A DNA stretch of 64,000 nucleotides. Origin: Paenibacillus sp. FSL R7-0273 (lineage in GTDB: Bacteria > Bacillota > Bacilli > Paenibacillales > Paenibacillaceae). Location: contig NZ_CP009283.1 of NCBI RefSeq assembly GCF_000758625.1, forward strand, positions 7,024,501-7,088,500, given 5' to 3'. Made by a program: the position numbers and the translations under genes. The notes below the pieces were generated by a model. The model was not told the DNA's origin and did not search any database. It saw only the letters and a list, made by a program, of their open reading frames with translations. This document shows positions 1 to 64,000 of the stretch, in pieces (within the stretch, counting starts at the first letter, position 1; each line of letters starts with the position of its first letter).

Positions 1-1847
1 TGCTTCAATACCTGATGGCGGTAGATGACCAGCGGATGAAAATGCAGCAGCAGCGGGTATTTATCTGCAGGCGTCTGCTCAAAATCCCATCTCCGCTTAC
101 TCAGGAACGTATCATCCTGAGCGTAAATGCCCAGCTGCTCATCAAACGGGATAAACATCCGGTCAGCGGCCTCCCTCCACATTTCCGCCTCCCCCTCAGT
201 CAAGCCGATGGACTGGCGAAGCCGTGCGTAATCTGCCGGATACTCCTGCTGGAGCAGAAGGACTGTCTCATAAGCATAAATAAGCTGATCCTGGACCATC
301 AGATTTGTATAGGCGTTGTTATTAACAATGGCTGTGTACTCATCCGGCCCGGTGATTCCGTTAATACAAAAGGCTCCGCCGCGCGCGGGATTAAAGTACC
401 CCAGGTCTGTCCAGAAGCGCGAGGTTTCACACAGGATTTCCGCCCCCCGGCTGACCAGGAACTCCACATCCCCTGTTGCCTGCACATACTGCTTAATCCC
501 GTAGGCAATATCGGCATTAATGTGCGCCTGGGCCGTCCCCGCCGGGAAATAAGCCGAGTTCTCGGTTCCGTCAATGGTGCGCCATGGATACAGCGCCCCT
601 TTCTGAGACAGCACCGCTGCCCGCTCCCGGGCCTTATCCAGCGTGGCATAGCGGAATTCCAGCAGCTTCCGGGCAATCTCCGGCTGAGTGTAGGTGAAGA
701 ACGGCAGCATGTACATTTCCGTGTCCCAAAAATAATGCCCCTCGTATCCCTCGCCGGTAAGTCCCTTGGCTGCGATGTTGGTCACACCGTCCCGGCCGGT
801 GGACTGCAGCAGCTGAAACAGATTGAAGCGGATGCCCTGCTGCAGCGCCGGATCACCCTTGATTTCCACATCGGTATGTGCCCAGAACTGATCAAGATAC
901 GCGCGCTGTTCATCCGCAAGTCCGTTAAACCCGCAGCCTTCCGCCATCTTCAGTACACCAGCACTCCGATCCTGCAGCTCCTCCTCCGGGTAATCCTTCG
1001 AGGTGTAATACGTTATATATTTGGTCAATATAACGGTTTCCCCGCACTGCACCCCGGCCGTATAGCCGGCCGAGATGCGCTGGCCGTCCAGCTGCGGCGC
1101 AAGCCCGCGGCCCGACGCCGCCTGCAGCCTGTGGCTTGCCGCCGTGTACAGCACAAAGCGCGTATGCCGCGTCCGCTGCCGCATCCATAATACCCCAGCG
1201 GCTTCCTCATAGCCGCTGTCCTCCAGCAGCAGGCTCGGCCGGGCACCGCCTGACCCGAGCCGCGGATCAGCGCTGGCCTCGGACCGGCGGATCTCCCCGT
1301 CCAGCGCGGAGACAAACTGCAGCGTGCCGGCGAAGTTCAGCGCCGTTACGGCGTAATCAATTGCGGCCAGATGCTTGTGCCGCAGCGAGACCATCCGCCG
1401 GATCGCGAGCTTCACCCGCTGCCCGCCGGGCGACTCCCACTCGACCTCGCGGTGCAGGAGGCCGGTCTGCATATCCAGCCAGCGCCGGCAGCTGTGTACC
1501 TTCCCGCTGTCCAGCCGGAAGGGATACCCCTCAATCTCCAGCTCTATGATCCGCGCCTCGGTCACATTCAGCATCGACTGGTTAACTTCAGGCAGCCCGT
1601 AAGCCCCCTCGGGATAGACGACCGGTTCGGTGTCGTAGAACCCGTTCAGGTAATTGCCGGCAACCGTAGTGCCGGCCGTTCCATGATAGCCCTCCTCGAA
1701 GTTCCCGCGCATCCCGATATAGCCGTTGCCGAGCGCGAACACGCTCTCGCTGCGCTGATTATACTCCTCCTCATAGGTATCCTCGCCCAGGCTCCATTCC
1801 CGGTACGGGTATAGTGCAGGCGGATGCTCATACGGCTTCATCTTCAT
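1..1847 (-). CDS. Glycoside hydrolase family 65 phosphorylase (maltose/kojibiose phosphorylase type), 3' end cut by window
   Basis: The minus frame is open from the ATG at 1847 to the window edge, giving about 615 residues of a family that usually has 750-800. Family marks are the stretch HYFWDTEMYMLPFF and, near residue 500, NGITGPDEYTAIVNNN, which carries the catalytic Glu of the (alpha/alpha)6 barrel. GH65 enzymes phosphorolyse alpha-glucosides (maltose, trehalose, kojibiose, nigerose) to beta-glucose-1-phosphate and glucose; the substrate cannot be told from sequence. No signal peptide, so cytoplasmic. The start follows GGAGGAGAAGG and lies 25 bases after the upstream permease, so it is the last visible gene of the LacI-controlled transporter operon. 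A beta-phosphoglucomutase gene beyond the window would be a typical neighbour (inference). Confidence 0.9.
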   Translation of the reverse strand, partial: MKMKPYEHPPALYPYREWSLGEDTYEEEYNQRSESVFALGNGYIGMRGNFEEGYHGTAGTTVAGNYLNGFYDTEPVVYPEGAYGLPEVNQSMLNVTEARIIELEIEGYPFRLDSGKVHSCRRWLDMQTGLLHREVEWESPGGQRVKLAIRRMVSLRHKHLAAIDYAVTALNFAGTLQFVSALDGEIRRSEASADPRLGSGGARPSLLLEDSGYEEAAGVLWMRQRTRHTRFVLYTAASHRLQAASGRGLAPQLDGQRISAGYTAGVQCGETVILTKYITYYTSKDYPEEELQDRSAGVLKMAEGCGFNGLADEQRAYLDQFWAHTDVEIKGDPALQQGIRFNLFQLLQSTGRDGVTNIAAKGLTGEGYEGHYFWDTEMYMLPFFTYTQPEIARKLLEFRYATLDKARERAAVLSQKGALYPWRTIDGTENSAYFPAGTAQAHINADIAYGIKQYVQATGDVEFLVSRGAEILCETSRFWTDLGYFNPARGGAFCINGITGPDEYTAIVNNNAYTNLMVQDQLIYAYETVLLLQQEYPADYARLRQSIGLTEGEAEMWREAADRMFIPFDEQLGIYAQDDTFLSKRRWDFEQTPADKYPLLLHFHPLVIYRHQVLK

Positions 1848-1872
1848 GACAGTCCTTCTCCTCCATTCACGG

Positions 1873-2964
1873 TTAGCCTTTCACGGAGCCGCCCATCAGC
1901 CCTCGGACAAAATACTTCTGCAGCAGGAAGAAAATCGCCAGCGGCATCAGCATGGAGATAAAGGCGGCCGAAGTCAGCAGATGCCAGTCGTTGCCGCGCG
2001 AGCCGGCCAGATCGGCGATTTTCATCGACATGACCTGCACCGACGGCTGGTTGCCGATAAAGATCAGCGACACCAGATAATCGTTCCACACCCAGAGGAA
2101 CTGGAAAATACCAATCGAAGCGAGTGCCGGCACGGACAGCGGCAGAATCAGCCTGCTGAAAATGGTAAAGTGGCTGGCACCGTCAATAAACGCCGACTCG
2201 AACAGATCCTTAGGAAGCTGGCTGATAAAGTTGTACATGAAATATGTAACCAGCGGCAGGCCGAAGGCGGTATGCGCCAGCCAGATCCCGAGATAGCTGC
2301 CGTTAAGCCCCAGCGCCGTGTAATCCTTCAGCACCGGAATCAGGGCAACCTGAATCGGAATAACCAGCATCGCAATAATGATGACGAACAGCGTTTTGCG
2401 GCCGGGAAACCGCAGCCAGGCAAAGGCATACGCGGCAAAAGAGGCAATCAGCACCGGAATAACGGTAGCCGGCACAGCAATCGTCAGTGTATTCCAGAAG
2501 GCCTGGGATAAGCCCGTACCCTTTTGCGTTGTCTCACTGCCGTCGGCTTCCTTGAGCTTATACTCCTTGCCGGACAGCACATTGTTGTAATTGTCGAGCG
2601 TCAGCTCAGGGGTTGTCTTCCAGCCCTGCTCCTGCACGTTAACTGTACGTGCTCTGCGGTTCTCCCAGATCAGGCGGCTGTCCTCTGCCTTCACGCCCGC
2701 TTTTAGCTCATCATCGCTGTAGGTCCTGCCGTTCACCTCAATCGGCTCGCGCAGATCCACCTCCTTGGACAGCTGCAGCGTCTCGCCTGCCGTCCATTCC
2801 TGATGGGGGAACACCTTCCACCAGCCGGTCTGCAGAATATCCGCCGCCGGGCGGAAGGAGGAAATAAACAGCCCCAGTGTCGGAAGCAGCCAGAGGAAGC
2901 AGATTACGCCGAGGACGATGTTAACGAGCGTTTTTCCGCCTTTTCTTTTCTTTTTCCCCACCAT
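1873..2964 (-). CDS. Carbohydrate ABC transporter permease (MalG/AglG type)
   Basis: A 363-residue inner-membrane subunit. TM1 lies near residues 13-35, followed by an unusually long extracytoplasmic loop of about 120 residues, then five more helices starting near 155 (AFWNTLTIAVPATVIPVL). The EAA loop that contacts the ATPase reads ESAFIDGASHFTIFSRLILP. The long loop after TM1 is typical of the alpha-glucoside AglG subfamily and distinguishes it from ordinary MalG of about 280 residues. It directly abuts the partner permease. No ATPase gene is in this operon, so a shared MsmX-type ATPase elsewhere probably energises it (inference from Gram-positive sugar transporters). Confidence 0.93.
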   Translation of the reverse strand: MVGKKKRKGGKTLVNIVLGVICFLWLLPTLGLFISSFRPAADILQTGWWKVFPHQEWTAGETLQLSKEVDLREPIEVNGRTYSDDELKAGVKAEDSRLIWENRRARTVNVQEQGWKTTPELTLDNYNNVLSGKEYKLKEADGSETTQKGTGLSQAFWNTLTIAVPATVIPVLIASFAAYAFAWLRFPGRKTLFVIIIAMLVIPIQVALIPVLKDYTALGLNGSYLGIWLAHTAFGLPLVTYFMYNFISQLPKDLFESAFIDGASHFTIFSRLILPLSVPALASIGIFQFLWVWNDYLVSLIFIGNQPSVQVMSMKIADLAGSRGNDWHLLTSAAFISMLMPLAIFFLLQKYFVRGLMGGSVKG

Positions 2965-4080
2965 TTAGAATCCCCCCTGCTTACGGAACTGGCGCAAATT
3001 AATGAGAATAACAGGCAGTACGGCGATCAGGAGCACAATAGCCAGCGTCGAGCCGTACCCGAAATTGCGGTACATGAAAAACTGCCGGTAGAACTGTGTC
3101 GCAACAACCTCTGTATCGTATTGACCTCCCGTCATCACCATGACGACGTCAAATATTTTCAATGTAAACACAATAATGGTGGTGGTCACCGTCAGGATGG
3201 TGGTAGAAATGAACGGTATGATTATGCCGAAAAAAATCTTGATCTCACCGGCGCCGTCAACGCGTGCGGCCTCCAGAATATCGTCGGGAACCCCCTTGAT
3301 CGCCGCCGAGAAAATAACCATCGCAAACCCTGTCTGCATCCAGATCAGAATGATGATGAGGAAAAAGTTGTTCCACGGCTGCAGCATACTCGTCCAGGCC
3401 TGCGGTTCACCGCCAAAAAAGGTGACCATTGCATTCAGCAGTCCAATCTGCTCATCGCCCGGCTGATAATAGTAGACAAATTTCCAGATAACCCCTGCGG
3501 CCACAAAAGAGATTGCCATGGGCATGAAGATAATGGATTTGGCAATTTTTTCGTAGCTGCTGCGGTCGGCCAGAATGGCAATAAGCAGCCCCAGGCACAC
3601 ACAGGCCAGCGTTCCGACAAATACCCACAGCAGGTTATTGCGCAGCGCGGTAGCCATCAGCCGGTCACTGAAGATCGCCGCGTAGTTGCCAAAGCCCACA
3701 AACTTTTCAGAGGAGGCATTGAAAAAGCTCAGGTACAGCGTCCGCAGTGCAGGCAGGATCAGCAGCCAGCCCAGAATCAACACCGCCGGCCCGACAAAAA
3801 CAAACGGCAGCACCCTCCTGCGGATGTGATCCGGATATTGCTCAGCCGCCCAGGTCAGGGTGTAATAGATCAGATAAACGCCAAGCACGCCCCACAGCAC
3901 AGCCAGCACAGCAGTAACCAGCGGGTTAAGCGTGGAATCACGGAAAAAGAGGAAGATCAGCCCGTTCACCACAATGTTCGCCAGCAGCACACCCAGTGAT
4001 AAAAGAATAGCCCTGACACTGATTGTCTGCCTGGCCTGCGTACTTGTAACGCCTGGCTTTGCTTTTATTTGTGCATCCAT
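2965..4080 (-). CDS. Carbohydrate ABC transporter permease (MalF/AglF type)
   Basis: A 371-residue polytopic protein. Two extra N-terminal helices (about residues 25-50 and 55-80) precede the conserved core; the EAA loop reads EAARVDGAGEIKIFFGIIIP. It pairs with the downstream MalG-type permease and the upstream binding protein to import an oligosaccharide, probably an alpha-glucoside given the GH65 enzyme. The start ATG at 4080 has AGGAGGAGC upstream. Its stop is immediately followed by the start of the next permease, implying translational coupling. Confidence 0.93.
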   Translation of the reverse strand: MDAQIKAKPGVTSTQARQTISVRAILLSLGVLLANIVVNGLIFLFFRDSTLNPLVTAVLAVLWGVLGVYLIYYTLTWAAEQYPDHIRRRVLPFVFVGPAVLILGWLLILPALRTLYLSFFNASSEKFVGFGNYAAIFSDRLMATALRNNLLWVFVGTLACVCLGLLIAILADRSSYEKIAKSIIFMPMAISFVAAGVIWKFVYYYQPGDEQIGLLNAMVTFFGGEPQAWTSMLQPWNNFFLIIILIWMQTGFAMVIFSAAIKGVPDDILEAARVDGAGEIKIFFGIIIPFISTTILTVTTTIIVFTLKIFDVVMVMTGGQYDTEVVATQFYRQFFMYRNFGYGSTLAIVLLIAVLPVILINLRQFRKQGGF

Positions 4081-4106
4081 ATTAGCTCCTCCTAATAAGA
4101 AGAAAA

Positions 4107-4144
4107 AGAGAGGCAGGCTGCAATGCGCTGCTGTCTGCCCCTCT
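4107..4144 (-). terminator. Intercistronic stem-loop between binding-protein gene and permeases
   Basis: On the minus strand AGAGGGGCAG pairs with CTGCCTCTCT (10 pairs, one G-U) and is followed by TTTTTCTTC. It sits in the 96-base gap between the binding-protein stop and the permease start. A partial terminator here would give more binding protein than permease, a common arrangement in sugar ABC operons. The attenuation role is inferred. Confidence 0.6.
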
Positions 4145-4176
4145 TCGTCATTAATAGCCTTTCTGCTGCACCTGAC

Positions 4177-5601
4177 CTAGTTATTCCAGCCTGACTGGAT
4201 TTGCTCCAGTGCCTGATCCAGTGTAGCTGTACCGCTCACATAATCCGTCATGCCTTTCCAGAACGTACCTGCACCCACCTTGCCCGGCATAAGGTCGGAG
4301 CCGTCAAACCGCAGGGTTGAGGCTTCCTGCACCAGCTGCGCCATCCGGCGGTCAGATTCTGACTGGTACCAGTCAAGCGGTGCATCATTCATCGGAGCAA
4401 CCACCCCGCCCGACTGCACCCAGGACTTAATGGATTCACCGGTAGTGAAGAATTCCATAACCGCACGCACCTCCGGACGGTCGTTGAACATGGCGTAGAT
4501 ATCACCTGCTACGAGTACAGGCTTGCCGTACTGCTCATCAATCGGCGGCAGGTAGAACCAGTCATAATCTACATCTACCTTGGCCGTTTCCGGGAAAAAG
4601 CTGGTGATAAAGTTACCGATCAGGTTAAACCAGGCTTTTGGCGGATTATCAAACATAGGCTTCGGAGCATCACCGAATGCGGTGGTTACAATTGATTTAG
4701 TCCCGCCGTAGACATAGTCCTCGTTAAGCCAAATCTTCGACATCACCTCTATGGCATTTTTCACTTCAGGAGAGGTAAAAGGCAGCTCACCGCTAACCCA
4801 TTTGTCATAATTCTCAGGCGATGTTGTACGCAGCATTATATTTTCTACCCAGTCCGTTGCCGGCCAGCCTGTTGCTGCACCGCTCTCAATACCGATAGCC
4901 CAGGCGGGATCTCCATCCTTGGCAATCTGCTCGGTAAGGGCCAGCAGCTCATCCCACGTCTGCGGGACAGTGTAGCCTGCATCGTCAAACTGCTTTTTCG
5001 GATACCAGACCAGACTCTTTACATTGCTGCGGTTCCAGATCCCGGCCATAATTTTGCCGTCCTTGCCGTCCATCGTGGACATATCCAGCCAGCTCTGATT
5101 GTAGTTGCCCTTCAGCTTCTCCTGATCCAGCACGCCTGTCAGGTCAACCACCTTGCCGGTCTTGGCAATGGAAGCAAGCAGTCCCGGCTGCGGGAAGTCG
5201 GCGATGTCCGGCGCATTGCCGCCGTCAACACGGATGTTTATGGTCGCTTCAAATTCCTTGGAGCCCTCATACTGGATATCGATTCCGGTTTTCTCTTCAA
5301 ACTCTTTGATGCTGCTCTCAAATTTCACCTGGTCGGCATCCACGAACGGCCCAAACATTGTGACCTTGGTTCCTTTGTATTCGCCCTTCATCGCTAGCTC
5401 GAGCGGAGATCCAGTTGCTGCAGAATCTGCATTATTTGTCGTATCTTTGTTGTTATCAGCAGCTGGTGCTTCCGTTGCAGCCGGACTATTAGTCGGCGCC
5501 GCATTATTACTGTTATTTCCGCCGCAGCCGCTTAGCATCATGGTGAACGATAAACACAGCACCATTGCAAGCGGCAGCTTGCGTCCTGGAGTTCTTCTCA
5601 T
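4177..5601 (-). CDS. Extracellular sugar-binding lipoprotein (ABC transporter, family 1)
   Basis: A 474-residue solute-binding protein. The signal peptide ends in the lipobox LSGC near residue 26, followed by an Asn/Thr/Ala-rich linker (to about residue 65) that tethers it to the membrane. The body is an AglE-like type-1 solute-binding fold (DAGYTVPQTWDELLALTEQI; PEVRAVMEFFTTGES). It delivers an oligosaccharide to the two downstream permeases. It is the first structural gene after the LacI regulator, and the 282-base gap in between contains a copy of the candidate LacI operator. Confidence 0.93.
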   Translation of the reverse strand: MRRTPGRKLPLAMVLCLSFTMMLSGCGGNNSNNAAPTNSPAATEAPAADNNKDTTNNADSAATGSPLELAMKGEYKGTKVTMFGPFVDADQVKFESSIKEFEEKTGIDIQYEGSKEFEATINIRVDGGNAPDIADFPQPGLLASIAKTGKVVDLTGVLDQEKLKGNYNQSWLDMSTMDGKDGKIMAGIWNRSNVKSLVWYPKKQFDDAGYTVPQTWDELLALTEQIAKDGDPAWAIGIESGAATGWPATDWVENIMLRTTSPENYDKWVSGELPFTSPEVKNAIEVMSKIWLNEDYVYGGTKSIVTTAFGDAPKPMFDNPPKAWFNLIGNFITSFFPETAKVDVDYDWFYLPPIDEQYGKPVLVAGDIYAMFNDRPEVRAVMEFFTTGESIKSWVQSGGVVAPMNDAPLDWYQSESDRRMAQLVQEASTLRFDGSDLMPGKVGAGTFWKGMTDYVSGTATLDQALEQIQSGWNN

Positions 5602-5788
5602 TGTACATACATCCCCTTATATTCATATTTAGAGATTGCATTATGCTCCAACTTCCCCGGAATCCGCGTTGTCCGGCTGCTGATCCACCTCCTTGCAAAG
5701 GTTTTCAGAATAAACTGAATGGTTTTAATGGATTCTTAAATTCACCTTTTCCGTGTATGCGTTTTCAATTGTGTAGGTAAGGATTAGC

Positions 5789-5807
5789 TCGCCTTGAAAA
5801 GCTTTTC
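5789..5807 (+). promoter_or_regulatory. Candidate LacI-family operator upstream of the binding-protein gene
   Basis: TCGCCTTGAAAAGCTTTTC, centred on the perfect palindrome TGAAAAGCTTTTCA (5795-5808). The same 19 bases occur in inverted orientation at 6909-6927, overlapping the lacI promoter. Two identical palindromes bracketing a LacI-family gene are strong circumstantial evidence for its binding site. Confidence 0.75.
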
Positions 5808-5883
5808 ATAATTGGATGGAGATAGCCGGAACTACGTATATACAGTAAGTGCATCGTTGTTATACCAATTTATGCAAGCCATG

Positions 5884-6888
5884 CTACCTTTCCCTTGAGG
5901 ATTCCCTTACAATCAGCTTATGCTTCATTTTTTCTTTCATTACAGCAACATTGCCTGTAGTCAGCAGTTCATGCAGCTTCTCGGCAGCCCGGTAGCCCAG
6001 CTGGTAGATCGGCTGCGCAATTGTTGTCAGCTTCGGAATGAACATCCCGGACATCCGCAGATTATCGAATCCGACAACCGACACCTGCCCCGGTACAAGA
6101 ATATTGCGGTCCTTCAGGTACGAGATCGTGCCCATTGCAAACTCATCTGCTACACAGAATACGGCGCTAAGCTCCGGATAATCGCTGAACAGCTCATGCG
6201 CAGCCTGATAGGCCTGCTCGAAGCGGTGATTGGCATACTTAATCTTTCCGGCATTCCGCTCCAGCCCGCATTCTGTCAGCGCTCTGACGAACCCGGCGGC
6301 ACGCGGCGGTCCTGATACTGAGTTATCATGATTGAAGCCAATCATGCCGATCTCTTTATGCCCCAGCTCGATCAGGAATTTTACTGCGTCATAGGCAGCC
6401 AGCTCATCATCCACCTCGATGGAAGGCACCTCGAACTCATCGGAGTGAGAGGATACCAGCACAAACGGAATCCGGCAATCCGTAAGCTTCTCATAATACT
6501 CCGGATACAGCACATCACTTGCGAACACAATTCCGTCCACCTGCTTCTCATGCAACGTATCCATGTAAGACAGGGTACGCTCCAGCTCACGGTCTGTATT
6601 ACAGATCATCAGACTGTACCCGAGCTTAATACAGGCATCCTGCATTCCGCGGATCAAACCGGCGAAGTACAGATTCTCAATATCCGGTATCAGCAGCCCT
6701 AATGTAAAGGACTTTTTGTAAATCAATCCGCGCGCAAACGCATTGGGCTGATACTTCAGCTCTTTGATAGCTTCAATAACCCTGTTGCGTTTACTTGGTA
6801 CGACGGTCTCCGGCGCATTCATGACCCTGGATACTGTACTGATTGATACCTCTGCCATTCTGGCGACATCTCTTATCGTTGGTTTCAT
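5884..6888 (-). CDS. LacI-family transcriptional regulator of the GH65/sugar ABC operon
   Basis: A 334-residue repressor of usual family length. The N-terminal helix-turn-helix is TIRDVARMAEVSISTVSRVM (residues 3-22), followed by the hinge region NAFARGL and a periplasmic-binding-like effector domain (SFTLGLLIPDIENLYFAGL onwards). It most likely represses its own gene and the downstream transporter/phosphorylase genes until the sugar or its phosphate binds. Both proposed operators are described separately; the one at its own promoter touches the -10 box, which predicts autorepression. Confidence 0.95.
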   Translation of the reverse strand: MKPTIRDVARMAEVSISTVSRVMNAPETVVPSKRNRVIEAIKELKYQPNAFARGLIYKKSFTLGLLIPDIENLYFAGLIRGMQDACIKLGYSLMICNTDRELERTLSYMDTLHEKQVDGIVFASDVLYPEYYEKLTDCRIPFVLVSSHSDEFEVPSIEVDDELAAYDAVKFLIELGHKEIGMIGFNHDNSVSGPPRAAGFVRALTECGLERNAGKIKYANHRFEQAYQAAHELFSDYPELSAVFCVADEFAMGTISYLKDRNILVPGQVSVVGFDNLRMSGMFIPKLTTIAQPIYQLGYRAAEKLHELLTTGNVAVMKEKMKHKLIVRESSRER

Positions 6889-6908
6889 GGACTAACTTCC
6901 TTTTTTTA

Positions 6909-6927
6909 GAAAAGCTTTTCAAGGCGA
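6909..6927 (-). promoter_or_regulatory. Candidate LacI-family operator at the lacI promoter
   Basis: Inverted identical copy of the 19-base site at 5789-5807, with core palindrome GAAAAGCTTTTC at 6909-6920. It begins at the last base of the -10 box (6927), so bound repressor would cover the transcription start. Confidence 0.75.
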
Positions 6928-6955
6928 TTATAGCAGGGCTTCCGTAAATTGACAA
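6927..6955 (-). promoter_or_regulatory. SigA-type promoter of the lacI gene
   Basis: On the minus strand, TTGTCA (6955-6950), a 17-base spacer and a consensus TATAAT (6932-6927). It lies about 40 bases upstream of the lacI ATG, which is preceded by AAAGGAAG. Confidence 0.8.
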
Positions 6956-6963
6956 GAGAATAA

Positions 6964-6977
6964 ATTAAGCGCTTACA
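6964..6977. promoter_or_regulatory. Possible catabolite-responsive (cre-like) element
   Basis: TGTAAGCGCTTAAT on the minus strand just upstream of the lacI -35 box. It matches the core of the CcpA cre consensus (TGWAANCGNTNWCA) except near its 3' end. Carbon catabolite control of this operon would make sense, but one imperfect site is weak evidence. Confidence 0.35.
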
Positions 6978-7328
6978 TAAATATGGGGAAATAGTCTTTG
7001 TGGTACTGGAGTATGGCTGACGGACGAATACAGGGCTTATGAAAGGCTTACCCATGTTGGCTATTCTCCACGTGATTTCTGCGGATGATTCCAGCGGGCC
7101 GCCCTCTTTGGCAAATCAGTTGCCTGTTCTGTACGCCCTGCTTATTCTGATTTGCCCCATTCAAATCCCGGTTCGCCACCAATTCCCCGCTTTCCCGCCG
7201 CCACAAACTTACTTAAAGTGTGTAAATATTATTATTTCATGTTATACTTTTCGGGTAGATTTATTTACAGCTGCAAATACTGCTGAAAGCTTATAAATCG
7301 CTTAATTCTCATACTTGGAGGGATTATT
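6978..7328. other. Intergenic region between divergent lacI and oxidoreductase genes
   Basis: About 350 bases with no convincing gene. A plus-strand open frame at 7039-7296 lacks a ribosome site and family features. Near the right end there is a possible extended -10 element, TGTTATACT (7240-7248), that could serve the oxidoreductase gene, but no good -35 box accompanies it. Confidence 0.4.
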
Positions 7329-8342
7329 GTGAAGCAACTGCGGGATATTCCGATTTCTGTGCTGGACCTTGCTCCGATTGTAGAGGGCGGAACAGCAGCG
7401 GATTCACTGCAAAATACACTAGATTTGGCCCGTCATGCCGAAGGGTGGGGTTATAAGCGCTACTGGCTGGCGGAGCATCATAATATGACCGGTATTGCCA
7501 GCTCAGCGACCTCTGTCGTTATCGGGCATGTAGCTGCCGGAACCAAGAGCATCCGCGTCGGCTCAGGCGGAATTATGCTCAGCAACCACGCGCCGCTGAT
7601 GATCGCCGAGCAGTTCGGGACACTGGAGTCGCTGTTCCCCGGACGCATCGACCTCGGCCTCGGCAGAGCCCCCGGCTCTGACCAGGCAGCAGCGAGAGCG
7701 CTGCGGCGCGGCCTGGGCAGTGACGGCAGTGAATTCCCTGAGCAGCTCAGCGAGCTCAGGGCCTACTTCGATCCGGACGGTGCCGGATCACGCCCGCTCG
7801 GGGTACGCGCTACACCGGGCGAAGGACTGAACGTGCCGATCTGGCTGCTCGGCTCCAGCGGCTTCAGCGCGCAGCTGGCCGGACAGCTGGGCTTGCCGTT
7901 TGCTTTTGCCAGCCACTTTGCTCCGGATTACCTGCTGCCTGCGCTGCACTTATACCGCACCAGCTTCAAGCCGTCGGCTGTGCTCGACAAGCCGCATGTG
8001 ATGGTCGGACTTGGGGTTACCGCCGCAGATACTACAGCCGCCGCACGCTGGCTTGCTACTTCACAGCAGCAGCAGTTCCTGAATATTATCCGCGGCCGCA
8101 CAGGCAAGCTTCAGCCTCCGGTGGATGATATGGAGCCGCTGTGGTCGCCGCAGGAAAGAGCTCTTCTGCTGGATAAGCAGAAATACTCCATTGCCGGGGA
8201 TAAGAATGCTATCAAGGAACGTCTTCTGCAAATTCTCGAAGAAACGGAGGCCGATGAATTTATCATCGCCTCCCAGATCTATGATCATACGGCACGCCTG
8301 CGTTCGTATGAGCTGGTGGCTGAGCTTATCAAAGAAAACTAA
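7329..8342 (+). CDS. LLM-class flavin-dependent oxidoreductase (luciferase-like monooxygenase)
   Basis: A 337-residue cytoplasmic protein of the bacterial luciferase-like family, using FMNH2 supplied by a separate reductase. Visible marks are the N-terminal strand [33 protein letters not shown] and [25 protein letters not shown], characteristic of the YtbJ/YvbT-type group. Start is GTG at 7329 with GGAGGG eight bases upstream. It stands alone between the lacI promoter region and the sortase locus. The substrate cannot be predicted; the group includes alkane/alkanal and sulfonate monooxygenases and many uncharacterised members. Confidence 0.88.
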
Positions 8343-8811
8343 ATCTGCAGATCTTTTCAATTAACCCGGCAAGACAGCTATACCGGGGCGGGTATTTTAT
8401 CCGTCCGGATAACTGTCTTGTTTTTTTGTAATACAACCATTATCCGTTCTCAATAACACACACTGAAATTCATGATTTTTAAAGAAATATTTAATAATAC
8501 ATAGTAATTAGGCGATAACAATGTTTTATTAACGTTTTTATTCTGATTTTGCGGTTACAAGGCTTCAAAAGGTGTTTTTAATTGTTAACTTTATTGATTA
8601 TACTGTAATTATTCGTTATAACGAACATACATAGATCATATTAGCCTCCCCTTACTCTTTTAACGAATCCGTATTCAGATACTTGCCAATATAGTAGTAC
8701 TTCAAAATACCACTTCTTTCGACAAGCAGTGGGGAAATTACGAATTATGGGCGTTTTTTTGTCGAGCTGCGGCATGCAGCATGGTTTTCGAGAAGAAGGG
8801 GGCGTCGGCGG
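8343..8811. other. AT-rich intergenic region upstream of the sortase locus
   Basis: About 470 bases, clearly more AT-rich than its surroundings, with no credible open frame. It contains the perfect 14-base palindrome described at 8612-8625 and presumably the promoter of the surface-protein/sortase pair. Just after the oxidoreductase stop, CCCGG and CCGGG arms (8363-8385) form only a weak hairpin. Confidence 0.5.
8612..8625. promoter_or_regulatory. Perfect palindrome, candidate operator of the sortase operon
   Basis: TTCGTTATAACGAA is a perfect 14-base inverted repeat about 190 bases upstream of the surface-protein start, in AT-rich DNA. No adjacent regulator gene identifies its protein. Confidence 0.4.
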
Positions 8812-9792
8812 ATGAAGAAAAAGGGGCATATCGCCCTGATTGGCGTGTATATCCTGCTGGTTATAACCGGAGTAGTCTGGCATGCCGGCGGAGTAAGCGC
8901 AGAGGATACCATCAAGCTCACAGTTAACTCGCATTCAACAAGCACAGCAGTGATGAACAATATGCAGCCTGGAGATGAAAGCTCGTCAGCGTACACGATG
9001 GTTAATGAGGGATCACAGGCCATTGATTATTTTGTAGACTTCAAATTTCTATCCGGAGATGCCGATTTGTACAATATTCTGGAGATGACGCTGCAAAAAG
9101 AGGGAGTAACGCTCTATTCGGGAGTAATGAGCAAGGCTGAGGGCAGAGTGGCAATCGGCTCATTAGCAGGAGAGGCTGAGGAATCCATACAGATGGATGT
9201 CATTTTCCCGATACAGGCGGGCAATGAATTTCAGGGGAAGTCCGTCAGTGTTACTTTTATTTTCACGGCTTCTGCTGTTCCGCAGCCTACTGCCGGACCT
9301 AGTCCGCAGCCTTCGGCATCACCTGCACCTTCCGCCGAAGCCAGTCCTACACCCGGTGCCTCCGCTTCTCCGGTACCGACTGACGGACCTGGCAGCACGC
9401 CTGAAGCTACAGCCACACCTGCTGTCACTGCTTATCCTGGCGGCATTCAGACTCCGGTGCCTTCAGCTTCACCATCGGCCTCCCCATCGGCTACGGCCGG
9501 AACCGTTGAGGTGACTGTAACAGATCCTCCTGTTCCGCTGGGCGGAGAGGATGGAAATAACGGTGAAGCCGTGCCGACTCCGGACACAGGCAACGCGGAT
9601 AACGGCAGTACACCCGCCCCTTCGTCTGACGGGGAAACCGCAATCGATGATGAAGAGCTTCCGCTCTCCGGGCCAAATGGCGGTGATGAACTGCCTGACA
9701 CGGCTGAGCCATGGTATAACCTCATTCTGATCAGCATGGCAGTTGCCATCCTAAGCATTATCCTGCTGCGCAGACTGAACTCAAAGAAATAA
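8812..9792 (+). CDS. Cell-wall-anchored surface protein with LPDTA sorting signal
   Basis: A 326-residue exported protein. The signal peptide (MKKKGHIALIGVYILLVITG..., cleavage probably after VSA near residue 31) precedes a beta-rich domain of about 125 residues with a tail-like DUVW-free sequence typical of TasA/camelysin-style layer proteins only in general composition. A Pro/Ser/Thr/Ala-rich low-complexity stalk follows (about residues 163-290, PQPSASPAPSAEASPTP-type repeats). The C-terminus is a classic sorting signal: LPDTA at 294-298, a hydrophobic helix, then RRLNSKK. The motif fits class D sortases (Bacillus anthracis SrtC uses LPNTA). The sortase gene follows after 20 bases. The ligand or role of the head domain is unknown. 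Confidence 0.85.
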   Translation: MKKKGHIALIGVYILLVITGVVWHAGGVSAEDTIKLTVNSHSTSTAVMNNMQPGDESSSAYTMVNEGSQAIDYFVDFKFLSGDADLYNILEMTLQKEGVTLYSGVMSKAEGRVAIGSLAGEAEESIQMDVIFPIQAGNEFQGKSVSVTFIFTASAVPQPTAGPSPQPSASPAPSAEASPTPGASASPVPTDGPGSTPEATATPAVTAYPGGIQTPVPSASPSASPSATAGTVEVTVTDPPVPLGGEDGNNGEAVPTPDTGNADNGSTPAPSSDGETAIDDEELPLSGPNGGDELPDTAEPWYNLILISMAVAILSIILLRRLNSKK

Positions 9793-9812
9793 CAAAGGCT
9801 GGAGGAGAGAGT

Positions 9813-10478
9813 ATGAAGCAGCGCCCGGGGATTGTCATTGCCGCCGTCCGCCTGATCTTCGTGCTCTCTTTGTGTGTGCTGCTGTATTCGGTACTGCAGA
9901 TCGTCAAAGCTCCTGCGGAAGCAAGCCAAGCGCTCGAGGATTGGGATAAAAAGAGGGAGGAAGCCCAAGCTCCTGCTATTCAAGCGGAGGATGAGACCCC
10001 CTTGCCTCCGGGGATGGTGACATTGCCGGTGCAAACAAAGAGTACCCCGGCAAAATATGCTGATGGTGAGCTTATCGGGGAGATTTATTTTCCTGCACTG
10101 GACCGGCGGGTTGCTATTCTTGAGGGCACAGAGCGGGCGCAGCTAAAAAAAGGCGCCGGGCATTATGCAGGAAGCGCAGCGATCGGTGCAGACGGCAACA
10201 GCGTACTTGCCGGGCACCGGGATACCGTGTTCCGCGGAATCGGCAGGCTCAAGGAGCATGACTTAATTGAGGTAGAGACGGTGAAGGGAACCTTCGTTTA
10301 CGAGGTAACCGGCAGCATTATCGTAGACGGGGAGGAACGGGGAGCGATCAAGCCGAGCAGTACACCTGTGCTTACACTGATCACCTGTTATCCGTTCGGC
10401 TATGCCGGTCCGGCACCGGAACGCTATCTGCTGTCGGCCTCTCTAATCGGAAGCGGCTCACCGGGCGGGCAGGATTGA
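9813..10478 (+). CDS. Class D sortase
   Basis: A 221-residue transpeptidase that cleaves the LPxT(A) motif and attaches proteins to peptidoglycan. An N-terminal membrane anchor spans residues 8-30. The catalytic residues are visible: His135 in LAGHRDTVF, Cys192 in TLITCYPF and Arg204 in APERYLLSA. The CYPFG(Y)xGxAPxR signature is that of class D. The start follows GGCTGGAGGAGAG. It is cotranscribed with the only LPDTA protein in the window, its presumed dedicated substrate. Confidence 0.93.
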   Translation: MKQRPGIVIAAVRLIFVLSLCVLLYSVLQIVKAPAEASQALEDWDKKREEAQAPAIQAEDETPLPPGMVTLPVQTKSTPAKYADGELIGEIYFPALDRRVAILEGTERAQLKKGAGHYAGSAAIGADGNSVLAGHRDTVFRGIGRLKEHDLIEVETVKGTFVYEVTGSIIVDGEERGAIKPSSTPVLTLITCYPFGYAGPAPERYLLSASLIGSGSPGGQD

Positions 10479-10565
10479 GCAGGAGAAATGTCCGTTCAGG
10501 CTATTCCCCTCCAAAAGGTGAGTCCCCGCCCTGAACATGATAATATAGTACTGCGAGTATTGCGG

Positions 10566-10609
10566 CAGGCTGAAGCGGCTGTACCGGCAAACTCCGGACA
10601 GCCTGTTTG
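10566..10609 (+). terminator. Possible terminator after the sortase gene
   Basis: CAGGCTG (10566-10572) pairs with CAGCCTG (10599-10605), followed by TTTGT. The loop is long but contains its own short CCGG/CCGG pairing. The T-run is weak. Confidence 0.35.
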
Positions 10610-10685
10610 TGCGGCAAATGACAGGCTTATGTATGGGGCACCCTGTACTTAATATGTTTTTATATGAAGAGGAGCTGACTTACCT

Positions 10686-11918
10686 GTGAAAGATGAACTG
10701 ATTAAACGGTTTGTGTCGTATGCGCAGATGGATACCCAATCCAATGAGGATAGCGATACCTGCCCTTCCACCCCGGGGCAAATGGAGCTGGCCCGCAAGC
10801 TGGTGGACGAGCTGCAGGAGCTGGGATTAACGGAAGTTACCGTGGACGAGCATGCCTATGTAATGGCTACCCTGCCTGCGAACACTGACAAGGAAGTGCC
10901 GGTAATCGGATTCCTGGCCCATCTGGATACGGCTACGGATTTTACCGGAGCTAACGTGAAGCCCCAAATCGTCGAAAATTATGACGGCGGCGATATTGTG
11001 CTGAATAAGGAGCTGAATATCGTTCTGGGGACGGACAGCTTCCCGGAGCTGCCTGAATACAAGGGGCATACGTTGATTACAACTGACGGCACCACGCTGC
11101 TGGGCGCAGACAACAAGGCCGGTATAGCCGAAATCATGACCGCCATGGCCTACCTGATTGCCCACCCCGAAATCAAGCACGGCAAAATCCGCGTAGCCTT
11201 CACTCCCGATGAGGAGATTGGACGCGGACCGCACAAGTTTAATGTTGCCGCTTTTGGCGCCTCCTACGCTTATACTGTAGACGGCGGACCGCTCGGCGAG
11301 CTGGAATATGAAAGCTTCAACGCCGCCGCCGCCAAAATCACCTTCAAAGGCGTCAACGTCCATCCCGGAACCGCAAAGGGAAAAATGGTCCACTCCTCCA
11401 AAATCGCGATGGCCTTCCATCTCAGACTGCCAGCCGGCGAAGCACCCGAATTCACAGACGGCTATGAGGGCTTCTATCACCTGATCTCCATGCAGGGAAC
11501 GGCGGAGCAGAGCAAGCTGGCCTACATCATCCGTGACTTTGACCGTGCAAGCTTTGAGAACCGTAAAGCGAATATTTCCGCCATTGTCGACGAGTTCAAA
11601 TCCACCTACGGCGATGAAAATGTGCTGCTGGAAATGAACGACCAGTACTACAATATGCGCGAAAAAATCGAGCCTGTCCGCCATATCGTCGATATCGCCC
11701 ACGAAGCGATGGAGAACCTCGGCATCACACCGGTAATCCGCCCGATCCGCGGCGGTACCGACGGCTCGCAGCTGTCCTATATGGGACTGCCTACGCCGAA
11801 TATTTTTACAGGCGGGGAGAACTTCCACGGCAAATTCGAGTATGCTTCAGTCGATGTCATGCTCAAGGCTGTAAATGTAATCGTAGAAATCTCCAGGCTG
11901 TTTGAGGAAAAAGCCTAA
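10686..11918 (+). CDS. pepT: Peptidase T (tripeptide aminopeptidase)
   Basis: A 410-residue M20-family zinc aminopeptidase that removes the N-terminal residue from tripeptides in the cytoplasm. Two-metal-site motifs are in place: [13 protein letters not shown] (zinc His plus catalytic Asp), [14 protein letters not shown] (bridging Asp), TPDEEIGRG (catalytic Glu pair) and the C-terminal [25 protein letters not shown]. Length matches B. subtilis and E. coli PepT. The start is GTG at 10686 with GAGGAG upstream. It is probably monocistronic. Confidence 0.96.
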
Positions 11919-12305
11919 CCGCGGCTGGGATCGGCAGATTGCTGTGATGCCGCCTGCTGATGCGGGAATGTTGCCGTAATTGCATTAGTAGTTAGTTTCA
12001 GTCCAAGCGGGTGGAGGCTGTTTGGGCGGTTACAGCGGCTACAGCGGTTACGACGGCTTCGGCGGTTACGACGGTACGGCGATTACGACTGCTTCGGCGG
12101 TTGAGTGGACCAGAGTACTTGGGCTGTTGCTGCGAGCTGCACAAATTACAGCAGCTAGGGCAGGCAGGCCAAATCCCGGTTAGTTAAAGTAATCTGACAG
12201 TTGCTGTAGCAGATACGCATGCGCGGTAACTGTGACAGGTATGGTAGCCGTGGTAGTCAGCAGTTTTGCAGGAATTCCAGATGTATAGCGCCTGTTAGCG
12301 ATATA
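11919..12305. other. Non-coding region with GGCGGTTACGACGG-type imperfect repeats
   Basis: No credible gene. Between about 12019 and 12105 the plus strand repeats short units such as GGCGGTTACAGCGG, CGGTTACGACGGCTTCGG and GGCGGTTACGACGG. They could be the remnant of a Gly/Tyr-rich coding repeat, but the frame has no start or context. The region ends at a strong terminator with no recognised gene just upstream, so a small RNA or a long pepT 3' tail is possible. Confidence 0.35.
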
Positions 12306-12353
12306 AAACAGCCCCCGGCAAAAGCGGACGCTTTCAGCCGGGGGCTGTTTTTA
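12306..12353. terminator. Strong bidirectional-looking terminator
   Basis: AAACAGCCCCCGGC (12306-12319) pairs perfectly with GCCGGGGGCTGTTT (12337-12350), followed by TTTTTA. The internal AAAGC/GCTTT arms extend the stem. It is the strongest hairpin between pepT and the old yellow enzyme gene, yet no gene ends close to it. Confidence 0.8.
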
Positions 12354-12504
12354 TGCTTATTTACTTTCTGGAGGAGGGCTCCATCTCTTTCCGCCTGTTC
12401 TCGCTTAGACTAAGTCTGGCGGAAACTAGGAACCAGGGGAGAGTTATGCCGGGTCACCTGCACTGAGACTAGAGTAGCGTGCCATCCAGCGCCGGCGCCA
12501 GCTC

Positions 12505-12914
12505 CATTAAAGGGATTTTCCCCTTTCATTCAACACTTCCAGGCCGCCAATAGCGACATTAAAGGGATTTTTCCCTTTAATTCAACAGTTCCAGGCCGCC
12601 AATAGCGACATTAAAGGGATTTTTCCCTTTAATTCAACACTCCCGGGCCGCCAACAGCTCCATTAAAGGGATTTTTCCCTTTATTTCAACAGTTCCAGGC
12701 CGCCAACAACGACATTAAAGGGATTTTTCCCTTTAATTCAACACTCCCGGGCCGCCAACAGCTCCATTAAAGGGATTTTTCCCTTTAATTCAACAGTTCC
12801 GGGCCGCCAATAGCACCATTGAAGGGATTTTTCCCTTTAATTCAACACTCCCGGGCCGCCAACAGCGACATTAAAGGGATTTTTCCCTTTAACGGTGCAC
12901 TTCCAGGCCGCCAT
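12505..12914. repeat. Tandem array of eight 52-bp units, each with a 9-bp hairpin
   Basis: Units begin at 12505, 12557, 12609, 12661, 12713, 12765, 12817 and 12869, an exact 52-base period. Each carries arms TTAAAGGGA and TCCCTTTAA around a TTTT loop (the first unit deviates), then TTCAACA and a GGCCGCCAA-containing spacer. From unit 2 the spacer alternates between an ACAGTTCC type and an ACACTCCC type, so there is a 104-base higher-order period. No unit carries unique spacer DNA, so it is not a CRISPR array, and no frame through it is convincing. Confidence 0.92.
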
Positions 12915-12965
12915 CGTTGTCATAACACCCAAGCGGCCACGCTGCACGCACGCCTCTTGAGCGCT

Positions 12966-14102
12966 CTATCCCTTAAGCGGCAGCCAGCCCGTCGGACGGG
13001 AGATGGCCCCCCACAGCGGGTCAGGGATAACCAGCTCGGCCTGGGCTGTCGTATCCAGCTCGGTCGCAATGTCGGCGGCGCGGCCTTCGGCCAGCTTCTG
13101 CACATAGTCCGGGTCAATCAGCAGCGGGCGGCCGAGTGCCACCAGTTCAATGCCGGTGTCCAGGCTCTTCAGTGCATCCTCCGGCTTGTACAGCGAGCCG
13201 ACACCGATGACCGGCACGGCACCGCCCACGCGGTCGACAATCTGCTCGATTCTCGGCCGCTCATCTTCTGTACCACGGCGCGGCAGCGACCACAGCTCCA
13301 TCAGCGAGGCATGCAGGTAGTCGAGTCCCTCTTCTTTAAGCGCATCAATCAGCGCGAAGGTCTCAGCCATTGTAATTCCCGGTGTTTCCGGCTCTTCCGG
13401 AGAGAAACGGTAGCCGACAATGAACGGGGTGGATGCATATTCGTCCACCACACGCTTCACTTCACGCAGAACGGCGAGCGGGAAGCTCAGGCGCTTCTCC
13501 AGGCTTCCGCCCCAGCGGTCCTCGCGGCGGTTAGTATGCGGCGAGAAGAACTGCTGCAGCAGATAGCCGTTAGCGCCATGAATTTCAACGCCGTCGAAGC
13601 CGGCCTCAATGGCCCGGCGGGTCGCTGCACCGAAATCGGCGATAATCACTTGAATCTCCTCATCAGTCAGCGTGCGCGGCACAGGTCCGTGCCCGCCGCC
13701 CGGCAGCTCTGACGGAACATCGCTGGCGCTGACGGTCTGGCCGTCAGGCAGCAGCTCCGGCGGACACTGGCGTCCCCCGTGAAAAATCTGCAGCACGGCC
13801 TTGGCGCCCTCGCCCTTAATCGCCGCAGCCAGCTGGCGCAGGCTCGGGATCAGCTCGTCGCGGTCAGCGCCGAACTCCCCGGGGAAGCCCTTGCCGCCCC
13901 GGCTTACATAGACACATGCTGTAACAACCATACCGGCGCCTTTGGAGCGGCGGATATAATATTCAAGCTCAGGTCCGGAGACCGTGCCATCCTCATTGGA
14001 AGAGAAATTCGTCATAGGTGCCATAACCACGCGGTTACGCAGGGTAATTCCATTACTAAATGCATACGAGTCCAATAACGGACGATAATCAGTTTGCGGC
14101 AT
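12966..14102 (-). CDS. Old yellow enzyme family NADH:flavin oxidoreductase
   Basis: A 378-residue FMN-dependent ene-reductase-type enzyme with a TIM barrel. Visible marks: NGITLRNRVVMAPMTNFSS near the N-terminus, VLQIFHGGRQ, the substrate-binding pair in GFDGVEIHGANGYLLQQFFSP, NRREDRWGGSLEKR, and the C-terminal phosphate loop VALGRPLLIDPDYVQKL. It resembles B. subtilis YqiG. An in-frame ATG at 14120 overlaps the GGAGGG of the ribosome site, so the ATG at 14102, nine bases downstream of GGAGGGA, is the better start. An HxlR-type regulator lies 78 bases upstream on the same strand, which suggests electrophile-responsive control (inference). Confidence 0.92.
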   Translation of the reverse strand: MPQTDYRPLLDSYAFSNGITLRNRVVMAPMTNFSSNEDGTVSGPELEYYIRRSKGAGMVVTACVYVSRGGKGFPGEFGADRDELIPSLRQLAAAIKGEGAKAVLQIFHGGRQCPPELLPDGQTVSASDVPSELPGGGHGPVPRTLTDEEIQVIIADFGAATRRAIEAGFDGVEIHGANGYLLQQFFSPHTNRREDRWGGSLEKRLSFPLAVLREVKRVVDEYASTPFIVGYRFSPEEPETPGITMAETFALIDALKEEGLDYLHASLMELWSLPRRGTEDERPRIEQIVDRVGGAVPVIGVGSLYKPEDALKSLDTGIELVALGRPLLIDPDYVQKLAEGRAADIATELDTTAQAELVIPDPLWGAISRPTGWLPLKG

Positions 14103-14180
14103 CTCGAACAATCCCTCCATTATTTATATCTATATCCTGTACACTAACGCGACAGCTTGCCCGTTCACCGGATAACAGCG

Positions 14181-14555
14181 CTATTCTCCAGCCTGGCTGT
14201 TATTCTTCCAGACCACATTGTTCCCGTAATCCTTACCCCAGTCGTACATCATCCGAAGCACCGGCAGCAGGCTTTGCCCGTAATCCGTCAAAGAGTATTC
14301 TACTCTCGGCGGGACCTCGGCATACACCTTTCTCAGCACAAGCTGATCCTCCTCCAGCTCACGGAGCTGGTTGGTCAGCATTTTTTGCGTAATATGGGGG
14401 ATGAGCTTCTTCAGCTCACTGAAGCGCTTGGTGCCCTCAAGGCCCAGATGCCACAGGATAATCAGCTTCCATTTGCCCCCGATAACGGCAAGCGTAAGCT
14501 CCTTCTCGCAGTTAATTTCCTGCAGATTAATACGGTCTTTAATTTCCGTTGCCAA
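14181..14555 (-). CDS. HxlR-family winged-helix transcriptional regulator
   Basis: About 124 residues, the normal length for the family. Signature stretch: [47 protein letters not shown] (recognition helix) and [19 protein letters not shown]. HxlR/MarR-like proteins sense aldehydes, quinones or thiol stress. The frame is open much further upstream, but AAGGAAAGGGGG precedes a TTG at 14555, which gives a normal N-terminus; the start is therefore uncertain. One cysteine (NCEKELTL) sits just before the winged helix, as in quinone-sensing YodB/QsrR-type members. It probably controls the adjacent old yellow enzyme gene. Confidence 0.9.
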
Positions 14556-14697
14556 GGCAGGCGGCCCCCTTTCCTTCTTACCTATCATACTACAAAACAC
14601 CCGGCCCCCGCACATCACCGCCATCCATACGGATATCCGCACAGACATCCGGCCCGCCGCTGCCAGACACCAATCGCCATACACACTCACCAAACAC

Positions 14698-14726
14698 AAA
14701 GACCGCAGGCTCAAGGCCTGCGGTCT
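14698..14726 (-). terminator. Terminator of the YesMN/ABC transporter operon
   Basis: GACCGCAGGC (14701-14710) pairs with GCCTGCGGTC (14716-14725). On the minus strand it is followed by TTTGTGTTTG. It lies 13 bases after the binding-protein stop. Confidence 0.8.
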
Positions 14727-14738
14727 AATAAACTGATT

Positions 14739-16130
14739 TTACTCGATAACCAGGCTTCCCTGCAGATTAGCTGCATTAAAGTCCGGCTGTGCTTCAACTG
14801 TAGTGTCTCCTGCAGCGACTGCTTTTTCCAGCGCCGCGTTGTAGCGGGTGTTCAGATCCTGAATTTCCTTATCCAGGTCTCCGCCGGTAAAGATGTATCT
14901 GTTGAACACGTCCATCTTCTTGGTTCCTTCCAGACGTCCTTCAGTAGCACCGAATGGAGTGGCCGGATAGATTCCGTCAAACTTGGTTGGCAGGAAGTAC
15001 TCGATGCCCGGGATATCCGGAGCTTTGGCAGCAGCAGCGACAGAAGGGATAACAGATACGCCGTATCCGCCTTCCTGGTAAGCAGTCTGCACATCATCAC
15101 TGTACATCCATTCAATGAACTTCCAGGCTGCTTCCTTGTTGGCCGAATCCTTGCTCATTGCCAGGTAGCTGCCGGAAATAACCTGGCTTGCGCCGTTCTG
15201 CTGGCCGTCAATAGTCGGCGGCAGTGCTGCAGCCCAGCGGATTTCGGTCGGGAATTGGGTTTTGTATACGCTTGGTTCTACAGAGTGGTTAAAGTACATA
15301 CCGATTTTACCCTGGGCGAATTGTGCGCGCAGCGGGTCAATATCAAGCGATTCCGAGCCCGGCATCATGCTGCCGTCCTCAACGATCTGGCGCAGTGCCT
15401 CAAGGGTTTCCTTGTACATGCCGAAGTCGAATTGTCCGGTCTGGAAGTTGAAGCCCTCCTGCCCTTCTGCCTTGCTTAGAGTCGTAATCGGATGAGCGAT
15501 ACGCTCAAAGCCGCTGCCGCTCTTGAAGTTACCGGCAAGTCCATATGCGCCGCTCGCTTTACCAACCTCGGTAATCTTCTTGGCATCTTCAACCATCTCA
15601 GCCAGTGTAGTCGGAGGCTCGGTAATGCCGGCCTGCTCGAACAGATCAACGTTGTAGATCAGGCGCCAGAACTGGCCGATATTCGGCAGAGTGTAGATTT
15701 TACCGTCAACGGTGTTCTTTTCATTAATCAGAATGCTCTCGAACCGGCTCTTCATCTCCGGCGTAATGTAATCGTCGAAGGATTCCAGATAGCCCTTCTT
15801 CACCCAAGTCGGCACGTTGCCTGTATCCACGCGCAGGATGTCCGGCGCCTGTTTACTGGAGAAGGCAATATCCACGGACTGTGCATAGTTATCAGCCATC
15901 ACCTTGAACTCGATATCTACATCGGGGTTAAGCCCCTCGTATTCACTGATTTTCTGCTCAATAAAATCGGAATCATGACGGTCGATCGACCAGTAGACCA
16001 GCTTGGTTTGCCCGGCAGCGGCATTACCCTCTTCCGCCTCGGCGTTTGTATTATTGGAAGATGCACAACCGGCCAGTGAACCCGCCAGCAGCAGTGAAGC
16101 ACCAGCCAGCATCCATTGATTTCTTTTCAT
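14739..16130 (-). CDS. Extracellular sugar-binding lipoprotein (ABC transporter, family 1)
   Basis: A 463-residue solute-binding protein. The signal peptide has lipobox LAGC near residues 19-22, followed by a short Asn/Ala/Glu-rich linker. The mature part begins KLVYWSIDRHDSDFIEQKI, a family-1 fold, with KEAAWKFIEWMYSDDVQTAY in the hinge-side helix. It is the last gene of an operon that also encodes two permeases and a YesM/YesN-type two-component pair. The 90-base gap upstream contains GGGAGG next to the start. Substrate unknown; the divergent heparinase-like gene suggests uronic-acid oligosaccharides (inference). Confidence 0.92.
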   Translation of the reverse strand: MKRNQWMLAGASLLLAGSLAGCASSNNTNAEAEEGNAAAGQTKLVYWSIDRHDSDFIEQKISEYEGLNPDVDIEFKVMADNYAQSVDIAFSSKQAPDILRVDTGNVPTWVKKGYLESFDDYITPEMKSRFESILINEKNTVDGKIYTLPNIGQFWRLIYNVDLFEQAGITEPPTTLAEMVEDAKKITEVGKASGAYGLAGNFKSGSGFERIAHPITTLSKAEGQEGFNFQTGQFDFGMYKETLEALRQIVEDGSMMPGSESLDIDPLRAQFAQGKIGMYFNHSVEPSVYKTQFPTEIRWAAALPPTIDGQQNGASQVISGSYLAMSKDSANKEAAWKFIEWMYSDDVQTAYQEGGYGVSVIPSVAAAAKAPDIPGIEYFLPTKFDGIYPATPFGATEGRLEGTKKMDVFNRYIFTGGDLDKEIQDLNTRYNAALEKAVAAGDTTVEAQPDFNAANLQGSLVIE

Positions 16131-16220
16131 CTAAAAAACCTCCCTTTATGTTTGTAATCGCATTCATTTCATATAAAAAGTATAAAATGACTGCCCTGTT
16201 GTGAGTGAAGGGGAAAACAA

Positions 16221-17882
16221 CTATTCAGGGGAGACGAAATCACTGTTTCCTCGCTGTACGGCTGAACTGTACTTCGAACGGAAGTCGGTGGGGGTCATCC
16301 CGGTATATTTTTTAAACAGCTCAGTAAAATAAGGCCGGTCCTCATAACCGAGCGAAACAGCGATATCCTGCACCTGCATGCCTTCAAGCACCAGCTCCTT
16401 GGCCTTCTCCATTCTGCGGCTGATAATATACTGGGCCAGCGTCATGCCCATTTCCTTCTTGAACAGGTTGGAAAAATAGCTTGGGCTGAGATGCACCTCG
16501 CGTGCACAATCAGCAACTGACAGGTTGCGGTGCAGATTGCCGTTGATGTGGGCGATCGCCCGCTCCACCAGCACACGGGCATCGCTCGTCTGGCGGATCT
16601 GCACATAGGCACAGCCCTGGCTGCAAAAATCGCGGATCTGCCTGCGCAGCTCCTCAAAGGAAGCCGCTCCGTTCATCTCGGCCAGCTTCTTCTCCAGCGT
16701 CTTAACCTCAGCGTCCGAGGCCTTGTCGGAAAAGACACGGTGAATAGAATGGGCCAGCTCCAGGCACATGGTTTTGACGATAGCCGGATCAGGGAGGACA
16801 GGAGAGCTGACCCATTCGCTCCAGATCCCGTCCAGCTGCTCCTCCGCCTTGGCCAGATTAGCCGAGCGCAGACAGTAGAGCAGCTCCTTCTCTTTATCAT
16901 AGGAGTATCTGGGAAGGGCGGCATCTGCCTCCGGCGATTCCACATAGCGGTAGACGCTGTTGCCCCCGGTCAAAAAGGTATTCGTCAGCGCAGACATGGC
17001 CTGGGCATAGGATACCGACAGCTGTCCGGCCTCCTCAACGCCGCCGCCCAGTCCAATCGACACCGTCTGGTAGGTATGCCTGCAGACATTCTCGCGGCAT
17101 TTCTCAGCAAGCTGCTCCGCATCAAGCGCAGTCGGCGGATTCATGACAATTACGAACTGATTCACATGCTCGCGGAACACAATGCCCTCCGTGTAGGCGG
17201 CAATCGTCTCCTGCAGAATGTTCTGCACCGCAAAGCGGATCAGCTCCACCTCGGATACAGGCATTGAAGCCGTCCGGTCGGCAAAAAAGTCAATCTCCGC
17301 TACCATCACGCAAAAGCCGCTGCGCTTCATCTGAATCGCATAGAAATCCCACTGCTGGCTCAGATGCTGCTGCCGGCTGCCGTAACGGATCAGGAGCCGC
17401 ATGTATTCCTGGCGCAGATAAGGCATGCTCTCCCGCAGCTTCTGCTCCATCCCCCGCATTTGCTCGGCCTGCGAGCGTTCCCGCTCCAGCACCTCCTTGG
17501 CCTTCAGGACGGATTCGAGCACCTGCGGCCGGGTAAACGGCTTGACGATCAGGTCGAACGCCCCGAGCTTTACCGCCTCCTGGGCATATGAGAAATCGGA
17601 ATAGCCCGTCAGGAAAATCAGCTTAATCTCCGGCTGCTCAGCCAGAATCGTCCGCATCATCGCCAGCCCGTCGGTGAAGGGCATACGGATATCGGTCAGG
17701 ACAATATCAGGCCGGTGCTTGCGGATCTCCACCAGGCCCTCCTCACCGTTGGCCGCTGTGGCGGCCACTGTAATACCGTGCTCCTCCCACGGAATCCGCT
17801 GCGACAGGCCCCGGACAACAGCCGGAATATCATCAACTATGCATAACTTAACAGGTTCAGCGTGCTTCAGGATAAACTCCAC
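16221..17882 (-). CDS. YesN-type response regulator with AraC DNA-binding domain
   Basis: A 553-residue regulator. The receiver domain (about residues 11-130) has phosphoacceptor Asp in VLTDIRMPF and Lys in IVKPFTRP. A middle region of about 300 residues is typical of large YesN proteins. The C-terminal AraC/XylS pair of helix-turn-helix motifs begins near residue 430 (HRNLSVADCAREVHLSPSYFSNLFKKEMG; VQDIAVSLGYEDRPYFTELFKKYTGMTPTDFR). It should activate the ABC operon in response to the adjacent kinase. The frame starts at a GTG that overlaps the kinase gene by 26 bases; the ribosome site is poor there, and a CTG 12 bases in, after GGAG, is an alternative. Confidence 0.93.
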   Translation of the reverse strand: MEFILKHAEPVKLCIVDDIPAVVRGLSQRIPWEEHGITVAATAANGEEGLVEIRKHRPDIVLTDIRMPFTDGLAMMRTILAEQPEIKLIFLTGYSDFSYAQEAVKLGAFDLIVKPFTRPQVLESVLKAKEVLERERSQAEQMRGMEQKLRESMPYLRQEYMRLLIRYGSRQQHLSQQWDFYAIQMKRSGFCVMVAEIDFFADRTASMPVSEVELIRFAVQNILQETIAAYTEGIVFREHVNQFVIVMNPPTALDAEQLAEKCRENVCRHTYQTVSIGLGGGVEEAGQLSVSYAQAMSALTNTFLTGGNSVYRYVESPEADAALPRYSYDKEKELLYCLRSANLAKAEEQLDGIWSEWVSSPVLPDPAIVKTMCLELAHSIHRVFSDKASDAEVKTLEKKLAEMNGAASFEELRRQIRDFCSQGCAYVQIRQTSDARVLVERAIAHINGNLHRNLSVADCAREVHLSPSYFSNLFKKEMGMTLAQYIISRRMEKAKELVLEGMQVQDIAVSLGYEDRPYFTELFKKYTGMTPTDFRSKYSSAVQRGNSDFVSPE

Positions 17883-19620
17883 CTTCCAATGGGAATGAGA
17901 GAACCGCTTCGGTCTCGGTATTCGGGCTGCTGCGGAACAAGAGTCCGCCCTCCTTGCCGTAATAGATCTGCAGACGGCTGCAGATATTGGTCAGCGCATA
18001 ACCCCCGCTGCTCACAGGCTCCTTCAGTCTTGCGTTCAGCTTGTCCGCGTCCATGCCTGCCCCGTTGTCGGTGACCCGGATTACAAGCTGTCCATCCTCT
18101 CTGGTCACAGCGACTGTTATCAGCCCTCCGCCCCGCAGCTCCTTCAGGCCGTGCAGAATGGAGTTTTCCACCAGCGGCTGGATAATGATCTTGAGCACAG
18201 GCAGGTCGAGCAGCTCCGGAGCGGCGGTTATTGTATAATCAAACAGCCCCTCGTAGCATTGCTGCTGGAGGTTCAGGTACTGGCGCACATGCTCCAGCTC
18301 CCGGCCCAGCGTGGTGATCTCCTGCCCGTTGTTCAGGCCCAGCCGGAACAGGGCGGACAGCGAAATCACCATCTGTTTCACATCCTCATATTCATCCATT
18401 TCACATTTCCAGAAGATTGTATTGAGTGTGTTATATAAAAAGTGAGGCTCTATCTGCGCCTGCAGCGTCTTGATCTCCGCCTTGCGCTTTTCCTTCTCCG
18501 TATCCTTGACCTCAACGATCAGCTCGCCGATCCGGTCCAGCATCTGGTTAAACTTGCGCCCGGCGTCGCCGATCTCATCCTGGAACGGGCTTTCGAAGCG
18601 GGCACCCAAATCCTCCTGCTCTACCCGCGACATGGTCTTCTGAAGCTTCAACAGGGGCCCGAGCAAAAGGGCGGACAGGGTTCTGGACAGCAACAGGGCT
18701 ATCACGATGCAGCCGGCCATAATCATTACTACCAGCCACTGGATGCTGCGGACAGGCGCCAGCAGCTCCTTCTTGGACAGGTAGCTGACCAGCAGCCAGT
18801 CATCGGCATAACCCGACTCGGCATAGCTGACCAGCATGGTGCCGCCTGCCGCCGGGTACTCGAAGTTGCCGCTGTCTGCTTCCAGCAGGCGGTCCATAAA
18901 ATCAGCCGAGCGCGACCATTCCGGCCGTTCGCTATCCCCGAAGACACTGTCTCCCGTTCTGTTCAACAGCATGAATTTGGCATTGCCGAGGCTGGCGCCT
19001 CCGCTGACGGTATCCTCGAGAATATCCTCCTTCACATTGACCGCAAGGAATACATCGGGCACATAATTCTCCGTCAGCGGCTGCAGCAGCAGAGAGATCA
19101 CCTGATGCTTGCCGGCAAACAGCTCGTCGGGATGGCTCTCCACCCAGTTCGACTCCGGGTTCTCCCTTATCCGCTGATACAGCAAAGACTCCATAAATGG
19201 AGTCGCTGTTCTACGCAGATTACCGGCGGAATAGAAATCTCCGCCGGGCGTACTGATCAGGATCGATTCAATGGAATTCTCCGTCAGCTCCGCCTGGGTA
19301 AAGGGGTTCTGCAGCACGGAGAAATTCGCAAAGTACCGGTCTGTATTATTCGCTTGTATATCTCTTATGGTCTGCTTGTAGGCATCGCTCAGCATAATGG
19401 TCGAGGAGGCCACAATAATCTGCTTCAGCTTCTGGTCAAGCACATTGACCGACTGGTTGAGCACATTGCGGTTCAGGTCGGTGGAGTTGCGCTCCATCGC
19501 CCTCGAAGCAATCGAGTAGGCCCCCAGTCCGGTTATTGAGATGCAAAAGACGGTCAGCAGGGTGAATGACAGCCATATTCTTTTTTTGAGTGAGGTCCGG
19601 TACAGCCAGGCCTTCAGCAT
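17857..19620 (-). CDS. YesM-type sensor histidine kinase
   Basis: A 587-residue membrane kinase. TM1 lies near residues 15-37, an extracellular sensor domain of about 250 residues follows, TM2 (QWLVVMIMAGCIVIALLLS) leads into a HAMP domain, then the His_kinase motif AQIEPHFLYNTLNTIFWK with phosphoacceptor His, and a HATPase ending in DNGAGM. LytS/YesM kinases of this form sense extracellular saccharides, often through the neighbouring binding protein. The ATG at 19620 with GAAGGATGTGG upstream is preferred over an in-frame TTG 36 bases earlier. Confidence 0.94.
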   Translation of the reverse strand: MLKAWLYRTSLKKRIWLSFTLLTVFCISITGLGAYSIASRAMERNSTDLNRNVLNQSVNVLDQKLKQIIVASSTIMLSDAYKQTIRDIQANNTDRYFANFSVLQNPFTQAELTENSIESILISTPGGDFYSAGNLRRTATPFMESLLYQRIRENPESNWVESHPDELFAGKHQVISLLLQPLTENYVPDVFLAVNVKEDILEDTVSGGASLGNAKFMLLNRTGDSVFGDSERPEWSRSADFMDRLLEADSGNFEYPAAGGTMLVSYAESGYADDWLLVSYLSKKELLAPVRSIQWLVVMIMAGCIVIALLLSRTLSALLLGPLLKLQKTMSRVEQEDLGARFESPFQDEIGDAGRKFNQMLDRIGELIVEVKDTEKEKRKAEIKTLQAQIEPHFLYNTLNTIFWKCEMDEYEDVKQMVISLSALFRLGLNNGQEITTLGRELEHVRQYLNLQQQCYEGLFDYTITAAPELLDLPVLKIIIQPLVENSILHGLKELRGGGLITVAVTREDGQLVIRVTDNGAGMDADKLNARLKEPVSSGGYALTNICSRLQIYYGKEGGLLFRSSPNTETEAVLSFPLEGGVYPEAR

Positions 19621-19670
19621 GATTCCACATCCTTCACCGGCTGGCTGCCCGGACAATCGCCGTATCAGCC

Positions 19671-20558
19671 TTAGCCCTTAACAGAGCCAGCCGTCATCTG
19701 CATAAATGATTTGTTGGCAAAAATATAAACGATAATCATCGGAAGCATGGACAAGCATGCACCGGCAAGCATTAGCTGCGGCTGGGCCGCATCCCCGACG
19801 CCGTATTTCAGTCCGGCCAGACCTACAGTCAGTGTCTGGAGCGCAGGCTGGGTCATCGTGAAGACCAGCGGCAGGATGTATTCGTTCCATGCGCCGCGGA
19901 AGGTCCAGAGTGCGGTTACACCCAGGGCCGGCGTCAGAAGCGGCAGGATAACCCGAAAGTATACGCTATAGAAGTTACAGCCGTCAATAAACGCAGCTTC
20001 GTCAAGCTCCTTCGGGATGGCCCGTACAAAGCCGATCAGCATGAAGAAGGCCGTCGCATGGGCGCTGATCAGGATGATGATGACGCCCCAGAGCGATTTT
20101 TGCAGATTAAGCGCAACCATGAGATCGAACTGCGGGCGGAGCACAACAGCACCGATCGAAATGAACAGGGTGCAGGACTGAATAACCACATACACCCGTT
20201 TTCCGTAGAAATCCACTCTCGCTACCGCATAGGCTGCCATTGTTCCGATTAGCAAAGTGCCTATTGTAGTAAAGGTACTGATGAACATGCTGTTCCAGGT
20301 GAACCTTGCAAAATTAGCCGAGGTCCAGGCCTGGGTGAAGTTTTCAAATTTCCACTCCTTCGGCAGCAGCGTCGTGCCTGTGGTCAGCTCCAGATTGGAT
20401 TTCAGCGACCCGAAGAAGGCAAGGATGATCGGAAAAAGGGCGAAGCCCGCAACCAGCAGCAGGAAAATCCACAGCAGTACCCGCGACAACAGCGCTTTTG
20501 ACTTGATTGTACTGGCAGGAGATGAAGTTATTTTTGTATCCGCTTGTAATGTGCTCAC
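19671..20558 (-). CDS. Carbohydrate ABC transporter permease (MalG/LplC type)
   Basis: A 295-residue polytopic protein. TM1 is ALLSRVLLWIFLLLVAGFALFPIILAFF (about residues 24-50), followed by five more helices. The ATPase-contact loop reads ELDEAAFIDGCNFYSVYFRVILPLL. Together with the upstream permease it forms the import channel; no ATPase gene is present in the operon, so a shared one is likely. It starts 18 bases after the upstream permease. Confidence 0.93.
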   Translation of the reverse strand: MSTLQADTKITSSPASTIKSKALLSRVLLWIFLLLVAGFALFPIILAFFGSLKSNLELTTGTTLLPKEWKFENFTQAWTSANFARFTWNSMFISTFTTIGTLLIGTMAAYAVARVDFYGKRVYVVIQSCTLFISIGAVVLRPQFDLMVALNLQKSLWGVIIILISAHATAFFMLIGFVRAIPKELDEAAFIDGCNFYSVYFRVILPLLTPALGVTALWTFRGAWNEYILPLVFTMTQPALQTLTVGLAGLKYGVGDAAQPQLMLAGACLSMLPMIIVYIFANKSFMQMTAGSVKG

Positions 20559-20576
20559 TGTTCATTCTCCTCTCTT

Positions 20577-21473
20577 TTAATAGATATCATTCAGTTTCTT
20601 GGAAACGTAGAAGTAGATCAGGGTAATCAGCCCGACGATAACCGCAGTTGTGAAGCCGACCGCACTACCGTAGCCGAACTGCTGGATGCTTGAGCCTCCG
20701 CTCGAAACCGGGAAGAACAGCTTATACAGATAGAGGTACATGACTTCCGTCTTGCCGTAAGGTCCGCCCTCGGTCAGTACCATAATGCTCTCGTAGCCCT
20801 TCAGCGATACGGTGATCGCCAGCATGATAATCATCTGCAGCACGGGTCCCAGCATAGGTACGGTGATGCTCCACATTTTGCGCAGCGGGCCCGCCCCGTC
20901 GATGGAAGCCGCTTCATAAAGATCCTCGGGAATATTCTGCAGGCCTGCGATAAAGAGCAGCATATAGTTCCCGATCGCTCCCCAGATGGCAATGATGATT
21001 GCAGTCAGTAAGGCATATTTGGCACCCAGCCAGTCAATTGGAGAGGATATAATGCCGGCGCCCAGCAGCAGCTGGTTCACCATACCGTTATAGGAGTTGA
21101 AAATAACATAGAATACAATCGCCATTACCGAAGCACTGATTACGGTAGGCATGAAATAAATCGCCCGCAGCAGCTGCCGGCCCTTCAGAGCCCGGTTAAG
21201 AATCACTGCCAGGATGAACGAAAGCGGGATCGTAATGATCAGCTTGCCGCCTGCGTAGATAAAGGTATTGACTACCGAATGCCAGAAATCCTTATCGCGG
21301 AACAGACGTTCAAAATTGTCCAGACCGATGAAGAGCGGCGTGCCGAAGCCCTGATAATCATAGAACATGTACTTTAAAGCCCAGAAAACGGGATATACCC
21401 CAAAAATCAGTGTCAGTATCAGGCTGGGCGCAACAAAGGTCCAGGCGTTTATTTGACGTTTCGTTCCATTCAT
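20577..21473 (-). CDS. Carbohydrate ABC transporter permease (MalF/UgpA type)
   Basis: A 298-residue inner-membrane protein with six helices. Contact loop DLYEAASIDGAGPLRKMWSITVPML is the canonical EAA motif. It is the first gene of the five-gene operon permease, permease, sensor kinase, response regulator, binding protein. The start ATG at 21473 is preceded by CAGGAGGAAC. The 252-base gap to the divergent heparinase-like gene should hold both promoters. Confidence 0.94.
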   Translation of the reverse strand: MNGTKRQINAWTFVAPSLILTLIFGVYPVFWALKYMFYDYQGFGTPLFIGLDNFERLFRDKDFWHSVVNTFIYAGGKLIITIPLSFILAVILNRALKGRQLLRAIYFMPTVISASVMAIVFYVIFNSYNGMVNQLLLGAGIISSPIDWLGAKYALLTAIIIAIWGAIGNYMLLFIAGLQNIPEDLYEAASIDGAGPLRKMWSITVPMLGPVLQMIIMLAITVSLKGYESIMVLTEGGPYGKTEVMYLYLYKLFFPVSSGGSSIQQFGYGSAVGFTTAVIVGLITLIYFYVSKKLNDIY

Positions 21474-21725
21474 TGATTGTTCCTCCTGTCTATTCGGCTT
21501 GCGCTTATATCCTAATGATACGTCCCTGCGCAGAAAGACCGTTAGGGAGAAAGCGACTGCGGTAAGGGGGAGAAATTCACTTTTCTTATGTTGTAAAATA
21601 AGTCGGATTGTCCCCTCCCCTGTGCCTGTTTGTCCATCCCTGATGAACCCGCAGTACAGCTATACTTATGGAAGAAAGCAGATTGCGAATACAATCGGAT
21701 GAACAAGGGAGGCTTACATTTAACG

Positions 21726-24314
21726 ATGAGCTCAGCATATAAAAGCACAGCTGCAGCCCGCCCCTTCGGCTGCTATAACCACGATCAGCTGGACGGAATC
21801 CGCAGCAGAATAGACCAGCTGCCGGCAGCGGCGCAGGAATTCGCCAGACAACGGGAGCTGTCGGGACAGTTTGCCGCGCGCGAGGCAGCGGCCCCGCTTC
21901 ACCGGCTCGGCGTGTTCCGGGTCGAGCCGTTCGTCTTCAGGGCCCCGGCAGGGGCAGCCATGCTGAAGCTGTCCGTGCATATCCGGGGCCGGGGCGTTGC
22001 CCGGATCGGCGGCGTACGGCTGACGCATTCCCAGCTCGGCCTGCCGGTCACGCTTCAGAACGGCAGCCTCCGGCAGGGGCTTGACGGCTGGACGCAGGAG
22101 CCGGGAATCGGCAGTAATATCCGGCTGGAGCAGCTGCCCGGCGGCGGGAGCGGCCTGCAGCCCTCCGGCGTAACGCCGGCGGACGGCGCAGCGGAGGAAG
22201 AGGTCCGGTGCGTACGCATCCGGAACGAAGCGGAGGACAGCCTGGCGGTGCTGCGCTATGAGGAGCTGCTGCCGGTATCGGCCGGCGACTATTACGGCAT
22301 CCAGACCGAGCTGAGTCTGGAAGCGCCAATGGTTAACGGCGGGATTGCTGCCGGCGTTGTGTTTATAGATGCTGCAGGGCAGCCGCTGGACGCAGAGCTG
22401 CTCTCGCCGCTCTTTAACCGGCACACGCTGACCAACTGGGCCTATCTGCTTGAGGCGGCCGGTGCAGATGCCAACCTCTATATGGCAACAGGCGAAGACC
22501 GGTATGCCGGGCTGGCCAAGCGTAAGCTGCAGTATATGCTGGCTGATATGCGGCAGGGCATGGATATTTTCCGCAGGGACGGCTGGCATGACGATGACAC
22601 CTACGGTGCGGTTCATATCGGCCGGGGCTTGGCTGCCGTATCGGTTATCTATGACCAGATTGCCGCAAGTGCAGCAGTCTCGGCCGAGGAGTCGGAATCA
22701 CTGCTGGCCAATCTCCGCTACATCGCAGCGATGATGATGGATACCGCCTACTACCGGTTCGATCTCCCTACCTTTCCGGATGAGAAGGGCGGCATGCGCA
22801 GCAACTGGAATGCCGACCGGGCAACCGGGCTCGGCGTCTACGCCCTACTCTTCCCGCAGGAGCCGGAGAGTGCCGCTTATCTGGAGCATGCCTGCTCCGT
22901 AGTGGACTGGCAGCTGGCGGAGGTGGTTGACGGGGACGGGGCATGGCCGGAGAATGTCCGGTACCACGGCGCGGTGCTGCACCGTTATTTCCTGTTCTTC
23001 GTGCTGCTTAAGCGGCTGAAGGGCACTGATTATTTCGCCCGCGGCAAGGTCAAGGCGATGTACCGCTTCCTGCTCGGCATCGTGACGGCAGAGGACGTGA
23101 TCCAGGGCGGTGCGGACGGCGCACCCGTTCTGCTGACCCCGGCCGTCGGTGATGCCAACGTGCAGGAGAAGTGGTTCCGCCTGCTCGGCTACGCCGCCCC
23201 GTTCTACACGGAGGAGGACCCGCAGCTCGCGGCGGAGATGGTCTGGACCTGGAAGCGCGGAGGCGCACCGGTCCAGGACACCGGCGCGTTCCCGCTGCCG
23301 CTGGTCGCGCTGCTCTATCCGCAGCCGGAGCTGCCGGAGCAGATGCCGGAGCTCGGCTCCGTGCATTACCCGGGCATCGGCTATGTCATCTTCCGCAGCG
23401 GGGAGCAGAACCTGCAGTATTATGCCATCTACGAGGCATCCCCGCTGACCTATCACGCCCATCATGATGAGGGCCATTTCTCCATCTGGGCGAACGGGGT
23501 TCCGCTGACCCTCGATGCCGGAACCGGCGGCTATTACAACGGGGACCGGCACTGGTATGTATCCGGTGCGGCGCATAATATTGTCCAGTTCGCTGACGGC
23601 TCCGGCGGCTACGCAGACGGCCCGCTGAAAAGCGTCTGCCGGGAGGTCAGCTTCACGGAGGAGCTGGATTATGCAAGAAGCCTCATCCCCGATGTACACG
23701 CCGGCGAGTATGAGCGGCATTTCCTGTACATCAAGGCAGGCTTCGATGCCTACCTGGTCTGGGACCGGATTGAGTCGGCCGCCGCGAGCGTCTGGAATCT
23801 GCATACGCTGAGCAGCGGTGCAGAGATTACGGAGCAGGCCATTGACGCCGCCGGCCTCGGCGGCATGCGGCTCCATGCACAGATCGCCGAGCCGCTGCGC
23901 CCGGCCGTCACTGCCGGCGAGGGCGCTGTCGGCGGTGCTTACCCGCTGGCTGCGCAGCAGCACTTCCGCGTGCACGGCCGCGCCGGCGAGGACTTCGTCG
24001 TGCTGCTGCAGCCGCACGACGAAGGGACACCAGCGCTCCGGCTGGAGCCGCTGGCGCTGGAGCCAGCGGACGCCGCTGACGGTGTGCGGCTGTATAAGCT
24101 CAGCCGCGCGGACGGCGGCTGGTGCGTCGCCGCCCTCAACGGCTCCGGCGGGACCCGCCGGGTCCGCGTTCCGGGCGGCGCGGCGCTCCGCGTGCTTGGC
24201 GCGGCGGCAGGCGGCGAAGACGCGGCAGCTCAAGCGTTTGAGCATGCACAAGAAGCTGCTGCCGGAATCCTTATTCTTGAACCGGGGGCAATCCGGATGG
24301 CTGTTCCGCAATAA
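21726..24314 (+). CDS. Heparinase II/III family protein (polysaccharide lyase-like)
   Basis: A protein of about 862 residues. The N-terminal ~230 residues look beta-rich. An (alpha/alpha) toroid follows (TNWAYLLEAAGADANLYMATGEDRY, DGAWPENVRYHGAVLHRYFLFF), then a heparinase II/III-type beta-sandwich (YYAIYEASPLTYHAHHDEGHFSIWANGVPLTLDAGTGGYYNGDRHWY). Conserved Tyr/His/Asp residues around HAHHDEG are typical. No signal peptide is visible, so it may act on imported oligosaccharides. Family enzymes cleave uronic-acid-containing glycans by beta-elimination, giving unsaturated uronates. The frame is open 96 bases further upstream; ATG 21726 after AAGGGAGG is preferred although spacing is long. GC is high in the 3' half. 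Confidence 0.82.
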   Translation: MSSAYKSTAAARPFGCYNHDQLDGIRSRIDQLPAAAQEFARQRELSGQFAAREAAAPLHRLGVFRVEPFVFRAPAGAAMLKLSVHIRGRGVARIGGVRLTHSQLGLPVTLQNGSLRQGLDGWTQEPGIGSNIRLEQLPGGGSGLQPSGVTPADGAAEEEVRCVRIRNEAEDSLAVLRYEELLPVSAGDYYGIQTELSLEAPMVNGGIAAGVVFIDAAGQPLDAELLSPLFNRHTLTNWAYLLEAAGADANLYMATGEDRYAGLAKRKLQYMLADMRQGMDIFRRDGWHDDDTYGAVHIGRGLAAVSVIYDQIAASAAVSAEESESLLANLRYIAAMMMDTAYYRFDLPTFPDEKGGMRSNWNADRATGLGVYALLFPQEPESAAYLEHACSVVDWQLAEVVDGDGAWPENVRYHGAVLHRYFLFFVLLKRLKGTDYFARGKVKAMYRFLLGIVTAEDVIQGGADGAPVLLTPAVGDANVQEKWFRLLGYAAPFYTEEDPQLAAEMVWTWKRGGAPVQDTGAFPLPLVALLYPQPELPEQMPELGSVHYPGIGYVIFRSGEQNLQYYAIYEASPLTYHAHHDEGHFSIWANGVPLTLDAGTGGYYNGDRHWYVSGAAHNIVQFADGSGGYADGPLKSVCREVSFTEELDYARSLIPDVHAGEYERHFLYIKAGFDAYLVWDRIESAAASVWNLHTLSSGAEITEQAIDAAGLGGMRLHAQIAEPLRPAVTAGEGAVGGAYPLAAQQHFRVHGRAGEDFVVLLQPHDEGTPALRLEPLALEPADAADGVRLYKLSRADGGWCVAALNGSGGTRRVRVPGGAALRVLGAAAGGEDAAAQAFEHAQEAAAGILILEPGAIRMAVPQ

Positions 24315-24457
24315 AGCTGACCAGCGCTCATTTGAACACTATTTCTCAATTCTGCTGTATGAAATACAATAGAATTGAATATGGACGTAGAATACCGCCA
24401 AGCTATTGAACTGAATACAATCATTCCGACCTTAAACCTTAAAGGAGGCAATTTATT

Positions 24458-24778
24458 ATGAGTAACCTTGGAGTATGGGAACCGGCGGAGCCGGGAGTTA
24501 AACGCTGCATCCTGAACGCGGCGGCGAGCCTGATGATGATGGAGGTTCATTTCGAGAAGGGTGCCGAGGGCTACGAGCACAGCCATCCGCATGAGCAGAT
24601 GAGCTACTGCCTGCGCGGAAGCTTCATCTTCCGCATCGACGGAGTAGAGCATACCGTATCAGCCGGCCAGAGTATCGCTATCCCGTCAGGCGCCAAGCAC
24701 GGCGTTACTGCGCTTGAGGCTGACTCAGCGCTGCTGGATGCATTCACACCGATCCGCGAGGATCTGCTGAAGCGTTAA
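24458..24778 (+). CDS. Cupin-domain protein, KdgF-like uronate linearising enzyme
   Basis: A 106-residue single-domain cupin. The metal-binding motif is GYEHSHPHEQMSYCLRGSF (His, His, Glu/Gln) with the second-half His in IPSGAKHGV. The N-terminus VKRCILNAAASLMMMEVHFEKGAEG and C-terminus LLDAFTPIREDLL match the KdgF pattern. KdgF converts 4,5-unsaturated uronates, the products of polysaccharide lyases, to their open ketonised form. It lies 143 bases after a heparinase-family gene, which gives a coherent pathway. The start has AAAGGAGGC upstream. An 8-base inverted repeat (TCAATTCT ... AGAATTGA, 24346-24378) precedes it. Other small cupins cannot be excluded. Confidence 0.78.
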   Translation: MSNLGVWEPAEPGVKRCILNAAASLMMMEVHFEKGAEGYEHSHPHEQMSYCLRGSFIFRIDGVEHTVSAGQSIAIPSGAKHGVTALEADSALLDAFTPIREDLLKR

Positions 24779-25152
24779 GCTGAGGTGAAGAAAGAAGTAA
24801 AGTGAGAAATGGGTGGCGGAACGAGCGGATTTAAAGCGCTGTCCTGCACAGACTCCGGGGAGTGATTATTTAGTTGGATTATCGTTAGATTATCGTTAGC
24901 CTGCGTTGGCAAACCTCCACTCAGGTTGCTCAGCAAGCTCCCGTAGAGAGATCCGGTAACGCGGCTGTCACCATAGCTCTACTTAGCTATACTTAACTAC
25001 ATTTAGCTACTCGTACTGCTCTTGCTACACTCAGCTGCATTTAACTGCACTTTGTACATCTATTCCTAGCTCATTTACCCGCACCAGCCGCATAACTGCA
25101 TTCCGTACAACTAAATCTGCCTAAAATGCTCAAAATCAGCTTTCAACGCCAT
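24779..25152. other. Non-coding region with degenerate AGCTnCATTTAACTGCA-like repeats
   Basis: No gene seen. From about 24970 the plus strand is built of decayed short repeats (TACTTAGCTAT, ACTTAACTACATTTAGCTAC, CAGCTGCATTTAACTGCACTTTGTAC) that resemble broken copies of the intact hairpin elements directly downstream. Confidence 0.45.
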
Positions 25153-25227
25153 TTTAGCTGCACAAAGTGCAGCTAAAGTGGCAAAGGGCCAAAAAACAGG
25201 CGTTTTAGTTGCACAAAGTGCAATTAA
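25153..25227. repeat. Two palindromic hairpin elements spaced 50 bp
   Basis: Copy 1 (25153-25177) has perfect 11-base arms TTTAGCTGCAC and GTGCAGCTAAA with an AAA loop. Copy 2 (25203-25227) has arms TTTTAGTTGCAC and GTGCAATTAA with the same AAA loop and one wobble. The constant core GCAC-AAA-GTGC and the exact 50-base offset indicate a mobile or duplicated intergenic palindrome family. Confidence 0.75.
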
Positions 25228-25282
25228 GTTAAAAAGTACGGCATCCGCCCTAAACACCCGGCGTCTGCCAAACAAAGCAAAT

Positions 25283-25311
25283 AACGCCTGTCCGGATACC
25301 GGACAGGCGTT
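25283..25311 (-). terminator. Terminator of hxlAB
   Basis: AACGCCTGTCCGG (25283-25295) pairs perfectly with CCGGACAGGCGTT (25299-25311). On the minus strand it starts 5 bases after the hxlB stop and is followed by ATTTGCTTTG. Confidence 0.8.
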
Positions 25312-25315
25312 ATTT

Positions 25316-25870
25316 CTATTCCAGGTTCGCGTGGTTGCCGAACATCTGGGTGGTGGTCTGGCCGGTCCATTCCATCAGGCGCAGAATGACGGAATCATAG
25401 AACACCAGCAGCGTCTGCTCAAAGAGCGAAGCCATCGGCTGGATGGTGGCCCGCTCCCCGCTGGCCTCCTTCGTTGCACCCGGCAGCTGCACGGTGTAAT
25501 CGGCCAGCCTGCCAAGTGTGGACTCCGGCGCGATTGTGACCAGCGCGACTGCCGCACCGATAGCCTTGGCCTTCTCGGCCATGGCGACCAGGCCCTTCGT
25601 CTCGCCGGAGCCGGAGCCGAGCACCAGCACATCGCCGGCTTCGATTCCCGGAGTCACGGTCTCGCCGACGACATACGCCGCCCGGCCGGCATGCATCAGC
25701 CGCATGGCAAAGGCCCGGCCCATCAGGCCCGAGCGGCCGGCTCCGGCCACAAAAATCTTGCCCGACCGCTGCAGCAGCTCAGCGAACTGCTCCGCTCCGC
25801 TTGCATCCAGCTCCGCCGCCGAACGCTGCAGCTCTCCTACAATCTCCTGTGCGTAGCCCGCAGTATCCAT
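25316..25870 (-). CDS. hxlB: 6-phospho-3-hexuloisomerase
   Basis: A 184-residue SIS-domain sugar isomerase. It converts hexulose-6-phosphate to fructose-6-phosphate in the ribulose monophosphate pathway. Marks: GKIFVAGAGRSGLMGRAFAMRLMHAG, VGETVTPGIEAGDVLVLGSGSGET and the C-terminal FEQTLLVFYDSVILRLMEW. It begins 5 bases after hxlA, so the two are translated together. Length matches B. subtilis HxlB (185). Confidence 0.95.
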   Translation of the reverse strand: MDTAGYAQEIVGELQRSAAELDASGAEQFAELLQRSGKIFVAGAGRSGLMGRAFAMRLMHAGRAAYVVGETVTPGIEAGDVLVLGSGSGETKGLVAMAEKAKAIGAAVALVTIAPESTLGRLADYTVQLPGATKEASGERATIQPMASLFEQTLLVFYDSVILRLMEWTGQTTTQMFGNHANLE

Positions 25871-25875
25871 AGCGA

Positions 25876-26508
25876 TTAGCCCTGGCTAACGAGGCGCTTC
25901 ATTTCAGCTGCTGCTGCTTTCTGGTCGCTCTCCCCGGTAATTCCGCCGCCTACAATGACAAGATCAGGTCCGGCTGCGATTACTTCCGGCAGAGTGCTCA
26001 GCTTGATGCCGCCGGCAATGGCTGTTTTGGCCTGCTTAACCACACCTTTGATCGCCTGCAGGTCAGCAAAGGAGTTTTTACCTTCAGCCTGATGGTCATA
26101 ACCGGAGTGAACGCAGACATAGTCAACGCCAAGCGCATCTACTTCGGCAGCACGGCCGGCAATATCCTTAACGTTGATCAGGTCAACCAGGATCTCGCGT
26201 CCGGTTTTCTTAGCTTCCTCTACAGCGCCTTTAATGGTGGAGTCGTCAGATACGCCAAGCACCGTTACGATATCAGCACCTGCTTCTGCCGCCTTCATCA
26301 CCTCGTAACCGCCGGCATCCATAATTTTCAGGTCAGCCAGCACCGTCAGCGCAGGAAAAGCATCCTTGATCGCTTTTACCGCATGCAGCCCTTCGTTAAT
26401 AACGATCGGAGTACCGATCTCTACCACATCAATAAACTCAGCAACCTCCGAGACGATTTCCTTGGCTCCGGCGATATCAACAAGATCAAGCGCTAATTGC
26501 AATTTCAT
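25876..26508 (-). CDS. hxlA: 3-hexulose-6-phosphate synthase
   Basis: A 210-residue TIM-barrel enzyme of the orotidine decarboxylase superfamily. It condenses formaldehyde with ribulose-5-phosphate, here probably for formaldehyde detoxification. Marks: LQLALDLVDIAGAKEIV, IDVVEIGTPIVINEG, VLADLKIMDAGGYE (metal/phosphate site), VDYVCVHSGYDHQAEG and IVGGGITGESDQKAAA. The start has AAAAAGGAGC upstream. In B. subtilis the activator gene hxlR is divergent and adjacent; here the divergent neighbour is a MATE transporter and no hxlR is adjacent. Confidence 0.96.
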   Translation of the reverse strand: MKLQLALDLVDIAGAKEIVSEVAEFIDVVEIGTPIVINEGLHAVKAIKDAFPALTVLADLKIMDAGGYEVMKAAEAGADIVTVLGVSDDSTIKGAVEEAKKTGREILVDLINVKDIAGRAAEVDALGVDYVCVHSGYDHQAEGKNSFADLQAIKGVVKQAKTAIAGGIKLSTLPEVIAAGPDLVIVGGGITGESDQKAAAAEMKRLVSQG

Positions 26509-26784
26509 ATATAGTAGCTCCTTTTTCGGTATAGTTTTGTAAGTTCTGGACTTAGTGTAAGTTCATACAGTCAAAAAAGGAAGTAGGCACTTTCGCGTGA
26601 TGTAGTTACCCGGAGGATACTATTGGATGCCTAGCGGCCCCGCACACTGGCAGCATTGAAAGAAATTACACCAATTCTTTCATTATTTTCGTGAAAAATA
26701 CTGCAATTTCATAAAAGCTGTGCTAACATACATTAGGTTTGGAAATAAACTTGTGCGACAGCAATGATCCGAAGAGGTGTATAG

Positions 26785-28170
26785 ATGAAAACGAAAGACC
26801 AACAGTTCAATCTTATTAAGCTAACCTGGCCGATTTTCCTGGAATTATTCCTGTTCATGCTTATGGGCAGTGTGGATACCTTTATGATCAGCTCCGTGTC
26901 GGATGATGCGGTATCAGGGGTCGGAGCAGCCAATCAGATCATCACCATGGCTATTTTGATCCTTAGTGTTATCGGTAACGGGGCGGCCATCGTCGTCTCC
27001 CAGTACCTGGGCTCCAAGAAGCCCCTGGAGGCTGCAAATGTAACCGGCAATGCCGTCACACTTAACCTGCTCGTAGGTATTGTTCTCAGTGCAGTGCTGC
27101 TTTTATTCGGCGGCCATCTGCTGACTGCCCTGAATGTGCAGGGTGATATTCTTGCGCATGCCAAGGTGTATATGAATATTGTCGGCGGCGGGATTTTTCT
27201 GCAGGCTCTGCTGAATGCGCTGGCCACCACTATCCGTACCTACGGCTTCACTAAGCAGACGATGATGGTTTCGCTGCTGATGAATGTGATCCACGTGATA
27301 GGTAACTATATTCTCATTTACGGGCATTTCGGCTTACCCGCACTCGGTGTGCAGGGCGCTGCCATCTCTACGGTAGTCAGCCGGCTGATCTGCCTTGTCC
27401 TGTTCTTCCTGCTGCTCTATCAGATCATGGAAGTAAAGGTCAAGTGGAGCTACTATATCTCCCTGTCCAAAAAATACGTAATGCAAATCCTCAAAATCGG
27501 TATACCGGCCGCTTTTGAATCGATCACTTATCAGTCCTGCCAGCTCGTGTTCACGCTCTACATCACTTATCTTGGTGCCGAGGCCATGGCTACCCGCCAG
27601 TACGCGCTGAATATCTCCAACTACATCTATCTTTTCAGTGTAGCTGTGTCAATGGGAACCTCCATTATTGTCGGCCACCTGGTAGGAGCCAGGCAGACGA
27701 AGGCCGCTTACAGCCGGGTATTCACCAGTGTAAAATGGGCCCTGCTCGTCACCGTCGTAATCGATGTAATTGTCATTGCATTCCGCGTTCCGCTGTTTGG
27801 GCTGTTCACTGATAATGAGACCATCATAATGATGGGTGCGCAGGTCATCCTGCTCAGCTTCTTCCTGGAGACGGGCCGCACCTGCAATCTGGTTATTATT
27901 AACTCCCTGCGCGCCTCCGGCGACGCCAAGTTCCCGGTGTACATGGGCCTGATCTCCATGGTCTGCATGAGCCTGCCGCTCGGCTACGTGCTGGTGTTCC
28001 AGATGAATATGGGACTGGCCGGGGTCTGGATTGCCACTGCCTTTGACGAGTGGGTCAGAGCCGTTATTATGTACTTCCGCTGGAAGAGCAGAGCCTGGGA
28101 AAAGCACGGCCTGATCCAGCATGATGCTGACGCGCAGCCGGTGAGTCCTTCACCTGCCGCAGCTCACTGA
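26785..28170 (+). CDS. MATE family multidrug/toxin efflux transporter
   Basis: A 461-residue protein with twelve predicted helices in two MatE halves. N-terminal half marks: WPIFLELFLFMLMGSVDTFMISSVSDDAVSGVGAANQI; second-half: KIGIPAAFESITYQSCQLVFTLYITYLG. It should exchange Na+ or H+ for organic cations or other compounds at the membrane. The start follows AAGAGGTG. A strong terminator follows the stop. The 276-base divergent region shared with hxlAB has no obvious operator. Confidence 0.94.
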   Translation: MKTKDQQFNLIKLTWPIFLELFLFMLMGSVDTFMISSVSDDAVSGVGAANQIITMAILILSVIGNGAAIVVSQYLGSKKPLEAANVTGNAVTLNLLVGIVLSAVLLLFGGHLLTALNVQGDILAHAKVYMNIVGGGIFLQALLNALATTIRTYGFTKQTMMVSLLMNVIHVIGNYILIYGHFGLPALGVQGAAISTVVSRLICLVLFFLLLYQIMEVKVKWSYYISLSKKYVMQILKIGIPAAFESITYQSCQLVFTLYITYLGAEAMATRQYALNISNYIYLFSVAVSMGTSIIVGHLVGARQTKAAYSRVFTSVKWALLVTVVIDVIVIAFRVPLFGLFTDNETIIMMGAQVILLSFFLETGRTCNLVIINSLRASGDAKFPVYMGLISMVCMSLPLGYVLVFQMNMGLAGVWIATAFDEWVRAVIMYFRWKSRAWEKHGLIQHDADAQPVSPSPAAAH

Positions 28171-28184
28171 TTTATAAACACAAG

Positions 28185-28225
28185 GCGGCCCGCCAAGGTG
28201 TATGTACCTGACGGGCCGCTTTTTT
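28185..28225 (+). terminator. Terminator after the MATE gene
   Basis: GCGGCCCG (28185-28192) pairs with CGGGCCGC (28212-28219), followed by six T residues. Confidence 0.85.
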
Positions 28226-28273
28226 GCGTATATAATAAATTCCATATTTACATATATCAAACGGTAAGGACGG

Positions 28274-28963
28274 ATGATAACCATGAACTCCCCCGAAGAA
28301 ACCGCAGCTGGACAGTTCGATTCACTCGCAGCAGACTGGAGCAACTCTGACCGGGATATTGCTCTGGCACAAAAGGTAGTACGGATGCTTGGCCTGGAGT
28401 CCGGTAACAGCCTGCTCGATGTAGCCTCCGGCACCGGCGTTGTCCCCGCAGCCCTGCAATCGCTTGGTATCCTCCCAGCCCGTTATATGGCTGTCGATAT
28501 CTCCTCTGCTATGCTTGCAGTATTACACCATAACTATCCGGAAGCAGAGCTGAGGGTTGTCGATTTCGAGAAGCCTTTTGATGGGGGGCAGCCTTTTGAT
28601 TACGTTCTGCTTTATAACAGCATCCCCCATTTTACGAAACTGGATATGCTGTTTGCCAACGCAGCTTCCTGCCTGAAATCCGGCGGAGCCTTTATGATTG
28701 CCCATTCACGCACAAGGCAAGGCCTGAAGGAGCATCATGCGCGGATTGGCTATCTTCCTGCCCATGACCCGATTCCCGCAGATTCCAGACTTGAAGAGCT
28801 GGCCGTCCGGTACGGTTTTCAGCAGATTATTATACAGGATGAGGAAATGTTCCGTTTCTCATGCTCTCCTCCCAGCCCTTTAATTAAAGACATATCGGAG
28901 AACTTATATAAAAGTAAGCGCCGTAATCCAGCCCTGGTCCATCGCCACATACAATACAGCTAA
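28274..28963 (+). CDS. Class I SAM-dependent methyltransferase
   Basis: A 229-residue Rossmann-fold methyltransferase. The SAM-binding motif I is LLDVASGTGVVPAAL (about residues 47-61), with AVDISSAML as motif II and a YDVLLYNSIPHF-like motif at FDYVLLYNSIPHFTK. The substrate is unknown; the family includes UbiE-like and small-molecule enzymes. The start is ATG 28274 or, nine bases later, ATG 28283; the ribosome site AAGGA fits neither ideally. The last 60 bases overlap the 3' end of a convergent small membrane-protein gene. Confidence 0.85.
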   Translation: MITMNSPEETAAGQFDSLAADWSNSDRDIALAQKVVRMLGLESGNSLLDVASGTGVVPAALQSLGILPARYMAVDISSAMLAVLHHNYPEAELRVVDFEKPFDGGQPFDYVLLYNSIPHFTKLDMLFANAASCLKSGGAFMIAHSRTRQGLKEHHARIGYLPAHDPIPADSRLEELAVRYGFQQIIIQDEEMFRFSCSPPSPLIKDISENLYKSKRRNPALVHRHIQYS

Positions 28964-29152
28964 GAGGACAGCCCCCGCCATGTACGTGATTAGCTTCTTC
29001 CGGGTAAACTCCTGGTAGAGGTCCAGACAGATAATAATCCCGCCCAGCGCCAAAGAGCTACCGAGCAGCAGCGGATTGTGGAATCTGACCATCACCACAT
29101 TTAATACGATCATCATTCCCAGCAGTACTCTGACTGCAACCTTTATAAACAT
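28904..29152 (-). CDS. Small hydrophobic membrane protein of unknown function
   Basis: An 82-residue protein with three predicted helices: residues 4-20 (VAVRVLLGMMIVLNVVMV), 26-44 (PLLLGSSLALGGIIICLDL) and 56-72 (YMAGAVLLAVLYVAM). The strong GGAAGGGGGAG ribosome site seven bases before the ATG supports it as real. No family is recognised. Its last 60 bases overlap the methyltransferase gene end-to-end on the opposite strand. Confidence 0.7.
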   Translation of the reverse strand: MFIKVAVRVLLGMMIVLNVVMVRFHNPLLLGSSLALGGIIICLDLYQEFTRKKLITYMAGAVLLAVLYVAMDQGWITALTFI

Positions 29153-29290
29153 CAGCTTCTCCCCCTTCCTTAGCTAACTTAAGAGAGCACGCAGGTTCAC
29201 CTTCGAGATTTGTATTTATTGCTATTAATATCATATATATTCCATATTCCAATCATGGTCCAGTACGCCACTAATGTCAATAATCATCAC

Positions 29291-29319
29291 AAAAAGCCTG
29301 CTCCTCAGAAGGAACAGGC
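29291..29319 (-). terminator. Terminator of the ydjO-like gene
   Basis: On the minus strand GCCTGTTCCT and AGGAGCAGGC form a 10-pair stem (one G-U) with a TCTG loop, followed by TTTTTGTG. Confidence 0.75.
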
Positions 29320-29334
29320 CTGCCGGTTTGCGGC

Positions 29335-29565
29335 TTATTTGATTGAAATGCCCTTTTTGATTGCCTTCATTTCGTGATTGTTGTTCACAAGCATAGGCAG
29401 GATTTTCATACTGCGGGACATCGGCGAATTACATTGCCAGCAGGTCGGGACATATTGAAACGCAAAATTGTCACGCATCCAGCCTGTGCAGCCCTCTTTC
29501 GTACATGACCAGATAGCTGTAGACTCCTGCGGTAAATCTTCCTGAGCTTTTTTGCGAAAATACAT
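29335..29565 (-). CDS. ydjO: Cold-inducible YdjO-family zinc-ribbon protein
   Basis: A 76-residue protein. Cysteines in WSCTKEGCTGWMRDNF and PTCWQCNSPM form a CxxxxC / CxxC zinc-ribbon-like set. The sequence resembles cold-inducible YdjO of B. subtilis, whose molecular role is unknown. The ATG at 29565 follows GGGAGGG. It lies directly downstream of a CspA-family gene on the same strand, consistent with cold-shock expression, but a terminator separates them. Confidence 0.8.
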   Translation of the reverse strand: MYFRKKAQEDLPQESTAIWSCTKEGCTGWMRDNFAFQYVPTCWQCNSPMSRSMKILPMLVNNNHEMKAIKKGISIK

Positions 29566-29602
29566 GAATAAACCCTCCCCAAGTATAATACCATCCTATC
29601 CT

Positions 29603-29642
29603 TCAAAAAAAAGCTGCCCTCAACAGATGTTAAGGACAGCTT
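29603..29642 (-). terminator. Terminator of the cold-shock protein gene
   Basis: On the minus strand AAGCTGTCC pairs with GGGCAGCTT (one G-U), followed by a run of T residues (29610-29603). Confidence 0.8.
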
Positions 29643-29659
29643 CTTCGCTTGTCAGCGTA

Positions 29660-29860
29660 TTACAGTTTTACAACGTTTTCGGCTTGTGGTCCACGAGCGC
29701 CTTGAGTTACGTTGAACTCAACGCGTTGGCCTTCGTCCAAAGACTTGAAGCCTTCGCCAGTGATTGCGGAGAAGTGTACGAATACGTCGCTTCCGCCTTC
29801 AACCTCGATAAAACCGAAACCTTTGTCTGCGTTGAACCATTTAACTGTACCTGTTTGCAT
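29660..29860 (-). CDS. CspA-family cold-shock protein
   Basis: A 66-residue single cold-shock domain that binds single-stranded RNA and DNA. RNP1 is KGFGFIEV and RNP2 is VFVHFSAI; the protein begins [14 protein letters not shown]. The ATG at 29860 with GGAGGTAATACAA upstream is right; the open frame continues 33 codons further without family similarity. A long structured leader precedes it, as is usual for cold-shock genes. Confidence 0.97.
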
Positions 29861-29928
29861 TTGTATTACCTCCAATAGATTATTTAACACATGTCCTTTT
29901 ATTCTTACGTATTGTACGAACAAATAAA

Positions 29929-29988
29929 AATTCACACATTGGAAAAGGTTCATACGCACAAATGATAACCTTTTACAATATGTGAATT
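29929..29988 (-). promoter_or_regulatory. Long inverted repeat in the cold-shock mRNA leader
   Basis: Two 22-base arms (29929-29950 and 29967-29988) match at 20 of 22 positions, around a 16-base loop. In the minus-strand RNA one of the two differences is a U-G wobble. It sits in the middle of a leader of about 147 bases between the predicted transcription start and the csp ATG, where a temperature-dependent RNA structure would be expected. Confidence 0.7.
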
Positions 29989-30013
29989 AAGGGTTAAATT
30001 TATGATTAACAAC

Positions 30014-30042
30014 ATCATATCACATAACGTTTCCAAAAGCAA
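30014..30042 (-). promoter_or_regulatory. Extended -10 promoter of the cold-shock gene
   Basis: On the minus strand TTGCTT (30042-30037), a 17-base spacer, and TATGAT (30019-30014) preceded by TGA (extended -10). It predicts a start near 30007 and a leader of about 147 bases. Confidence 0.65.
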
Positions 30043-30160
30043 AATAAACTTTATAATTAATTCCAAAGAGCTAAATACACCATACAAAACGGCCCAGGAA
30101 AGCTGCAGTAACTCCAGAATTTACGGCTCTGCAGCAGCCCCCTGGCCCGGTGGTGCGTTC

Positions 30161-30439
30161 CTAGTCAATATAGCCGGCAAGACCTTTGTCCATCAGATAA
30201 TCCATTTCGGCATCAAGGATGGTTTCAACGGTCAGCTCGTCCAGCTTTACATCGCGCTGGGCAGTCACATAATCGACCAGATCATCATTATCAATATCAA
30301 CCTCGCCCTTGCTGTCGGCCTTGGCATTATTGATAAAGGTCTGCTCATGCTTCAGCACCAGCTTAATCAGCTTGGGGTCCACCTTGGTTTTGGCGGCCAG
30401 TACCTCCAGCAGCTCTTGTTCGTTTACTTTGTCGCTCAT
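30161..30439 (-). CDS. Small acidic protein of unknown function
   Basis: About 92 residues, soluble, acidic and mostly helical (VNEQELLEVLAAKTKVDPKLIKLVLKHEQTFINNA..., DELTVETILDAEMDYLMDKG). No cysteine and no signal peptide. Two ATGs are possible: the one at 30439 lies ten bases after GGAGTG, the one at 30448 only two, so 30439 is chosen. The arrangement of two helical segments separated by a DNDD turn does not identify a family to me. Confidence 0.65.
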   Translation of the reverse strand: MSDKVNEQELLEVLAAKTKVDPKLIKLVLKHEQTFINNAKADSKGEVDIDNDDLVDYVTAQRDVKLDELTVETILDAEMDYLMDKGLAGYID

Positions 30440-30537
30440 TATGTTCATTCACTCCTTAGCATTGCATCATCTGAAATGGCGCGGGGATGCGCCATGAGTA
30501 TCTATTGTAGCATACCGCTGTCCCCGAAGCTTCTGCC

Positions 30538-31644
30538 TCATCTCCACCAGGGAATAGAAGGGTAGATTTCAGTGCCTACTTGAACCGGCTCGCCAATTCT
30601 CGGCGTAGCCAGCCGCAGCCCCTGCTGCTGCGCAGCGCGCAGCACCCGTTCTACAGGATCAGTCCAGTCATGCATGGCAAGGGTGAAGGCGCCCCAGTGA
30701 ATCGGGATCATCAGCCTGCCCCGCAGGTCGAGCTGCGCCTGGACGGTCTGCTCCGGCATCATATGGATATCCGCCCATCGCTGGTCATACTGCCCGCATT
30801 CCATCAGCGTAAGATCAAACGGGCCGTACCGCTGCCCGATCTCCGCAAAATGCGGCCCGTAGCCGCTGTCCCCGCTGAAAAACACCTTGTCCTGCCCGCC
30901 CTGTATAACCCAGGAGCACCACAGTGTAGAATTGCGGTCCAGCAGGCTGCGCCCCGAGAAATGCCTTGCCGGTGTGCTGGTAAGCGTCAGCCCGGCCACG
31001 GAGGCCTCCTCCCACCAGTCCAGTTCACGGATACGCTCCGCGCTTATTCCCCATCGTCTTAGATGGGCACCTACACCAAGCGGCACGATGAACAATGCCG
31101 TTTTCTGCTGCAGCGCGCGGATTGTCCCGTAATCCAGATGGTCATAATGATCATGGGACAGCACAACGGCATCCAGCTGCGGCAGCTCGTTCAGCTCAAC
31201 CGGCAGCCGGCTGCTGTAGCGCTTGCCGCCGATGAACGGAAACGGGGAGGGGGCCCGGCCCAGCATCGGGTCAAGGAAAACAGCTGCCCCCTCCATCTCC
31301 AGCAGCACAGCCGAATGGCCGAACCAGGTGGCCCGGGTATCTCGGACCTGCCGGATCGAGCCGGTCAGCAGCGGCTGGGGCTGAAGCGGCTGCTTCGGCC
31401 TGGAATTGGGATTGCCCTTGATGAAGTCCCTCAGGATGGAGAGACCGCCCTCCGTCTTGCTCTCGGGTGCGGCCGTTTCAAAGGGATACACGAATCTGCC
31501 CTGCCGGTACTGGAGCGAACGGCTCCGCTGCTCCTGCTCGGCCTTGGAGGCCCGGCCGCCAAAGGGCGGATACAGGCTCATGACGGCATAAGCAGCGGCA
31601 ATCAGCGCAAGAATTATCGCTGCAATTATAATAATAACGGTCAT
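30538..31644 (-). CDS. MBL-fold metallo-hydrolase, NAPE-PLD/UlaG-like, membrane-anchored
   Basis: A 368-residue protein. An N-terminal helix (residues 2-25) probably anchors it in the membrane. The metallo-beta-lactamase motif is LSHDHYDHLDYGTI, with AVFLDPMLG before it, GYGPHFAEIG and the late His in PIHWGAFTLAMHDW. This pattern is that of the N-acylphosphatidylethanolamine phospholipase D-like group, whose bacterial substrates are largely unknown. The start ATG is preceded by AGGAGAGAAGG. Stands alone. Confidence 0.88.
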   Translation of the reverse strand: MTVIIIIAAIILALIAAAYAVMSLYPPFGGRASKAEQEQRSRSLQYRQGRFVYPFETAAPESKTEGGLSILRDFIKGNPNSRPKQPLQPQPLLTGSIRQVRDTRATWFGHSAVLLEMEGAAVFLDPMLGRAPSPFPFIGGKRYSSRLPVELNELPQLDAVVLSHDHYDHLDYGTIRALQQKTALFIVPLGVGAHLRRWGISAERIRELDWWEEASVAGLTLTSTPARHFSGRSLLDRNSTLWCSWVIQGGQDKVFFSGDSGYGPHFAEIGQRYGPFDLTLMECGQYDQRWADIHMMPEQTVQAQLDLRGRLMIPIHWGAFTLAMHDWTDPVERVLRAAQQQGLRLATPRIGEPVQVGTEIYPSIPWWR

Positions 31645-31735
31645 ACGGCTGTCCTTCTCTCCTGCTGAAATAAGATTATGGACATATTATACGGCGCTGC
31701 AGCCGGCCCGGGCAAATGTACCGCTGCTGCAGGCG

Positions 31736-32449
31736 CTACCCGTTCCAGCCGGGAATCTGCCGCAGGTCACCGCTTAGAATTTCTGTCGTGCTGTTAGCCG
31801 GGATGCCGCGCGGAGAGGAAGCTGTTTCTATATAGCAGGAATCAATGTCGATAGCGTTCGCTCCGGCCATATCGGTCCGCGGGTCATTACCGATCATGAT
31901 TGCCGAGCTCAGATCAGCACCGTAATGATCCGCCAGGTAACGGTAGAACAGCGGGTCGGGCTTGCTTACGCCCGCCTCAGAGGAAATGGCAATCCCGTCG
32001 AACAGATGCAGGATGCCCAGCATCGTCAGCTCCGCTTCAATAAAGGTTTTCTGGCCGTTGGAGAGCAGAAACACCTTTTTGCCGCGGCTTCTCAGCTGCC
32101 CCAGTATTTCTGCCACGCCGTCATACAGGGAGATATGAATCATGGATAGGGTCCGCATCCAGCGCACGGTTTCATGAAGCCAGGCCTGTCCGGGCTCCCC
32201 GCCCAGGTCACGGGCTAACGCCCGGAACACCTCCTCCATCACAAAATCCGGATGCTCGCAATGCTCTGCTGCTGCGGCCAGCTGGCTGTCACGCTCCTGT
32301 AAATACCGCTCCTTCAGCTCTGCACCGGTAATATTCATACCCTGATAGCTGAAATGCAGGGACAGCCGCTCCCACACCTCCGCGTTCTCCTCATCCGTCT
32401 CAATATCAATCAGGGTGCCATACAAATCGAAAATATACGTATCATACAT
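31736..32449 (-). CDS. HAD-superfamily phosphatase (YjjG/YfnB-like)
   Basis: A 237-residue haloacid-dehalogenase-fold hydrolase. Motif I is FDLYGTLIDIE (nucleophile Asp), motif II VFLLSNGQKTF, motif III Lys in GVSKPDPLFY, motif IV MIGNDPRTDMAGA. The helical cap between residues 15 and 90 makes it type C1. House-cleaning nucleotide or sugar phosphatase activity is likely. The ATG at 32449 follows AAAGGGGAAG; the open frame runs further upstream without similarity. The right end of the TnpB element lies only about 40 bases upstream, so this gene's promoter may be supplied or displaced by the element. Confidence 0.88.
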   Translation of the reverse strand: MYDTYIFDLYGTLIDIETDEENAEVWERLSLHFSYQGMNITGAELKERYLQERDSQLAAAAEHCEHPDFVMEEVFRALARDLGGEPGQAWLHETVRWMRTLSMIHISLYDGVAEILGQLRSRGKKVFLLSNGQKTFIEAELTMLGILHLFDGIAISSEAGVSKPDPLFYRYLADHYGADLSSAIMIGNDPRTDMAGANAIDIDSCYIETASSPRGIPANSTTEILSGDLRQIPGWNG

Positions 32450-32490
32450 ATCTGTCTTCCCCTTTCTGCATCCGGTTTTCTTAATCCCTC

Positions 32491-32614
32491 TTGAATTCTC
32501 CCCCACTTAGCTAACGCTTGAAGTGGCGGATTCTTGCGAACAGAAGAGTAACCTCTTCTTATTTAGCAAGCGATTCCTGCGTTCCCGCAGTTCTATCATT
32601 TGGATAGGTGGCGG
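32491..32614 (-). ncRNA. Predicted omega (re)RNA scaffold at the right end of the TnpB element
   Basis: The 124 bases after the tnpB stop are full of short hairpins on the minus strand: GCGGTTTAACCGC, CTATCCAAATGATAG, CTGCGGGAACGCAG, AGAAGAGGTTACTCTTCT and the right-end CCACTT/AAGTGG stem. TnpB proteins use an RNA derived from this region, overlapping the 3' end of the gene, as guide scaffold. The guide would be the flanking bases beginning GAGGGATTAAGAAAACC (32490 downward). Inferred from known TnpB systems; 5' end unknown. Confidence 0.5.
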
Positions 32615-33703
32615 TTAAACCGCTACTTGTGCAATATTATGAGCGGCGTTTTCATCACGGTCATGAAGCGTACCGCAAACGGTACACGTCCATTCCCGAA
32701 CCGCAAGATTCTTTACTTCCGGGTGAATCGTGCCACACACGTGACACCGCTGACTGGTCGGTTCGAACGTATCAGCGATCCGAAGGGTTCGTCCATACCA
32801 AAGGGCTTTGTACGTCAGTTGCCGTACCCACTCCCCCCAAGACGCATCCGCGATGGATTTTGAAAGCTTGGGATTCTGAATCATATTCGCGACACGCAGA
32901 TGTTCGATACTAATCGTTTGGTTTTCACGGATCAGTTTCGTTGTCAGTTGGTGGAGAAAATCATTTCGTTTATTCGCAATACGTTCGTGAATGCGAGCGA
33001 CATGCTGCTTCGCTTTCTTCCAGTTGGAGCCGCCCGGAGTACGCCGAGCCATCCGCCGCTGCCAAAGCGCCAGCATTTTCTCATATTGGCGGTAAAAGCG
33101 GGGGTTGGCATACCGTTCACCATTTGAGCTTACAGCATACTCTTTCAAACCCAGATCGATTCCGATATGTGCGTCCACTTGCGGCAGTGGGTTCTTTTCA
33201 ACTTCGCAACTAAGCGAAACAAAAAATTTCCCACTGGCGTTTTGACGCACGGTAGCAGACAATATCCGGCCTTCCAGCTTCCGGGAGTTTGCAAAACGCA
33301 TCCAGCCGAGTTTTGGGAGCTTCAAGCGACTCCCCTCAATGGCGATATTCCCGTTCGTGAATTTGGTCGTGTAACTTTGAACCGGATGCTTCCGGCTCTT
33401 AAAGCGTGGCGCTTGATTTTGCTTTTTGAAAAAGCTATCAAAGCTATCCGCCACATGACGGGCAACCGACTGCAAAGCGATGCTATCGACTTCTTTCAGC
33501 CAGTCGTATTGCGCTTTTAATACAGGGAGTTTTGTCGCACAAGCGTGATAGGACAAGCCTTTTCCCGTTTCCGCATAGCTTTGATTCCAAGTGTCCAAAA
33601 AGTAATTGAACACAAAGCGGCAGCAGCCGAACATACGCCTTATGAGTTGCTGTTGTTCCGGTGTGGGGTAGATCCGGTATTTATAGGCTTGATGTATCAG
33701 CAT
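32615..33703 (-). CDS. tnpB: TnpB RNA-guided nuclease of IS200/IS605 element
   Basis: A 362-residue protein. N-terminal helix-turn-helix region (YKYRIYPTPEQQQLIRRMFGCCRFVFNYFL), then a RuvC-like domain with all three acidic residues: Asp in IGIDLGLKEYAVS (near 188), Glu in ISIEHLRVANM (near 271) and Asp in LHDRDENAAHNIA (near 350). The zinc finger CHVCG...CTVCG is intact. The ATG at 33703 follows GAGGTG and gives the usual YRIYPT start. All motifs are present, so it is probably active as a nuclease that promotes element retention. It points in the same direction as the HAD gene. Confidence 0.95.
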   Translation of the reverse strand: MLIHQAYKYRIYPTPEQQQLIRRMFGCCRFVFNYFLDTWNQSYAETGKGLSYHACATKLPVLKAQYDWLKEVDSIALQSVARHVADSFDSFFKKQNQAPRFKSRKHPVQSYTTKFTNGNIAIEGSRLKLPKLGWMRFANSRKLEGRILSATVRQNASGKFFVSLSCEVEKNPLPQVDAHIGIDLGLKEYAVSSNGERYANPRFYRQYEKMLALWQRRMARRTPGGSNWKKAKQHVARIHERIANKRNDFLHQLTTKLIRENQTISIEHLRVANMIQNPKLSKSIADASWGEWVRQLTYKALWYGRTLRIADTFEPTSQRCHVCGTIHPEVKNLAVREWTCTVCGTLHDRDENAAHNIAQVAV

Positions 33704-33954
33704 GTGCAACACCTCATTTTTGGTAATATTATTCATATTATAGCACATACGTTCGGGTTTAGGTCAAATACCGCAGATTCATCCCCACCCTATCGAGGGT
33801 GGAGTATTCTCAGCTTTTTTAGATAAATATAAACACCCCAAGTGTACTACAAAAGAACAGACAAACTGAATAAAGATGCAACAAAATCGGATTCGCTCCC
33901 GTTTAGTACATGACAGCAACCATCTGACAAACTCAACTAAAGGAGCTTACAACT

Positions 33955-34992
33955 ATGAAAACACCCCTGAAAACCAGTGCAGTTCTACTAACTCTATCCC
34001 TGGCCCTGTCTGCCGGAGCCGTTTCTGCCGCTCCTGTAGCTTCATCCCCGACAAGCAAAACGCCGCAGGCAACGACCATCGCTGCCGTTAAGACATTTGC
34101 CATCGAGCTGAACGGCTCCGTTATCAGAGATCAGGGCTTCCAGCCTTCCGGCGTTAAAGAGCCGCTGGTGCCGCTGCGTGCAGTTGCAGAAGCCCTGGGC
34201 TTCACCCTTACCTGGAACCAGTCCAGCAAAACTGCCGAATTGACCAAAGGCAACATCTTTACAACGGTGAAGAGCGGCGAGGACCGTTATTCCGTTAATA
34301 AAATGTCCACTACGCTGGGAGCAGCACCCCGGACGTTAGAGAATAAGCTGTTTGTGCCTGCTTCCTTTGTGAGCGAGGTGCTGCAGCAGACCATTTCTGT
34401 GGAGGGGCAAAAAATTGTGATCGCTTCAGCGGTAGAGCATATGACGGAGAATGGTGTTATCACTGCGGTTAATGCGGACGGAAAATATCAGTCCATTCAT
34501 ATTAAAGGCACAGGAACCTCCGGGCTGGTACTTAATATAGGCGAGGACACTGTCTTCCGGAAGGCTGACGGCACCAAGCTGACTCTGGCCGACCTGCAGA
34601 TCGGCATGACAATTGAAGCCGAGCATGCACTATTCTCAACAAGAAGCCTGCCGCCGCAGACACCGGCCTATCAGATCACCGTTCTTGATTCCGCACAGCC
34701 GGCGGATCTGCTGGGTACAGAAGGTACTGTAGAGGAAATAAAGACCTCACAGGACGGAACGTCCATGATCCGGATTAACGGCAGCGGCCTGACTGAAACG
34801 TCCCAGAGTGAAATTATCCTCAACCTGTCCAAAGACACTGTATATGTCAATGAAAGCGGCGAGCCTGTAGAGGCTGGAGCTGTGGTACAGGGTGCAAAAG
34901 TCATCGGCTTCTATGGTCCGGTGCTGACCAGAAGCCTTCCGGCTATCGGGACAGCCTGGAAGATTGTCGTGGTAACCGCACAGCAGCAATAG
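33955..34992 (+). CDS. Secreted protein with copper-amine-oxidase N-terminal (stalk) domain
   Basis: A 345-residue exported protein. The signal peptide (residues 1-26) ends AGAVSAAPVA. One Cu_amine_oxidN1-type domain covers about residues 42-160 (VPLRAVAEALGFTLTWNQSSKTAELTKG; KLFVPASFVSEVL). The remainder consists of beta-rich segments with two similar units (GVITAVNADGKYQSIHIKGTGTSGLVLNI; GTVEEIKTSQDGTSMIRINGSG). Such domains are abundant in Paenibacillus surface proteins and have no known enzymatic role. The start has AAAGGAGC upstream. A terminator follows. Confidence 0.88.
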   Translation: MKTPLKTSAVLLTLSLALSAGAVSAAPVASSPTSKTPQATTIAAVKTFAIELNGSVIRDQGFQPSGVKEPLVPLRAVAEALGFTLTWNQSSKTAELTKGNIFTTVKSGEDRYSVNKMSTTLGAAPRTLENKLFVPASFVSEVLQQTISVEGQKIVIASAVEHMTENGVITAVNADGKYQSIHIKGTGTSGLVLNIGEDTVFRKADGTKLTLADLQIGMTIEAEHALFSTRSLPPQTPAYQITVLDSAQPADLLGTEGTVEEIKTSQDGTSMIRINGSGLTETSQSEIILNLSKDTVYVNESGEPVEAGAVVQGAKVIGFYGPVLTRSLPAIGTAWKIVVVTAQQQ

Positions 34993-35007
34993 TACGTACA
35001 CCAAGAA

Positions 35008-35046
35008 CCGCCGGCCGCGTCATGATGACGGGGCCGGCGGCTCTTG
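35008..35046 (+). terminator. Terminator after the copper-amine-oxidase-N gene
   Basis: CCGCCGGCC (35008-35016) pairs with GGCCGGCGG (35032-35040); the loop CGTCATGATGACG is itself palindromic. CTCTTGTT follows. Confidence 0.7.
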
Positions 35047-35080
35047 TTCATTTCAGGCACTTGCCGAACTCTTCCGCAAG

Positions 35081-36655
35081 CTACAGCCTGCCTGCTTCCA
35101 GCGGGGCTGGCTGCCGCCCGAGCGTAACCCTGTTTTTACCGCCGGTCTTGGACAGGTACAGCGCCTCGTCCGCTTCGCGGTACAACGCCTCAAAGGTCGC
35201 GCCGCTGTCCCCGGTAAAGGCAATGCCGGCACTGACCGTCAGCCTGATCCGGTGTCCGCCGTCCAGCCTTACGGTGTGCCGGGACATTTCACTGCGGAAC
35301 CTCTCCGCCTCCTTCAGTGCGGCCTCCTCATTGTCTGCAAAGAAGCAGACAGCAAATTCCTCGCCGCCGACACGTCCGGCAATGCCTTTGTTCTGGTACA
35401 GCCGGAGTATTTTATCCGAGAAATCAATCAGTGCCTGGTCTCCGGCTATATGCCCGTATGTATCATTAATCAGCTTGAAATCATCGATATCGAACAGCAG
35501 CAGGGCGATTCCTGCTTCATCCTGCAAAGCGTAGTTCTCAATCAGCCGCATGAAATGCCTGCGGTTATACAATCCGGTCAGATCATCCACTGTAGCCTGG
35601 TAGAGGAGCTCACGCTCATACCGCTTCTTCTCGCTCAGGTCACTGAACACGATTAGCATGCCTGCAGCCGCACCGTGCCCGGCCTCCGTATCGATCAGAG
35701 ACAGCCCGTAGCAGGCCCCGTCTGTGCCGGGAACATCCACTTCGAACTGGCCCTCCGTACGCCGGTAATAACTAACCGCGACTTCTCCGTACCGTTCCAG
35801 CAGCACAAATATATTTTTGCCCAGCCACGATTTCTCCGTCCGTTCCGCCAGTGCCGACAGCATCCGTTCTCCGGCTTCATTGATGTCTATTATGTTGTTG
35901 TGGCGGTCGGTCAGCACAATGCCGTCCTTCATGTTCTCGATAATCTGTTTCTTCGCCCGGGGATACAGGGATAGCTCCGAATTGCGGAAGATGGAGAAGT
36001 AACCGACGATTACAGGAGGAAGATAGGTAAATGCGATAAAGCCGGGAAGCGTAATTTTGAGCAGCGGGAGCAGAAAAATAGATCCGATGGGGACCAGCAG
36101 ACTGAGCAGCATCAGTAAATTCCACTTAAAATAATATTTGGGCGCACTTTGCAGGGAAACAGCCAGCAGAAAAACAGCGTAGACGCCGAACAGCTGGTCA
36201 TACGCAATCAGCGCCATATTCAGCACGGTCGGATGCACCTCAATTCCGCTCACGCCCGCCAAGGTAGTCATGCCGACTCCGGTACGCATCAGATGATGCC
36301 AGGAATCTGTAAAGATCAGCAGCACATAAAGGGCTACCGGAATGCAAAAAAGAGCCAGCCGTCTGTTCAGCCCGTCCGAGGATCGTGTTATGTATTCTTT
36401 AACAAAAGCATAGGTAAAGATGGTGCTCAAAAAGAGCGGCGGCTGCTGGAGGTTTCTCCACCACAGCTTGGCCTGAAACGACTCCGAGAGGATTTCTCCG
36501 GCCGTAGCCGCAAAAATCACGCTGACCAGCAGCATCAAGATCCATAAATAGCGCCTTCCTGGTGTGTTGCGGTGCCGGCAAGAGCTGACGCCCATGTAGA
36601 GACTTAGAACACTGCCCATAATTAAATAATAGGGATAACCCTGCATCCACGGCAT
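35081..36655 (-). CDS. Membrane diguanylate cyclase (7TM sensor, PAS, GGDEF)
   Basis: A 524-residue protein. Seven N-terminal helices (about residues 8-225) resemble the histidine-kinase 7TM sensor module. A PAS domain follows (MKDGIVLTDRHNNIIDINEAGERML), then a GGDEF domain with the intact active-site motif GGEEF in AGRVGGEEFAVCFF (near residue 430) and DIDDFKLINDTYGH for metal binding. It should make c-di-GMP from two GTP. The RxxD product-inhibition site is absent at the required position (QNKG is found there). The start ATG has AGGAG nine bases upstream. It lies next to a c-di-GMP-dependent polysaccharide locus. Confidence 0.92.
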   Translation of the reverse strand: MPWMQGYPYYLIMGSVLSLYMGVSSCRHRNTPGRRYLWILMLLVSVIFAATAGEILSESFQAKLWWRNLQQPPLFLSTIFTYAFVKEYITRSSDGLNRRLALFCIPVALYVLLIFTDSWHHLMRTGVGMTTLAGVSGIEVHPTVLNMALIAYDQLFGVYAVFLLAVSLQSAPKYYFKWNLLMLLSLLVPIGSIFLLPLLKITLPGFIAFTYLPPVIVGYFSIFRNSELSLYPRAKKQIIENMKDGIVLTDRHNNIIDINEAGERMLSALAERTEKSWLGKNIFVLLERYGEVAVSYYRRTEGQFEVDVPGTDGACYGLSLIDTEAGHGAAAGMLIVFSDLSEKKRYERELLYQATVDDLTGLYNRRHFMRLIENYALQDEAGIALLLFDIDDFKLINDTYGHIAGDQALIDFSDKILRLYQNKGIAGRVGGEEFAVCFFADNEEAALKEAERFRSEMSRHTVRLDGGHRIRLTVSAGIAFTGDSGATFEALYREADEALYLSKTGGKNRVTLGRQPAPLEAGRL

Positions 36656-36737
36656 GTCATATTTCTCCTATTTTTGTTATAGCTTTGCCTTATTATATCC
36701 TACTCCTCTGTACAATTGAACCTTCCCTGCAAAAATA

Positions 36738-36768
36738 CACAAAGACCCTGCGGGCTGCCCGCAGGGTC
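36738..36768 (-). terminator. Terminator upstream of the cyclase gene
   Basis: GACCCTGCGGG (36744-36754) pairs perfectly with CCCGCAGGGTC (36758-36768). On the minus strand it is followed by TTTGTGTATTTTTG. It could end transcripts arriving from the exopolysaccharide/SDR genes and separate them from the cyclase gene. Confidence 0.8.
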
Positions 36769-36771
36769 CTA

Positions 36772-37005
36772 TTAAAGGTGAGAAGCGAATATTTAGTTAT
36801 GCCGTTATCCAGTTGCTAGGGTACTCTTCCTGAAAACAACCGAAGAAATCTCGATTTGGTTTTCCGTTTCCCTTTCAGATAGTACATGGGTAATCAACTA
36901 CCTTTCGGAATACACATTACATGCCGTTCCAATCCGTTAATTGATGCCTTCCACTTCCCACCTGCTCATTATTACCCGCATAGGCCGCCAGTCAAACAGC
37001 AGCCG
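36772..37005. other. Region without a recognised gene between SDR gene and terminator
   Basis: A 234-base stretch. The minus strand could encode a 23-residue, very basic peptide (36887-36816, beginning MYYLKGKRKTKSRF), but its ribosome site is weak and no family supports it. Otherwise nothing is seen. Confidence 0.3.
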
Positions 37006-37794
37006 TCAAAGTGATTTCATTGCGCCTCCGTCAATCAGCAGCGCCTGCCCGGTAATATAGGTATTGGCAAAGGAACCGAGGAAGACCGCCGCCTTCCCGA
37101 ACTCCTCCGGCGTCCCTGCCCGGCCAAGCGGAATGTTCTTCACTGAAGCACGCTGAACCTCTTCAAGCGCCAGCCCTTGCGCCTCCGCCCTCCGGCTGTC
37201 CAGCTCGGTCAGCCGGTCTGTGCCGATCCGCCCCGGGGCAAGCGTATTAATCAGAATACCGTCTGGCGCAAGCTCCGCCGCCAGGCTCTTGTTCAATGCC
37301 TGGACACCGGCCCGGAACACACTGGAAAGAATCAGCCCGTCAATCGGCTGTTTAATGGATGAGGAGCTGATGGTAACAATCCGTCCGCCGCCGGCTGCAC
37401 GCAGGAAGGGCAGCGCCTCACGGATCAGCCTCACGCTGCTCATCAGCGTCAGCTCGAAGCCGCCGGCCCAGTCGCTGTCCGCCATATCGGCAAAGCCGCC
37501 GCCCGGAGGGCCGCCTGCATTGGTAACGAGCACATCAAGGCCTCCGGCCCAGCCGGCTGCTGCCGCAATGGCCTCCCGTACCGCGTCCGGGTCGGTTACA
37601 TCCATCTCCACCAGCGCAACCTCCGCACCGGTCTCCGCTTCAATTCTCTTCGCGGCTGCTTCCAGCTGCGCCTGGCTGCGGCTGGCGATTGTTACCTTCG
37701 CGCCTTCCCTTGCGAATTCAAGCGCAGTCGCCAGTCCCAGCCCCTTGCTCGCAGCCGCTACAAATACTGATTTTCCTTTAAGACCCAGATCCAT
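37006..37794 (-). CDS. Atypical short-chain dehydrogenase/reductase
   Basis: A 262-residue Rossmann protein. The cofactor-binding region reads SVFVAAASKGLGLATALEF (instead of TGxxxGxG), VTNAGGPPGG follows (NNAG-type motif), and the end ITGQALLIDGGAMKSL is typical. The classical YxxxK catalytic pair is missing: the expected place reads LSSVFRAG, so Tyr is replaced by Ser and Lys by Arg. This matches an atypical SDR subgroup of unclear activity. The ATG at 37794 with AAGGAGG is chosen over an earlier in-frame ATG. It follows the exopolysaccharide operon after 93 bases without a clear terminator and may be cotranscribed. Confidence 0.85.
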   Translation of the reverse strand: MDLGLKGKSVFVAAASKGLGLATALEFAREGAKVTIASRSQAQLEAAAKRIEAETGAEVALVEMDVTDPDAVREAIAAAAGWAGGLDVLVTNAGGPPGGGFADMADSDWAGGFELTLMSSVRLIREALPFLRAAGGGRIVTISSSSIKQPIDGLILSSVFRAGVQALNKSLAAELAPDGILINTLAPGRIGTDRLTELDSRRAEAQGLALEEVQRASVKNIPLGRAGTPEEFGKAAVFLGSFANTYITGQALLIDGGAMKSL

Positions 37795-37887
37795 TCTCTC
37801 TCTGCCTCCTTGTTCAAGGTAGCCCCTGCCTCCGCCGGCGGGATAGATCAATTGTAAAACGGGGCCTCCGGGATATCCAGTCAGGCT

Positions 37888-38754
37888 TTACACATCGTAC
37901 TCCAGCTGCTTCTTGGCCTGGACAATAAAGTCCAGCGGATTCTCAATCGCAGCAGCCTCGTACTGCACAGCACCGATTTTGAGTCCAAGGCTCACTTTAT
38001 ATTTGCTGGAGAATTCATTTTCGTTCAATTGCTGAAGCTTGAGCTTGATCCGTTCAATGACAATTTTGGCCCCGTCACGGTCTGTAAAGAGCAGCAGCCC
38101 CCAGGTTGCATCGTCCTTGTCCAGCAGATACAGCGCATCATTCGTGCGGATGCTGGACTGGCTGAGCTGGGAGACATCATAGATCGCCTCGGACAGCTGC
38201 TCCTCCGGAATCAGCCGGCGGATCTCGCTCCAGTATTTCACCTTAACGACCAGCAGGGTAAGCGGAATGCCGTAGCGGGTGGATATCCCCGTAAACAGGC
38301 TGGCATCCTTCTGAAAGGCAATGCTGTTGCGCAGATCGGTATTCTCATCCACCGTAGCCAGATTGGCCGTTGTCTTCTTCAGCCGCTCATTCTCCGCCTG
38401 CAGCTCCCGTGAGCTTGAGGTGAAAATCCACATCGTCACCGTAATCAGCGGCACCATAATCAGCCAGAAATAGGTGTTGACCCCGATCGTCTCCCCCCGG
38501 GACACCGTCTGGTATACCACGAAGAGACCATAGCTGAAGATGAAGGCGAGGTTCAGTGTCAGTCCCGCTGTCACCGTAGTGAAATACGTGACCAGAGCGA
38601 GCAGGAAGGCAATATTCAGAATAATAATATTCTGCAGGTAGCCGCTGCCTGAACCGGCGATAAACACAACACAGATGAACATCAGGACCAAAAATCCAAG
38701 AAACCCAAGGTCTGAAGCCAGACTGCTGCGGTTACGTCTCACGTCTATCACCAC
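37888..38754 (-). CDS. Membrane protein with degenerate GGDEF domain, probable c-di-GMP receptor (PssE-like)
   Basis: A 288-residue protein. About four helices (residues 15-35, 41-58, 62-82, 93-112), a short coiled coil (residues 115-132) and a GGDEF-like domain. The active-site motif is lost: DKDDA occupies residues 212-216. The inhibitory-site motif RxxD is kept as RTND (203-206), exactly five residues upstream, as in functional I-sites. It therefore probably binds c-di-GMP without making it. Its gene overlaps the bcsB-like gene by 23 bases. Listeria PssE has the same architecture and role. The start (GTG 38754, or a GTG 12 bases later) is uncertain. Confidence 0.85.
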   Translation of the reverse strand: MVIDVRRNRSSLASDLGFLGFLVLMFICVVFIAGSGSGYLQNIIILNIAFLLALVTYFTTVTAGLTLNLAFIFSYGLFVVYQTVSRGETIGVNTYFWLIMVPLITVTMWIFTSSSRELQAENERLKKTTANLATVDENTDLRNSIAFQKDASLFTGISTRYGIPLTLLVVKVKYWSEIRRLIPEEQLSEAIYDVSQLSQSSIRTNDALYLLDKDDATWGLLLFTDRDGAKIVIERIKLKLQQLNENEFSSKYKVSLGLKIGAVQYEAAAIENPLDFIVQAKKQLEYDV

Positions 38755-40828
38755 GTTTCTTCATATGTTTGCGGATCAGCAGAAGAAGCGCTACAAGCAC
38801 CAGGGCAATGGTAAGGACTACCGCGACAACGAAGCCCAGCACATCGCTGCGCTCTACAATCTGCTCCAGCGCCGAATCCTGCTTCGCCCCTGTATCCGTC
38901 TTGAACCGGTAGGCGCTGACGTTCCCGTCCTTGTCGACAGCAACGCCGTCACCGAACACCTTCCACTTATCCTTTTCGCTGGCAATCAGCCTTGAAGCCA
39001 GATAATAATTCTCCGCATTCACCGCTGTAACCGCCATAAATCCTCGTCCGCTTCCATACGGCGATTCCACCAGCTGCAGCGTTCCAAGCTCTGCGCCGTA
39101 CTGCTCTTCAATGCTTATTTTTTCATTGGATAGGAGGGTTGTGCCGTCCTTGCTGTACCGGAAATACAGCTTGTTGTTGTTGTCCCGGATAATCTTATTG
39201 TTCTTATAGGAGCCAACGGCCAGAATATTGTTGTTCTTCAGGTTATCCGCGCTGACATCGTCAGTGTAAAAGTGAATATCCCCGGTATTGCCGTCCGTAT
39301 ACTGTCCCAGCAGATTGAACACATTCCCCAGACTCAGGTAGGCATAGTCATCCATCTCCTGCGGCAGCACTACAGCCACATGATTATAGATCCCGTCCCG
39401 CAGGAACGGATACGGATAGTTGTTGAACAGCAGGTCAGTCCGGTCCTTCGTATTCAGCTGCAGCAGTGATTCCTTATCGATATAGGCCCAAGGCATCTGC
39501 TCCGTATTCGGCGTGCAGACTGCGCTTTCCATCTCCAGATCAAAGGCTACGGTTACTGAAAAATTCCCCGAGATATTAAGATTCTTGGGCACCGTCAGGG
39601 TAAGCGTGTCGCCGTTAGCCAGCTCCCTGGTCAGCTTCTTGCTGCCGATCGGTGTGCCGTTAATGCTGACAGTAACCAGTGAGCGGGTAAAATCCAGATT
39701 TCCGGCATAGCGGAAATCCAGGCTGATTTTGCCGGAATCGGCGATGGAGCGGTTCGAAGGCAGGGCGATGAAATAGGATTGCTCCCGGTGATTCGGACCG
39801 GTTAAGGTATCGCCGGATTCCGTCAGCGTCACCTCCGAGCTGATGCTGCCTGCCGGCTCATCTGCCTGCGTAGCGTCGTCGACCACCTTCAGATCACTTG
39901 AAATCTGGCTCATCAGCTCCGTGCTTGCCGCAAGCCTGCCCGCCTTGATCAGCAGGCTCTCATCCTGCGAGGTAATCACCAGCGTCGGCCGGGTATCCTT
40001 ATTCAGCAGCTGGATCAGGGCGTGTGTCCCCAGATCCTCTGCTGTGCTGAGCCGGGATTTCAGCTCTGCCGGAACGCGGTCGTACATGGCCACGAGCACT
40101 ACCGCACTTCTGTCTTTGATGCTGTCCTCCCGGTAAGGGAGCATTGCGATGGTTTTGTCCGTCAGGGCATTCTCTTTGGCAAAGCCTGACAAGGCGTAGG
40201 CAGCGGATTCCAGCTCAGCGCCGGTAGCCTGCTCCGGCACTGTAATCAGGCTTTTTCCGTTCTTCACGGTATCAATACCGGAGAACCGCCCGCTGAAATC
40301 GCTGATTCCGCCGGTGAGCTCCTTGCTGCTGTAAGTAACCGCAATACTGGAGGTATTGAAGAAGTGCAGCCAGTTGTCCGGCGAGTTGTCCACATAGCAG
40401 ACCTGGTTATTGTCAACAGCTGTCTTCAGGTCCCCCTGCAGTGTCAGCGTGTTGCTGTCCTTCTTCAGGAAGCCCTTCGGCGCAGTGATGCTTATAATCT
40501 GTTCCCCGTTATTCTGAAGGGACGGCCGGAACGAGTGGAACGGAATGCCGTTCAGCGACAGCGTGATGCTCGACACCTGATCCTTTGTAATCTGTGAAAC
40601 CTGGAAGTGCAGGTTGATCTTCACGCTGTCGACATTCCAGTAATCCATTATGGTAAAAAGCTGCTGCGATGCTGCTCCGCCGGACAATGCAGTATCACTG
40701 CCGGTAAAGGCGGTCTCATACGTCAGCCTGCCGGCTCCCGGAAGCACTGCCGCGGCAGAGGCTGCCGGAAGCAGAGACAGGAAAAGGGAGAGGCAGAGCG
40801 CCCACAACAACAACTGTTTTTTTATCAT
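38732..40828 (-). CDS. BcsB-like exopolysaccharide export/synthesis protein
   Basis: A 698-residue protein related to cellulose synthase subunit B. Signal peptide 1-25 (ALCLSLFLSLLPAASA), a large extracytoplasmic part with repeated carbohydrate-binding-like and ferredoxin-like segments (VDSVKINLHFQVSQITKDQVSSITLSLNG; SLDFRYAGNLDF-type strands), and one C-terminal helix (VVAVVLTIALVLVALLLLI) followed by KHMKKRGDRRET. BcsB guides the nascent glycan and stabilises the GT2 synthase. The gene lies 41 bases after the GT2 gene. The ribosome site is ACAGGAG. Confidence 0.9.
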   Translation of the reverse strand: MIKKQLLLWALCLSLFLSLLPAASAAAVLPGAGRLTYETAFTGSDTALSGGAASQQLFTIMDYWNVDSVKINLHFQVSQITKDQVSSITLSLNGIPFHSFRPSLQNNGEQIISITAPKGFLKKDSNTLTLQGDLKTAVDNNQVCYVDNSPDNWLHFFNTSSIAVTYSSKELTGGISDFSGRFSGIDTVKNGKSLITVPEQATGAELESAAYALSGFAKENALTDKTIAMLPYREDSIKDRSAVVLVAMYDRVPAELKSRLSTAEDLGTHALIQLLNKDTRPTLVITSQDESLLIKAGRLAASTELMSQISSDLKVVDDATQADEPAGSISSEVTLTESGDTLTGPNHREQSYFIALPSNRSIADSGKISLDFRYAGNLDFTRSLVTVSINGTPIGSKKLTRELANGDTLTLTVPKNLNISGNFSVTVAFDLEMESAVCTPNTEQMPWAYIDKESLLQLNTKDRTDLLFNNYPYPFLRDGIYNHVAVVLPQEMDDYAYLSLGNVFNLLGQYTDGNTGDIHFYTDDVSADNLKNNNILAVGSYKNNKIIRDNNNKLYFRYSKDGTTLLSNEKISIEEQYGAELGTLQLVESPYGSGRGFMAVTAVNAENYYLASRLIASEKDKWKVFGDGVAVDKDGNVSAYRFKTDTGAKQDSALEQIVERSDVLGFVVAVVLTIALVLVALLLLIRKHMKKRGDRRET

Positions 40829-40869
40829 CTTTGTATCTCCTGTTCACCTTAATTCTCTTCCTCCGGCGC

Positions 40870-42120
40870 CTAATAACGCTCGGTCTTGTACCATTTGGCT
40901 TCACGCTTGAAAATGACATCCTTGAGGTAGTTATACATCCCGTAAGCGGCAACAGCCATCCAGAGCTGGCAGTAAGAAACATACATCAGCATAATGATGC
41001 CCAGATTCGACAGGCTCATTTCGCCCTTCTCTGTCGTCAGGGTAACGAATATCCCGACTACGAACAATATGATGGCCAGGATCCACAGAAAGCTGCTGAG
41101 TCCGGCTATGGTGGTATGCACATAACCCATTGCGTGCAGCACCAGCAGCAGATCAGAGGTAATCAGCGAGATCAGCAGCAGGAAGTAGATCGACACATAA
41201 TACAGGATATCGAAGCGGATCCGGGCCGCCGAGCGGTCGAAGAGCAAGGGCAGATTTTTGACAATAACATAGACATTGCCCTTGGCCCAGCGCGTCCGCT
41301 GCTTGAACCAGACCTTCACCGTCTGCGGCTCCTGCTCCCAGGTGACCGATTTAGGCTGGAACTTGATCCGGTAGCCCATCATATAGATGCGGAAGCTGAT
41401 CTCCGTATCCTCGGCAATCGCTTTGACATCCCACCCGCCGATCGCTTCAACAATGGACCTGCGCATAATAAAGTTGGTTCCGGGAATCGTGCACAGCTTG
41501 AACAGCTTCCACCGCCCGGCCTGGGCCATCCATTGAAAAGAGAGCGTCTCTATATTAATAAACCTTGTAAGCAGACTGGCATCACGGTTGCGGGTTCTGA
41601 ACTTGCCGATGACAGCGCCAAGACTAGGATCAGCATTAATCTCGGCAACCAGATACCGCAGCGCTGTCCGCTCAGGTGTATTGTCGGCATCATAGATTGC
41701 AATCAGCTCCCCCTTGCTGCGGGTAAAGCCGATATTAAGGGCATTGGACTTCCCTTTCCCCCCGGTGACCGTATCCGTATTGATAATCAGCAGATTGCGC
41801 GCCGGATATCTCTCCTGTATATTCCCCAGCAGCACAGCACTGTTATCCGAGGAATTGTCATTAATGACAATAATCTCATAACGGTCATGCGGATAATCCA
41901 GCGCCAGCAGCGACTCCACGGTCTTACTGATAACCACACCCTCATTATGTGCGGGAACCATGATGGTCACAAAGGGATATTCGCCCTTGATTTCCGGAAT
42001 CTCCTCCCGCTCGGTTTGAATGTAATATAAATATCCGGCAATAATCAGTGCAACATTGACCAGCAGCAGCGACCAGATACAGATCACCGCAATTACCATC
42101 AACACGTCCGAGACCGTCAT
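40870..42120 (-). CDS. Processive family-2 glycosyltransferase (BcsA/PgaC-like synthase)
   Basis: A 416-residue membrane enzyme. One N-terminal helix (residues 7-33), a GT-A domain, then three or four C-terminal helices. The processive GT2 motifs are complete: IVINDNSSDNS (first Asp), YDADN (144-146), AEDTE catalytic base (236-237) and QRTRW (273-277). It polymerises a sugar nucleotide into an extracellular polysaccharide at the membrane. There is no C-terminal PilZ domain, so c-di-GMP control must come from another protein, probably the degenerate GGDEF protein. The sugar specificity cannot be read from sequence. Confidence 0.93.
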   Translation of the reverse strand: MTVSDVLMVIAVICIWSLLLVNVALIIAGYLYYIQTEREEIPEIKGEYPFVTIMVPAHNEGVVISKTVESLLALDYPHDRYEIIVINDNSSDNSAVLLGNIQERYPARNLLIINTDTVTGGKGKSNALNIGFTRSKGELIAIYDADNTPERTALRYLVAEINADPSLGAVIGKFRTRNRDASLLTRFINIETLSFQWMAQAGRWKLFKLCTIPGTNFIMRRSIVEAIGGWDVKAIAEDTEISFRIYMMGYRIKFQPKSVTWEQEPQTVKVWFKQRTRWAKGNVYVIVKNLPLLFDRSAARIRFDILYYVSIYFLLLISLITSDLLLVLHAMGYVHTTIAGLSSFLWILAIILFVVGIFVTLTTEKGEMSLSNLGIIMLMYVSYCQLWMAVAAYGMYNYLKDVIFKREAKWYKTERY

Positions 42121-42143
42121 GTTATCCTCCTAACCCGCAGGCC

Positions 42144-43694
42144 TTATTTCAAATATTTCTTCCGGTACAGTCTGTAGCCGACCAGTAGCAGCACCCCGAA
42201 AAAGAGCAGCGCGACGGCAATCACAACTATAAAAAATTGATTCTGCACGCTGAACAGCGCCTTAAAGCTCTGATACTGCTCTTCCTGGTATTGAAAATCG
42301 CTGCTTACTGCCTCCGGCGCATAGCCGAGGTTAAGCGGACTGCCGTTTACTCTGATTACCCCGTCAGCGGAATCCACCGTGTAAGCATCAGTAACCACCT
42401 TATGGACAGTCTGTTTATAGTCGGCAAAAGCGATCCAGTAGCCGGTTACTGTCTGCAGCAGGGCCTCCAGCCCGGCTTCATCCTCCGGCAGATCCACTGT
42501 AACAGCTGTATCGGCGGGCAGCTGCGGTATGGCCTTGCCCTCATGCTTAAGCCCCGACAGGAATTCGGGCGTTACGCTGTACAGTGAAGAGGCAAAGGAA
42601 ACGGAAACATTGGTTTTCTCCATATGAATCACATTTTCATCCGGGAACAGCACCACCGAGTCAAAAAACGCCATACCGGCAGAGGAATATTCCTTATCGT
42701 AGGTCCAGTAGAGATCTGCCCCCATCCCGAGCGGGGCAATGCCGTTCTCAACCAGCAGATTGATAAAGCTGTTCATCTTGGCGTTCAGCGTGCGGTCATT
42801 GCTGTTAATCGACGGCATGACCACAGGCGCATTGACCAGGATGCTTCCGTTCTTCGACTGGACTGACTTGAGGGCTTCCAGATACCGCTGCATCGCCGGA
42901 AAACCGGTATTGCTGAATACCGGACGCACACTGGCGATGAACGGGATACCGGCCTCATACAGACGGTCGGCCAGCTTCTCCAGCAGTGTCAGATCGGAGA
43001 ACGGGTAGATTTCTTTAATCACCAGATACGTCTGCGCCGAAGCGCCGGCCCCGAGCCAATCCTTCAGCACTTCTGCCATCGCCAGCCTGCCGGCATTGCC
43101 TGCTTCCAGGTAGGGCACATAGGTTAAGCTCCCGGAGCTGGCTGCGTAAGGCATTTTCCGGCCGCTGCCCGTAAGCGACAGGCTGCCGTAGAGCCGCTCC
43201 GCACTGCTTGCGGCAATGTAAGGAACCTGGCGCAGCATAAGGCCAGCTTCCCGGAACGGTCCGAAGGCCAGCTCTGCACTTTCTTCGGCGACCATACCGG
43301 TCGACAGCTTCATTGCCTGTTGGAGCCTGTCAGGCGGATTATAGCCGATATGCAGGTACTGTCCCTGATAGCCGGAAATATCGGCCTCAATCCCCTTACT
43401 AGGAGGCAGCTCCCGTTCATTGATGACAGCAATGACCCTGGAGAACTCCTTCATCGCACCCTGCTCATAATCATTAAGGGACAGCAGGGTAACCTGCACA
43501 TGATAGGCGGCCAGCTGATGCTGCAGCTCACGGATATTGCCCTCGCGCGGAGTGCCTGAGGCCAGGCTGTCATAGAGCAACAGAACCTCCGGCTGCCGTC
43601 CGGCATCCTCCGCTGCTCCAGCCGGAGCCGCAGGCAGCAGCAGGGCAGCTATAAGCAGCAGCGGCAGCAGTAAGTTCAGCCTGCGTCTGCTCAT
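42144..43694 (-). CDS. DUF2334-family exported protein of the exopolysaccharide operon
   Basis: A 516-residue protein. Signal peptide 1-27 (LLLPLLLIAALLLPAAPAGA), a lumenal body with polysaccharide-deacetylase-like fold elements (IYPFSDLTLLEKLADRLYEAGIPFIASVRPVFSNT; ILVNAPVVMPSINSNDRT), and a C-terminal helix (FFIVVIAVALLFFGVLLLVGY) with basic tail. DUF2334 proteins occur in cellulose-like exopolysaccharide loci. A deacetylase role is possible but metal ligands are not certain. Its start overlaps the upstream gene's stop by four bases. Confidence 0.82.
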   Translation of the reverse strand: MSRRRLNLLLPLLLIAALLLPAAPAGAAEDAGRQPEVLLLYDSLASGTPREGNIRELQHQLAAYHVQVTLLSLNDYEQGAMKEFSRVIAVINERELPPSKGIEADISGYQGQYLHIGYNPPDRLQQAMKLSTGMVAEESAELAFGPFREAGLMLRQVPYIAASSAERLYGSLSLTGSGRKMPYAASSGSLTYVPYLEAGNAGRLAMAEVLKDWLGAGASAQTYLVIKEIYPFSDLTLLEKLADRLYEAGIPFIASVRPVFSNTGFPAMQRYLEALKSVQSKNGSILVNAPVVMPSINSNDRTLNAKMNSFINLLVENGIAPLGMGADLYWTYDKEYSSAGMAFFDSVVLFPDENVIHMEKTNVSVSFASSLYSVTPEFLSGLKHEGKAIPQLPADTAVTVDLPEDEAGLEALLQTVTGYWIAFADYKQTVHKVVTDAYTVDSADGVIRVNGSPLNLGYAPEAVSSDFQYQEEQYQSFKALFSVQNQFFIVVIAVALLFFGVLLLVGYRLYRKKYLK

Positions 43695-45226
43695 GCGCTG
43701 ACACCCTCCTGCACCTTCTGCATGCCGGGCTCCCTACCGGCTGCCGGTTCACGGCTGCCGGACACTCTGCGGCCGATTACACCGGATAAAGCCAGCACGG
43801 ATACAAGATCGAAGGCCAGAGTGAACAGGAATTCATGCTTGGATATATCCGCATCACCTGCCCCGATAATGGAGACCATAATGCCTGACAGGCCTACTGC
43901 CATACTGGCTATAATCAGCGTCATCCGCTGCATCCCCCGGAAGTCGCGTGCCTTGAGCGCCTGGATGAACGAGGGCATATACAGCCCGATGACCAGCACC
44001 ATCCAGAGCAGAATAAATCCGAAGGTTTTGGGCGCCATAATACCCTTAAGCAGACTGTAGAGTGCAAAGAAGTGGCTCTGCGCCCGGAACTCCTTGCCCG
44101 CCGACTGCTCGTAATTGCCCATTGCCGCAGGCTTGATCGAAAAGGCGCTTTGTGCCGCTACATCAAGGATGGAGCTGAACTGGTCCGGATGGGCAAGATA
44201 GTATTTCAGAATCGAGACAAAGCCGTATTTGCTGTAGAAATCCTTTTCCAGAATCGGAGAGTTCACATCAACCGTCCCGTACTGCTCATAGTAGATATTA
44301 TTTTTGAGAATGGCATACTGCTCATCGATCCCGAACGATTTCAGCGACGTCTCCGGGTTGGCTGAATCCTTCAGCACTCCGCGGGTCATCGCATGGTACT
44401 GGTTAATGTTCACAAACTCTTTGGAAATATTGAGATAGGTAAATAATCCGGAAGCCATCAGAAGCATCAGCGAGAACAAGGTCAGTCCGCGGAATATACG
44501 GTCCCTTCTTACCCAGAGCAGCATGATGCCCAGCACTGCCAGAATGATGCCGACAGGAGCGTTCTGCTGCTTGGAGGTGGTCAGGAGCAGGCCGCTGATC
44601 AGAAACAGGGCCAGCAGGAAATAATCATTGTACCGTTTGCGGAACAGCAGCAGCCATGCGGCAAATACATACAGCATCATAATCAGCACAATGCTCTCAC
44701 TATAGAAAGAATTGAAATAAGCGGTATATCCGGTATCGCCAAAAACAAAAATGGCCAGCACCGCGCACAGCATCCCCTGTTTCCGGGTCATTCGGCACGT
44801 AATGGCTTCCACCAGCAGGTAAACGGCAGCCACATAGAGCAGGGTATAAATGGCGGCCTGAAACCGGATGTCGAACACGGTACTGCTGAACAGCAGCTTG
44901 TTCAGGCCGATAGCCAGCTTGATAAACATGGACTGGGACGAATCCAGCGTTGCCCCGTTCTCATTAAAGTATTGATAAATTCCAAAATGCTTCACAAAGT
45001 AACCAAAGTACTGGCTGTCATAATCCGGCTGGCTGAAGTAGAGTCCGTTGCTGTAGATGCTGCGGAAAAAGTCGCCGTTATCGGCCATTCCGATATATGG
45101 AGCCGTAAACAGGGCAATCACCGTAATCAGCAGCACCCCGAAGGCCGCAATAAAGGCAGGGGAGGTACGGAAGCCGGCAAGGATAACACTCTGCCGCAGG
45201 GTTGTTTTTACAGTGCTGTTGATCAT
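43691..45226 (-). CDS. Polytopic membrane protein, putative glycosyltransferase-like (exopolysaccharide operon)
   Basis: A 511-residue protein with about eleven helices. An acidic loop after TM1 (TAPYIGMADNGDFFRSIYSNGLYF) recalls the catalytic Asp-containing first loop of GT-C glycosyltransferases. A large loop (about residues 255-370) contains FVNINQYHAMTRGVLKDSANPETSL. I associate it with the hexose-transferase WsfD-like group only tentatively. The tail overlaps the DUF2334 gene. It could add a side-chain sugar to the polymer (inference). Confidence 0.7.
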   Translation of the reverse strand: MINSTVKTTLRQSVILAGFRTSPAFIAAFGVLLITVIALFTAPYIGMADNGDFFRSIYSNGLYFSQPDYDSQYFGYFVKHFGIYQYFNENGATLDSSQSMFIKLAIGLNKLLFSSTVFDIRFQAAIYTLLYVAAVYLLVEAITCRMTRKQGMLCAVLAIFVFGDTGYTAYFNSFYSESIVLIMMLYVFAAWLLLFRKRYNDYFLLALFLISGLLLTTSKQQNAPVGIILAVLGIMLLWVRRDRIFRGLTLFSLMLLMASGLFTYLNISKEFVNINQYHAMTRGVLKDSANPETSLKSFGIDEQYAILKNNIYYEQYGTVDVNSPILEKDFYSKYGFVSILKYYLAHPDQFSSILDVAAQSAFSIKPAAMGNYEQSAGKEFRAQSHFFALYSLLKGIMAPKTFGFILLWMVLVIGLYMPSFIQALKARDFRGMQRMTLIIASMAVGLSGIMVSIIGAGDADISKHEFLFTLAFDLVSVLALSGVIGRRVSGSREPAAGREPGMQKVQEGVSA

Positions 45227-45241
45227 GCGGATTCACCTTCG

Positions 45242-46396
45242 TTATTGTTCGTTTTTGGGGAAATAGGAATAAGCGAGCAGAGCCATCAGATTGTCAAAGG
45301 AGTACGCCTGCCCGGTATTCGTGTCTCCAAACCCGCCGTACAGCGGACTTTCCGGATCAGTAATCCTGAATTCGTTCATCCGTTCTATGCCTGCTGCATA
45401 GAGCGCCTCATCACCGACTGCAGCACCGATCATCGCTGTCAGCGCATAGATGGCTGTAGAGCGTATATCATTCGCCGGCGCTCCTTCGCGGGTATATTGC
45501 CCGTACAATGTGCCTGCTTCGACCTTTTCCCTGATAAAGCGTAGGCTCTCCGGATTCTCCCGGCCGACCTCGGTCAGGTTCAATATACTCAGCAGCGATT
45601 CTACCGTATTGATATTCTCCGACCTGTACGTTCCGGAAGGATAATCAAACCTCGTCTCATAGAAGGGAAAAGCGTCTGACAAATATCCGTCCTCAAGAAT
45701 TTCACTCATATTATGCATCAAAATACCTTTAGATTCGCTATCAATCGACAAATTTTGCAAAACACTTAGCCTAATATAACATAAAGTTATAAACTCGTTG
45801 TTGTTATGGTAATAATTGTCGTAGATGTCAAGCATATAGCCATCTCTAACGTTATTGTTGTAGAATTGTCTGGAATAAAGCTCCATCTCTTCCTTGTATG
45901 CAGGCTCTGCAAACAGCTCCCCGGCCTCATATAACGCTTCAATGATCCGCAGATCGTCCACGGCTGCATTAACCGTATACTGCCTGTCCAGCTTTGGGCT
46001 ATACCGGTAGCCGAACCCGCCCTCCATGCCAAAAACCTGCTTTCCGAGCTCCCATTGCTCCGCGAACGCTCCTGCATCCCCATCGCGGACAGCACTCAGC
46101 ATCATCAGAGAAGCCGATTCACTCAGGACCTCATGGCCGGTGGCAGCCTCTGCCGACTGGTCAGTGTCTATCAGATTAGTATAAATCCCATAAGGGCCTG
46201 TAAGCTTGCTGGCTATAAAGGCCTTTAACTGCTGTTCCTCTCCGGAAATCCCCTCCGGCGGCCATCCTGGAGTCGGCGAGGGCTTAGATGTGACCTCTGC
46301 AGTTGCCGGCGGCACAGGCTCTGCCTTATTGCTGCAGCCGGTTAGAAGAGCCACAACTGTCAATGTAGCTAGTAATATGCTGCGTCTTCTATTCAA
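45242..46396 (-). CDS. Lipoprotein with glycoside hydrolase family 8-like domain
   Basis: A protein of about 384 residues. The lipobox LLTGC lies near residue 20 and a Pro/Thr/Ser linker follows to about residue 45. The body is an all-helical toroid-type domain: HEVLSESASLMMLSAVRDG resembles the catalytic-Glu helix of GH8 enzymes, and NAAVDDLRIIEALYEAG the second conserved Asp motif. GH8 proteins (BcsZ, Listeria PssZ, CcsZ) hydrolyse or trim the polymer. TTG 46396 after GGAGGAG is preferred; the earlier in-frame start would include the ribosome site. First gene of the six-gene operon. Confidence 0.8.
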   Translation of the reverse strand: MNRRRSILLATLTVVALLTGCSNKAEPVPPATAEVTSKPSPTPGWPPEGISGEEQQLKAFIASKLTGPYGIYTNLIDTDQSAEAATGHEVLSESASLMMLSAVRDGDAGAFAEQWELGKQVFGMEGGFGYRYSPKLDRQYTVNAAVDDLRIIEALYEAGELFAEPAYKEEMELYSRQFYNNNVRDGYMLDIYDNYYHNNNEFITLCYIRLSVLQNLSIDSESKGILMHNMSEILEDGYLSDAFPFYETRFDYPSGTYRSENINTVESLLSILNLTEVGRENPESLRFIREKVEAGTLYGQYTREGAPANDIRSTAIYALTAMIGAAVGDEALYAAGIERMNEFRITDPESPLYGGFGDTNTGQAYSFDNLMALLAYSYFPKNEQ

Positions 46397-46445
46397 ATCG
46401 CCACTCCTCCACAAAAGGGATTTTTTGCCGATAAGTATATTACGG

Positions 46446-46465
46446 TAACTTTGGTCACAAAGTTA
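46446..46465. promoter_or_regulatory. Palindrome upstream of the exopolysaccharide operon
   Basis: TAACTTTGGTCACAAAGTTA has perfect 8-base arms around GTCA. It lies 50 bases upstream of the first gene, next to AT-rich DNA containing TATACT on the minus strand. A candidate operator; no cognate regulator is evident. Confidence 0.5.
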
Positions 46466-46553
46466 AATCATTTTCACTTCATTTTGTGCCAAAATAATAA
46501 ATTGATCCCTTTTTCCTAATCTCCTATGGTGGTTTATTAATTTTTTACAATGC

Positions 46554-46591
46554 AAAAAGGGCTGCCCGGTTTTTTTACCCGGACAGCCCTT
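46554..46591 (-). terminator. Terminator of the potassium-channel operon
   Basis: On the minus strand AAGGGCTGTCCGGG pairs with CCGGGCAGCCCTT (one G-U) around a short A-rich loop, followed by TTTTGC. It lies 14 bases after the channel stop. Confidence 0.8.
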
Positions 46592-46605
46592 CTTTTGGAG
46601 GCCGA

Positions 46606-47622
46606 TTATTTTGCTGTAATTTTGCGGTAGGTCAGTTCATCTGACACAACATACAATCTGGCATTTGCCGGAATCGGCTGGTCCAGCCTTCGGTTTATGC
46701 TGAGATCGCCGTGGTCAGACAGCAGGGTGGCTCCCTGAAGCAGAAGCGCCTGAAAGGCATCGCCGTACGTCTTCCAGCTTGTGTCCACCGGCACCTCATA
46801 AATATCGTCCCCGTGCTGGCGGCTGAGCAGCTGGCTGATGACCTCGGAATTCCCTTCCTGCAGCGCTGATCTTACAGCCAGCCTGGAGACGGCATCGTGA
46901 GACACCACGAACTCGTTCACCTGGACATGCCGGAAATTCTGGATATTCTTTTCCTGCATAATCTCTACTGTAGTATGTACCTGCGGAGCTATCCGCTCTA
47001 TGCTGGAGACAATCAGCAGCGACTTGCCGTCAATCAGGGAAGACTCGTCAATGCGGATGTCACCGAACACAATGGCTGCCCTGGCACTTCCGATCGAAGC
47101 CTTCATTAGAATCTCATCGCTTGAGGCATCGCCGCTGATAAAATGAACCTGCTCCATCTGCTCCAGCGGATGCCGGCCGGCCTCGTCTATGATCACAATC
47201 CGGCATTTCGGCGCATAGCACAGAATCTCATCTACAGCCGCCTGTGTTTTCCGGCTCCAGTTGATCAGCACCACATGATCCGCCCCATGAAAGCTCAAGG
47301 TTCCAGCCCCTCTCCTTCTCTGCATCTCGCCCATAGCCTCGACAACCTTGCCGATGACGAGACTCAAGAGACCAATGCCGAAAATATATAAGAAAATCGT
47401 AAATACCTTTCCCGGGAGCGATGCCGCATAAAAATCACCGTAGCCGACAGTGGACATCGTTGTCATTACCCAATAGAAGGCGTTAAACCAGCTGCTGAAG
47501 GTGTCCGGTTCAAGCGTATACGCAATGGTCGCACTCAGCACAACGAAACAAAGGATCATGATAGCTATGGTCTTTTTTTTCAGTGCGATCAGCTTGCCGG
47601 ATAATTTGAGGAGAAAATGCAC
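46606..47622 (-). CDS. Two-TM potassium channel with TrkA-N (RCK) domain, YugO-like
   Basis: A 338-residue channel subunit. TM1 covers residues 16-36, the pore helix precedes the selectivity filter TVGYGD (58-63), TM2 covers 73-95, then a Rossmann-like TrkA-N/RCK domain begins near residue 113 (HVVLINWSRKTQAAVDEIL). The nucleotide-binding glycine pattern is altered to NWSRKT. B. subtilis YugO of this type works in biofilm electrical signalling. It is last in a cluster with DUF350 and an ATP-grasp gene, separated from DUF350 by 85 bases containing a GC-rich hairpin without T-run. Confidence 0.92.
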   Translation of the reverse strand: MHFLLKLSGKLIALKKKTIAIMILCFVVLSATIAYTLEPDTFSSWFNAFYWVMTTMSTVGYGDFYAASLPGKVFTIFLYIFGIGLLSLVIGKVVEAMGEMQRRRGAGTLSFHGADHVVLINWSRKTQAAVDEILCYAPKCRIVIIDEAGRHPLEQMEQVHFISGDASSDEILMKASIGSARAAIVFGDIRIDESSLIDGKSLLIVSSIERIAPQVHTTVEIMQEKNIQNFRHVQVNEFVVSHDAVSRLAVRSALQEGNSEVISQLLSRQHGDDIYEVPVDTSWKTYGDAFQALLLQGATLLSDHGDLSINRRLDQPIPANARLYVVSDELTYRKITAK

Positions 47623-47707
47623 CTGCCTCCCCTACTTCCTTAAGTTAATGGGACTGGGGCTGCCGCCGCGCAACCGGCGGGCGGACAGCCGCAGAGATGC
47701 TTAGAAG

Positions 47708-48109
47708 TTAAATAATCAGACTGCTTACTGCAAACGAGGTTCCGATGAATACGAGACAGAGCATGGTGCCTACAGCAGTATTGCCTTTTTCAAGCTCCTT
47801 GGAGATTCTGAAGCCCGGAGTAAACAGCTCAAATATCCAGTACGCCGCGATCAGGCACACATACCCTACCGCGAACCACAGCATCATGTGCCAGATCGAC
47901 GTATTGGTGTATGCCGCTACGCCAAGGATAATCGCCGTAGCCAGAAACTTGCCGCCGAGCGCCAGCGCCACAGCGGTATTTCCTTTTTTGATTTCATCCA
48001 TGTCCTTAAACGGAGTCATCAGGGTAAAGACGACCATGCCCAGCACCTGCAGCAGAATAATGGTCAAGACACTGACTATCAAATTTATAACTATCGTCAA
48101 TTCGCCCAC
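47708..48109 (-). CDS. DUF350 membrane protein (YjfL-like)
   Basis: A 133-residue protein with four helices. It contains two internally similar halves: KGNTAVALALGGKFLATAIILG and KGNTAVGTMLCLVFIGTSFAV, each starting E(I/L)xKGNTAV. This internal duplication is characteristic of DUF350. E. coli YjfL belongs to the same family and sits in an operon with an ATP-grasp protein, as here. Function unknown. The start overlaps the preceding lipoprotein gene by 13 bases. Confidence 0.9.
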   Translation of the reverse strand: MGELTIVINLIVSVLTIILLQVLGMVVFTLMTPFKDMDEIKKGNTAVALALGGKFLATAIILGVAAYTNTSIWHMMLWFAVGYVCLIAAYWIFELFTPGFRISKELEKGNTAVGTMLCLVFIGTSFAVSSLII

Positions 48110-48762
48110 CCCCGAAATTTCGCATAAGCCGAATCATAATCGGCAAAATCATGCACTTCCTCCAGCACGACCGATGCTGTTTTTGCCTTTTCAAGCGCCT
48201 TGTAGCGCTCATCATCTATCGGCTGCTTGATGCGGTTGCCCGACGGCAGCTCAAGCACAGCGAAGTTTCTCGTCTTCTCCTGGTACTTGGTCTTGTAGAC
48301 CCCGACAAGGTCAACATCCGTTGTAATCGACACCTTCAGATTCTTAAGATCCTCGGCAGCGGTATTCTGGTCCGGATAGGATTTAAGCGTTGTCCATTCG
48401 GACAGCCGGACCTCATTCTTCTGGTCGGCAGAGGTAATCATCTCGGCATCCATATACTGCAGGGTCCAGATTTTGTCGCCTGTAGCATAGTTCCCGTCAT
48501 TGGGAAGCAGCTCGTTGTCCGGCAGCACAGTCATATCACTGCCGATCAGATCGCCCACTGTACTCTCCACCACCCGGTAATCCCAGGGGACGCGTGACAC
48601 GCTATCCGTTGTCTCCGAGGTTCCGGTGTGGAACACGCTGTCCTCATTGCTGGAGCAGGCGCCCAGCAGCAGCACTGCAAACAGCAGCATGCCAAGCATT
48701 GCAGCCAGCCGGACTTTTGCCGCCCTTGCAATCCGTGCTGAATTCCTTTTATTCCTGTTCAA
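48097..48762 (-). CDS. Lipoprotein of unknown function in the ATP-grasp/DUF350 cluster
   Basis: A 221-residue protein with a basic N-terminus (NKRNSARIARAAKVR), a hydrophobic stretch and lipobox LLGACS near residue 35. The body is alpha/beta (VVESTVGDLIGSDMTVLPDNEL; VGVYKTKYQEKTRNFAVLELPSGNRIKQPIDDERYKAL). It may belong to DUF4247, but I am not certain. It overlaps the ATP-grasp gene by 14 bases and the DUF350 gene by 13 bases, so the three are translationally coupled. Confidence 0.75.
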   Translation of the reverse strand: MNRNKRNSARIARAAKVRLAAMLGMLLFAVLLLGACSSNEDSVFHTGTSETTDSVSRVPWDYRVVESTVGDLIGSDMTVLPDNELLPNDGNYATGDKIWTLQYMDAEMITSADQKNEVRLSEWTTLKSYPDQNTAAEDLKNLKVSITTDVDLVGVYKTKYQEKTRNFAVLELPSGNRIKQPIDDERYKALEKAKTASVVLEEVHDFADYDSAYAKFRGWAN

Positions 48763-49966
48763 GCTCCCTCACTCCTAACGCAATAAAATGACTGGCATTG
48801 CCTGTAATCGGTCCGCCTGCCCGCCCCAGAAGCCCGCAGGGCTTCCCGTTAATGACAAACATGCCGGTGAGCAGATGAAGCTCCCCCTCCGCAGCCTGAA
48901 TGCGGGCGAGCTCGGCCCGCTTCTGGTATACGGTCGGGAACAGCACACTGCTGTCAAAGCCCTCTTCATCTTCCAGCTCCAGCTCACCGCTGTCGTCGAA
49001 CAGGCGCACCGAACCGCCTTCGCGGCCGAATACGGATTTGGACACAAAGCTTCCGGAGAATACCGGCTTGTTGTAGGTAGGCAGAATATATCTGGAGATC
49101 GCTTCACGCTCCTCCTCATTGTATAGCAGCCCCAGTTCATACATCCCCCATACCGCAGCAATCAGTCCCTTGGACTGCAGCAGAATGCTGTGCGGTCCGT
49201 TGAACAGCTGGAGGCTCCCTGTCTCTACAGCATAAGCCAGCGCATCACCGGCTTCATCAACCGCCATCCATTCCTTCGGATACAGGGCAAACATCCGCTC
49301 AATTCTGCGGTTCTGCCCGTCGTATACCCGGCCCTGATCAATCCACAAATCCAGACAGTCCACACACTTAATGTCCAGACCGCTGTGCCGTACCAGCGCC
49401 TCGATGGTGCCTGAATCCTCCTGATGGGAGCCGTAAGCTACACAGGCAGCAGTATCGGGACGCTCAATTCCCCATGCTGCAGCCAGCAGCTCCTTCATCG
49501 CCCCGTTCGGGCTGCCGATTCCGGCCTGCTTACAGATCCACGGTGTAGCAATAGAGGCTTCCACATAGCCTGTGGGCGTATCCGCATTCAGCTCCAGAAG
49601 CTTAATGGCCCCCTCATCCGACACGGCAAAATCAAACCGGGCGTATCGGCTGATCAGCCCCGGCTCAGGCAGCGGCGTATCATCCAGCATCTGCCACAGG
49701 ACAGGCGGAATACCCAGCAGCTCATACAGATCCTGCCGGTGGTGGACATAACGCACTGCTTTGTCAAGGATACTCCACAGCTTCTCCGAGGCGGCAGCCA
49801 ATTCCCTGTATGTCCCGGCTGACATTACCGCAATCGCGTCCAGCCAGTATTCCTCCTCCTCCAGATCAGCCCAGGTAAAGCCAAGCTCACGAAGCTGCTC
49901 TACGCGGGGCGCGCGTTCCAGCCCCGACTGGTCAAGCAGCTCAAAGACGCTCTTCTGCGGGCTCAT
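48749..49966 (-). CDS. Glutathionylspermidine synthase-like ATP-grasp amide ligase (YgiC/YjfC type)
   Basis: A 405-residue protein matching the C-terminal synthetase domain of GspS. Marks: SRYARFDFAVSDEGAIKLLELNADTPTGYVEAS (Mg-ATP/substrate pocket), RHSGLDIKCVDCLDLWIDQGRVYDGQ, FSGSFVSKSVFGREGGSVRLFD (ATP-grasp lysine and Gly-rich loop) and the end PITGNASHFIAL. E. coli YgiC and YjfC are the nearest known relatives; their amide-forming substrate is unknown and they lack glutathionylspermidine activity. It overlaps the upstream Ser/Gly-rich protein gene by four bases. Confidence 0.92.
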   Translation of the reverse strand: MSPQKSVFELLDQSGLERAPRVEQLRELGFTWADLEEEEYWLDAIAVMSAGTYRELAAASEKLWSILDKAVRYVHHRQDLYELLGIPPVLWQMLDDTPLPEPGLISRYARFDFAVSDEGAIKLLELNADTPTGYVEASIATPWICKQAGIGSPNGAMKELLAAAWGIERPDTAACVAYGSHQEDSGTIEALVRHSGLDIKCVDCLDLWIDQGRVYDGQNRRIERMFALYPKEWMAVDEAGDALAYAVETGSLQLFNGPHSILLQSKGLIAAVWGMYELGLLYNEEEREAISRYILPTYNKPVFSGSFVSKSVFGREGGSVRLFDDSGELELEDEEGFDSSVLFPTVYQKRAELARIQAAEGELHLLTGMFVINGKPCGLLGRAGGPITGNASHFIALGVRELEQE

Positions 49967-50694
49967 CCGCCGAAACCGCTGCTTCTGCCTGAGCTCTTGG
50001 AGGAAGAGCTCTTGGAGCTTCCGGATTTGACAGAGGAGCTTGACTTGCTGCCAGAGCTTGAGCCTGATGAGGAGCCCAGTCCGCTTGAGGTTCCTCCGAC
50101 CCCGCCGGCCGAGGAAGAGCCCCTGCGGGTAATCGAGCCTGTTGAAGATGTTGAAGTTTTGGGCTTAACCACTGATCCTGTAACCTGCTTGTTCTGAAAG
50201 CTTCCGCTGTTATACGTAGGCGGCTTATAGGTATTACGCGTACCTCCGTAATAGGTCGGCCGGTCATTGTACCAGCCTCTGGAGGAGTAGTTAGACCCGC
50301 TGTTGAACAGCATGTGATAGAGCAGCATGTCATCCCAGCCGAAGCCGTTGCTGTAGCCGCCGTAATTATTGATTACCGTTGTGCCGCCGGAGGTTACGAC
50401 TCCGCTGCCTTCCTGTACAGTCTCCTCCGCACTCTCCTCCGGATAAGGAATATTCCAGTCTACATTAGCATCGAAATAGGCCTTGACCTCTTCGGTCGAC
50501 CAGGATACCAGCTGCGGCTCCCCGCCGGAGCTGCCTGCCGCCTGGGCGCCTCCCGGAATGAACATGGCATTAGCCAGCAGGGCGATGCCAAGGGACGTTG
50601 ACAGCACACGCAGCGGCTTGCCCTCCGCACTCAGCAGTCTTGGCCCTCCGCTGTCTTTGGCGGGCTCTTCAGCCTTTTTGTCCTCATTCTCCAC
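49963..50694 (-). CDS. Exported protein with Ser/Gly/Lys-rich tail, YgiB/YjfM-like partner of the ATP-grasp enzyme
   Basis: About 243 residues. A membrane segment near residues 30-48 (TSLGIALLANAMFIPGGAQAA) follows a charged N-terminus. A Gly/Asn/Tyr-rich middle contains TTVINNYGGYSNGFGWDDMLLYHMLF and SRGWYNDRPTYYGG. The C-terminal ~80 residues are nearly all Ser, Gly and Lys and end RSSGFGG. YgiB/YjfM (DUF1190), encoded next to YgiC/YjfC in enterobacteria, also end in a Ser/Gly-rich tail. The GTG at 50694 after AAGGAGGG is preferred over an earlier in-frame start. The tail may be modified by the adjacent ligase (inference). Confidence 0.8.
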   Translation of the reverse strand: MENEDKKAEEPAKDSGGPRLLSAEGKPLRVLSTSLGIALLANAMFIPGGAQAAGSSGGEPQLVSWSTEEVKAYFDANVDWNIPYPEESAEETVQEGSGVVTSGGTTVINNYGGYSNGFGWDDMLLYHMLFNSGSNYSSRGWYNDRPTYYGGTRNTYKPPTYNSGSFQNKQVTGSVVKPKTSTSSTGSITRRGSSSAGGVGGTSSGLGSSSGSSSGSKSSSSVKSGSSKSSSSKSSGRSSGFGG

Positions 50695-50722
50695 AATATT
50701 TCCCTCCTTTCCTACCTTTCTC

Positions 50723-50941
50723 TTACTCTGCGGTGCGCATCGGGACCAGCAGGAGCTCAAGCTTCCCCTGATCCACATTCAGCCTGCCTTCAACCGCCTC
50801 ATATTCCCTGCTGCCCACAACAATATAATTGACATGCTCCAGGGCGGTAATCATATTCATACTCCACATCCGCTCCTCGATCACCCGCAGGTCACCTTCG
50901 GGCAGCTTTTCAAACAAAATGACACTCAATCCATTATCCAC
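50723..50941 (-). CDS. Small protein, first gene of the ATP-grasp/DUF350/K+ channel cluster
   Basis: A 72-residue soluble alpha/beta protein without recognised family: GLSVILFEKLPEGDLRVIEERMWSMNMITALEHVNYIVVGSREYEAVEGRLNVDQGKLELLLVPMRTAE. Shown here only by its ends: GTG start with AGGAAG nine bases upstream, stop 28 bases before the next gene. Its place at the head of the cluster suggests a shared role. Confidence 0.6.
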   Translation of the reverse strand: MDNGLSVILFEKLPEGDLRVIEERMWSMNMITALEHVNYIVVGSREYEAVEGRLNVDQGKLELLLVPMRTAE

Positions 50942-51118
50942 TAAATTACACTTCCTTCCTGTTAACTATTACGCTTTTGATACGCAAATATCCTCTTTTC
51001 GTTTCATCTTCCCGGGGCCCTCCGGCCCTTGCCTCCGGTATGAAAAAAATAGCCGAACGGCAGCGCATACGACCATGCGGGCAACTCAGCTATGTAAAGC
51101 TCTGACCATGAAATTGTG

Positions 51119-52255
51119 CTAAAAAGCGTTTTGCACCCAGCTGTCCATTATACTGCCCGGACCGATGCCCAAATCATTCTGCAAAAGGGCTTTATACCCC
51201 TCATAATGCTTACGGAACCCGGGAAAATCGCTCAAAGCCGCGTAGCTGCGCAGAACCAGCCGGCAGATATCCTCCGAGTAGGGATCAATTTCCTGCAGCG
51301 CAGCCAGACGGACAAACGCCTGCCGCGGCCGGTCTGTATCCAGCTCAAACTCAGCTGACCGCAATGACATCTGAAGATAGCCCACCTGCAGCTCCTTGCG
51401 CTTTGTCTCTGCCCAGTCATAATGATGCTCTCCCAGATAATCGCCGCGGTACAGTGACAGGACAGCCTCCCGCCGCTGCCAGTCCGGCTCATCCGCTACG
51501 GCACCGCCCTGCCAGCCCTGCATGAACCGCTCGACATCAAGCGCTACATTCCCGGTAACCAGACGGTAACGTTCCTGCGAGAACTCTACAGTTACATCCA
51601 TCCCCCATGTCTTGAGCAGCTTGCGGATATGATACACGGTGGTATGCAGATTGGTTACCGCCTTCTCCGGCTTGAAATCCGGCCAGACGAGGTCTACAAT
51701 CATATCCTTCATTACCCACTGCCCGCGGTGGTGCAGCATCAGTGCGAACACCTCCTGCGCCTTGCTTGTCCTCCACTGCGTTTTTCGGCCGGCATCGCCG
51801 CGGTCCAGAAATTCCAGCCGTTTAAAGCAGAGAATCCATGGATTGTCCTGGGCTGCTGCGTCCGCCGGCTGCTCTTTAGGCAGAACCGCTGCCGGCTCCT
51901 CACGGACCACCAGCCGTTCCAGCGTCTTGTTCAGCCGCTGTGCGGTAACCGGCTTCAGCAGATAATCGGCAGCATTCAGCTCAAAGGCATCAATAGCATA
52001 ATCACTGTATGCCGTAATATAGACAATGCGGATACCGCTGTCTGCCTGCATAATATGCTCAGCTGCCTCCAGGCCGTTCATTTCCGGCATCCCGATATCC
52101 AGGAAGACGATATCGGCCCGCTCCTGCTGCAGGTGCTGCAGCCCAAGTCTGGCCGAGGTATATTTACCTGTAATCTGCAGCCGCCCGTCTTTGAGGAGCA
52201 GGCGTTCGAGATGCTGCAGCGCAGGTTTTTCGTCATCTATTAATATAGCCTTCAT
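51119..52255 (-). CDS. Response regulator with winged-helix and BTAD (SARP-like) domains
   Basis: A 378-residue regulator. Receiver residues 1-120: acidic DDE near the N-terminus, phosphoacceptor in VFLDIGMPEMNG, Lys in LLKPVTAQRL. A winged helix spans about 150-235 (RTSKAQEVFALMLHHRGQWVMKDMIVDLVWPDFKPEKAVTNLHTTVYHIRKLL). The C-terminal bacterial transcriptional activator domain (about 245-375) is helical repeat-like (LVLRSYAALSDFPGFRKHYEGYKALL). It starts 24 bases after the upstream kinase gene and is its obvious partner. The target genes are not evident. Confidence 0.92.
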   Translation of the reverse strand: MKAILIDDEKPALQHLERLLLKDGRLQITGKYTSARLGLQHLQQERADIVFLDIGMPEMNGLEAAEHIMQADSGIRIVYITAYSDYAIDAFELNAADYLLKPVTAQRLNKTLERLVVREEPAAVLPKEQPADAAAQDNPWILCFKRLEFLDRGDAGRKTQWRTSKAQEVFALMLHHRGQWVMKDMIVDLVWPDFKPEKAVTNLHTTVYHIRKLLKTWGMDVTVEFSQERYRLVTGNVALDVERFMQGWQGGAVADEPDWQRREAVLSLYRGDYLGEHHYDWAETKRKELQVGYLQMSLRSAEFELDTDRPRQAFVRLAALQEIDPYSEDICRLVLRSYAALSDFPGFRKHYEGYKALLQNDLGIGPGSIMDSWVQNAF

Positions 52256-52279
52256 AAGCCAGGTTCACCTCTTGTCAGG

Positions 52280-55200
52280 TCATTCTGATACCGGATGCGT
52301 CCGCGGAATAGCGTAGGAGATCCTCGTTCCAGCTCCAGGCACGCTTTCGATAATCAGGCCCGTTCCGTAAATTTTAAGCAGCCGCCGCTGGATATTTCTC
52401 AGTCCGATTCCGCCCTCGGTGCGTTCTTCAGACAGAACCTCCCCGATCCGATCCTGCGTCATGCCTATTCCATCGTCCGACACGGCTACAACCAGCTGGC
52501 GGTCCAGCAGACGGATGGACAGCGTAACGGTTCCGCCGGCTTCCTTCTGCATCAGCCCGTGATTCACTGCATTCTCTACAATCGGCTGAATGCTGAGCGG
52601 GGGAATCAGCTCCCGGATACGCTCAGGCAGGTCAAATTCAATATTCAGCCGGTCATCAAACCTGGCCTTCTCCAGCGCAAGATAAGACCGTACCAGCTCC
52701 AGCTCCTTCTCGACAGGCACTGTCTGTCCGCGGTTCTGGAAATCAAAGCTGCTGCGCAGATACATGCTGAGATCCAGCAGCAGGTCTGTCGCTTTATCCG
52801 GATCATCCGGACATACCGAGATAATGGCATTAAGCGCGTTGTACAAAAAATGCGGTTTGATCTGTGCCTGCAGAAAGGCAATTTCCGTCTCGACAGACTT
52901 CCGGATCAGCTTGCGCATATCGAGCAGCGTCTGTACACGGGCCCGGAATTCACGAAGCTCCACCGGCTGGATTAAATAGTCGTTAGCCCCGGCCTCAAAG
53001 ATGGCCTGTATATCCTCAGGCCGGTTACCGGCCGTCAGGACAAGGATCGGCAGCTCTGATAAAACGAACCGCTCGCGGATGGCCTGGCACAGCACCAGTC
53101 CGGGCATCTCGGGTATGGCCCAGTCCATAATAACAAGGTCGATATCCGGCTGCTCCTGCATAATCAGAAGCGCTTCCGGACCGCTGGCCGCCGTTATAAC
53201 CAAATGCCGCTCCAGCTTGAGGATATTCGAGAGCACCTGCTGGTTGACCGGATCATTCTCAACAACCAGAATCTTGCAGCACTCCGCGTCCAGCAGCAGC
53301 CCCAGCTCATTATATGCGGTCTCGGAGGAGGCTGCAGTTTCCCAGCCGGTAACCTCCATATAGCTCTGATCAAGAAAGGCCGCCGGGTCCTTAAGCACCG
53401 GCAGGGTGAAGCGGAACCTTGTTCCCTGGCCAAGGATGGACTGCCCCTCAATCTCTCCCCCGTTAAGCTCTACCAGCTTCTGGGTAATGCTGAGGCCCAG
53501 CCCGTTCTCACGGTACAGCTTCTGGGCGGATGCACCCTGCGGATCATAGGCGTCAAATATCGTCCGGAGCCGCTCGGGCGGCATTCCCGATCCGGTATCA
53601 GCCACCTGGATGACCACATAATCTTCTTTAACCTCCGCTGACACCGTAATCACACCCTGCTGGGTGTAATTTACAGCGTTAGCCAAAAGATTGAACAAAA
53701 TCTGGCCCAGCCGCTGTTCATCCGTTTCCAGCAGCGGCAGCGTATCCGGCAGCTCCAGCCGGAAGCTCAGCTTCGGATTGCCTGTAACATGACGGGTAAC
53801 CTCAATGACAGAGGAGGCAACACTGTGCAGATCAACAGCCTGTCTCTGCAGGAAAAGGCCGCCGTGGTTCAGCTTGGCAAAGTCGGCCATATCGTTGATC
53901 AGGGCGGACAGCCTTTTTCCGGTTGATACAATCATGGACAGCTGTCCGCTCTGCTGGGCATTCAGCCGTCCTGCCGCCCCCTCCGTCAGTGTCTGGGCAA
54001 TATTTACAATCCCCTGTAGAGGCATGCGCAGTTCACTTGAGGTAGCGGCCATGAAGTCATCCTTCAGCCCGTCCAGTGTAAGCAGCCTGCGGGACAGCTG
54101 CTCCACTTCCAGAAAGGATGCCGCGTACTGGCGGGTCATCAGAATCGCCTGGACGAAACCGAACAATATTATTTCATAGGACAATACATAATAATGGAAC
54201 GGCGCACTGCTGAAGCTGACCAGATAGAAGATGATAACTACACTTAGACTCTCTATGCTGACCATCATCAGAAACCTGTTTTTACGGTTCTGCAGTGTGC
54301 CTGCAATCATGGAGTAGAGCACGAAGCTTATAGCAACTACGCCCCAGGTTAACAGCATTCCTTCCAGATAGCTGAAATACTGTGCCGGAATAAATACCGC
54401 AATCATCAGCAGTACTGCCGTAATAGCCCTGGAGGCTTTCATTACTGCCTGCGGCATCGGATAGTTAACCGAATTCGCCACATATCGGAGCAGATAATAA
54501 TAGACCAGTGTAGAAGAAGCGAGCTGAAGCTTCAGCACGATCTCGTAGGGGAGGCCGGGCAATGCGGCAGCAATCAGCTTTTCACCGTGGGTCAGGATAT
54601 ATATGAGGGCTCCTATACTGAACAACCCCAGATAGAGCGTGATTCCCCTGCTTGCCTTGACCTTGGAAAACATAAGCAGGAACAGGGCCAGGGCAAAAAA
54701 TCCCAAGATGGTTGCCCCGTCCACAAACAAGGCGAATTCCCGGTGCTTCATAATCGACTTCTGGTCCCCGATGATAATCGGCTGGATGATACCGCCGGAA
54801 GAATAATTGTAATTAGCCACCTGCACGATAATCTCCAGCCTGCCTCCGTCAACAGCGGCAAATCCCATGTAAGGAATATTGTTGGCTTTGCTCTCGGAGG
54901 GCTCGGATGCCGGATAGCCGCTGTTGCCGATCATCTGCCCGTTCAGGTAAATTTTGCTTGCCATCCGGATGTTAAGTGCCCGTAGGCCGTATACGACTGC
55001 ATCGCCTTCAGGAATAATGGCCTGCAGACGGTACGTCGCATAGCCCTTGGCCTGGCTCGTACCATCATCCGACAGGTATGTATTCCATTTCTCAGGCACG
55101 TTGATTATATTCGGTACTGGCGGAGCGTTCTGGTCTGCAGCAGGCAGACGGAAATCGGCAGGCGTAAGCAGCCTGTCACGGTAAAACTCCCATTCCCCGT

Positions 55201-55369
55201 CCAGCTCCAGCTCCCCGTCCCGGTGAAAATCCCATTGCCGCAGATCAATTATGCCTTGCCTGGAGACCGGCTTATCCTGTGTAACCATCACATTCTGAAG
55301 GATGGAGAACAACGGGACGCTGCAGACCAGCAGCAGGCTGGCCAGCACACTAAGCCAATATTTCCTCAT
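52280..55369 (-). CDS. 7TMR-DISM hybrid sensor kinase with a second LytS-like kinase module
   Basis: A 1029-residue protein. After a signal segment there is a 7TMR-DISM extracellular beta-domain (about 40-200), seven helices (210-415), then a HisKA/HATPase pair (440-670), a receiver with Asp in LVIMDWAIPEMPG (near 748), and a C-terminal His_kinase module AQIKPHFLYNALNAII (near 840) with its own HATPase. The first phosphoacceptor region reads ATSSELRMPLQG, so the normal His of the SHELRTPL box is Ser. The second module keeps its His. Signalling to the downstream response regulator probably runs through the second module. The start is preceded by CCGGAGATATG-type sequence. Confidence 0.93.
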   Translation of the reverse strand: MRKYWLSVLASLLLVCSVPLFSILQNVMVTQDKPVSRQGIIDLRQWDFHRDGELELDGEWEFYRDRLLTPADFRLPAADQNAPPVPNIINVPEKWNTYLSDDGTSQAKGYATYRLQAIIPEGDAVVYGLRALNIRMASKIYLNGQMIGNSGYPASEPSESKANNIPYMGFAAVDGGRLEIIVQVANYNYSSGGIIQPIIIGDQKSIMKHREFALFVDGATILGFFALALFLLMFSKVKASRGITLYLGLFSIGALIYILTHGEKLIAAALPGLPYEIVLKLQLASSTLVYYYLLRYVANSVNYPMPQAVMKASRAITAVLLMIAVFIPAQYFSYLEGMLLTWGVVAISFVLYSMIAGTLQNRKNRFLMMVSIESLSVVIIFYLVSFSSAPFHYYVLSYEIILFGFVQAILMTRQYAASFLEVEQLSRRLLTLDGLKDDFMAATSSELRMPLQGIVNIAQTLTEGAAGRLNAQQSGQLSMIVSTGKRLSALINDMADFAKLNHGGLFLQRQAVDLHSVASSVIEVTRHVTGNPKLSFRLELPDTLPLLETDEQRLGQILFNLLANAVNYTQQGVITVSAEVKEDYVVIQVADTGSGMPPERLRTIFDAYDPQGASAQKLYRENGLGLSITQKLVELNGGEIEGQSILGQGTRFRFTLPVLKDPAAFLDQSYMEVTGWETAASSETAYNELGLLLDAECCKILVVENDPVNQQVLSNILKLERHLVITAASGPEALLIMQEQPDIDLVIMDWAIPEMPGLVLCQAIRERFVLSELPILVLTAGNRPEDIQAIFEAGANDYLIQPVELREFRARVQTLLDMRKLIRKSVETEIAFLQAQIKPHFLYNALNAIISVCPDDPDKATDLLLDLSMYLRSSFDFQNRGQTVPVEKELELVRSYLALEKARFDDRLNIEFDLPERIRELIPPLSIQPIVENAVNHGLMQKEAGGTVTLSIRLLDRQLVVAVSDDGIGMTQDRIGEVLSEERTEGGIGLRNIQRRLLKIYGTGLIIESVPGAGTRISYAIPRTHPVSE

Positions 55370-55443
55370 ATCTCCGGCTCCCCTCTGGTTGCGTATCGAT
55401 TCCTATTTTAAAATTATACCTTGAAATTATTACCGTAATAAAG

Positions 55444-55474
55444 AAAAAACCGATCCCCTATATTTCGGAATCGG
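55444..55474 (-). terminator. Terminator of xpt-pbuX
   Basis: On the minus strand CCGATTCC pairs with GGGATCGG (one wobble), followed by TTTTTTCTTT. It lies about 35 bases after the pbuX stop. Confidence 0.7.
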
Positions 55475-55509
55475 CTGCCTTACTTGTTATACTTTAAAAA
55501 TGGTAAGTT

Positions 55510-56805
55510 TTATTTCATTTCCGGTGCAGGCGCCGGAGCAGCCTGGTCCTGTGATCTGGAGAGGAAAATGTTCAGGACAATTGCCGTCAGGGAGCCGGAG
55601 ACAATACCGTTCTGCAGCAGCATTCTGGCGAATTCCGGAAGCTGGTCAAACATGGCAGGCAGGACTGCCGAGCCAAGGCCAACCGCAATACTGCAGGCGG
55701 CAATCAGCAGATTTCCGTCCTTGCGCAGATCCACCTCGGACAAAATAGACATACCGGAAGCGGCAACGGAACCGAACATTACAATCATTGCACCGCCCAG
55801 CACCGCATTCGGAACGACGGTTGTCAGCGCAGCCAGCTTAGGCAGGAGACCCAGCACCACCATGATTCCGCCTGCTGCAAAGATGACATTGCGTGTTTTA
55901 ACTCGGGTTAGCGACAGCAGCCCTACATTCTGGGAAAATGCCGTATAAGGGAACGCATTAAATATTCCGCCCAGCATGATTGCCAGTCCCTCAGAACGCA
56001 GCCCGTTTACAACCTGCCGGTTCTCAACCTTCTGGTCTGTAGCCTTGCCTACTGCAAAATAAACCCCGGTAGACTCTACCATTGAGACTATGTTTACAAT
56101 GATCATAGTAAATATTGCAGTCATGCTGAATTCCGGCCAGCCGAAGTAGAAGGGCTGGGCAATACTAACATAAGACGCGGTGCCTACAGCTGAGAAATCA
56201 ACGATTCCCATGAAATAGCCGATTCCCGTCCCCACCACTAAACCTACCAGAACCGAAACGGAGCGCAGGAAGCCGGTCGCCAGGCGGTTCACCGCAAGGA
56301 TTACGAGCAGGGTAATCAGCGCCAGCAGCAGATTGCGCGGCTGGCCGAAATCAGGGCTGCCCTGCCCGCCGGCCACATTGTTCATGGCGACCGGAATCAG
56401 CGACAGGCCGATAATGGTTACTACCGATCCGGTAACTACAGTAGGGAAGAACTTAAGCAGCCTGCCGTACAAGGGGGCTGCCAGCACGACGAACAAGCCG
56501 GAAATAATGATCGCCCCGTACGCGGTCGCCAGATTTGAGCCCGAAGCGATGGCAATAATCGGGCTGACGGCAGTAAACGTACAGCCCAGCACGACCGGCA
56601 GCCCGCTGCCGAAATATTTGCTGCCCATAACCTGAAGCAGTGTGGCCAGCCCGCAGGTGAACAGATCTGCCGCGATCAGATAGGCCATCTGTGTCGCGTT
56701 TAAATTAAGCGCCCCCCCGACAACCAGCGGTACAATGACTGCTCCCGCGTACATGGCCAGCACGTGCTGCAGTCCCAGAGCGAAAATCTTTTGCTTGCTT
56801 AACAT
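55510..56805 (-). CDS. pbuX: Xanthine permease (NCS2/NAT family)
   Basis: A 431-residue permease with about 13-14 helices. Family signature QNVGLLSLTRVKTRNVIFAAGG-type region (AFSQNVGLLSLTRVKTR, near residue 290-306) and the N-terminal GLQHVLAMYAGAVIVPLVVGGAL are typical of nucleobase:cation symporters of the xanthine/uracil group. Assigned xanthine because it is cotranscribed with xpt, overlapping it by seven bases, downstream of a guanine-type riboswitch. The tail after the last helix is Pro/Ala-rich. Confidence 0.93.
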   Translation of the reverse strand: MLSKQKIFALGLQHVLAMYAGAVIVPLVVGGALNLNATQMAYLIAADLFTCGLATLLQVMGSKYFGSGLPVVLGCTFTAVSPIIAIASGSNLATAYGAIIISGLFVVLAAPLYGRLLKFFPTVVTGSVVTIIGLSLIPVAMNNVAGGQGSPDFGQPRNLLLALITLLVILAVNRLATGFLRSVSVLVGLVVGTGIGYFMGIVDFSAVGTASYVSIAQPFYFGWPEFSMTAIFTMIIVNIVSMVESTGVYFAVGKATDQKVENRQVVNGLRSEGLAIMLGGIFNAFPYTAFSQNVGLLSLTRVKTRNVIFAAGGIMVVLGLLPKLAALTTVVPNAVLGGAMIVMFGSVAASGMSILSEVDLRKDGNLLIAACSIAVGLGSAVLPAMFDQLPEFARMLLQNGIVSGSLTAIVLNIFLSRSQDQAAPAPAPEMK

Positions 56806-57404
56806 CCTGCACTCTCCCTCATTTTCTCTTCATTTGCAATAAAATGAACTTCTCCCGGAGCCATGGATGAGATTCTCGCCAATGCATGTACATTGATTCC
56901 TCTCTTCTCCAGCAGGCTCCGGCCTTCCTGAAAGCTCTTTTCAATTACACAGCCTACACCAAGCAGCTGTGCGCCGGACTGCCCGACGATATCCGCCAGC
57001 CCGACGAGGGCTGCGCCGGTGGCCAGAAAGTCATCGACAATCAGCACCCGGTCCTCAGGACCTAAATATTTTTGCGAAATACTGATTTGATAGCTCTCCT
57101 GGCGGGTAAAGGAATACACAGGGGCCGAATAGACATCTTCGGATAAAGTTACGGCCTTCTTTTTCTTTGCGTAAATAAATGGAACCGAGAATGCAATGCC
57201 TGCAGCCATAGCGAATTGAATACCGCTGGCCTCAACAGTCAGGATCTTGGTAACCGGCAGATGGCCGAACACTTCCTTGAACTCCCGGCCGATCTGCAGG
57301 GCAAGTCCGGTATCCACCTGATGATTCAGGAAGGAATCCACCTTCAGCACGGACTCTGACAGAATCAGGCCTTCTTGTCTAATACGCTCCTCCAATACTT
57401 TCAT
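56799..57404 (-). CDS. xpt: Xanthine phosphoribosyltransferase
   Basis: A 201-residue type I phosphoribosyltransferase that makes XMP from xanthine and PRPP. The PRPP loop is VLIVDDFLATGAALVGL (residues 124-140), the N-terminus MKVLEERIRQEGLILSESVLKVDSFLNHQVD matches B. subtilis Xpt, as does EASGIQFAMAAGIAFSVPFIYAKK. The ATG at 57404 with GAGAGAGG upstream is correct; an open extension of 24 codons upstream is leader sequence that includes the terminator arm. Purine salvage; controlled by the riboswitch upstream. Confidence 0.96.
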   Translation of the reverse strand: MKVLEERIRQEGLILSESVLKVDSFLNHQVDTGLALQIGREFKEVFGHLPVTKILTVEASGIQFAMAAGIAFSVPFIYAKKKKAVTLSEDVYSAPVYSFTRQESYQISISQKYLGPEDRVLIVDDFLATGAALVGLADIVGQSGAQLLGVGCVIEKSFQEGRSLLEKRGINVHALARISSMAPGEVHFIANEEKMRESAGC

Positions 57405-57455
57405 AACAGCAGCCTCTCTCCTTCTACAATTGTTGCAGCTGTGTGATCGGCTGAA

Positions 57456-57507
57456 ACAAAAAAAGGACAGCTTCACTTGATTGTTTCTCTCAAGTGAAGC
57501 TGTCCTT
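57456..57507 (-). terminator. Riboswitch-linked terminator in the xpt leader
   Basis: Two perfect 18-base arms (57463-57480 and 57490-57507) with a 9-base loop, followed on the minus strand by a T-run (TTTTTTTGTTTC). It lies about 50 bases before the xpt start and 110 bases after the aptamer, as the off-state terminator. Confidence 0.9.
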
Positions 57508-57618
57508 CTGGGTTTTTGTCCCTAAGCGGTGTAACACATCAGCAGTGTCCGCATCGCTCGGACCAGCCTTCTCACAGCCTTGCAGCTGCTGAAGCGGAAC
57601 CCTAGATGCGCTATTTCA

Positions 57619-57687
57619 CTCATAGTCGGATATTTACAGTGGTTATCCGGTAGAAACTTATGGGCCATATTCCCAAGATTATATGAG
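57619..57687 (-). promoter_or_regulatory. Purine (guanine-class) riboswitch aptamer of xpt-pbuX
   Basis: On the minus strand the 69-base aptamer starts CTCATATAATC and ends GACTATGAG (P1 arms CTCATA/TATGAG). The conserved core elements ATATGG, AGTTTCTACC and the junction TAAAT are present. The specificity base is C in GACTATG, as in guanine/hypoxanthine-binding aptamers (adenine types have T). P2 and P3 loops are in place. With bound guanine the downstream terminator should form. Confidence 0.95.
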
Positions 57688-57838
57688 TTGTTATATGATT
57701 TTTCGTTATTAAACCTTCGTATATCTTACACGCTCTGTATGATCCTTACAAGCCCTTTTGCTGAAAAACACAGAGGAATTTTGACAACTTTTCATGTAAT
57801 TCAACCATTTTCATCCATAGCAGTAGGCAGCCGCTCGT

Positions 57839-58126
57839 TTGCTGCTCAGCACCGCCCTTATTGCTCACGCTTTTCCGCTCAATACCAGCGGCAGGGAAAT
57901 CGTCATTGTCGTTAAAAACCAGACTGTAAAGCTGCCTAAAGGCAGCCGGAGCTCCGCTGCCACCCAGGTCGGCAGCGGCGGCGGAACCTACAGCACCGGA
58001 GGAACGAACTCCGCTATTGAGAGCCCTTATACCCGGCAGCAGCATGCGGTAGGCGGCGGTGCAGGCGGCCACGCTGTAAACAGCAGCCGGCTTAAGCGCA
58101 AACCGGCACCGGGACGGAAACGGTAA
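57839..58126 (+). CDS. Doubtful small ORF or gene remnant with Gly/Ser-rich C-terminus
   Basis: An open frame of up to 95 codons; the track-like start is a TTG without a good ribosome site. The C-terminal part (VKNQTVKLPKGSRSS... then Gly/Ser/Thr-rich, ending KRKPAPGRKR) has a composition that looks more like protein than noise. A hairpin with ACACCAG/CTGGTGT arms and a short T-run lies 30-75 bases beyond its stop. A competing minus-strand frame (57746-58156) covers the same bases and looks worse. It may be a truncated exported protein whose 5' part decayed. Confidence 0.3.
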   Translation: MLLSTALIAHAFPLNTSGREIVIVVKNQTVKLPKGSRSSAATQVGSGGGTYSTGGTNSAIESPYTRQQHAVGGGAGGHAVNSSRLKRKPAPGRKR

Positions 58127-58277
58127 GCACACAGGCCACAGACAAGAAGCTGTCATAAATACACCAGGTAATCAGGCTAATTTATGGTTAAACTGGTGTT
58201 TTGCCTGTGTTTCCACTATCATCGCCCCTCTATTAAAAGTATAATTAATTAAACTATCTAGATAAAGGCGGGCGAGC

Positions 58278-61200
58278 ATGAAAATAAAGCAACAGATTGG
58301 GTTGGCAACTATAACTTCTATACTGCTTCTCAGCAGTATGATCACTATAGCAATAGTCTCTCTCGAAGGATTACCTCTATACCTGTCTCTTGGCGCAGGC
58401 GCGGCAGGCGTTCTGCTCTGCTTCATCATGATGACACTGATCCACCGCAACGTAACACGGGGCATTGGACAGATCAGAGCCATTTCAGAGAATATTGCCG
58501 GCGGCACGCTGGATGCTTCAGGAATGACCACGCGCAGCGATGAATTCGGGCAGCTGGCACAGTCCTTTTACAGCCTGGGTGTCGATCTGCATCATAAGAC
58601 AGCTGAAGAGCGCGTTCTGCGCCTGAAGGCAGAGGAGCAGGCCTGGATTAATACCGAGGTTTCAGAGATGGCGCTGCGCCTGCAGGGCTCGGTGCATCTG
58701 CAGACAGCAGCACGCATCTTCATCTCAAGGCTGGCCACCGCTGTCGGCGGAAGCTACGGCGCCATGTACATGCTGCAGCATAACCGGCTGCAGTTCACGG
58801 CTGGCTATGCTTTTGACGAAGCCGCCGTAAACCGCGAACCGTTTGCGCTCGGCAACGGGCTGGTAGGCCAATGTGCAGTTGACAAGCAGACGATTATTTT
58901 ACATGATCTGCCGGAGAATTATATAAGAGTTCATTCCGGACTGGGGCATGCGCTCCCCTCCACGCTTATTGTATTTCCGCTTGTATATGAGGCCGAGGTT
59001 GTCGCTGTAATCGAGCTGGCCACCCTGCAGCAGCTGGGCGACAAAGAACGGCAGTTAATTGAGCGGACCGGCCAGAACATGGGCGTGCTGATTAATACGC
59101 TGGCCGATGTCACCCGGATTGAGGAGCTGCTGAATCATACACAGCTGCAGAAGGAAGAGCTTGAAGCGCAGACGGAAGAGCTGCTGGCGCAGACACAGGA
59201 GCTGGAGGCCCAGACTGAGGAGCTGCGGGCGCAGACAGATGAATTGGCTTCGTCCAACAGCAATCTGCAGCATCAGATGGAGCTGACGGCACAACAGAAG
59301 GCTGAAATCGAGGCGCAGGCCGATGAGCTCCTCGCACAGACGGAGGAGCTGGCAGCCTCCAATCAGGATCTGCTGGTACAAATGAAGCTTACTGCACAGC
59401 AGAAAGAGGAAATCCAGGAGCAGGCTGATGAGCTCCTCGCTCAGACAGAAGAGCTGCAGGACCAGAAGGAACAGCTGCAGGCTCAGGCTCAGGAGCTGCT
59501 TGCCCAGACCGAGGAGCTTTCGGCCTCTAATGATAATCTGCAGCTCCAGATGGAGCTGACCGCGCGGCAGAAAGACGAGATTCAGGAGCAGGCGGACGAG
59601 CTCTACGCCCAGACAGAGGAGCTCGCCACCTCTAACAGTAATCTGCAGGACCAGATGAAGCTTACAGCAAGACAGAAAGAGGAAATTCAAGAGCAGGCGG
59701 ATGAACTTCTGGCCCAGACCGAGACACTTATGGAACAGAAGGAGCAGCTGCAGCTGCAGGCCGGCGAGTTGGAGGAGCAGACAGAAGAACTCCGCGCTCA
59801 GACGGAAGAGCTGCGCGAGCAGATGGAAATTACAGCGCGGCAGAAAGAAGAAATTCAGGTGCAGGCGGACGAGCTGCTTGCCCAGACCGAAGAGCTCGCC
59901 ACCTCCAACAGCAACCTGCAGGATCAGATGAAGCTTACCTCTCAACAAAAAGAGGAAATCCAGAACCAGGCGGACGAGCTGCTGGCACAGACAAATGAGC
60001 TGCAGGACCAGAAGGAGCAGCTGGAGGCCCAGGCCCAGGAGCTGTTTGCACAGACCGAGGAGCTGGCAGTGTCTAACAAGAGCCTGCTCGCTCAAATGGA
60101 GCTGACAGAGCAGCAGAAGGAAGAAATCAAGGTGCAGGCGGAAGAGATCTTTATGGCTGCCCAGTACAAATCGGAATTCCTGGCCAATGTATCCCACGAG
60201 CTGCGGACGCCGCTGAACAGCCTGCTGATTCTGTCACAGATTCTGGCCGAGAACAAAGAAGGTAATCTTGGTGCCAAGCAGCTGGAATATGTCCACACTA
60301 TTTTCTCAGCAGGTAAGGACCTGCTTCAGCTGATTGATGAAATTCTTGACCTGGCCAAGCTTGAGGTCGGTAAAATGACGGCTGTTCTGGAGCCGGTGCC
60401 GCTGCACGATATCAGCAGTCATCTGTACCGCCGGTTTGAGCAGCAGGCGAAGACCAGGCAACTGCGCTTTGACGTACACTGCGACAGCAGGCTTCCTGAG
60501 CATCTGCTGACCGACGGGCACAGGCTTCAGCAGATTCTGAACAATCTGCTCTCCAATGCCCTGAAGTTTACGCCTGAACACGGCTCGATCTCCCTGTCGA
60601 TCCGGACAAGCGGCAAAGAGATCATCTTTGCCGTCAGTGATACAGGAATCGGTATTGCCGCCTCCAAGCTGGAGAGCATCTTTGAGGCCTTCCAGCAAGC
60701 CGACGGCACAACCAGCCGCAAGTACGGGGGTACAGGCCTCGGCTTGACCATCTGCCGTGAGCTGGCCGGAATGCTGGGCGGAAGAATAGAGGTCGATTCG
60801 GTTGAAGGCCAAGGAAGCACGTTCTCCCTGATTCTGCCGGCTGAGCTCCCGGATGAGCTTGCCTTATCTCAGGCTGCTTCCGTCTTTGCGGCAGCGGCAA
60901 ACCAGGATTATGCGCCGGTTACGGATACTGAAGTCAAAGAGCATCCTTTCTTCCGCGAATCCTTTGTTCCCGATATTTCAATTTCCAATCCGAAGCTGCT
61001 GCAGTTTGCTGAGATGGATGATGACCGGAATAACCTTGAGAACGGTGATACACTGCTCCTGATTATTGAGGAGGACGCCGAGTTCGCGACTATTCTGCTT
61101 GAGCTTGCCCGCAGCAGAGGCTTCAAAGCCATTGTAGCCTTCCAGGGCGATCAGGGCCTGGCACTCGCCCATGCCTACAAGCCGGATGCCATCCTGCTTG

Positions 61201-62219
61201 ACCTGCATCTGCCTGTGCTTGACGGCTGGGCTATTATCAGCCGGCTGAAGAGCCGGCCGGAGCTGCGCCATATTCCGGTCCATGTTATTTCCACTGCCGA
61301 AGAGAACCAGCAGAGTCTGGCCATGGGCGCCCTCTCCTTCTGGAAGAAGCCGAGCGACGAGGCAGAGCTGGAAACAGCCTTCCTGCAGATTGAGACCTAT
61401 ATCCGCCGCCCGGTGAAGAGCCTGCTGATTGTGGAAGACAATCAGCTGCTGCGCAGCAGCCTGGTCGAATTCATCGCCCATCCGGATGTACGGGTTGTGG
61501 CCGTCGGCACCGGGCGCGAGGCGCTCGAGCAGCTAAGCAGCCATCATTTTGACTGCATGGTGCTTGACCTCGGGTTGTCCGATATCAGCGGCTTCGATTT
61601 AATGGAGCAGATCAAAACCAACCGCAAGCTGCAGACGCTGCCGGTTATTATCTACACAGGCAAGGACCTGAGCAAAACCGACGAGCAGCGCTTGAAGCAT
61701 TACGCCGAGAGCATCGTCATCAAGAATGTGCGCTCCATGGAGCGGCTCTATGATGAAACGGCACTGTACCTGCACCGCAGGCATGCCGACCTGCCGCCGG
61801 ACAAGCAGCAGCTGATCGAGAAGCTGCATAATCCTGAGGCGGCCTTTGCCGGTAAGCAGATCCTGCTGGTCGATGATGATATGCGTAATATTTTTGCTTT
61901 ATCAAGTGTGCTTGAGGGTTATAATATGGATATCAGCTTTGCCCAGAACGGGCTTGAAGCCCTTGCACATCTGGAGAAGCATCCGGAGACGCAGCTTGTA
62001 TTCATGGATATCATGATGCCGGAGATGGACGGCTACGAGACGATGAAGCGGATCCGGGAGAATCCGGCCTATGATCATATCGTCATCATAGCCCTTACCG
62101 CCCGCGCGCTGGAAGAGGACCGTACCAAATGCCTCCAGGCAGGGGCATCAGATTATATCTCCAAACCGATTAATACAACGCAGCTTGTCACCGTCCTGAA
62201 GGTATGGTTAATCCAATAG
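58278..62219 (+). CDS. Giant hybrid histidine kinase: HAMP, GAF, long coiled coil, HisKA/HATPase, three receivers
   Basis: A 1313-residue protein. Two helices (7-27, 33-54) with almost no extracellular part, HAMP (about 55-105), GAF (about 120-280), then about 350 residues of repetitive coiled coil (units of AQTEEL, QADELLAQ, KEEIQ and ATSNSNLQDQMKLTA). HisKA reads KSEFLANVSHELRTPLNSLL with His near 640, HATPase has NNLLSNALKF, DTGIGI and GGTGLGL. Three receivers follow, phosphoacceptor Asp near 974 (LLDLHLP), 1096 (VLDLGLS) and 1244 (FMDIMMPEMDG). The ribosome site is AAGGCGGGCG. The next gene, 54 bases on, encodes a REC-kinase partner. Confidence 0.93.
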   Translation: MKIKQQIGLATITSILLLSSMITIAIVSLEGLPLYLSLGAGAAGVLLCFIMMTLIHRNVTRGIGQIRAISENIAGGTLDASGMTTRSDEFGQLAQSFYSLGVDLHHKTAEERVLRLKAEEQAWINTEVSEMALRLQGSVHLQTAARIFISRLATAVGGSYGAMYMLQHNRLQFTAGYAFDEAAVNREPFALGNGLVGQCAVDKQTIILHDLPENYIRVHSGLGHALPSTLIVFPLVYEAEVVAVIELATLQQLGDKERQLIERTGQNMGVLINTLADVTRIEELLNHTQLQKEELEAQTEELLAQTQELEAQTEELRAQTDELASSNSNLQHQMELTAQQKAEIEAQADELLAQTEELAASNQDLLVQMKLTAQQKEEIQEQADELLAQTEELQDQKEQLQAQAQELLAQTEELSASNDNLQLQMELTARQKDEIQEQADELYAQTEELATSNSNLQDQMKLTARQKEEIQEQADELLAQTETLMEQKEQLQLQAGELEEQTEELRAQTEELREQMEITARQKEEIQVQADELLAQTEELATSNSNLQDQMKLTSQQKEEIQNQADELLAQTNELQDQKEQLEAQAQELFAQTEELAVSNKSLLAQMELTEQQKEEIKVQAEEIFMAAQYKSEFLANVSHELRTPLNSLLILSQILAENKEGNLGAKQLEYVHTIFSAGKDLLQLIDEILDLAKLEVGKMTAVLEPVPLHDISSHLYRRFEQQAKTRQLRFDVHCDSRLPEHLLTDGHRLQQILNNLLSNALKFTPEHGSISLSIRTSGKEIIFAVSDTGIGIAASKLESIFEAFQQADGTTSRKYGGTGLGLTICRELAGMLGGRIEVDSVEGQGSTFSLILPAELPDELALSQAASVFAAAANQDYAPVTDTEVKEHPFFRESFVPDISISNPKLLQFAEMDDDRNNLENGDTLLLIIEEDAEFATILLELARSRGFKAIVAFQGDQGLALAHAYKPDAILLDLHLPVLDGWAIISRLKSRPELRHIPVHVISTAEENQQSLAMGALSFWKKPSDEAELETAFLQIETYIRRPVKSLLIVEDNQLLRSSLVEFIAHPDVRVVAVGTGREALEQLSSHHFDCMVLDLGLSDISGFDLMEQIKTNRKLQTLPVIIYTGKDLSKTDEQRLKHYAESIVIKNVRSMERLYDETALYLHRRHADLPPDKQQLIEKLHNPEAAFAGKQILLVDDDMRNIFALSSVLEGYNMDISFAQNGLEALAHLEKHPETQLVFMDIMMPEMDGYETMKRIRENPAYDHIVIIALTARALEEDRTKCLQAGASDYISKPINTTQLVTVLKVWLIQ

Positions 62220-62273
62220 CTTTTCATTATCACCAGTTGTCATTTTTTATTTTATTGTGCCCCGGGAGGAACT

Positions 62274-63449
62274 ATGGATTATCCTGTTAATATTTTGATT
62301 GTAGACGATCGTCCTGATGAATTCCTCTCCGTGCAAGCCCTGCTTGCGGATAAACCATACCAGCTGGTTCATGCCACCTCAGGAATGGATGCCTTGAAGT
62401 ACCTGCTGGAGCAAGAGTTTGCCCTGATTATTATGGATGTCCTGATGCCTGATATGAATGGCTTTGAAACGGCCAAGCGGATCAAGATGCGCAAAAAGTC
62501 CAAGGATATTCCGATTATTTTTCTGACCTCGCTCACGTCGGAGCTGGAGAATTACATGATGGCTTATACAGCCGGGGCGATTGATTATTTGACCAAGCCC
62601 TTTCACCCCCTGGTGCTTAAGAGCAAAATTGACGGATTTGTCCGCATGTTTCAGACCCGCAAGGAGCTGCAGCTCAAAACACAGGAGCTGGAGTCAGCCA
62701 ATGCCGTGCTTACCGAGCTGAAGGATACCGCCGAAGTCGCACTCCGGATCAAAAGCGGCTTCCTCGCCATGATGAGCCACGAAATACGGACGCCGCTGAA
62801 CGGGATTATTGCCATGTCAGATGTGCTGCGAACCTCGGAGCTGTCGTCCGGCGATCTGGAAATGGCTGATATCATCCATACCAGCGGTCATGCGCTGCTG
62901 TCGGTGATCAATCATATTCTGGACTTCACCAAAATTGAATCCGGCAAAATGGAGCTCGACTATGAGCTGTTCAATCTGCATTCCTGCCTTAAGGAAACGC
63001 TCGACCTGTTCAGGGCGCTGGCCATGGAACGCAGCCTGAAGCTGGAACTGATCATTGATCCCAATATCCCCGCCCTGCTGGTCGGGGATTCTAACCGCCT
63101 GAGACAGGTGCTTAACAACCTGATCGGCAATGCCATCAAATTCACCGCCAGCGGCAGTGTAAAGGTGAATGCCCGGCTCAGGCAGGCGATTGACGGCGTG
63201 CTGCAGCTGGAGTTCATAGTTGAGGATACCGGTATCGGCATTCCGGAGGATAAAATGAAATATCTGTTCCAGCCGTTCACCCAGGTTGATGCAACCATTA
63301 ACCGCAAATTCGGCGGCACCGGCCTCGGCCTGTCCATATGCAAAATGCTCGTGGAGCTGATGGGCGGCACCATCTATGCCAGAACAGGCATAGAGCAGGG
63401 GGCAGCCTTTATCTTTACCATTCAGGTCACGGAGGGCCGTCCGGACTAG
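62274..63449 (+). CDS. Cytoplasmic response regulator-histidine kinase fusion
   Basis: A 391-residue protein without membrane segments. Receiver residues 5-120 with DD at LIVDDRPDEF, phosphoacceptor in IIMDVLMPDMNGFE and Lys in YLTKPFHP. A short coiled coil (126-155) leads to HisKA SGFLAMMSHEIRTPLNGIIAM (His near 168) and HATPase motifs NNLIGNAIKF, DTGIGI, GGTGLGL. It probably receives phosphate from the preceding hybrid kinase and relays it. The start lies after GGGAGGA. A bidirectional terminator follows. Confidence 0.93.
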   Translation: MDYPVNILIVDDRPDEFLSVQALLADKPYQLVHATSGMDALKYLLEQEFALIIMDVLMPDMNGFETAKRIKMRKKSKDIPIIFLTSLTSELENYMMAYTAGAIDYLTKPFHPLVLKSKIDGFVRMFQTRKELQLKTQELESANAVLTELKDTAEVALRIKSGFLAMMSHEIRTPLNGIIAMSDVLRTSELSSGDLEMADIIHTSGHALLSVINHILDFTKIESGKMELDYELFNLHSCLKETLDLFRALAMERSLKLELIIDPNIPALLVGDSNRLRQVLNNLIGNAIKFTASGSVKVNARLRQAIDGVLQLEFIVEDTGIGIPEDKMKYLFQPFTQVDATINRKFGGTGLGLSICKMLVELMGGTIYARTGIEQGAAFIFTIQVTEGRPD

Positions 63450-63460
63450 CATTCTTTTCA

Positions 63461-63504
63461 AAAAAAACCGCAAGTCTCCGTGAAGAGAGCTTGCGGTTTT
63501 TTTT
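63461..63504. terminator. Bidirectional terminator between kinase and HxlR-type genes
   Basis: AAAACCGCAAG (63464-63474) pairs with CTTGCGGTTTT (63490-63500); A-run before and T-run after, so it works on both strands. Confidence 0.85.
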
Positions 63505-63518
63505 GCCCTAATTCAGGC

Positions 63519-63905
63519 TTATTCAACAGGCTGAGCGTCCATTTTTTTATGATTCAGGACGTTGTCCTCCAGTACGGAAAATTTATCCCCGTACTCCCTG
63601 ATGATGTGCTGCTCCCCCCAGGCACACAGCGAATCCAGAATGGCACGCAGCGACTGCCCGTATTCACTCAGCTCATATTCCACCTTGGGCGGTACCTGAT
63701 TGTAGCTGATCCGGTTGACGATCCCGTCCTCCTCCAGCTCGCGGAGCTGCTGGGTTAACATCTTTTGCGTGATATTCGGCATATGCCGCTTCAAATCGCT
63801 GGTCCGCAGCTTGCCATGGGTCAGATGGCAGAGAATGACGCATTTCCACTTGCCTCCAATCACCTCAAGCGTTGCCTCAACAGAAATATTATATTTTTTG
63901 GACAT
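63519..63905 (-). CDS. HxlR-family winged-helix transcriptional regulator
   Basis: A 128-residue regulator. Marks: [54 protein letters not shown] and PPKVEYELSEYGQSLRAILDSL. Two cysteines occur (KCVILCHL and LCAWGEQH). The ATG at 63905 follows CAGGAGGAAC. The target gene would lie beyond the window or be divergent. It is about as close to the regulator at 14181-14555 as any two family members. Confidence 0.93.
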   Translation of the reverse strand: MSKKYNISVEATLEVIGGKWKCVILCHLTHGKLRTSDLKRHMPNITQKMLTQQLRELEEDGIVNRISYNQVPPKVEYELSEYGQSLRAILDSLCAWGEQHIIREYGDKFSVLEDNVLNHKKMDAQPVE

Positions 63906-64000
63906 GGGGTTCCTCCTGAAAGTTTGGTATCACAGCTTCCTTGGATAATCTTCGCTTGGCTCGGAAGCATATGCTCAGTTTATCCTATGGGTACTTTTTA

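Follow-up and report, generated by a model that had tools for sequence, protein, structure and literature searches.

Six co-directional open reading frames, all lying on the - strand, occupy positions 46606..50941 of the window, i.e., the whole stretch of 64,000 nucleotides of Paenibacillus sp. FSL R7-0273 DNA analyzed in this work, as revealed by the ORF list and by the sequence itself (Table 1). The Ser/Gly gene overlaps the ligase gene by 4 nt (ATGA), the ligase gene overlaps the lipoprotein gene by 14 nt, and the latter overlaps the DUF350 gene by 13 nt, an organization in agreement with the initial annotation, which had described a six-gene unit running in one direction. The terminator closing the array was read directly from the sequence and is absent from the output of the automatic terminator scan; the automatic scan for a promoter upstream of p72 gave nothing convincing. 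The Ser/Gly protein probably starts at the GTG codon at 50694, preceded by a ribosome site, rather than at 50778.

Table 1. Features of the operon and of its gene products (window coordinates).
Feature	Position	Strand	Evidence
p72, 72-aa leading protein	50723..50941	-	ORF; no hydrophobic segment, no family
Ser/Gly-tailed protein, 243 aa, predicted to be exported or membrane-anchored; likely acyl substrate of the ligase	49963..50694	-	
Acid-free Ser/Gly/Lys tail, final 99 residues without Asp/Glu	49966..50262	-	composition
C-terminal Phe-Gly-Gly, proposed ligation site	49966..49974	-	FGG in 120/120 listed homologues (256 found)
GspS-like ATP-grasp amide ligase (PF03738), 405 aa	48749..49966	-	Pfam, alignment
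Lipoprotein	48097..48762	-	LLGAC lipobox by eye; without Pfam model
DUF350 (YjfL-like) membrane protein, four hydrophobic segments	47708..48109	-	Pfam
Two-segment K+ channel, TVGYGD filter and RCK (TrkA_N) domain, optional component	46606..47622	-	Pfam, motif
Intrinsic terminator, GGGCTGTCCGGG/CCGGGCAGCCC then T run, operon end	46554..46589	-	read from sequence

The ligase matches GSP_synth (186.1 bits against a cut-off of 29.3, E 1.5e-54) and, having no hydrophobic segment, is probably cytosolic. Nine positions of E. coli GspS, itself an ATP-grasp synthetase, are invariant in all the eight sequences of alignment A3, the window ligase included: R316, D318, E330, N332, E391, K498, K533, R538, and R598. 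We take all nine to have catalytic or ligand roles, and all but E391 to be the catalytic residues handling ATP, Mg, and the acyl phosphate. The positions S335, S337, and D610, which we take to be substrate contacts, are replaced in the same alignment, D610 by non-acidic residues. The match to the bifunctional glutathionylspermidine synthetase/amidase equivalog reached 39.1 bits against a cut-off of 882 and covered only positions 254-441 of a model that is 619 positions long; unlike GspS, the window ligase has no amidase domain. The nearest solved structures are those of YjfC and YgiC, whose E. coli representatives are named peptide--spermidine ligases in RefSeq and which are described as characterized peptidylpolyamine synthetases in the available passages of PMC12568646; the published passages on the two enzymes that were at hand name no protein target for them.

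The protein encoded immediately upstream of the ligase possesses a hydrophobic segment (residues 28-46) preceded by a net positive flank and followed by a negative one. Its C-terminal Gly represents the only carboxylate within the last 99 residues, and seven Lys/Arg are found among the last 60. In the window family the Phe-Gly-Gly end is invariant among the listed homologues, none of which (0/120) carries an acid within the last 20 residues, and the linker preceding it is poorly conserved. The possibility that this protein might be a graspetide precursor was discarded, since a tail devoid of Asp/Glu offers no acidic core side chains. As far as the available literature passages show, such a conserved, acid-free Gly/Ser C-terminus on the gene neighboring the ligase is a new finding.

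The other products of the operon were also analyzed. No family above the curated cut-off was retrieved for p72, the lipoprotein, or the Ser/Gly protein in the Pfam/NCBIfam profile search. The C-terminal ~37 residues of p72 may correspond to the C-terminal end of a ~155-aa protein located at the same place in other Bacillota (hhalign E 0.0015, with a probability of only 17%), and the two never share a locus (0/155 loci, that is, the 160 loci described below minus L058-L062); an identity of p72 with DUF2491/YjfK was rejected (hhalign probability 1%). The lipoprotein Cys is invariant in the 50 aligned homologues, and the strict lipobox pattern gave no match owing to the Gly at -2. An internal start in this gene corresponds to a 200-aa form (P0235). 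The best match of the lipoprotein to PDB profiles had an E of 0.11, and the Pfam search for DUF4247, the lipoprotein of PspA-less variants, gave no match either for the window lipoprotein or among the families of the 50 homologues. The DUF350 protein matches PF03994 (110.1 bits, cut-off 26, E 1e-31), and the PDB sequence search gave no match for it. Lastly, the channel matches Ion_trans_2 (E 4e-18) and TrkA_N (E 5e-8) in Pfam. A K+ channel gene on the same strand and within 5 kb of the ligase was found in just 60/155 loci; therefore the channel does not belong to the core of the operon, and its control by the tail, proposed in the initial annotation, cannot represent a general function of the system.

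The analysis of 61 genomes of the genus revealed a ligase in 53 of them, two of which are drafts holding fragments and one of which (G010) carries a different ligase (37% identity). The lipoprotein is present in 52/61 genomes, exactly the 52 harboring the window-type ligase, and the Ser/Gly protein in 51 of these 52, the exception (G024) being a draft split into some 900 contigs. The eight ligase-free genomes have neither. This co-occurrence shows that the gene set is not a chance one; the scattered distribution in relatives that would have spoken against a common system was looked for and was not observed for ligase, lipoprotein, and tail protein in the genus.

The C-terminus was then considered in a wider set of 160 loci (82 proteobacterial and 78 from Bacillota, misses kept), which are not 160 independent events, 80 of the proteobacterial ones being mutually related. 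A tail was scored when the longest ORF adjoining the ligase ended in Gly or Ser, had no Asp/Glu in the last 15 residues, and had at least 7/15 Gly/Ser. This rule picked 142/160 ligase-adjacent genes vs. 7/1953 other genes, five of the seven being the tail gene of a locus scored as a miss; diglycine ends were found in 119/160 and 14/1953 genes, respectively. As for the 18 misses, L053, L143, and L197 are near misses, the latter two ending in GG; in L052, L134 (whose ligase frame is cut), L145, L205 (tail gene ~3.7 kb off, on the opposite strand), and L208 the tail gene was not picked by the script; at L105 it chose a longer ORF of a different frame, and L115 has a tail-like sequence outside the expected frame. 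The five distant or weak ligase matches L058-L062 have no tail adjoining the ligase (in L059 a tail ORF lies ~0.5 kb from it), and no tail was found in L101, L111, and L200.

The E. coli counterparts share this feature, YgiB ending in SMGG and YjfM in HWGG. Among 112 YjfM homologues, many of which are fragments or fusions, 58 end in GG, and the fraction rises to 55/57 among those with an RGG[FY]G-type motif. When DUF1190 and window-type proteins were compared by hhalign, the probability was 50% at full length and 0.6% for the cores, i.e., after removal of the last 55 residues. Hence, the Ser/Gly tail with its GG end that the two types share is not proof of common descent.

It might be argued that the diglycine is simply a by-product of the ribosome site of the ligase gene or of the ATGA overlap. 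This idea is weakened by several data, those on codons, ribosome-site cores, and subtypes having been obtained with a looser tail rule (6/15) on 146 loci. The diglycine is encoded by 15 different codon pairs, and ribosome-site (SD) cores, which occur in 10/45 GG ends of Bacillota and in 22/75 proteobacterial ones, account for at most 32/120 of them. In addition, among the 32 genes separated from the ligase start by at least 15 nt, taken without any selection on their tails, 26 end in Gly/Ser (background 335/1953) and 12 in GG (background 14/1953). The latter are unevenly distributed, with 10/13 in proteobacteria vs. 2/19 in Bacillota, where GG ends are found in 42/58 close or overlapping genes, where the GGC-GGA pair favored by the ATGA overlap is present in 26/45 GG ends, and where the distant tail genes are largely of the L046 subtype. 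Given the rarity of GG in distant genes of Bacillota, the control for the ribosome site and the overlap is provided mostly by the proteobacterial loci and by the variety of codons.

The same set revealed that 26/146 tails have a Gly/Ser end other than GG, among them 13/15 of those associated with the L046-type ligase. The motif [HKR]GGIG[SG] is present in 15/15 L046-type loci vs. 2/43 window-type ones, so that ligase subtype and tail subtype go together. These data bear on the idea that the conservation of the tail might have nothing to do with the ligase, which would act elsewhere, and might reflect, for example, the binding of teichoic acid, of the membrane, or of the DUF350 protein. Ser/Gly/Lys tails are indeed generic low-complexity linkers, and the linker is poorly conserved; however, what does not vary is the very end of the protein, which bears the free carboxylate, in genes adjoining the ligase in the 142 loci mentioned above. 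Moreover, the tail subtype goes with the ligase subtype, and we consider this explanation decidedly unlikely.

On the whole, we suggest, with a rough probability of 0.57, that prior to export the ligase activates the C-terminal Gly carboxylate of the tail protein and joins it in amide linkage to a polyamine, the product having a role at the cell envelope. According to this model, the cytosolic ATP-grasp enzyme would convert the C-terminal glycine carboxylate into an acyl phosphate and then couple it to an amine, for which a polyamine like spermidine is the most likely candidate; GspS acts likewise on the Gly carboxylate of glutathione. The tail proteins examined have signal or anchor segments, which would place the tail outside and the ligase inside the cell; the modification should therefore take place before the N-terminal signal or anchor directs the tail out of the cell. 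Once capped, the tail would be strongly cationic and might act on the external side of the membrane, in concert with the lipoprotein and with the DUF350 protein and its four segments; some lineages add the K+ channel. The initial annotation had proposed that the ligase attaches a peptide or polyamine to this tail; we retain the modification with a polyamine as an inference and move its likely site from the Ser/Lys side chains to the C-terminal Gly carboxylate. Within the final 99 residues there is no other carboxylate, and this end is the portion of the tail that does not vary.

The identity of the amine deserves a comment. No AdoMet decarboxylase was found by searching the genome to which the window belongs. 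This does not exclude spermidine, because the same genome carries an NspC equivalog (499.9 bits, cut-off 409) adjoining a dehydrogenase-like gene. AdoMet decarboxylase is missing from 27/31 ligase-bearing genomes of the genus, the NspC search having covered the window's genome only, and the amine may thus not be spermidine in the genomes beyond the reach of that search.

A different product might also be envisaged. The ligase could synthesize a free small molecule (a peptide-polyamine or thiol-polyamine conjugate), the other proteins of the operon merely responding to the conjugate or to polyamines. The family includes GspS, the maker of glutathionylspermidine, and the title of a 2023 paper by Pederick et al. 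reportedly mentions a peptide-spermidine ligase activity, which would fit such a product. However, a free small molecule leaves unexplained both the FGG end of the neighboring protein (120/120 listed homologues) and the acid-free Gly/Ser end common to tails whose cores have no detectable homology, and we regard it as rather unlikely. It is even less probable, and in our opinion very much so, that the acyl-phosphorylated diglycine is joined to a lysine of a protein (the tail protein itself, the DUF350 protein, or the lipoprotein), as in the case of ubiquitin or Pup. The free GG C-terminus, the basic residues of the linker (7 Lys/Arg among the final 60 positions), and the fact that ATP-grasp chemistry requires just an amine are in favor of this idea; nevertheless, RefSeq calls the E. 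coli homologues peptide--spermidine ligases, and no partner protein is indicated by the present results.

If the amidation of the C-terminal glycine were correct, it would represent a widespread protein modification of the bacterial envelope. The conserved acid-free C-terminus found on the neighboring protein in two phyla would provide the YgiC/YjfC-type ligases with a candidate target and site, so that a set described as "DUF1190, DUF350, unknown" becomes assayable in E. coli. The Paenibacillus version adds weight to this idea, because its tail protein is not recognizably a DUF1190 protein: neither the window protein nor any of 50 homologues matches PF06693, vs. an E of 2.9e-55 for E. coli YgiB.

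The comparison with known systems indicates that the operon is a Paenibacillales variant of an already described one. As the initial annotation had noticed, its organization resembles that of E. coli ygiB-ygiC and yjfIJKLM-yjfC, where a ligase of the same family is preceded by the exported, Ser/Gly-tailed, GG-ending DUF1190 protein, and where, in the latter, DUF350 (YjfL) lies beside the ligase. Compared with E. coli, the window operon lacks PspA, DUF2170, and DUF2491 and adds p72, the unnamed lipoprotein, and the K+ channel. The suggestion that the system was undescribed must instead be abandoned; in addition to the RefSeq names of the E. coli ligases, operons of this kind were reported by Ravi et al. 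in 2024 (PMC11237479), whose third group, in the passages available, shares with the window operon the GspS-like ligase, a K+ channel with a ligand-sensing domain, DUF350, and a lipoprotein. Unlike that group as there described, the window operon has no CesT/Tir-PspA dyad, DUF1190, DUF2491, AdoMet decarboxylase, or polyamine oxidase, and neither the dyad nor a named replacement was found among its six genes. The main text of PMC11237479 contains neither "Paenibacillus" nor "C-terminal glycine". Elsewhere in the window's genome, a PspA-like gene, recognized by eye, lies beside another DUF350 gene (L067).

Lastly, a free C-terminal Gly-Gly is also shared by ubiquitin-like modifiers and the listed homologues of the window family. 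A precedent for the proposed linkage is represented by SUMO, to whose C-terminal Gly-Gly spermidine is amide-linked, with a mass shift of +127.15, according to the available part of PMC12270671; that system is eukaryotic and involves E1/E2 enzymes and a folded ubiquitin-like modifier, whereas in our case a bacterial tail and an ATP-grasp ligase would be involved. It is possible, although we propose it only tentatively, that an amine, either a free polyamine or the lysine of a protein, is linked by an ATP-grasp ligase to the diglycine end of exported tails in Bacillota and Pseudomonadota, hence in no fewer than two phyla, and that such capping might represent, within a DUF350 envelope module, the prokaryotic counterpart of SUMO-spermidine or ubiquitin-type conjugation.

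The six minus-strand genes recognized in the initial annotation form one unit, with the ORFs, three overlapping junctions (4, 14, and 13 nt) and the terminator in place (see the table). The 64-kb window belongs to a one-contig genome of 7.29 Mb, and the named close homologues are mostly from Paenibacillus. The start of the Ser/Gly-tailed protein gene is most likely the GTG at 50694, with a ribosome site directly before it. The comparison of 50 homologues of this protein, and of 50 of the lipoprotein, with Pfam gave only scattered weak matches (E 0.014 or worse). The gene downstream of the operon encodes a lipoprotein-like protein that weakly resembles glycosyl hydrolase family 8, its score of 19.5 bits falling short of the cut-off (24).

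Table. Location of the features discussed (window positions unless a locus, L, is named; G000:C1, contig of the window's genome)
Feature	Position	Strand	Basis
p72, 72-aa leading protein	50723-50941	-	ORF reading; no Pfam/NCBIfam model over cut-off
Ser/Gly-tailed protein	49963-50694	-	ORF reading; no Pfam/NCBIfam model over cut-off
ATP-grasp ligase (PF03738)	48749-49966	-	ORF reading and family assignment
Lipoprotein	48097-48762	-	ORF reading; no Pfam/NCBIfam model over cut-off
DUF350	47708-48109	-	ORF reading and family assignment
K+ channel	46606-47622	-	ORF reading and family assignment
Terminator at operon end	46554-46589	-	Read from sequence
Lipoprotein-like protein	45242-46414		
NspC equivalog and dehydrogenase-like gene	L212 260-2616; G000:C1 near 2498163		Profile match and by-eye reading
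Second DUF350 gene, PspA-like neighbour	L067 5357-7122; G000:C1 about 4074360-4076120		
Further DUF350 gene	L066 6126-6545; G000:C1 about 2096125-2096545		
Long ligase, 878 aa	L052 5390-8026		
Long ligase, 822 aa	L053 6330-8798		

The protein encoded beside the ligase has a conserved C-terminal end: that of the window terminates with ...RSSGFGG, and E. coli YgiB and YjfM, whose genes precede ygiC and yjfC, with ...SRSMGG and ...RGHWGG, respectively. At 160 loci (82 proteobacterial and 78 from Bacillota), we took as candidate tail gene the longest ORF whose end lies no more than 250 nt upstream or 70 nt downstream of the ligase start, and required a last residue Gly or Ser, no Asp or Glu in the last 15 residues, and at least 7 Gly or Ser among them. 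Such a tail occurred in 142 of the 160 ligase-adjacent genes versus 7 of the 1953 remaining genes at these loci, and five of these seven are tail genes belonging to loci counted among the misses. The reading in the initial annotation is supported in part: its ligase-tail pairing stands as a working idea, the site of modification having been claimed too broadly. Diglycine (GG) ends were found in 119/160 ligase-adjacent and 14/1953 background genes (four of the 14 being missed tails), and a [Gly/Ser]-Gly-[aliphatic/aromatic]-Gly motif within the last 50 residues in 130/160 and 31/1953. In the window family, the 120 homologues listed, of 256 found, all end with Phe-Gly-Gly after a poorly conserved Ser-rich stretch, and none of these 120 has an acid in its last 20 residues. 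The last acid of the window protein sits 100 residues from the C-terminus, so that the terminal carboxylate is the only one of the tail.

The diglycine might reflect the ribosome site (GGAGG) of the ligase gene. For proteobacteria we reject this idea: terminal Gly-Gly is encoded by 15 different codon pairs, SD cores are present in 22/75 proteobacterial GG ends (10/45 in Bacillota), and GG also occurs in genes distant from the ligase. At the 32 loci with at least 15 nt between gene end and ligase start, taken without selection of tails, a Gly/Ser end was found in 26 genes (background 335/1953) and GG in 12 (10/13 proteobacterial and 2/19 Bacillota genes). Conservation in proteobacteria thus acts at the protein level. 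In Bacillota, GG accompanies close or overlapping genes (42/58), and the distant genes largely belong to a subtype with a different tail end. The GGC-GGA pair, favoured by the ATGA overlap, is used in 26/45 Bacillota GG ends; this overlap constrains the last codon at its third position only, not Phe-Gly-Gly. As for shared ancestry, the window type and DUF1190 (the YgiB/YjfM family) have no detectable homology once the last 55 residues are removed (hhalign probability 0.6%; 50% at full length), and distant common descent is possible in view of the weak mutual links among the remaining tail types (59-83%). The 80 proteobacterial loci are mutually related and hence do not represent 80 separate events.

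Of 146 tails, 26 end without GG. Those next to ligases of the L046 subtype carry [HKR]GGIG[SG], and 13/15 end with Ser or Gly without diglycine. L101, L111, and L200 showed no tail, and none was seen next to the ligase at the five distant or weak ligase loci L058-L062 (0/5), where L059 has a Ser/Gly-tailed ORF about 0.5 kb away. At L115, the sequence before the ligase at 6025 encodes a tail-like stretch that is out of frame with the rest of the Ser/Gly gene; the frame change falls at a run of G and may be a sequencing slip. The rule is thus a Ser/Gly end that lacks acids and finishes on a small residue, GG being its commonest form.

ATP-grasp ligases convert a carboxylate into an acyl phosphate, which is then attacked by an amine. 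In our ligase alignment, E. coli GspS residues R316, D318, E330, N332, E391, K498, K533, R538, and R598 are invariant (8/8), and S335, S337, and D610, which we take to be substrate contacts of GspS, are replaced, which suggests the same chemistry on a different acyl substrate. GspS acts on the C-terminal Gly of glutathione, and the tails likewise present a C-terminal Gly. The solved structures nearest to the window ligase are YjfC (7uk6) and YgiC (7uk8), named peptide--spermidine ligases in RefSeq and, in passages of PMC12568646, peptidylpolyamine synthetases. The best reading is that the ligase probably attaches a polyamine to the terminal Gly of the tail by an amide bond. A precedent is the spermidine described on the C-terminal GG of SUMO (PMC12270671). 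Since the ligase lacks hydrophobic segments and the tail protein has a single N-terminal one with positive-inside flanks, modification would have to occur before or during export, the weakest step of the proposal. AdoMet decarboxylase was not found in the window's genome and is absent from 27/31 genomes of the genus that carry the ligase within the order-level sample. Nevertheless, a search confined to the window's genome revealed an NspC equivalog scoring 499.9 bits against a cut-off of 409, directly preceded by a dehydrogenase-like gene read by eye as carboxyspermidine dehydrogenase. These two enzymes would constitute the alternative spermidine route, so that spermidine is likely available to the cell.

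Within the genus, the window-type ligase is present in 52/61 genomes (53 with any ligase match, the extra one, G010, having a different ligase of 37% identity). The lipoprotein occurs in the same 52 and in no others of the 61. Of these 52 genomes, 51 also have the Ser/Gly protein, the exception being a draft assembly in about 900 contigs, and the eight ligase-free genomes have neither. PF03738 ligases were found in 212/246 genomes of the order and 31/299 of the phylum (24 over cut-off). On the same strand and within 5 kb of 155 ligases (the five distant or weak loci left out), DUF350 was found in 21/21 genus, 40/40 order, 10/12 phylum, and 62/82 proteobacterial loci, and the K+ channel in 16/21, 6/40, 1/12, and 37/82. 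These counts point to a core of tail, ligase and, mostly, DUF350. The survey bore out the co-inheritance of ligase, lipoprotein and tail in the genus; the channel, on which the initial annotation was too broad, is optional (60 of 155 loci). In the same set, p72 and the lipoprotein are an inseparable pair (44 loci), replaced in 20 loci by a 155-aa protein that never co-occurs with them; p72 may correspond to its C-terminal part, the match (hhalign E 0.0015, probability 17%) being suggestive only. The ligases of L052, where a single frame gives two PF03738 matches in succession, and L053 are about twice the usual length and adjoin DUF350 and a Ser/Gly-tailed protein.

The ligase and tail protein of the window are the only PF03738 member and tail relative found in its genome. 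A separate PspA/DUF350 module lies elsewhere (L067), where a second DUF350 gene adjoins the genes of two proteins identified by eye, one PspA-like (222 aa) and the other, of 168 aa, resembling DUF4178. DUF350 is also encoded immediately downstream of a MutS_V/Smr (mutS2-like) gene (L066).

The system had been proposed as undescribed, which is incorrect: operons that combine a GspS-like ATP-grasp ligase with a K+ channel, DUF350, a DUF1190 lipoprotein and DUF2491, and either contain PspA or lack it, are known from Ravi et al. 2024 (PMC11237479), who tie them to the metabolism of polyamines and to stress of the envelope. The words "Paenibacillus" and "C-terminal glycine" are absent from the main text of that paper. 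What appears to be new is the conserved tail end beside the ligase, even though previous literature may have named the C-termini of YgiB and YjfM; a known kind of system thereby gains a sharper, testable substrate hypothesis.
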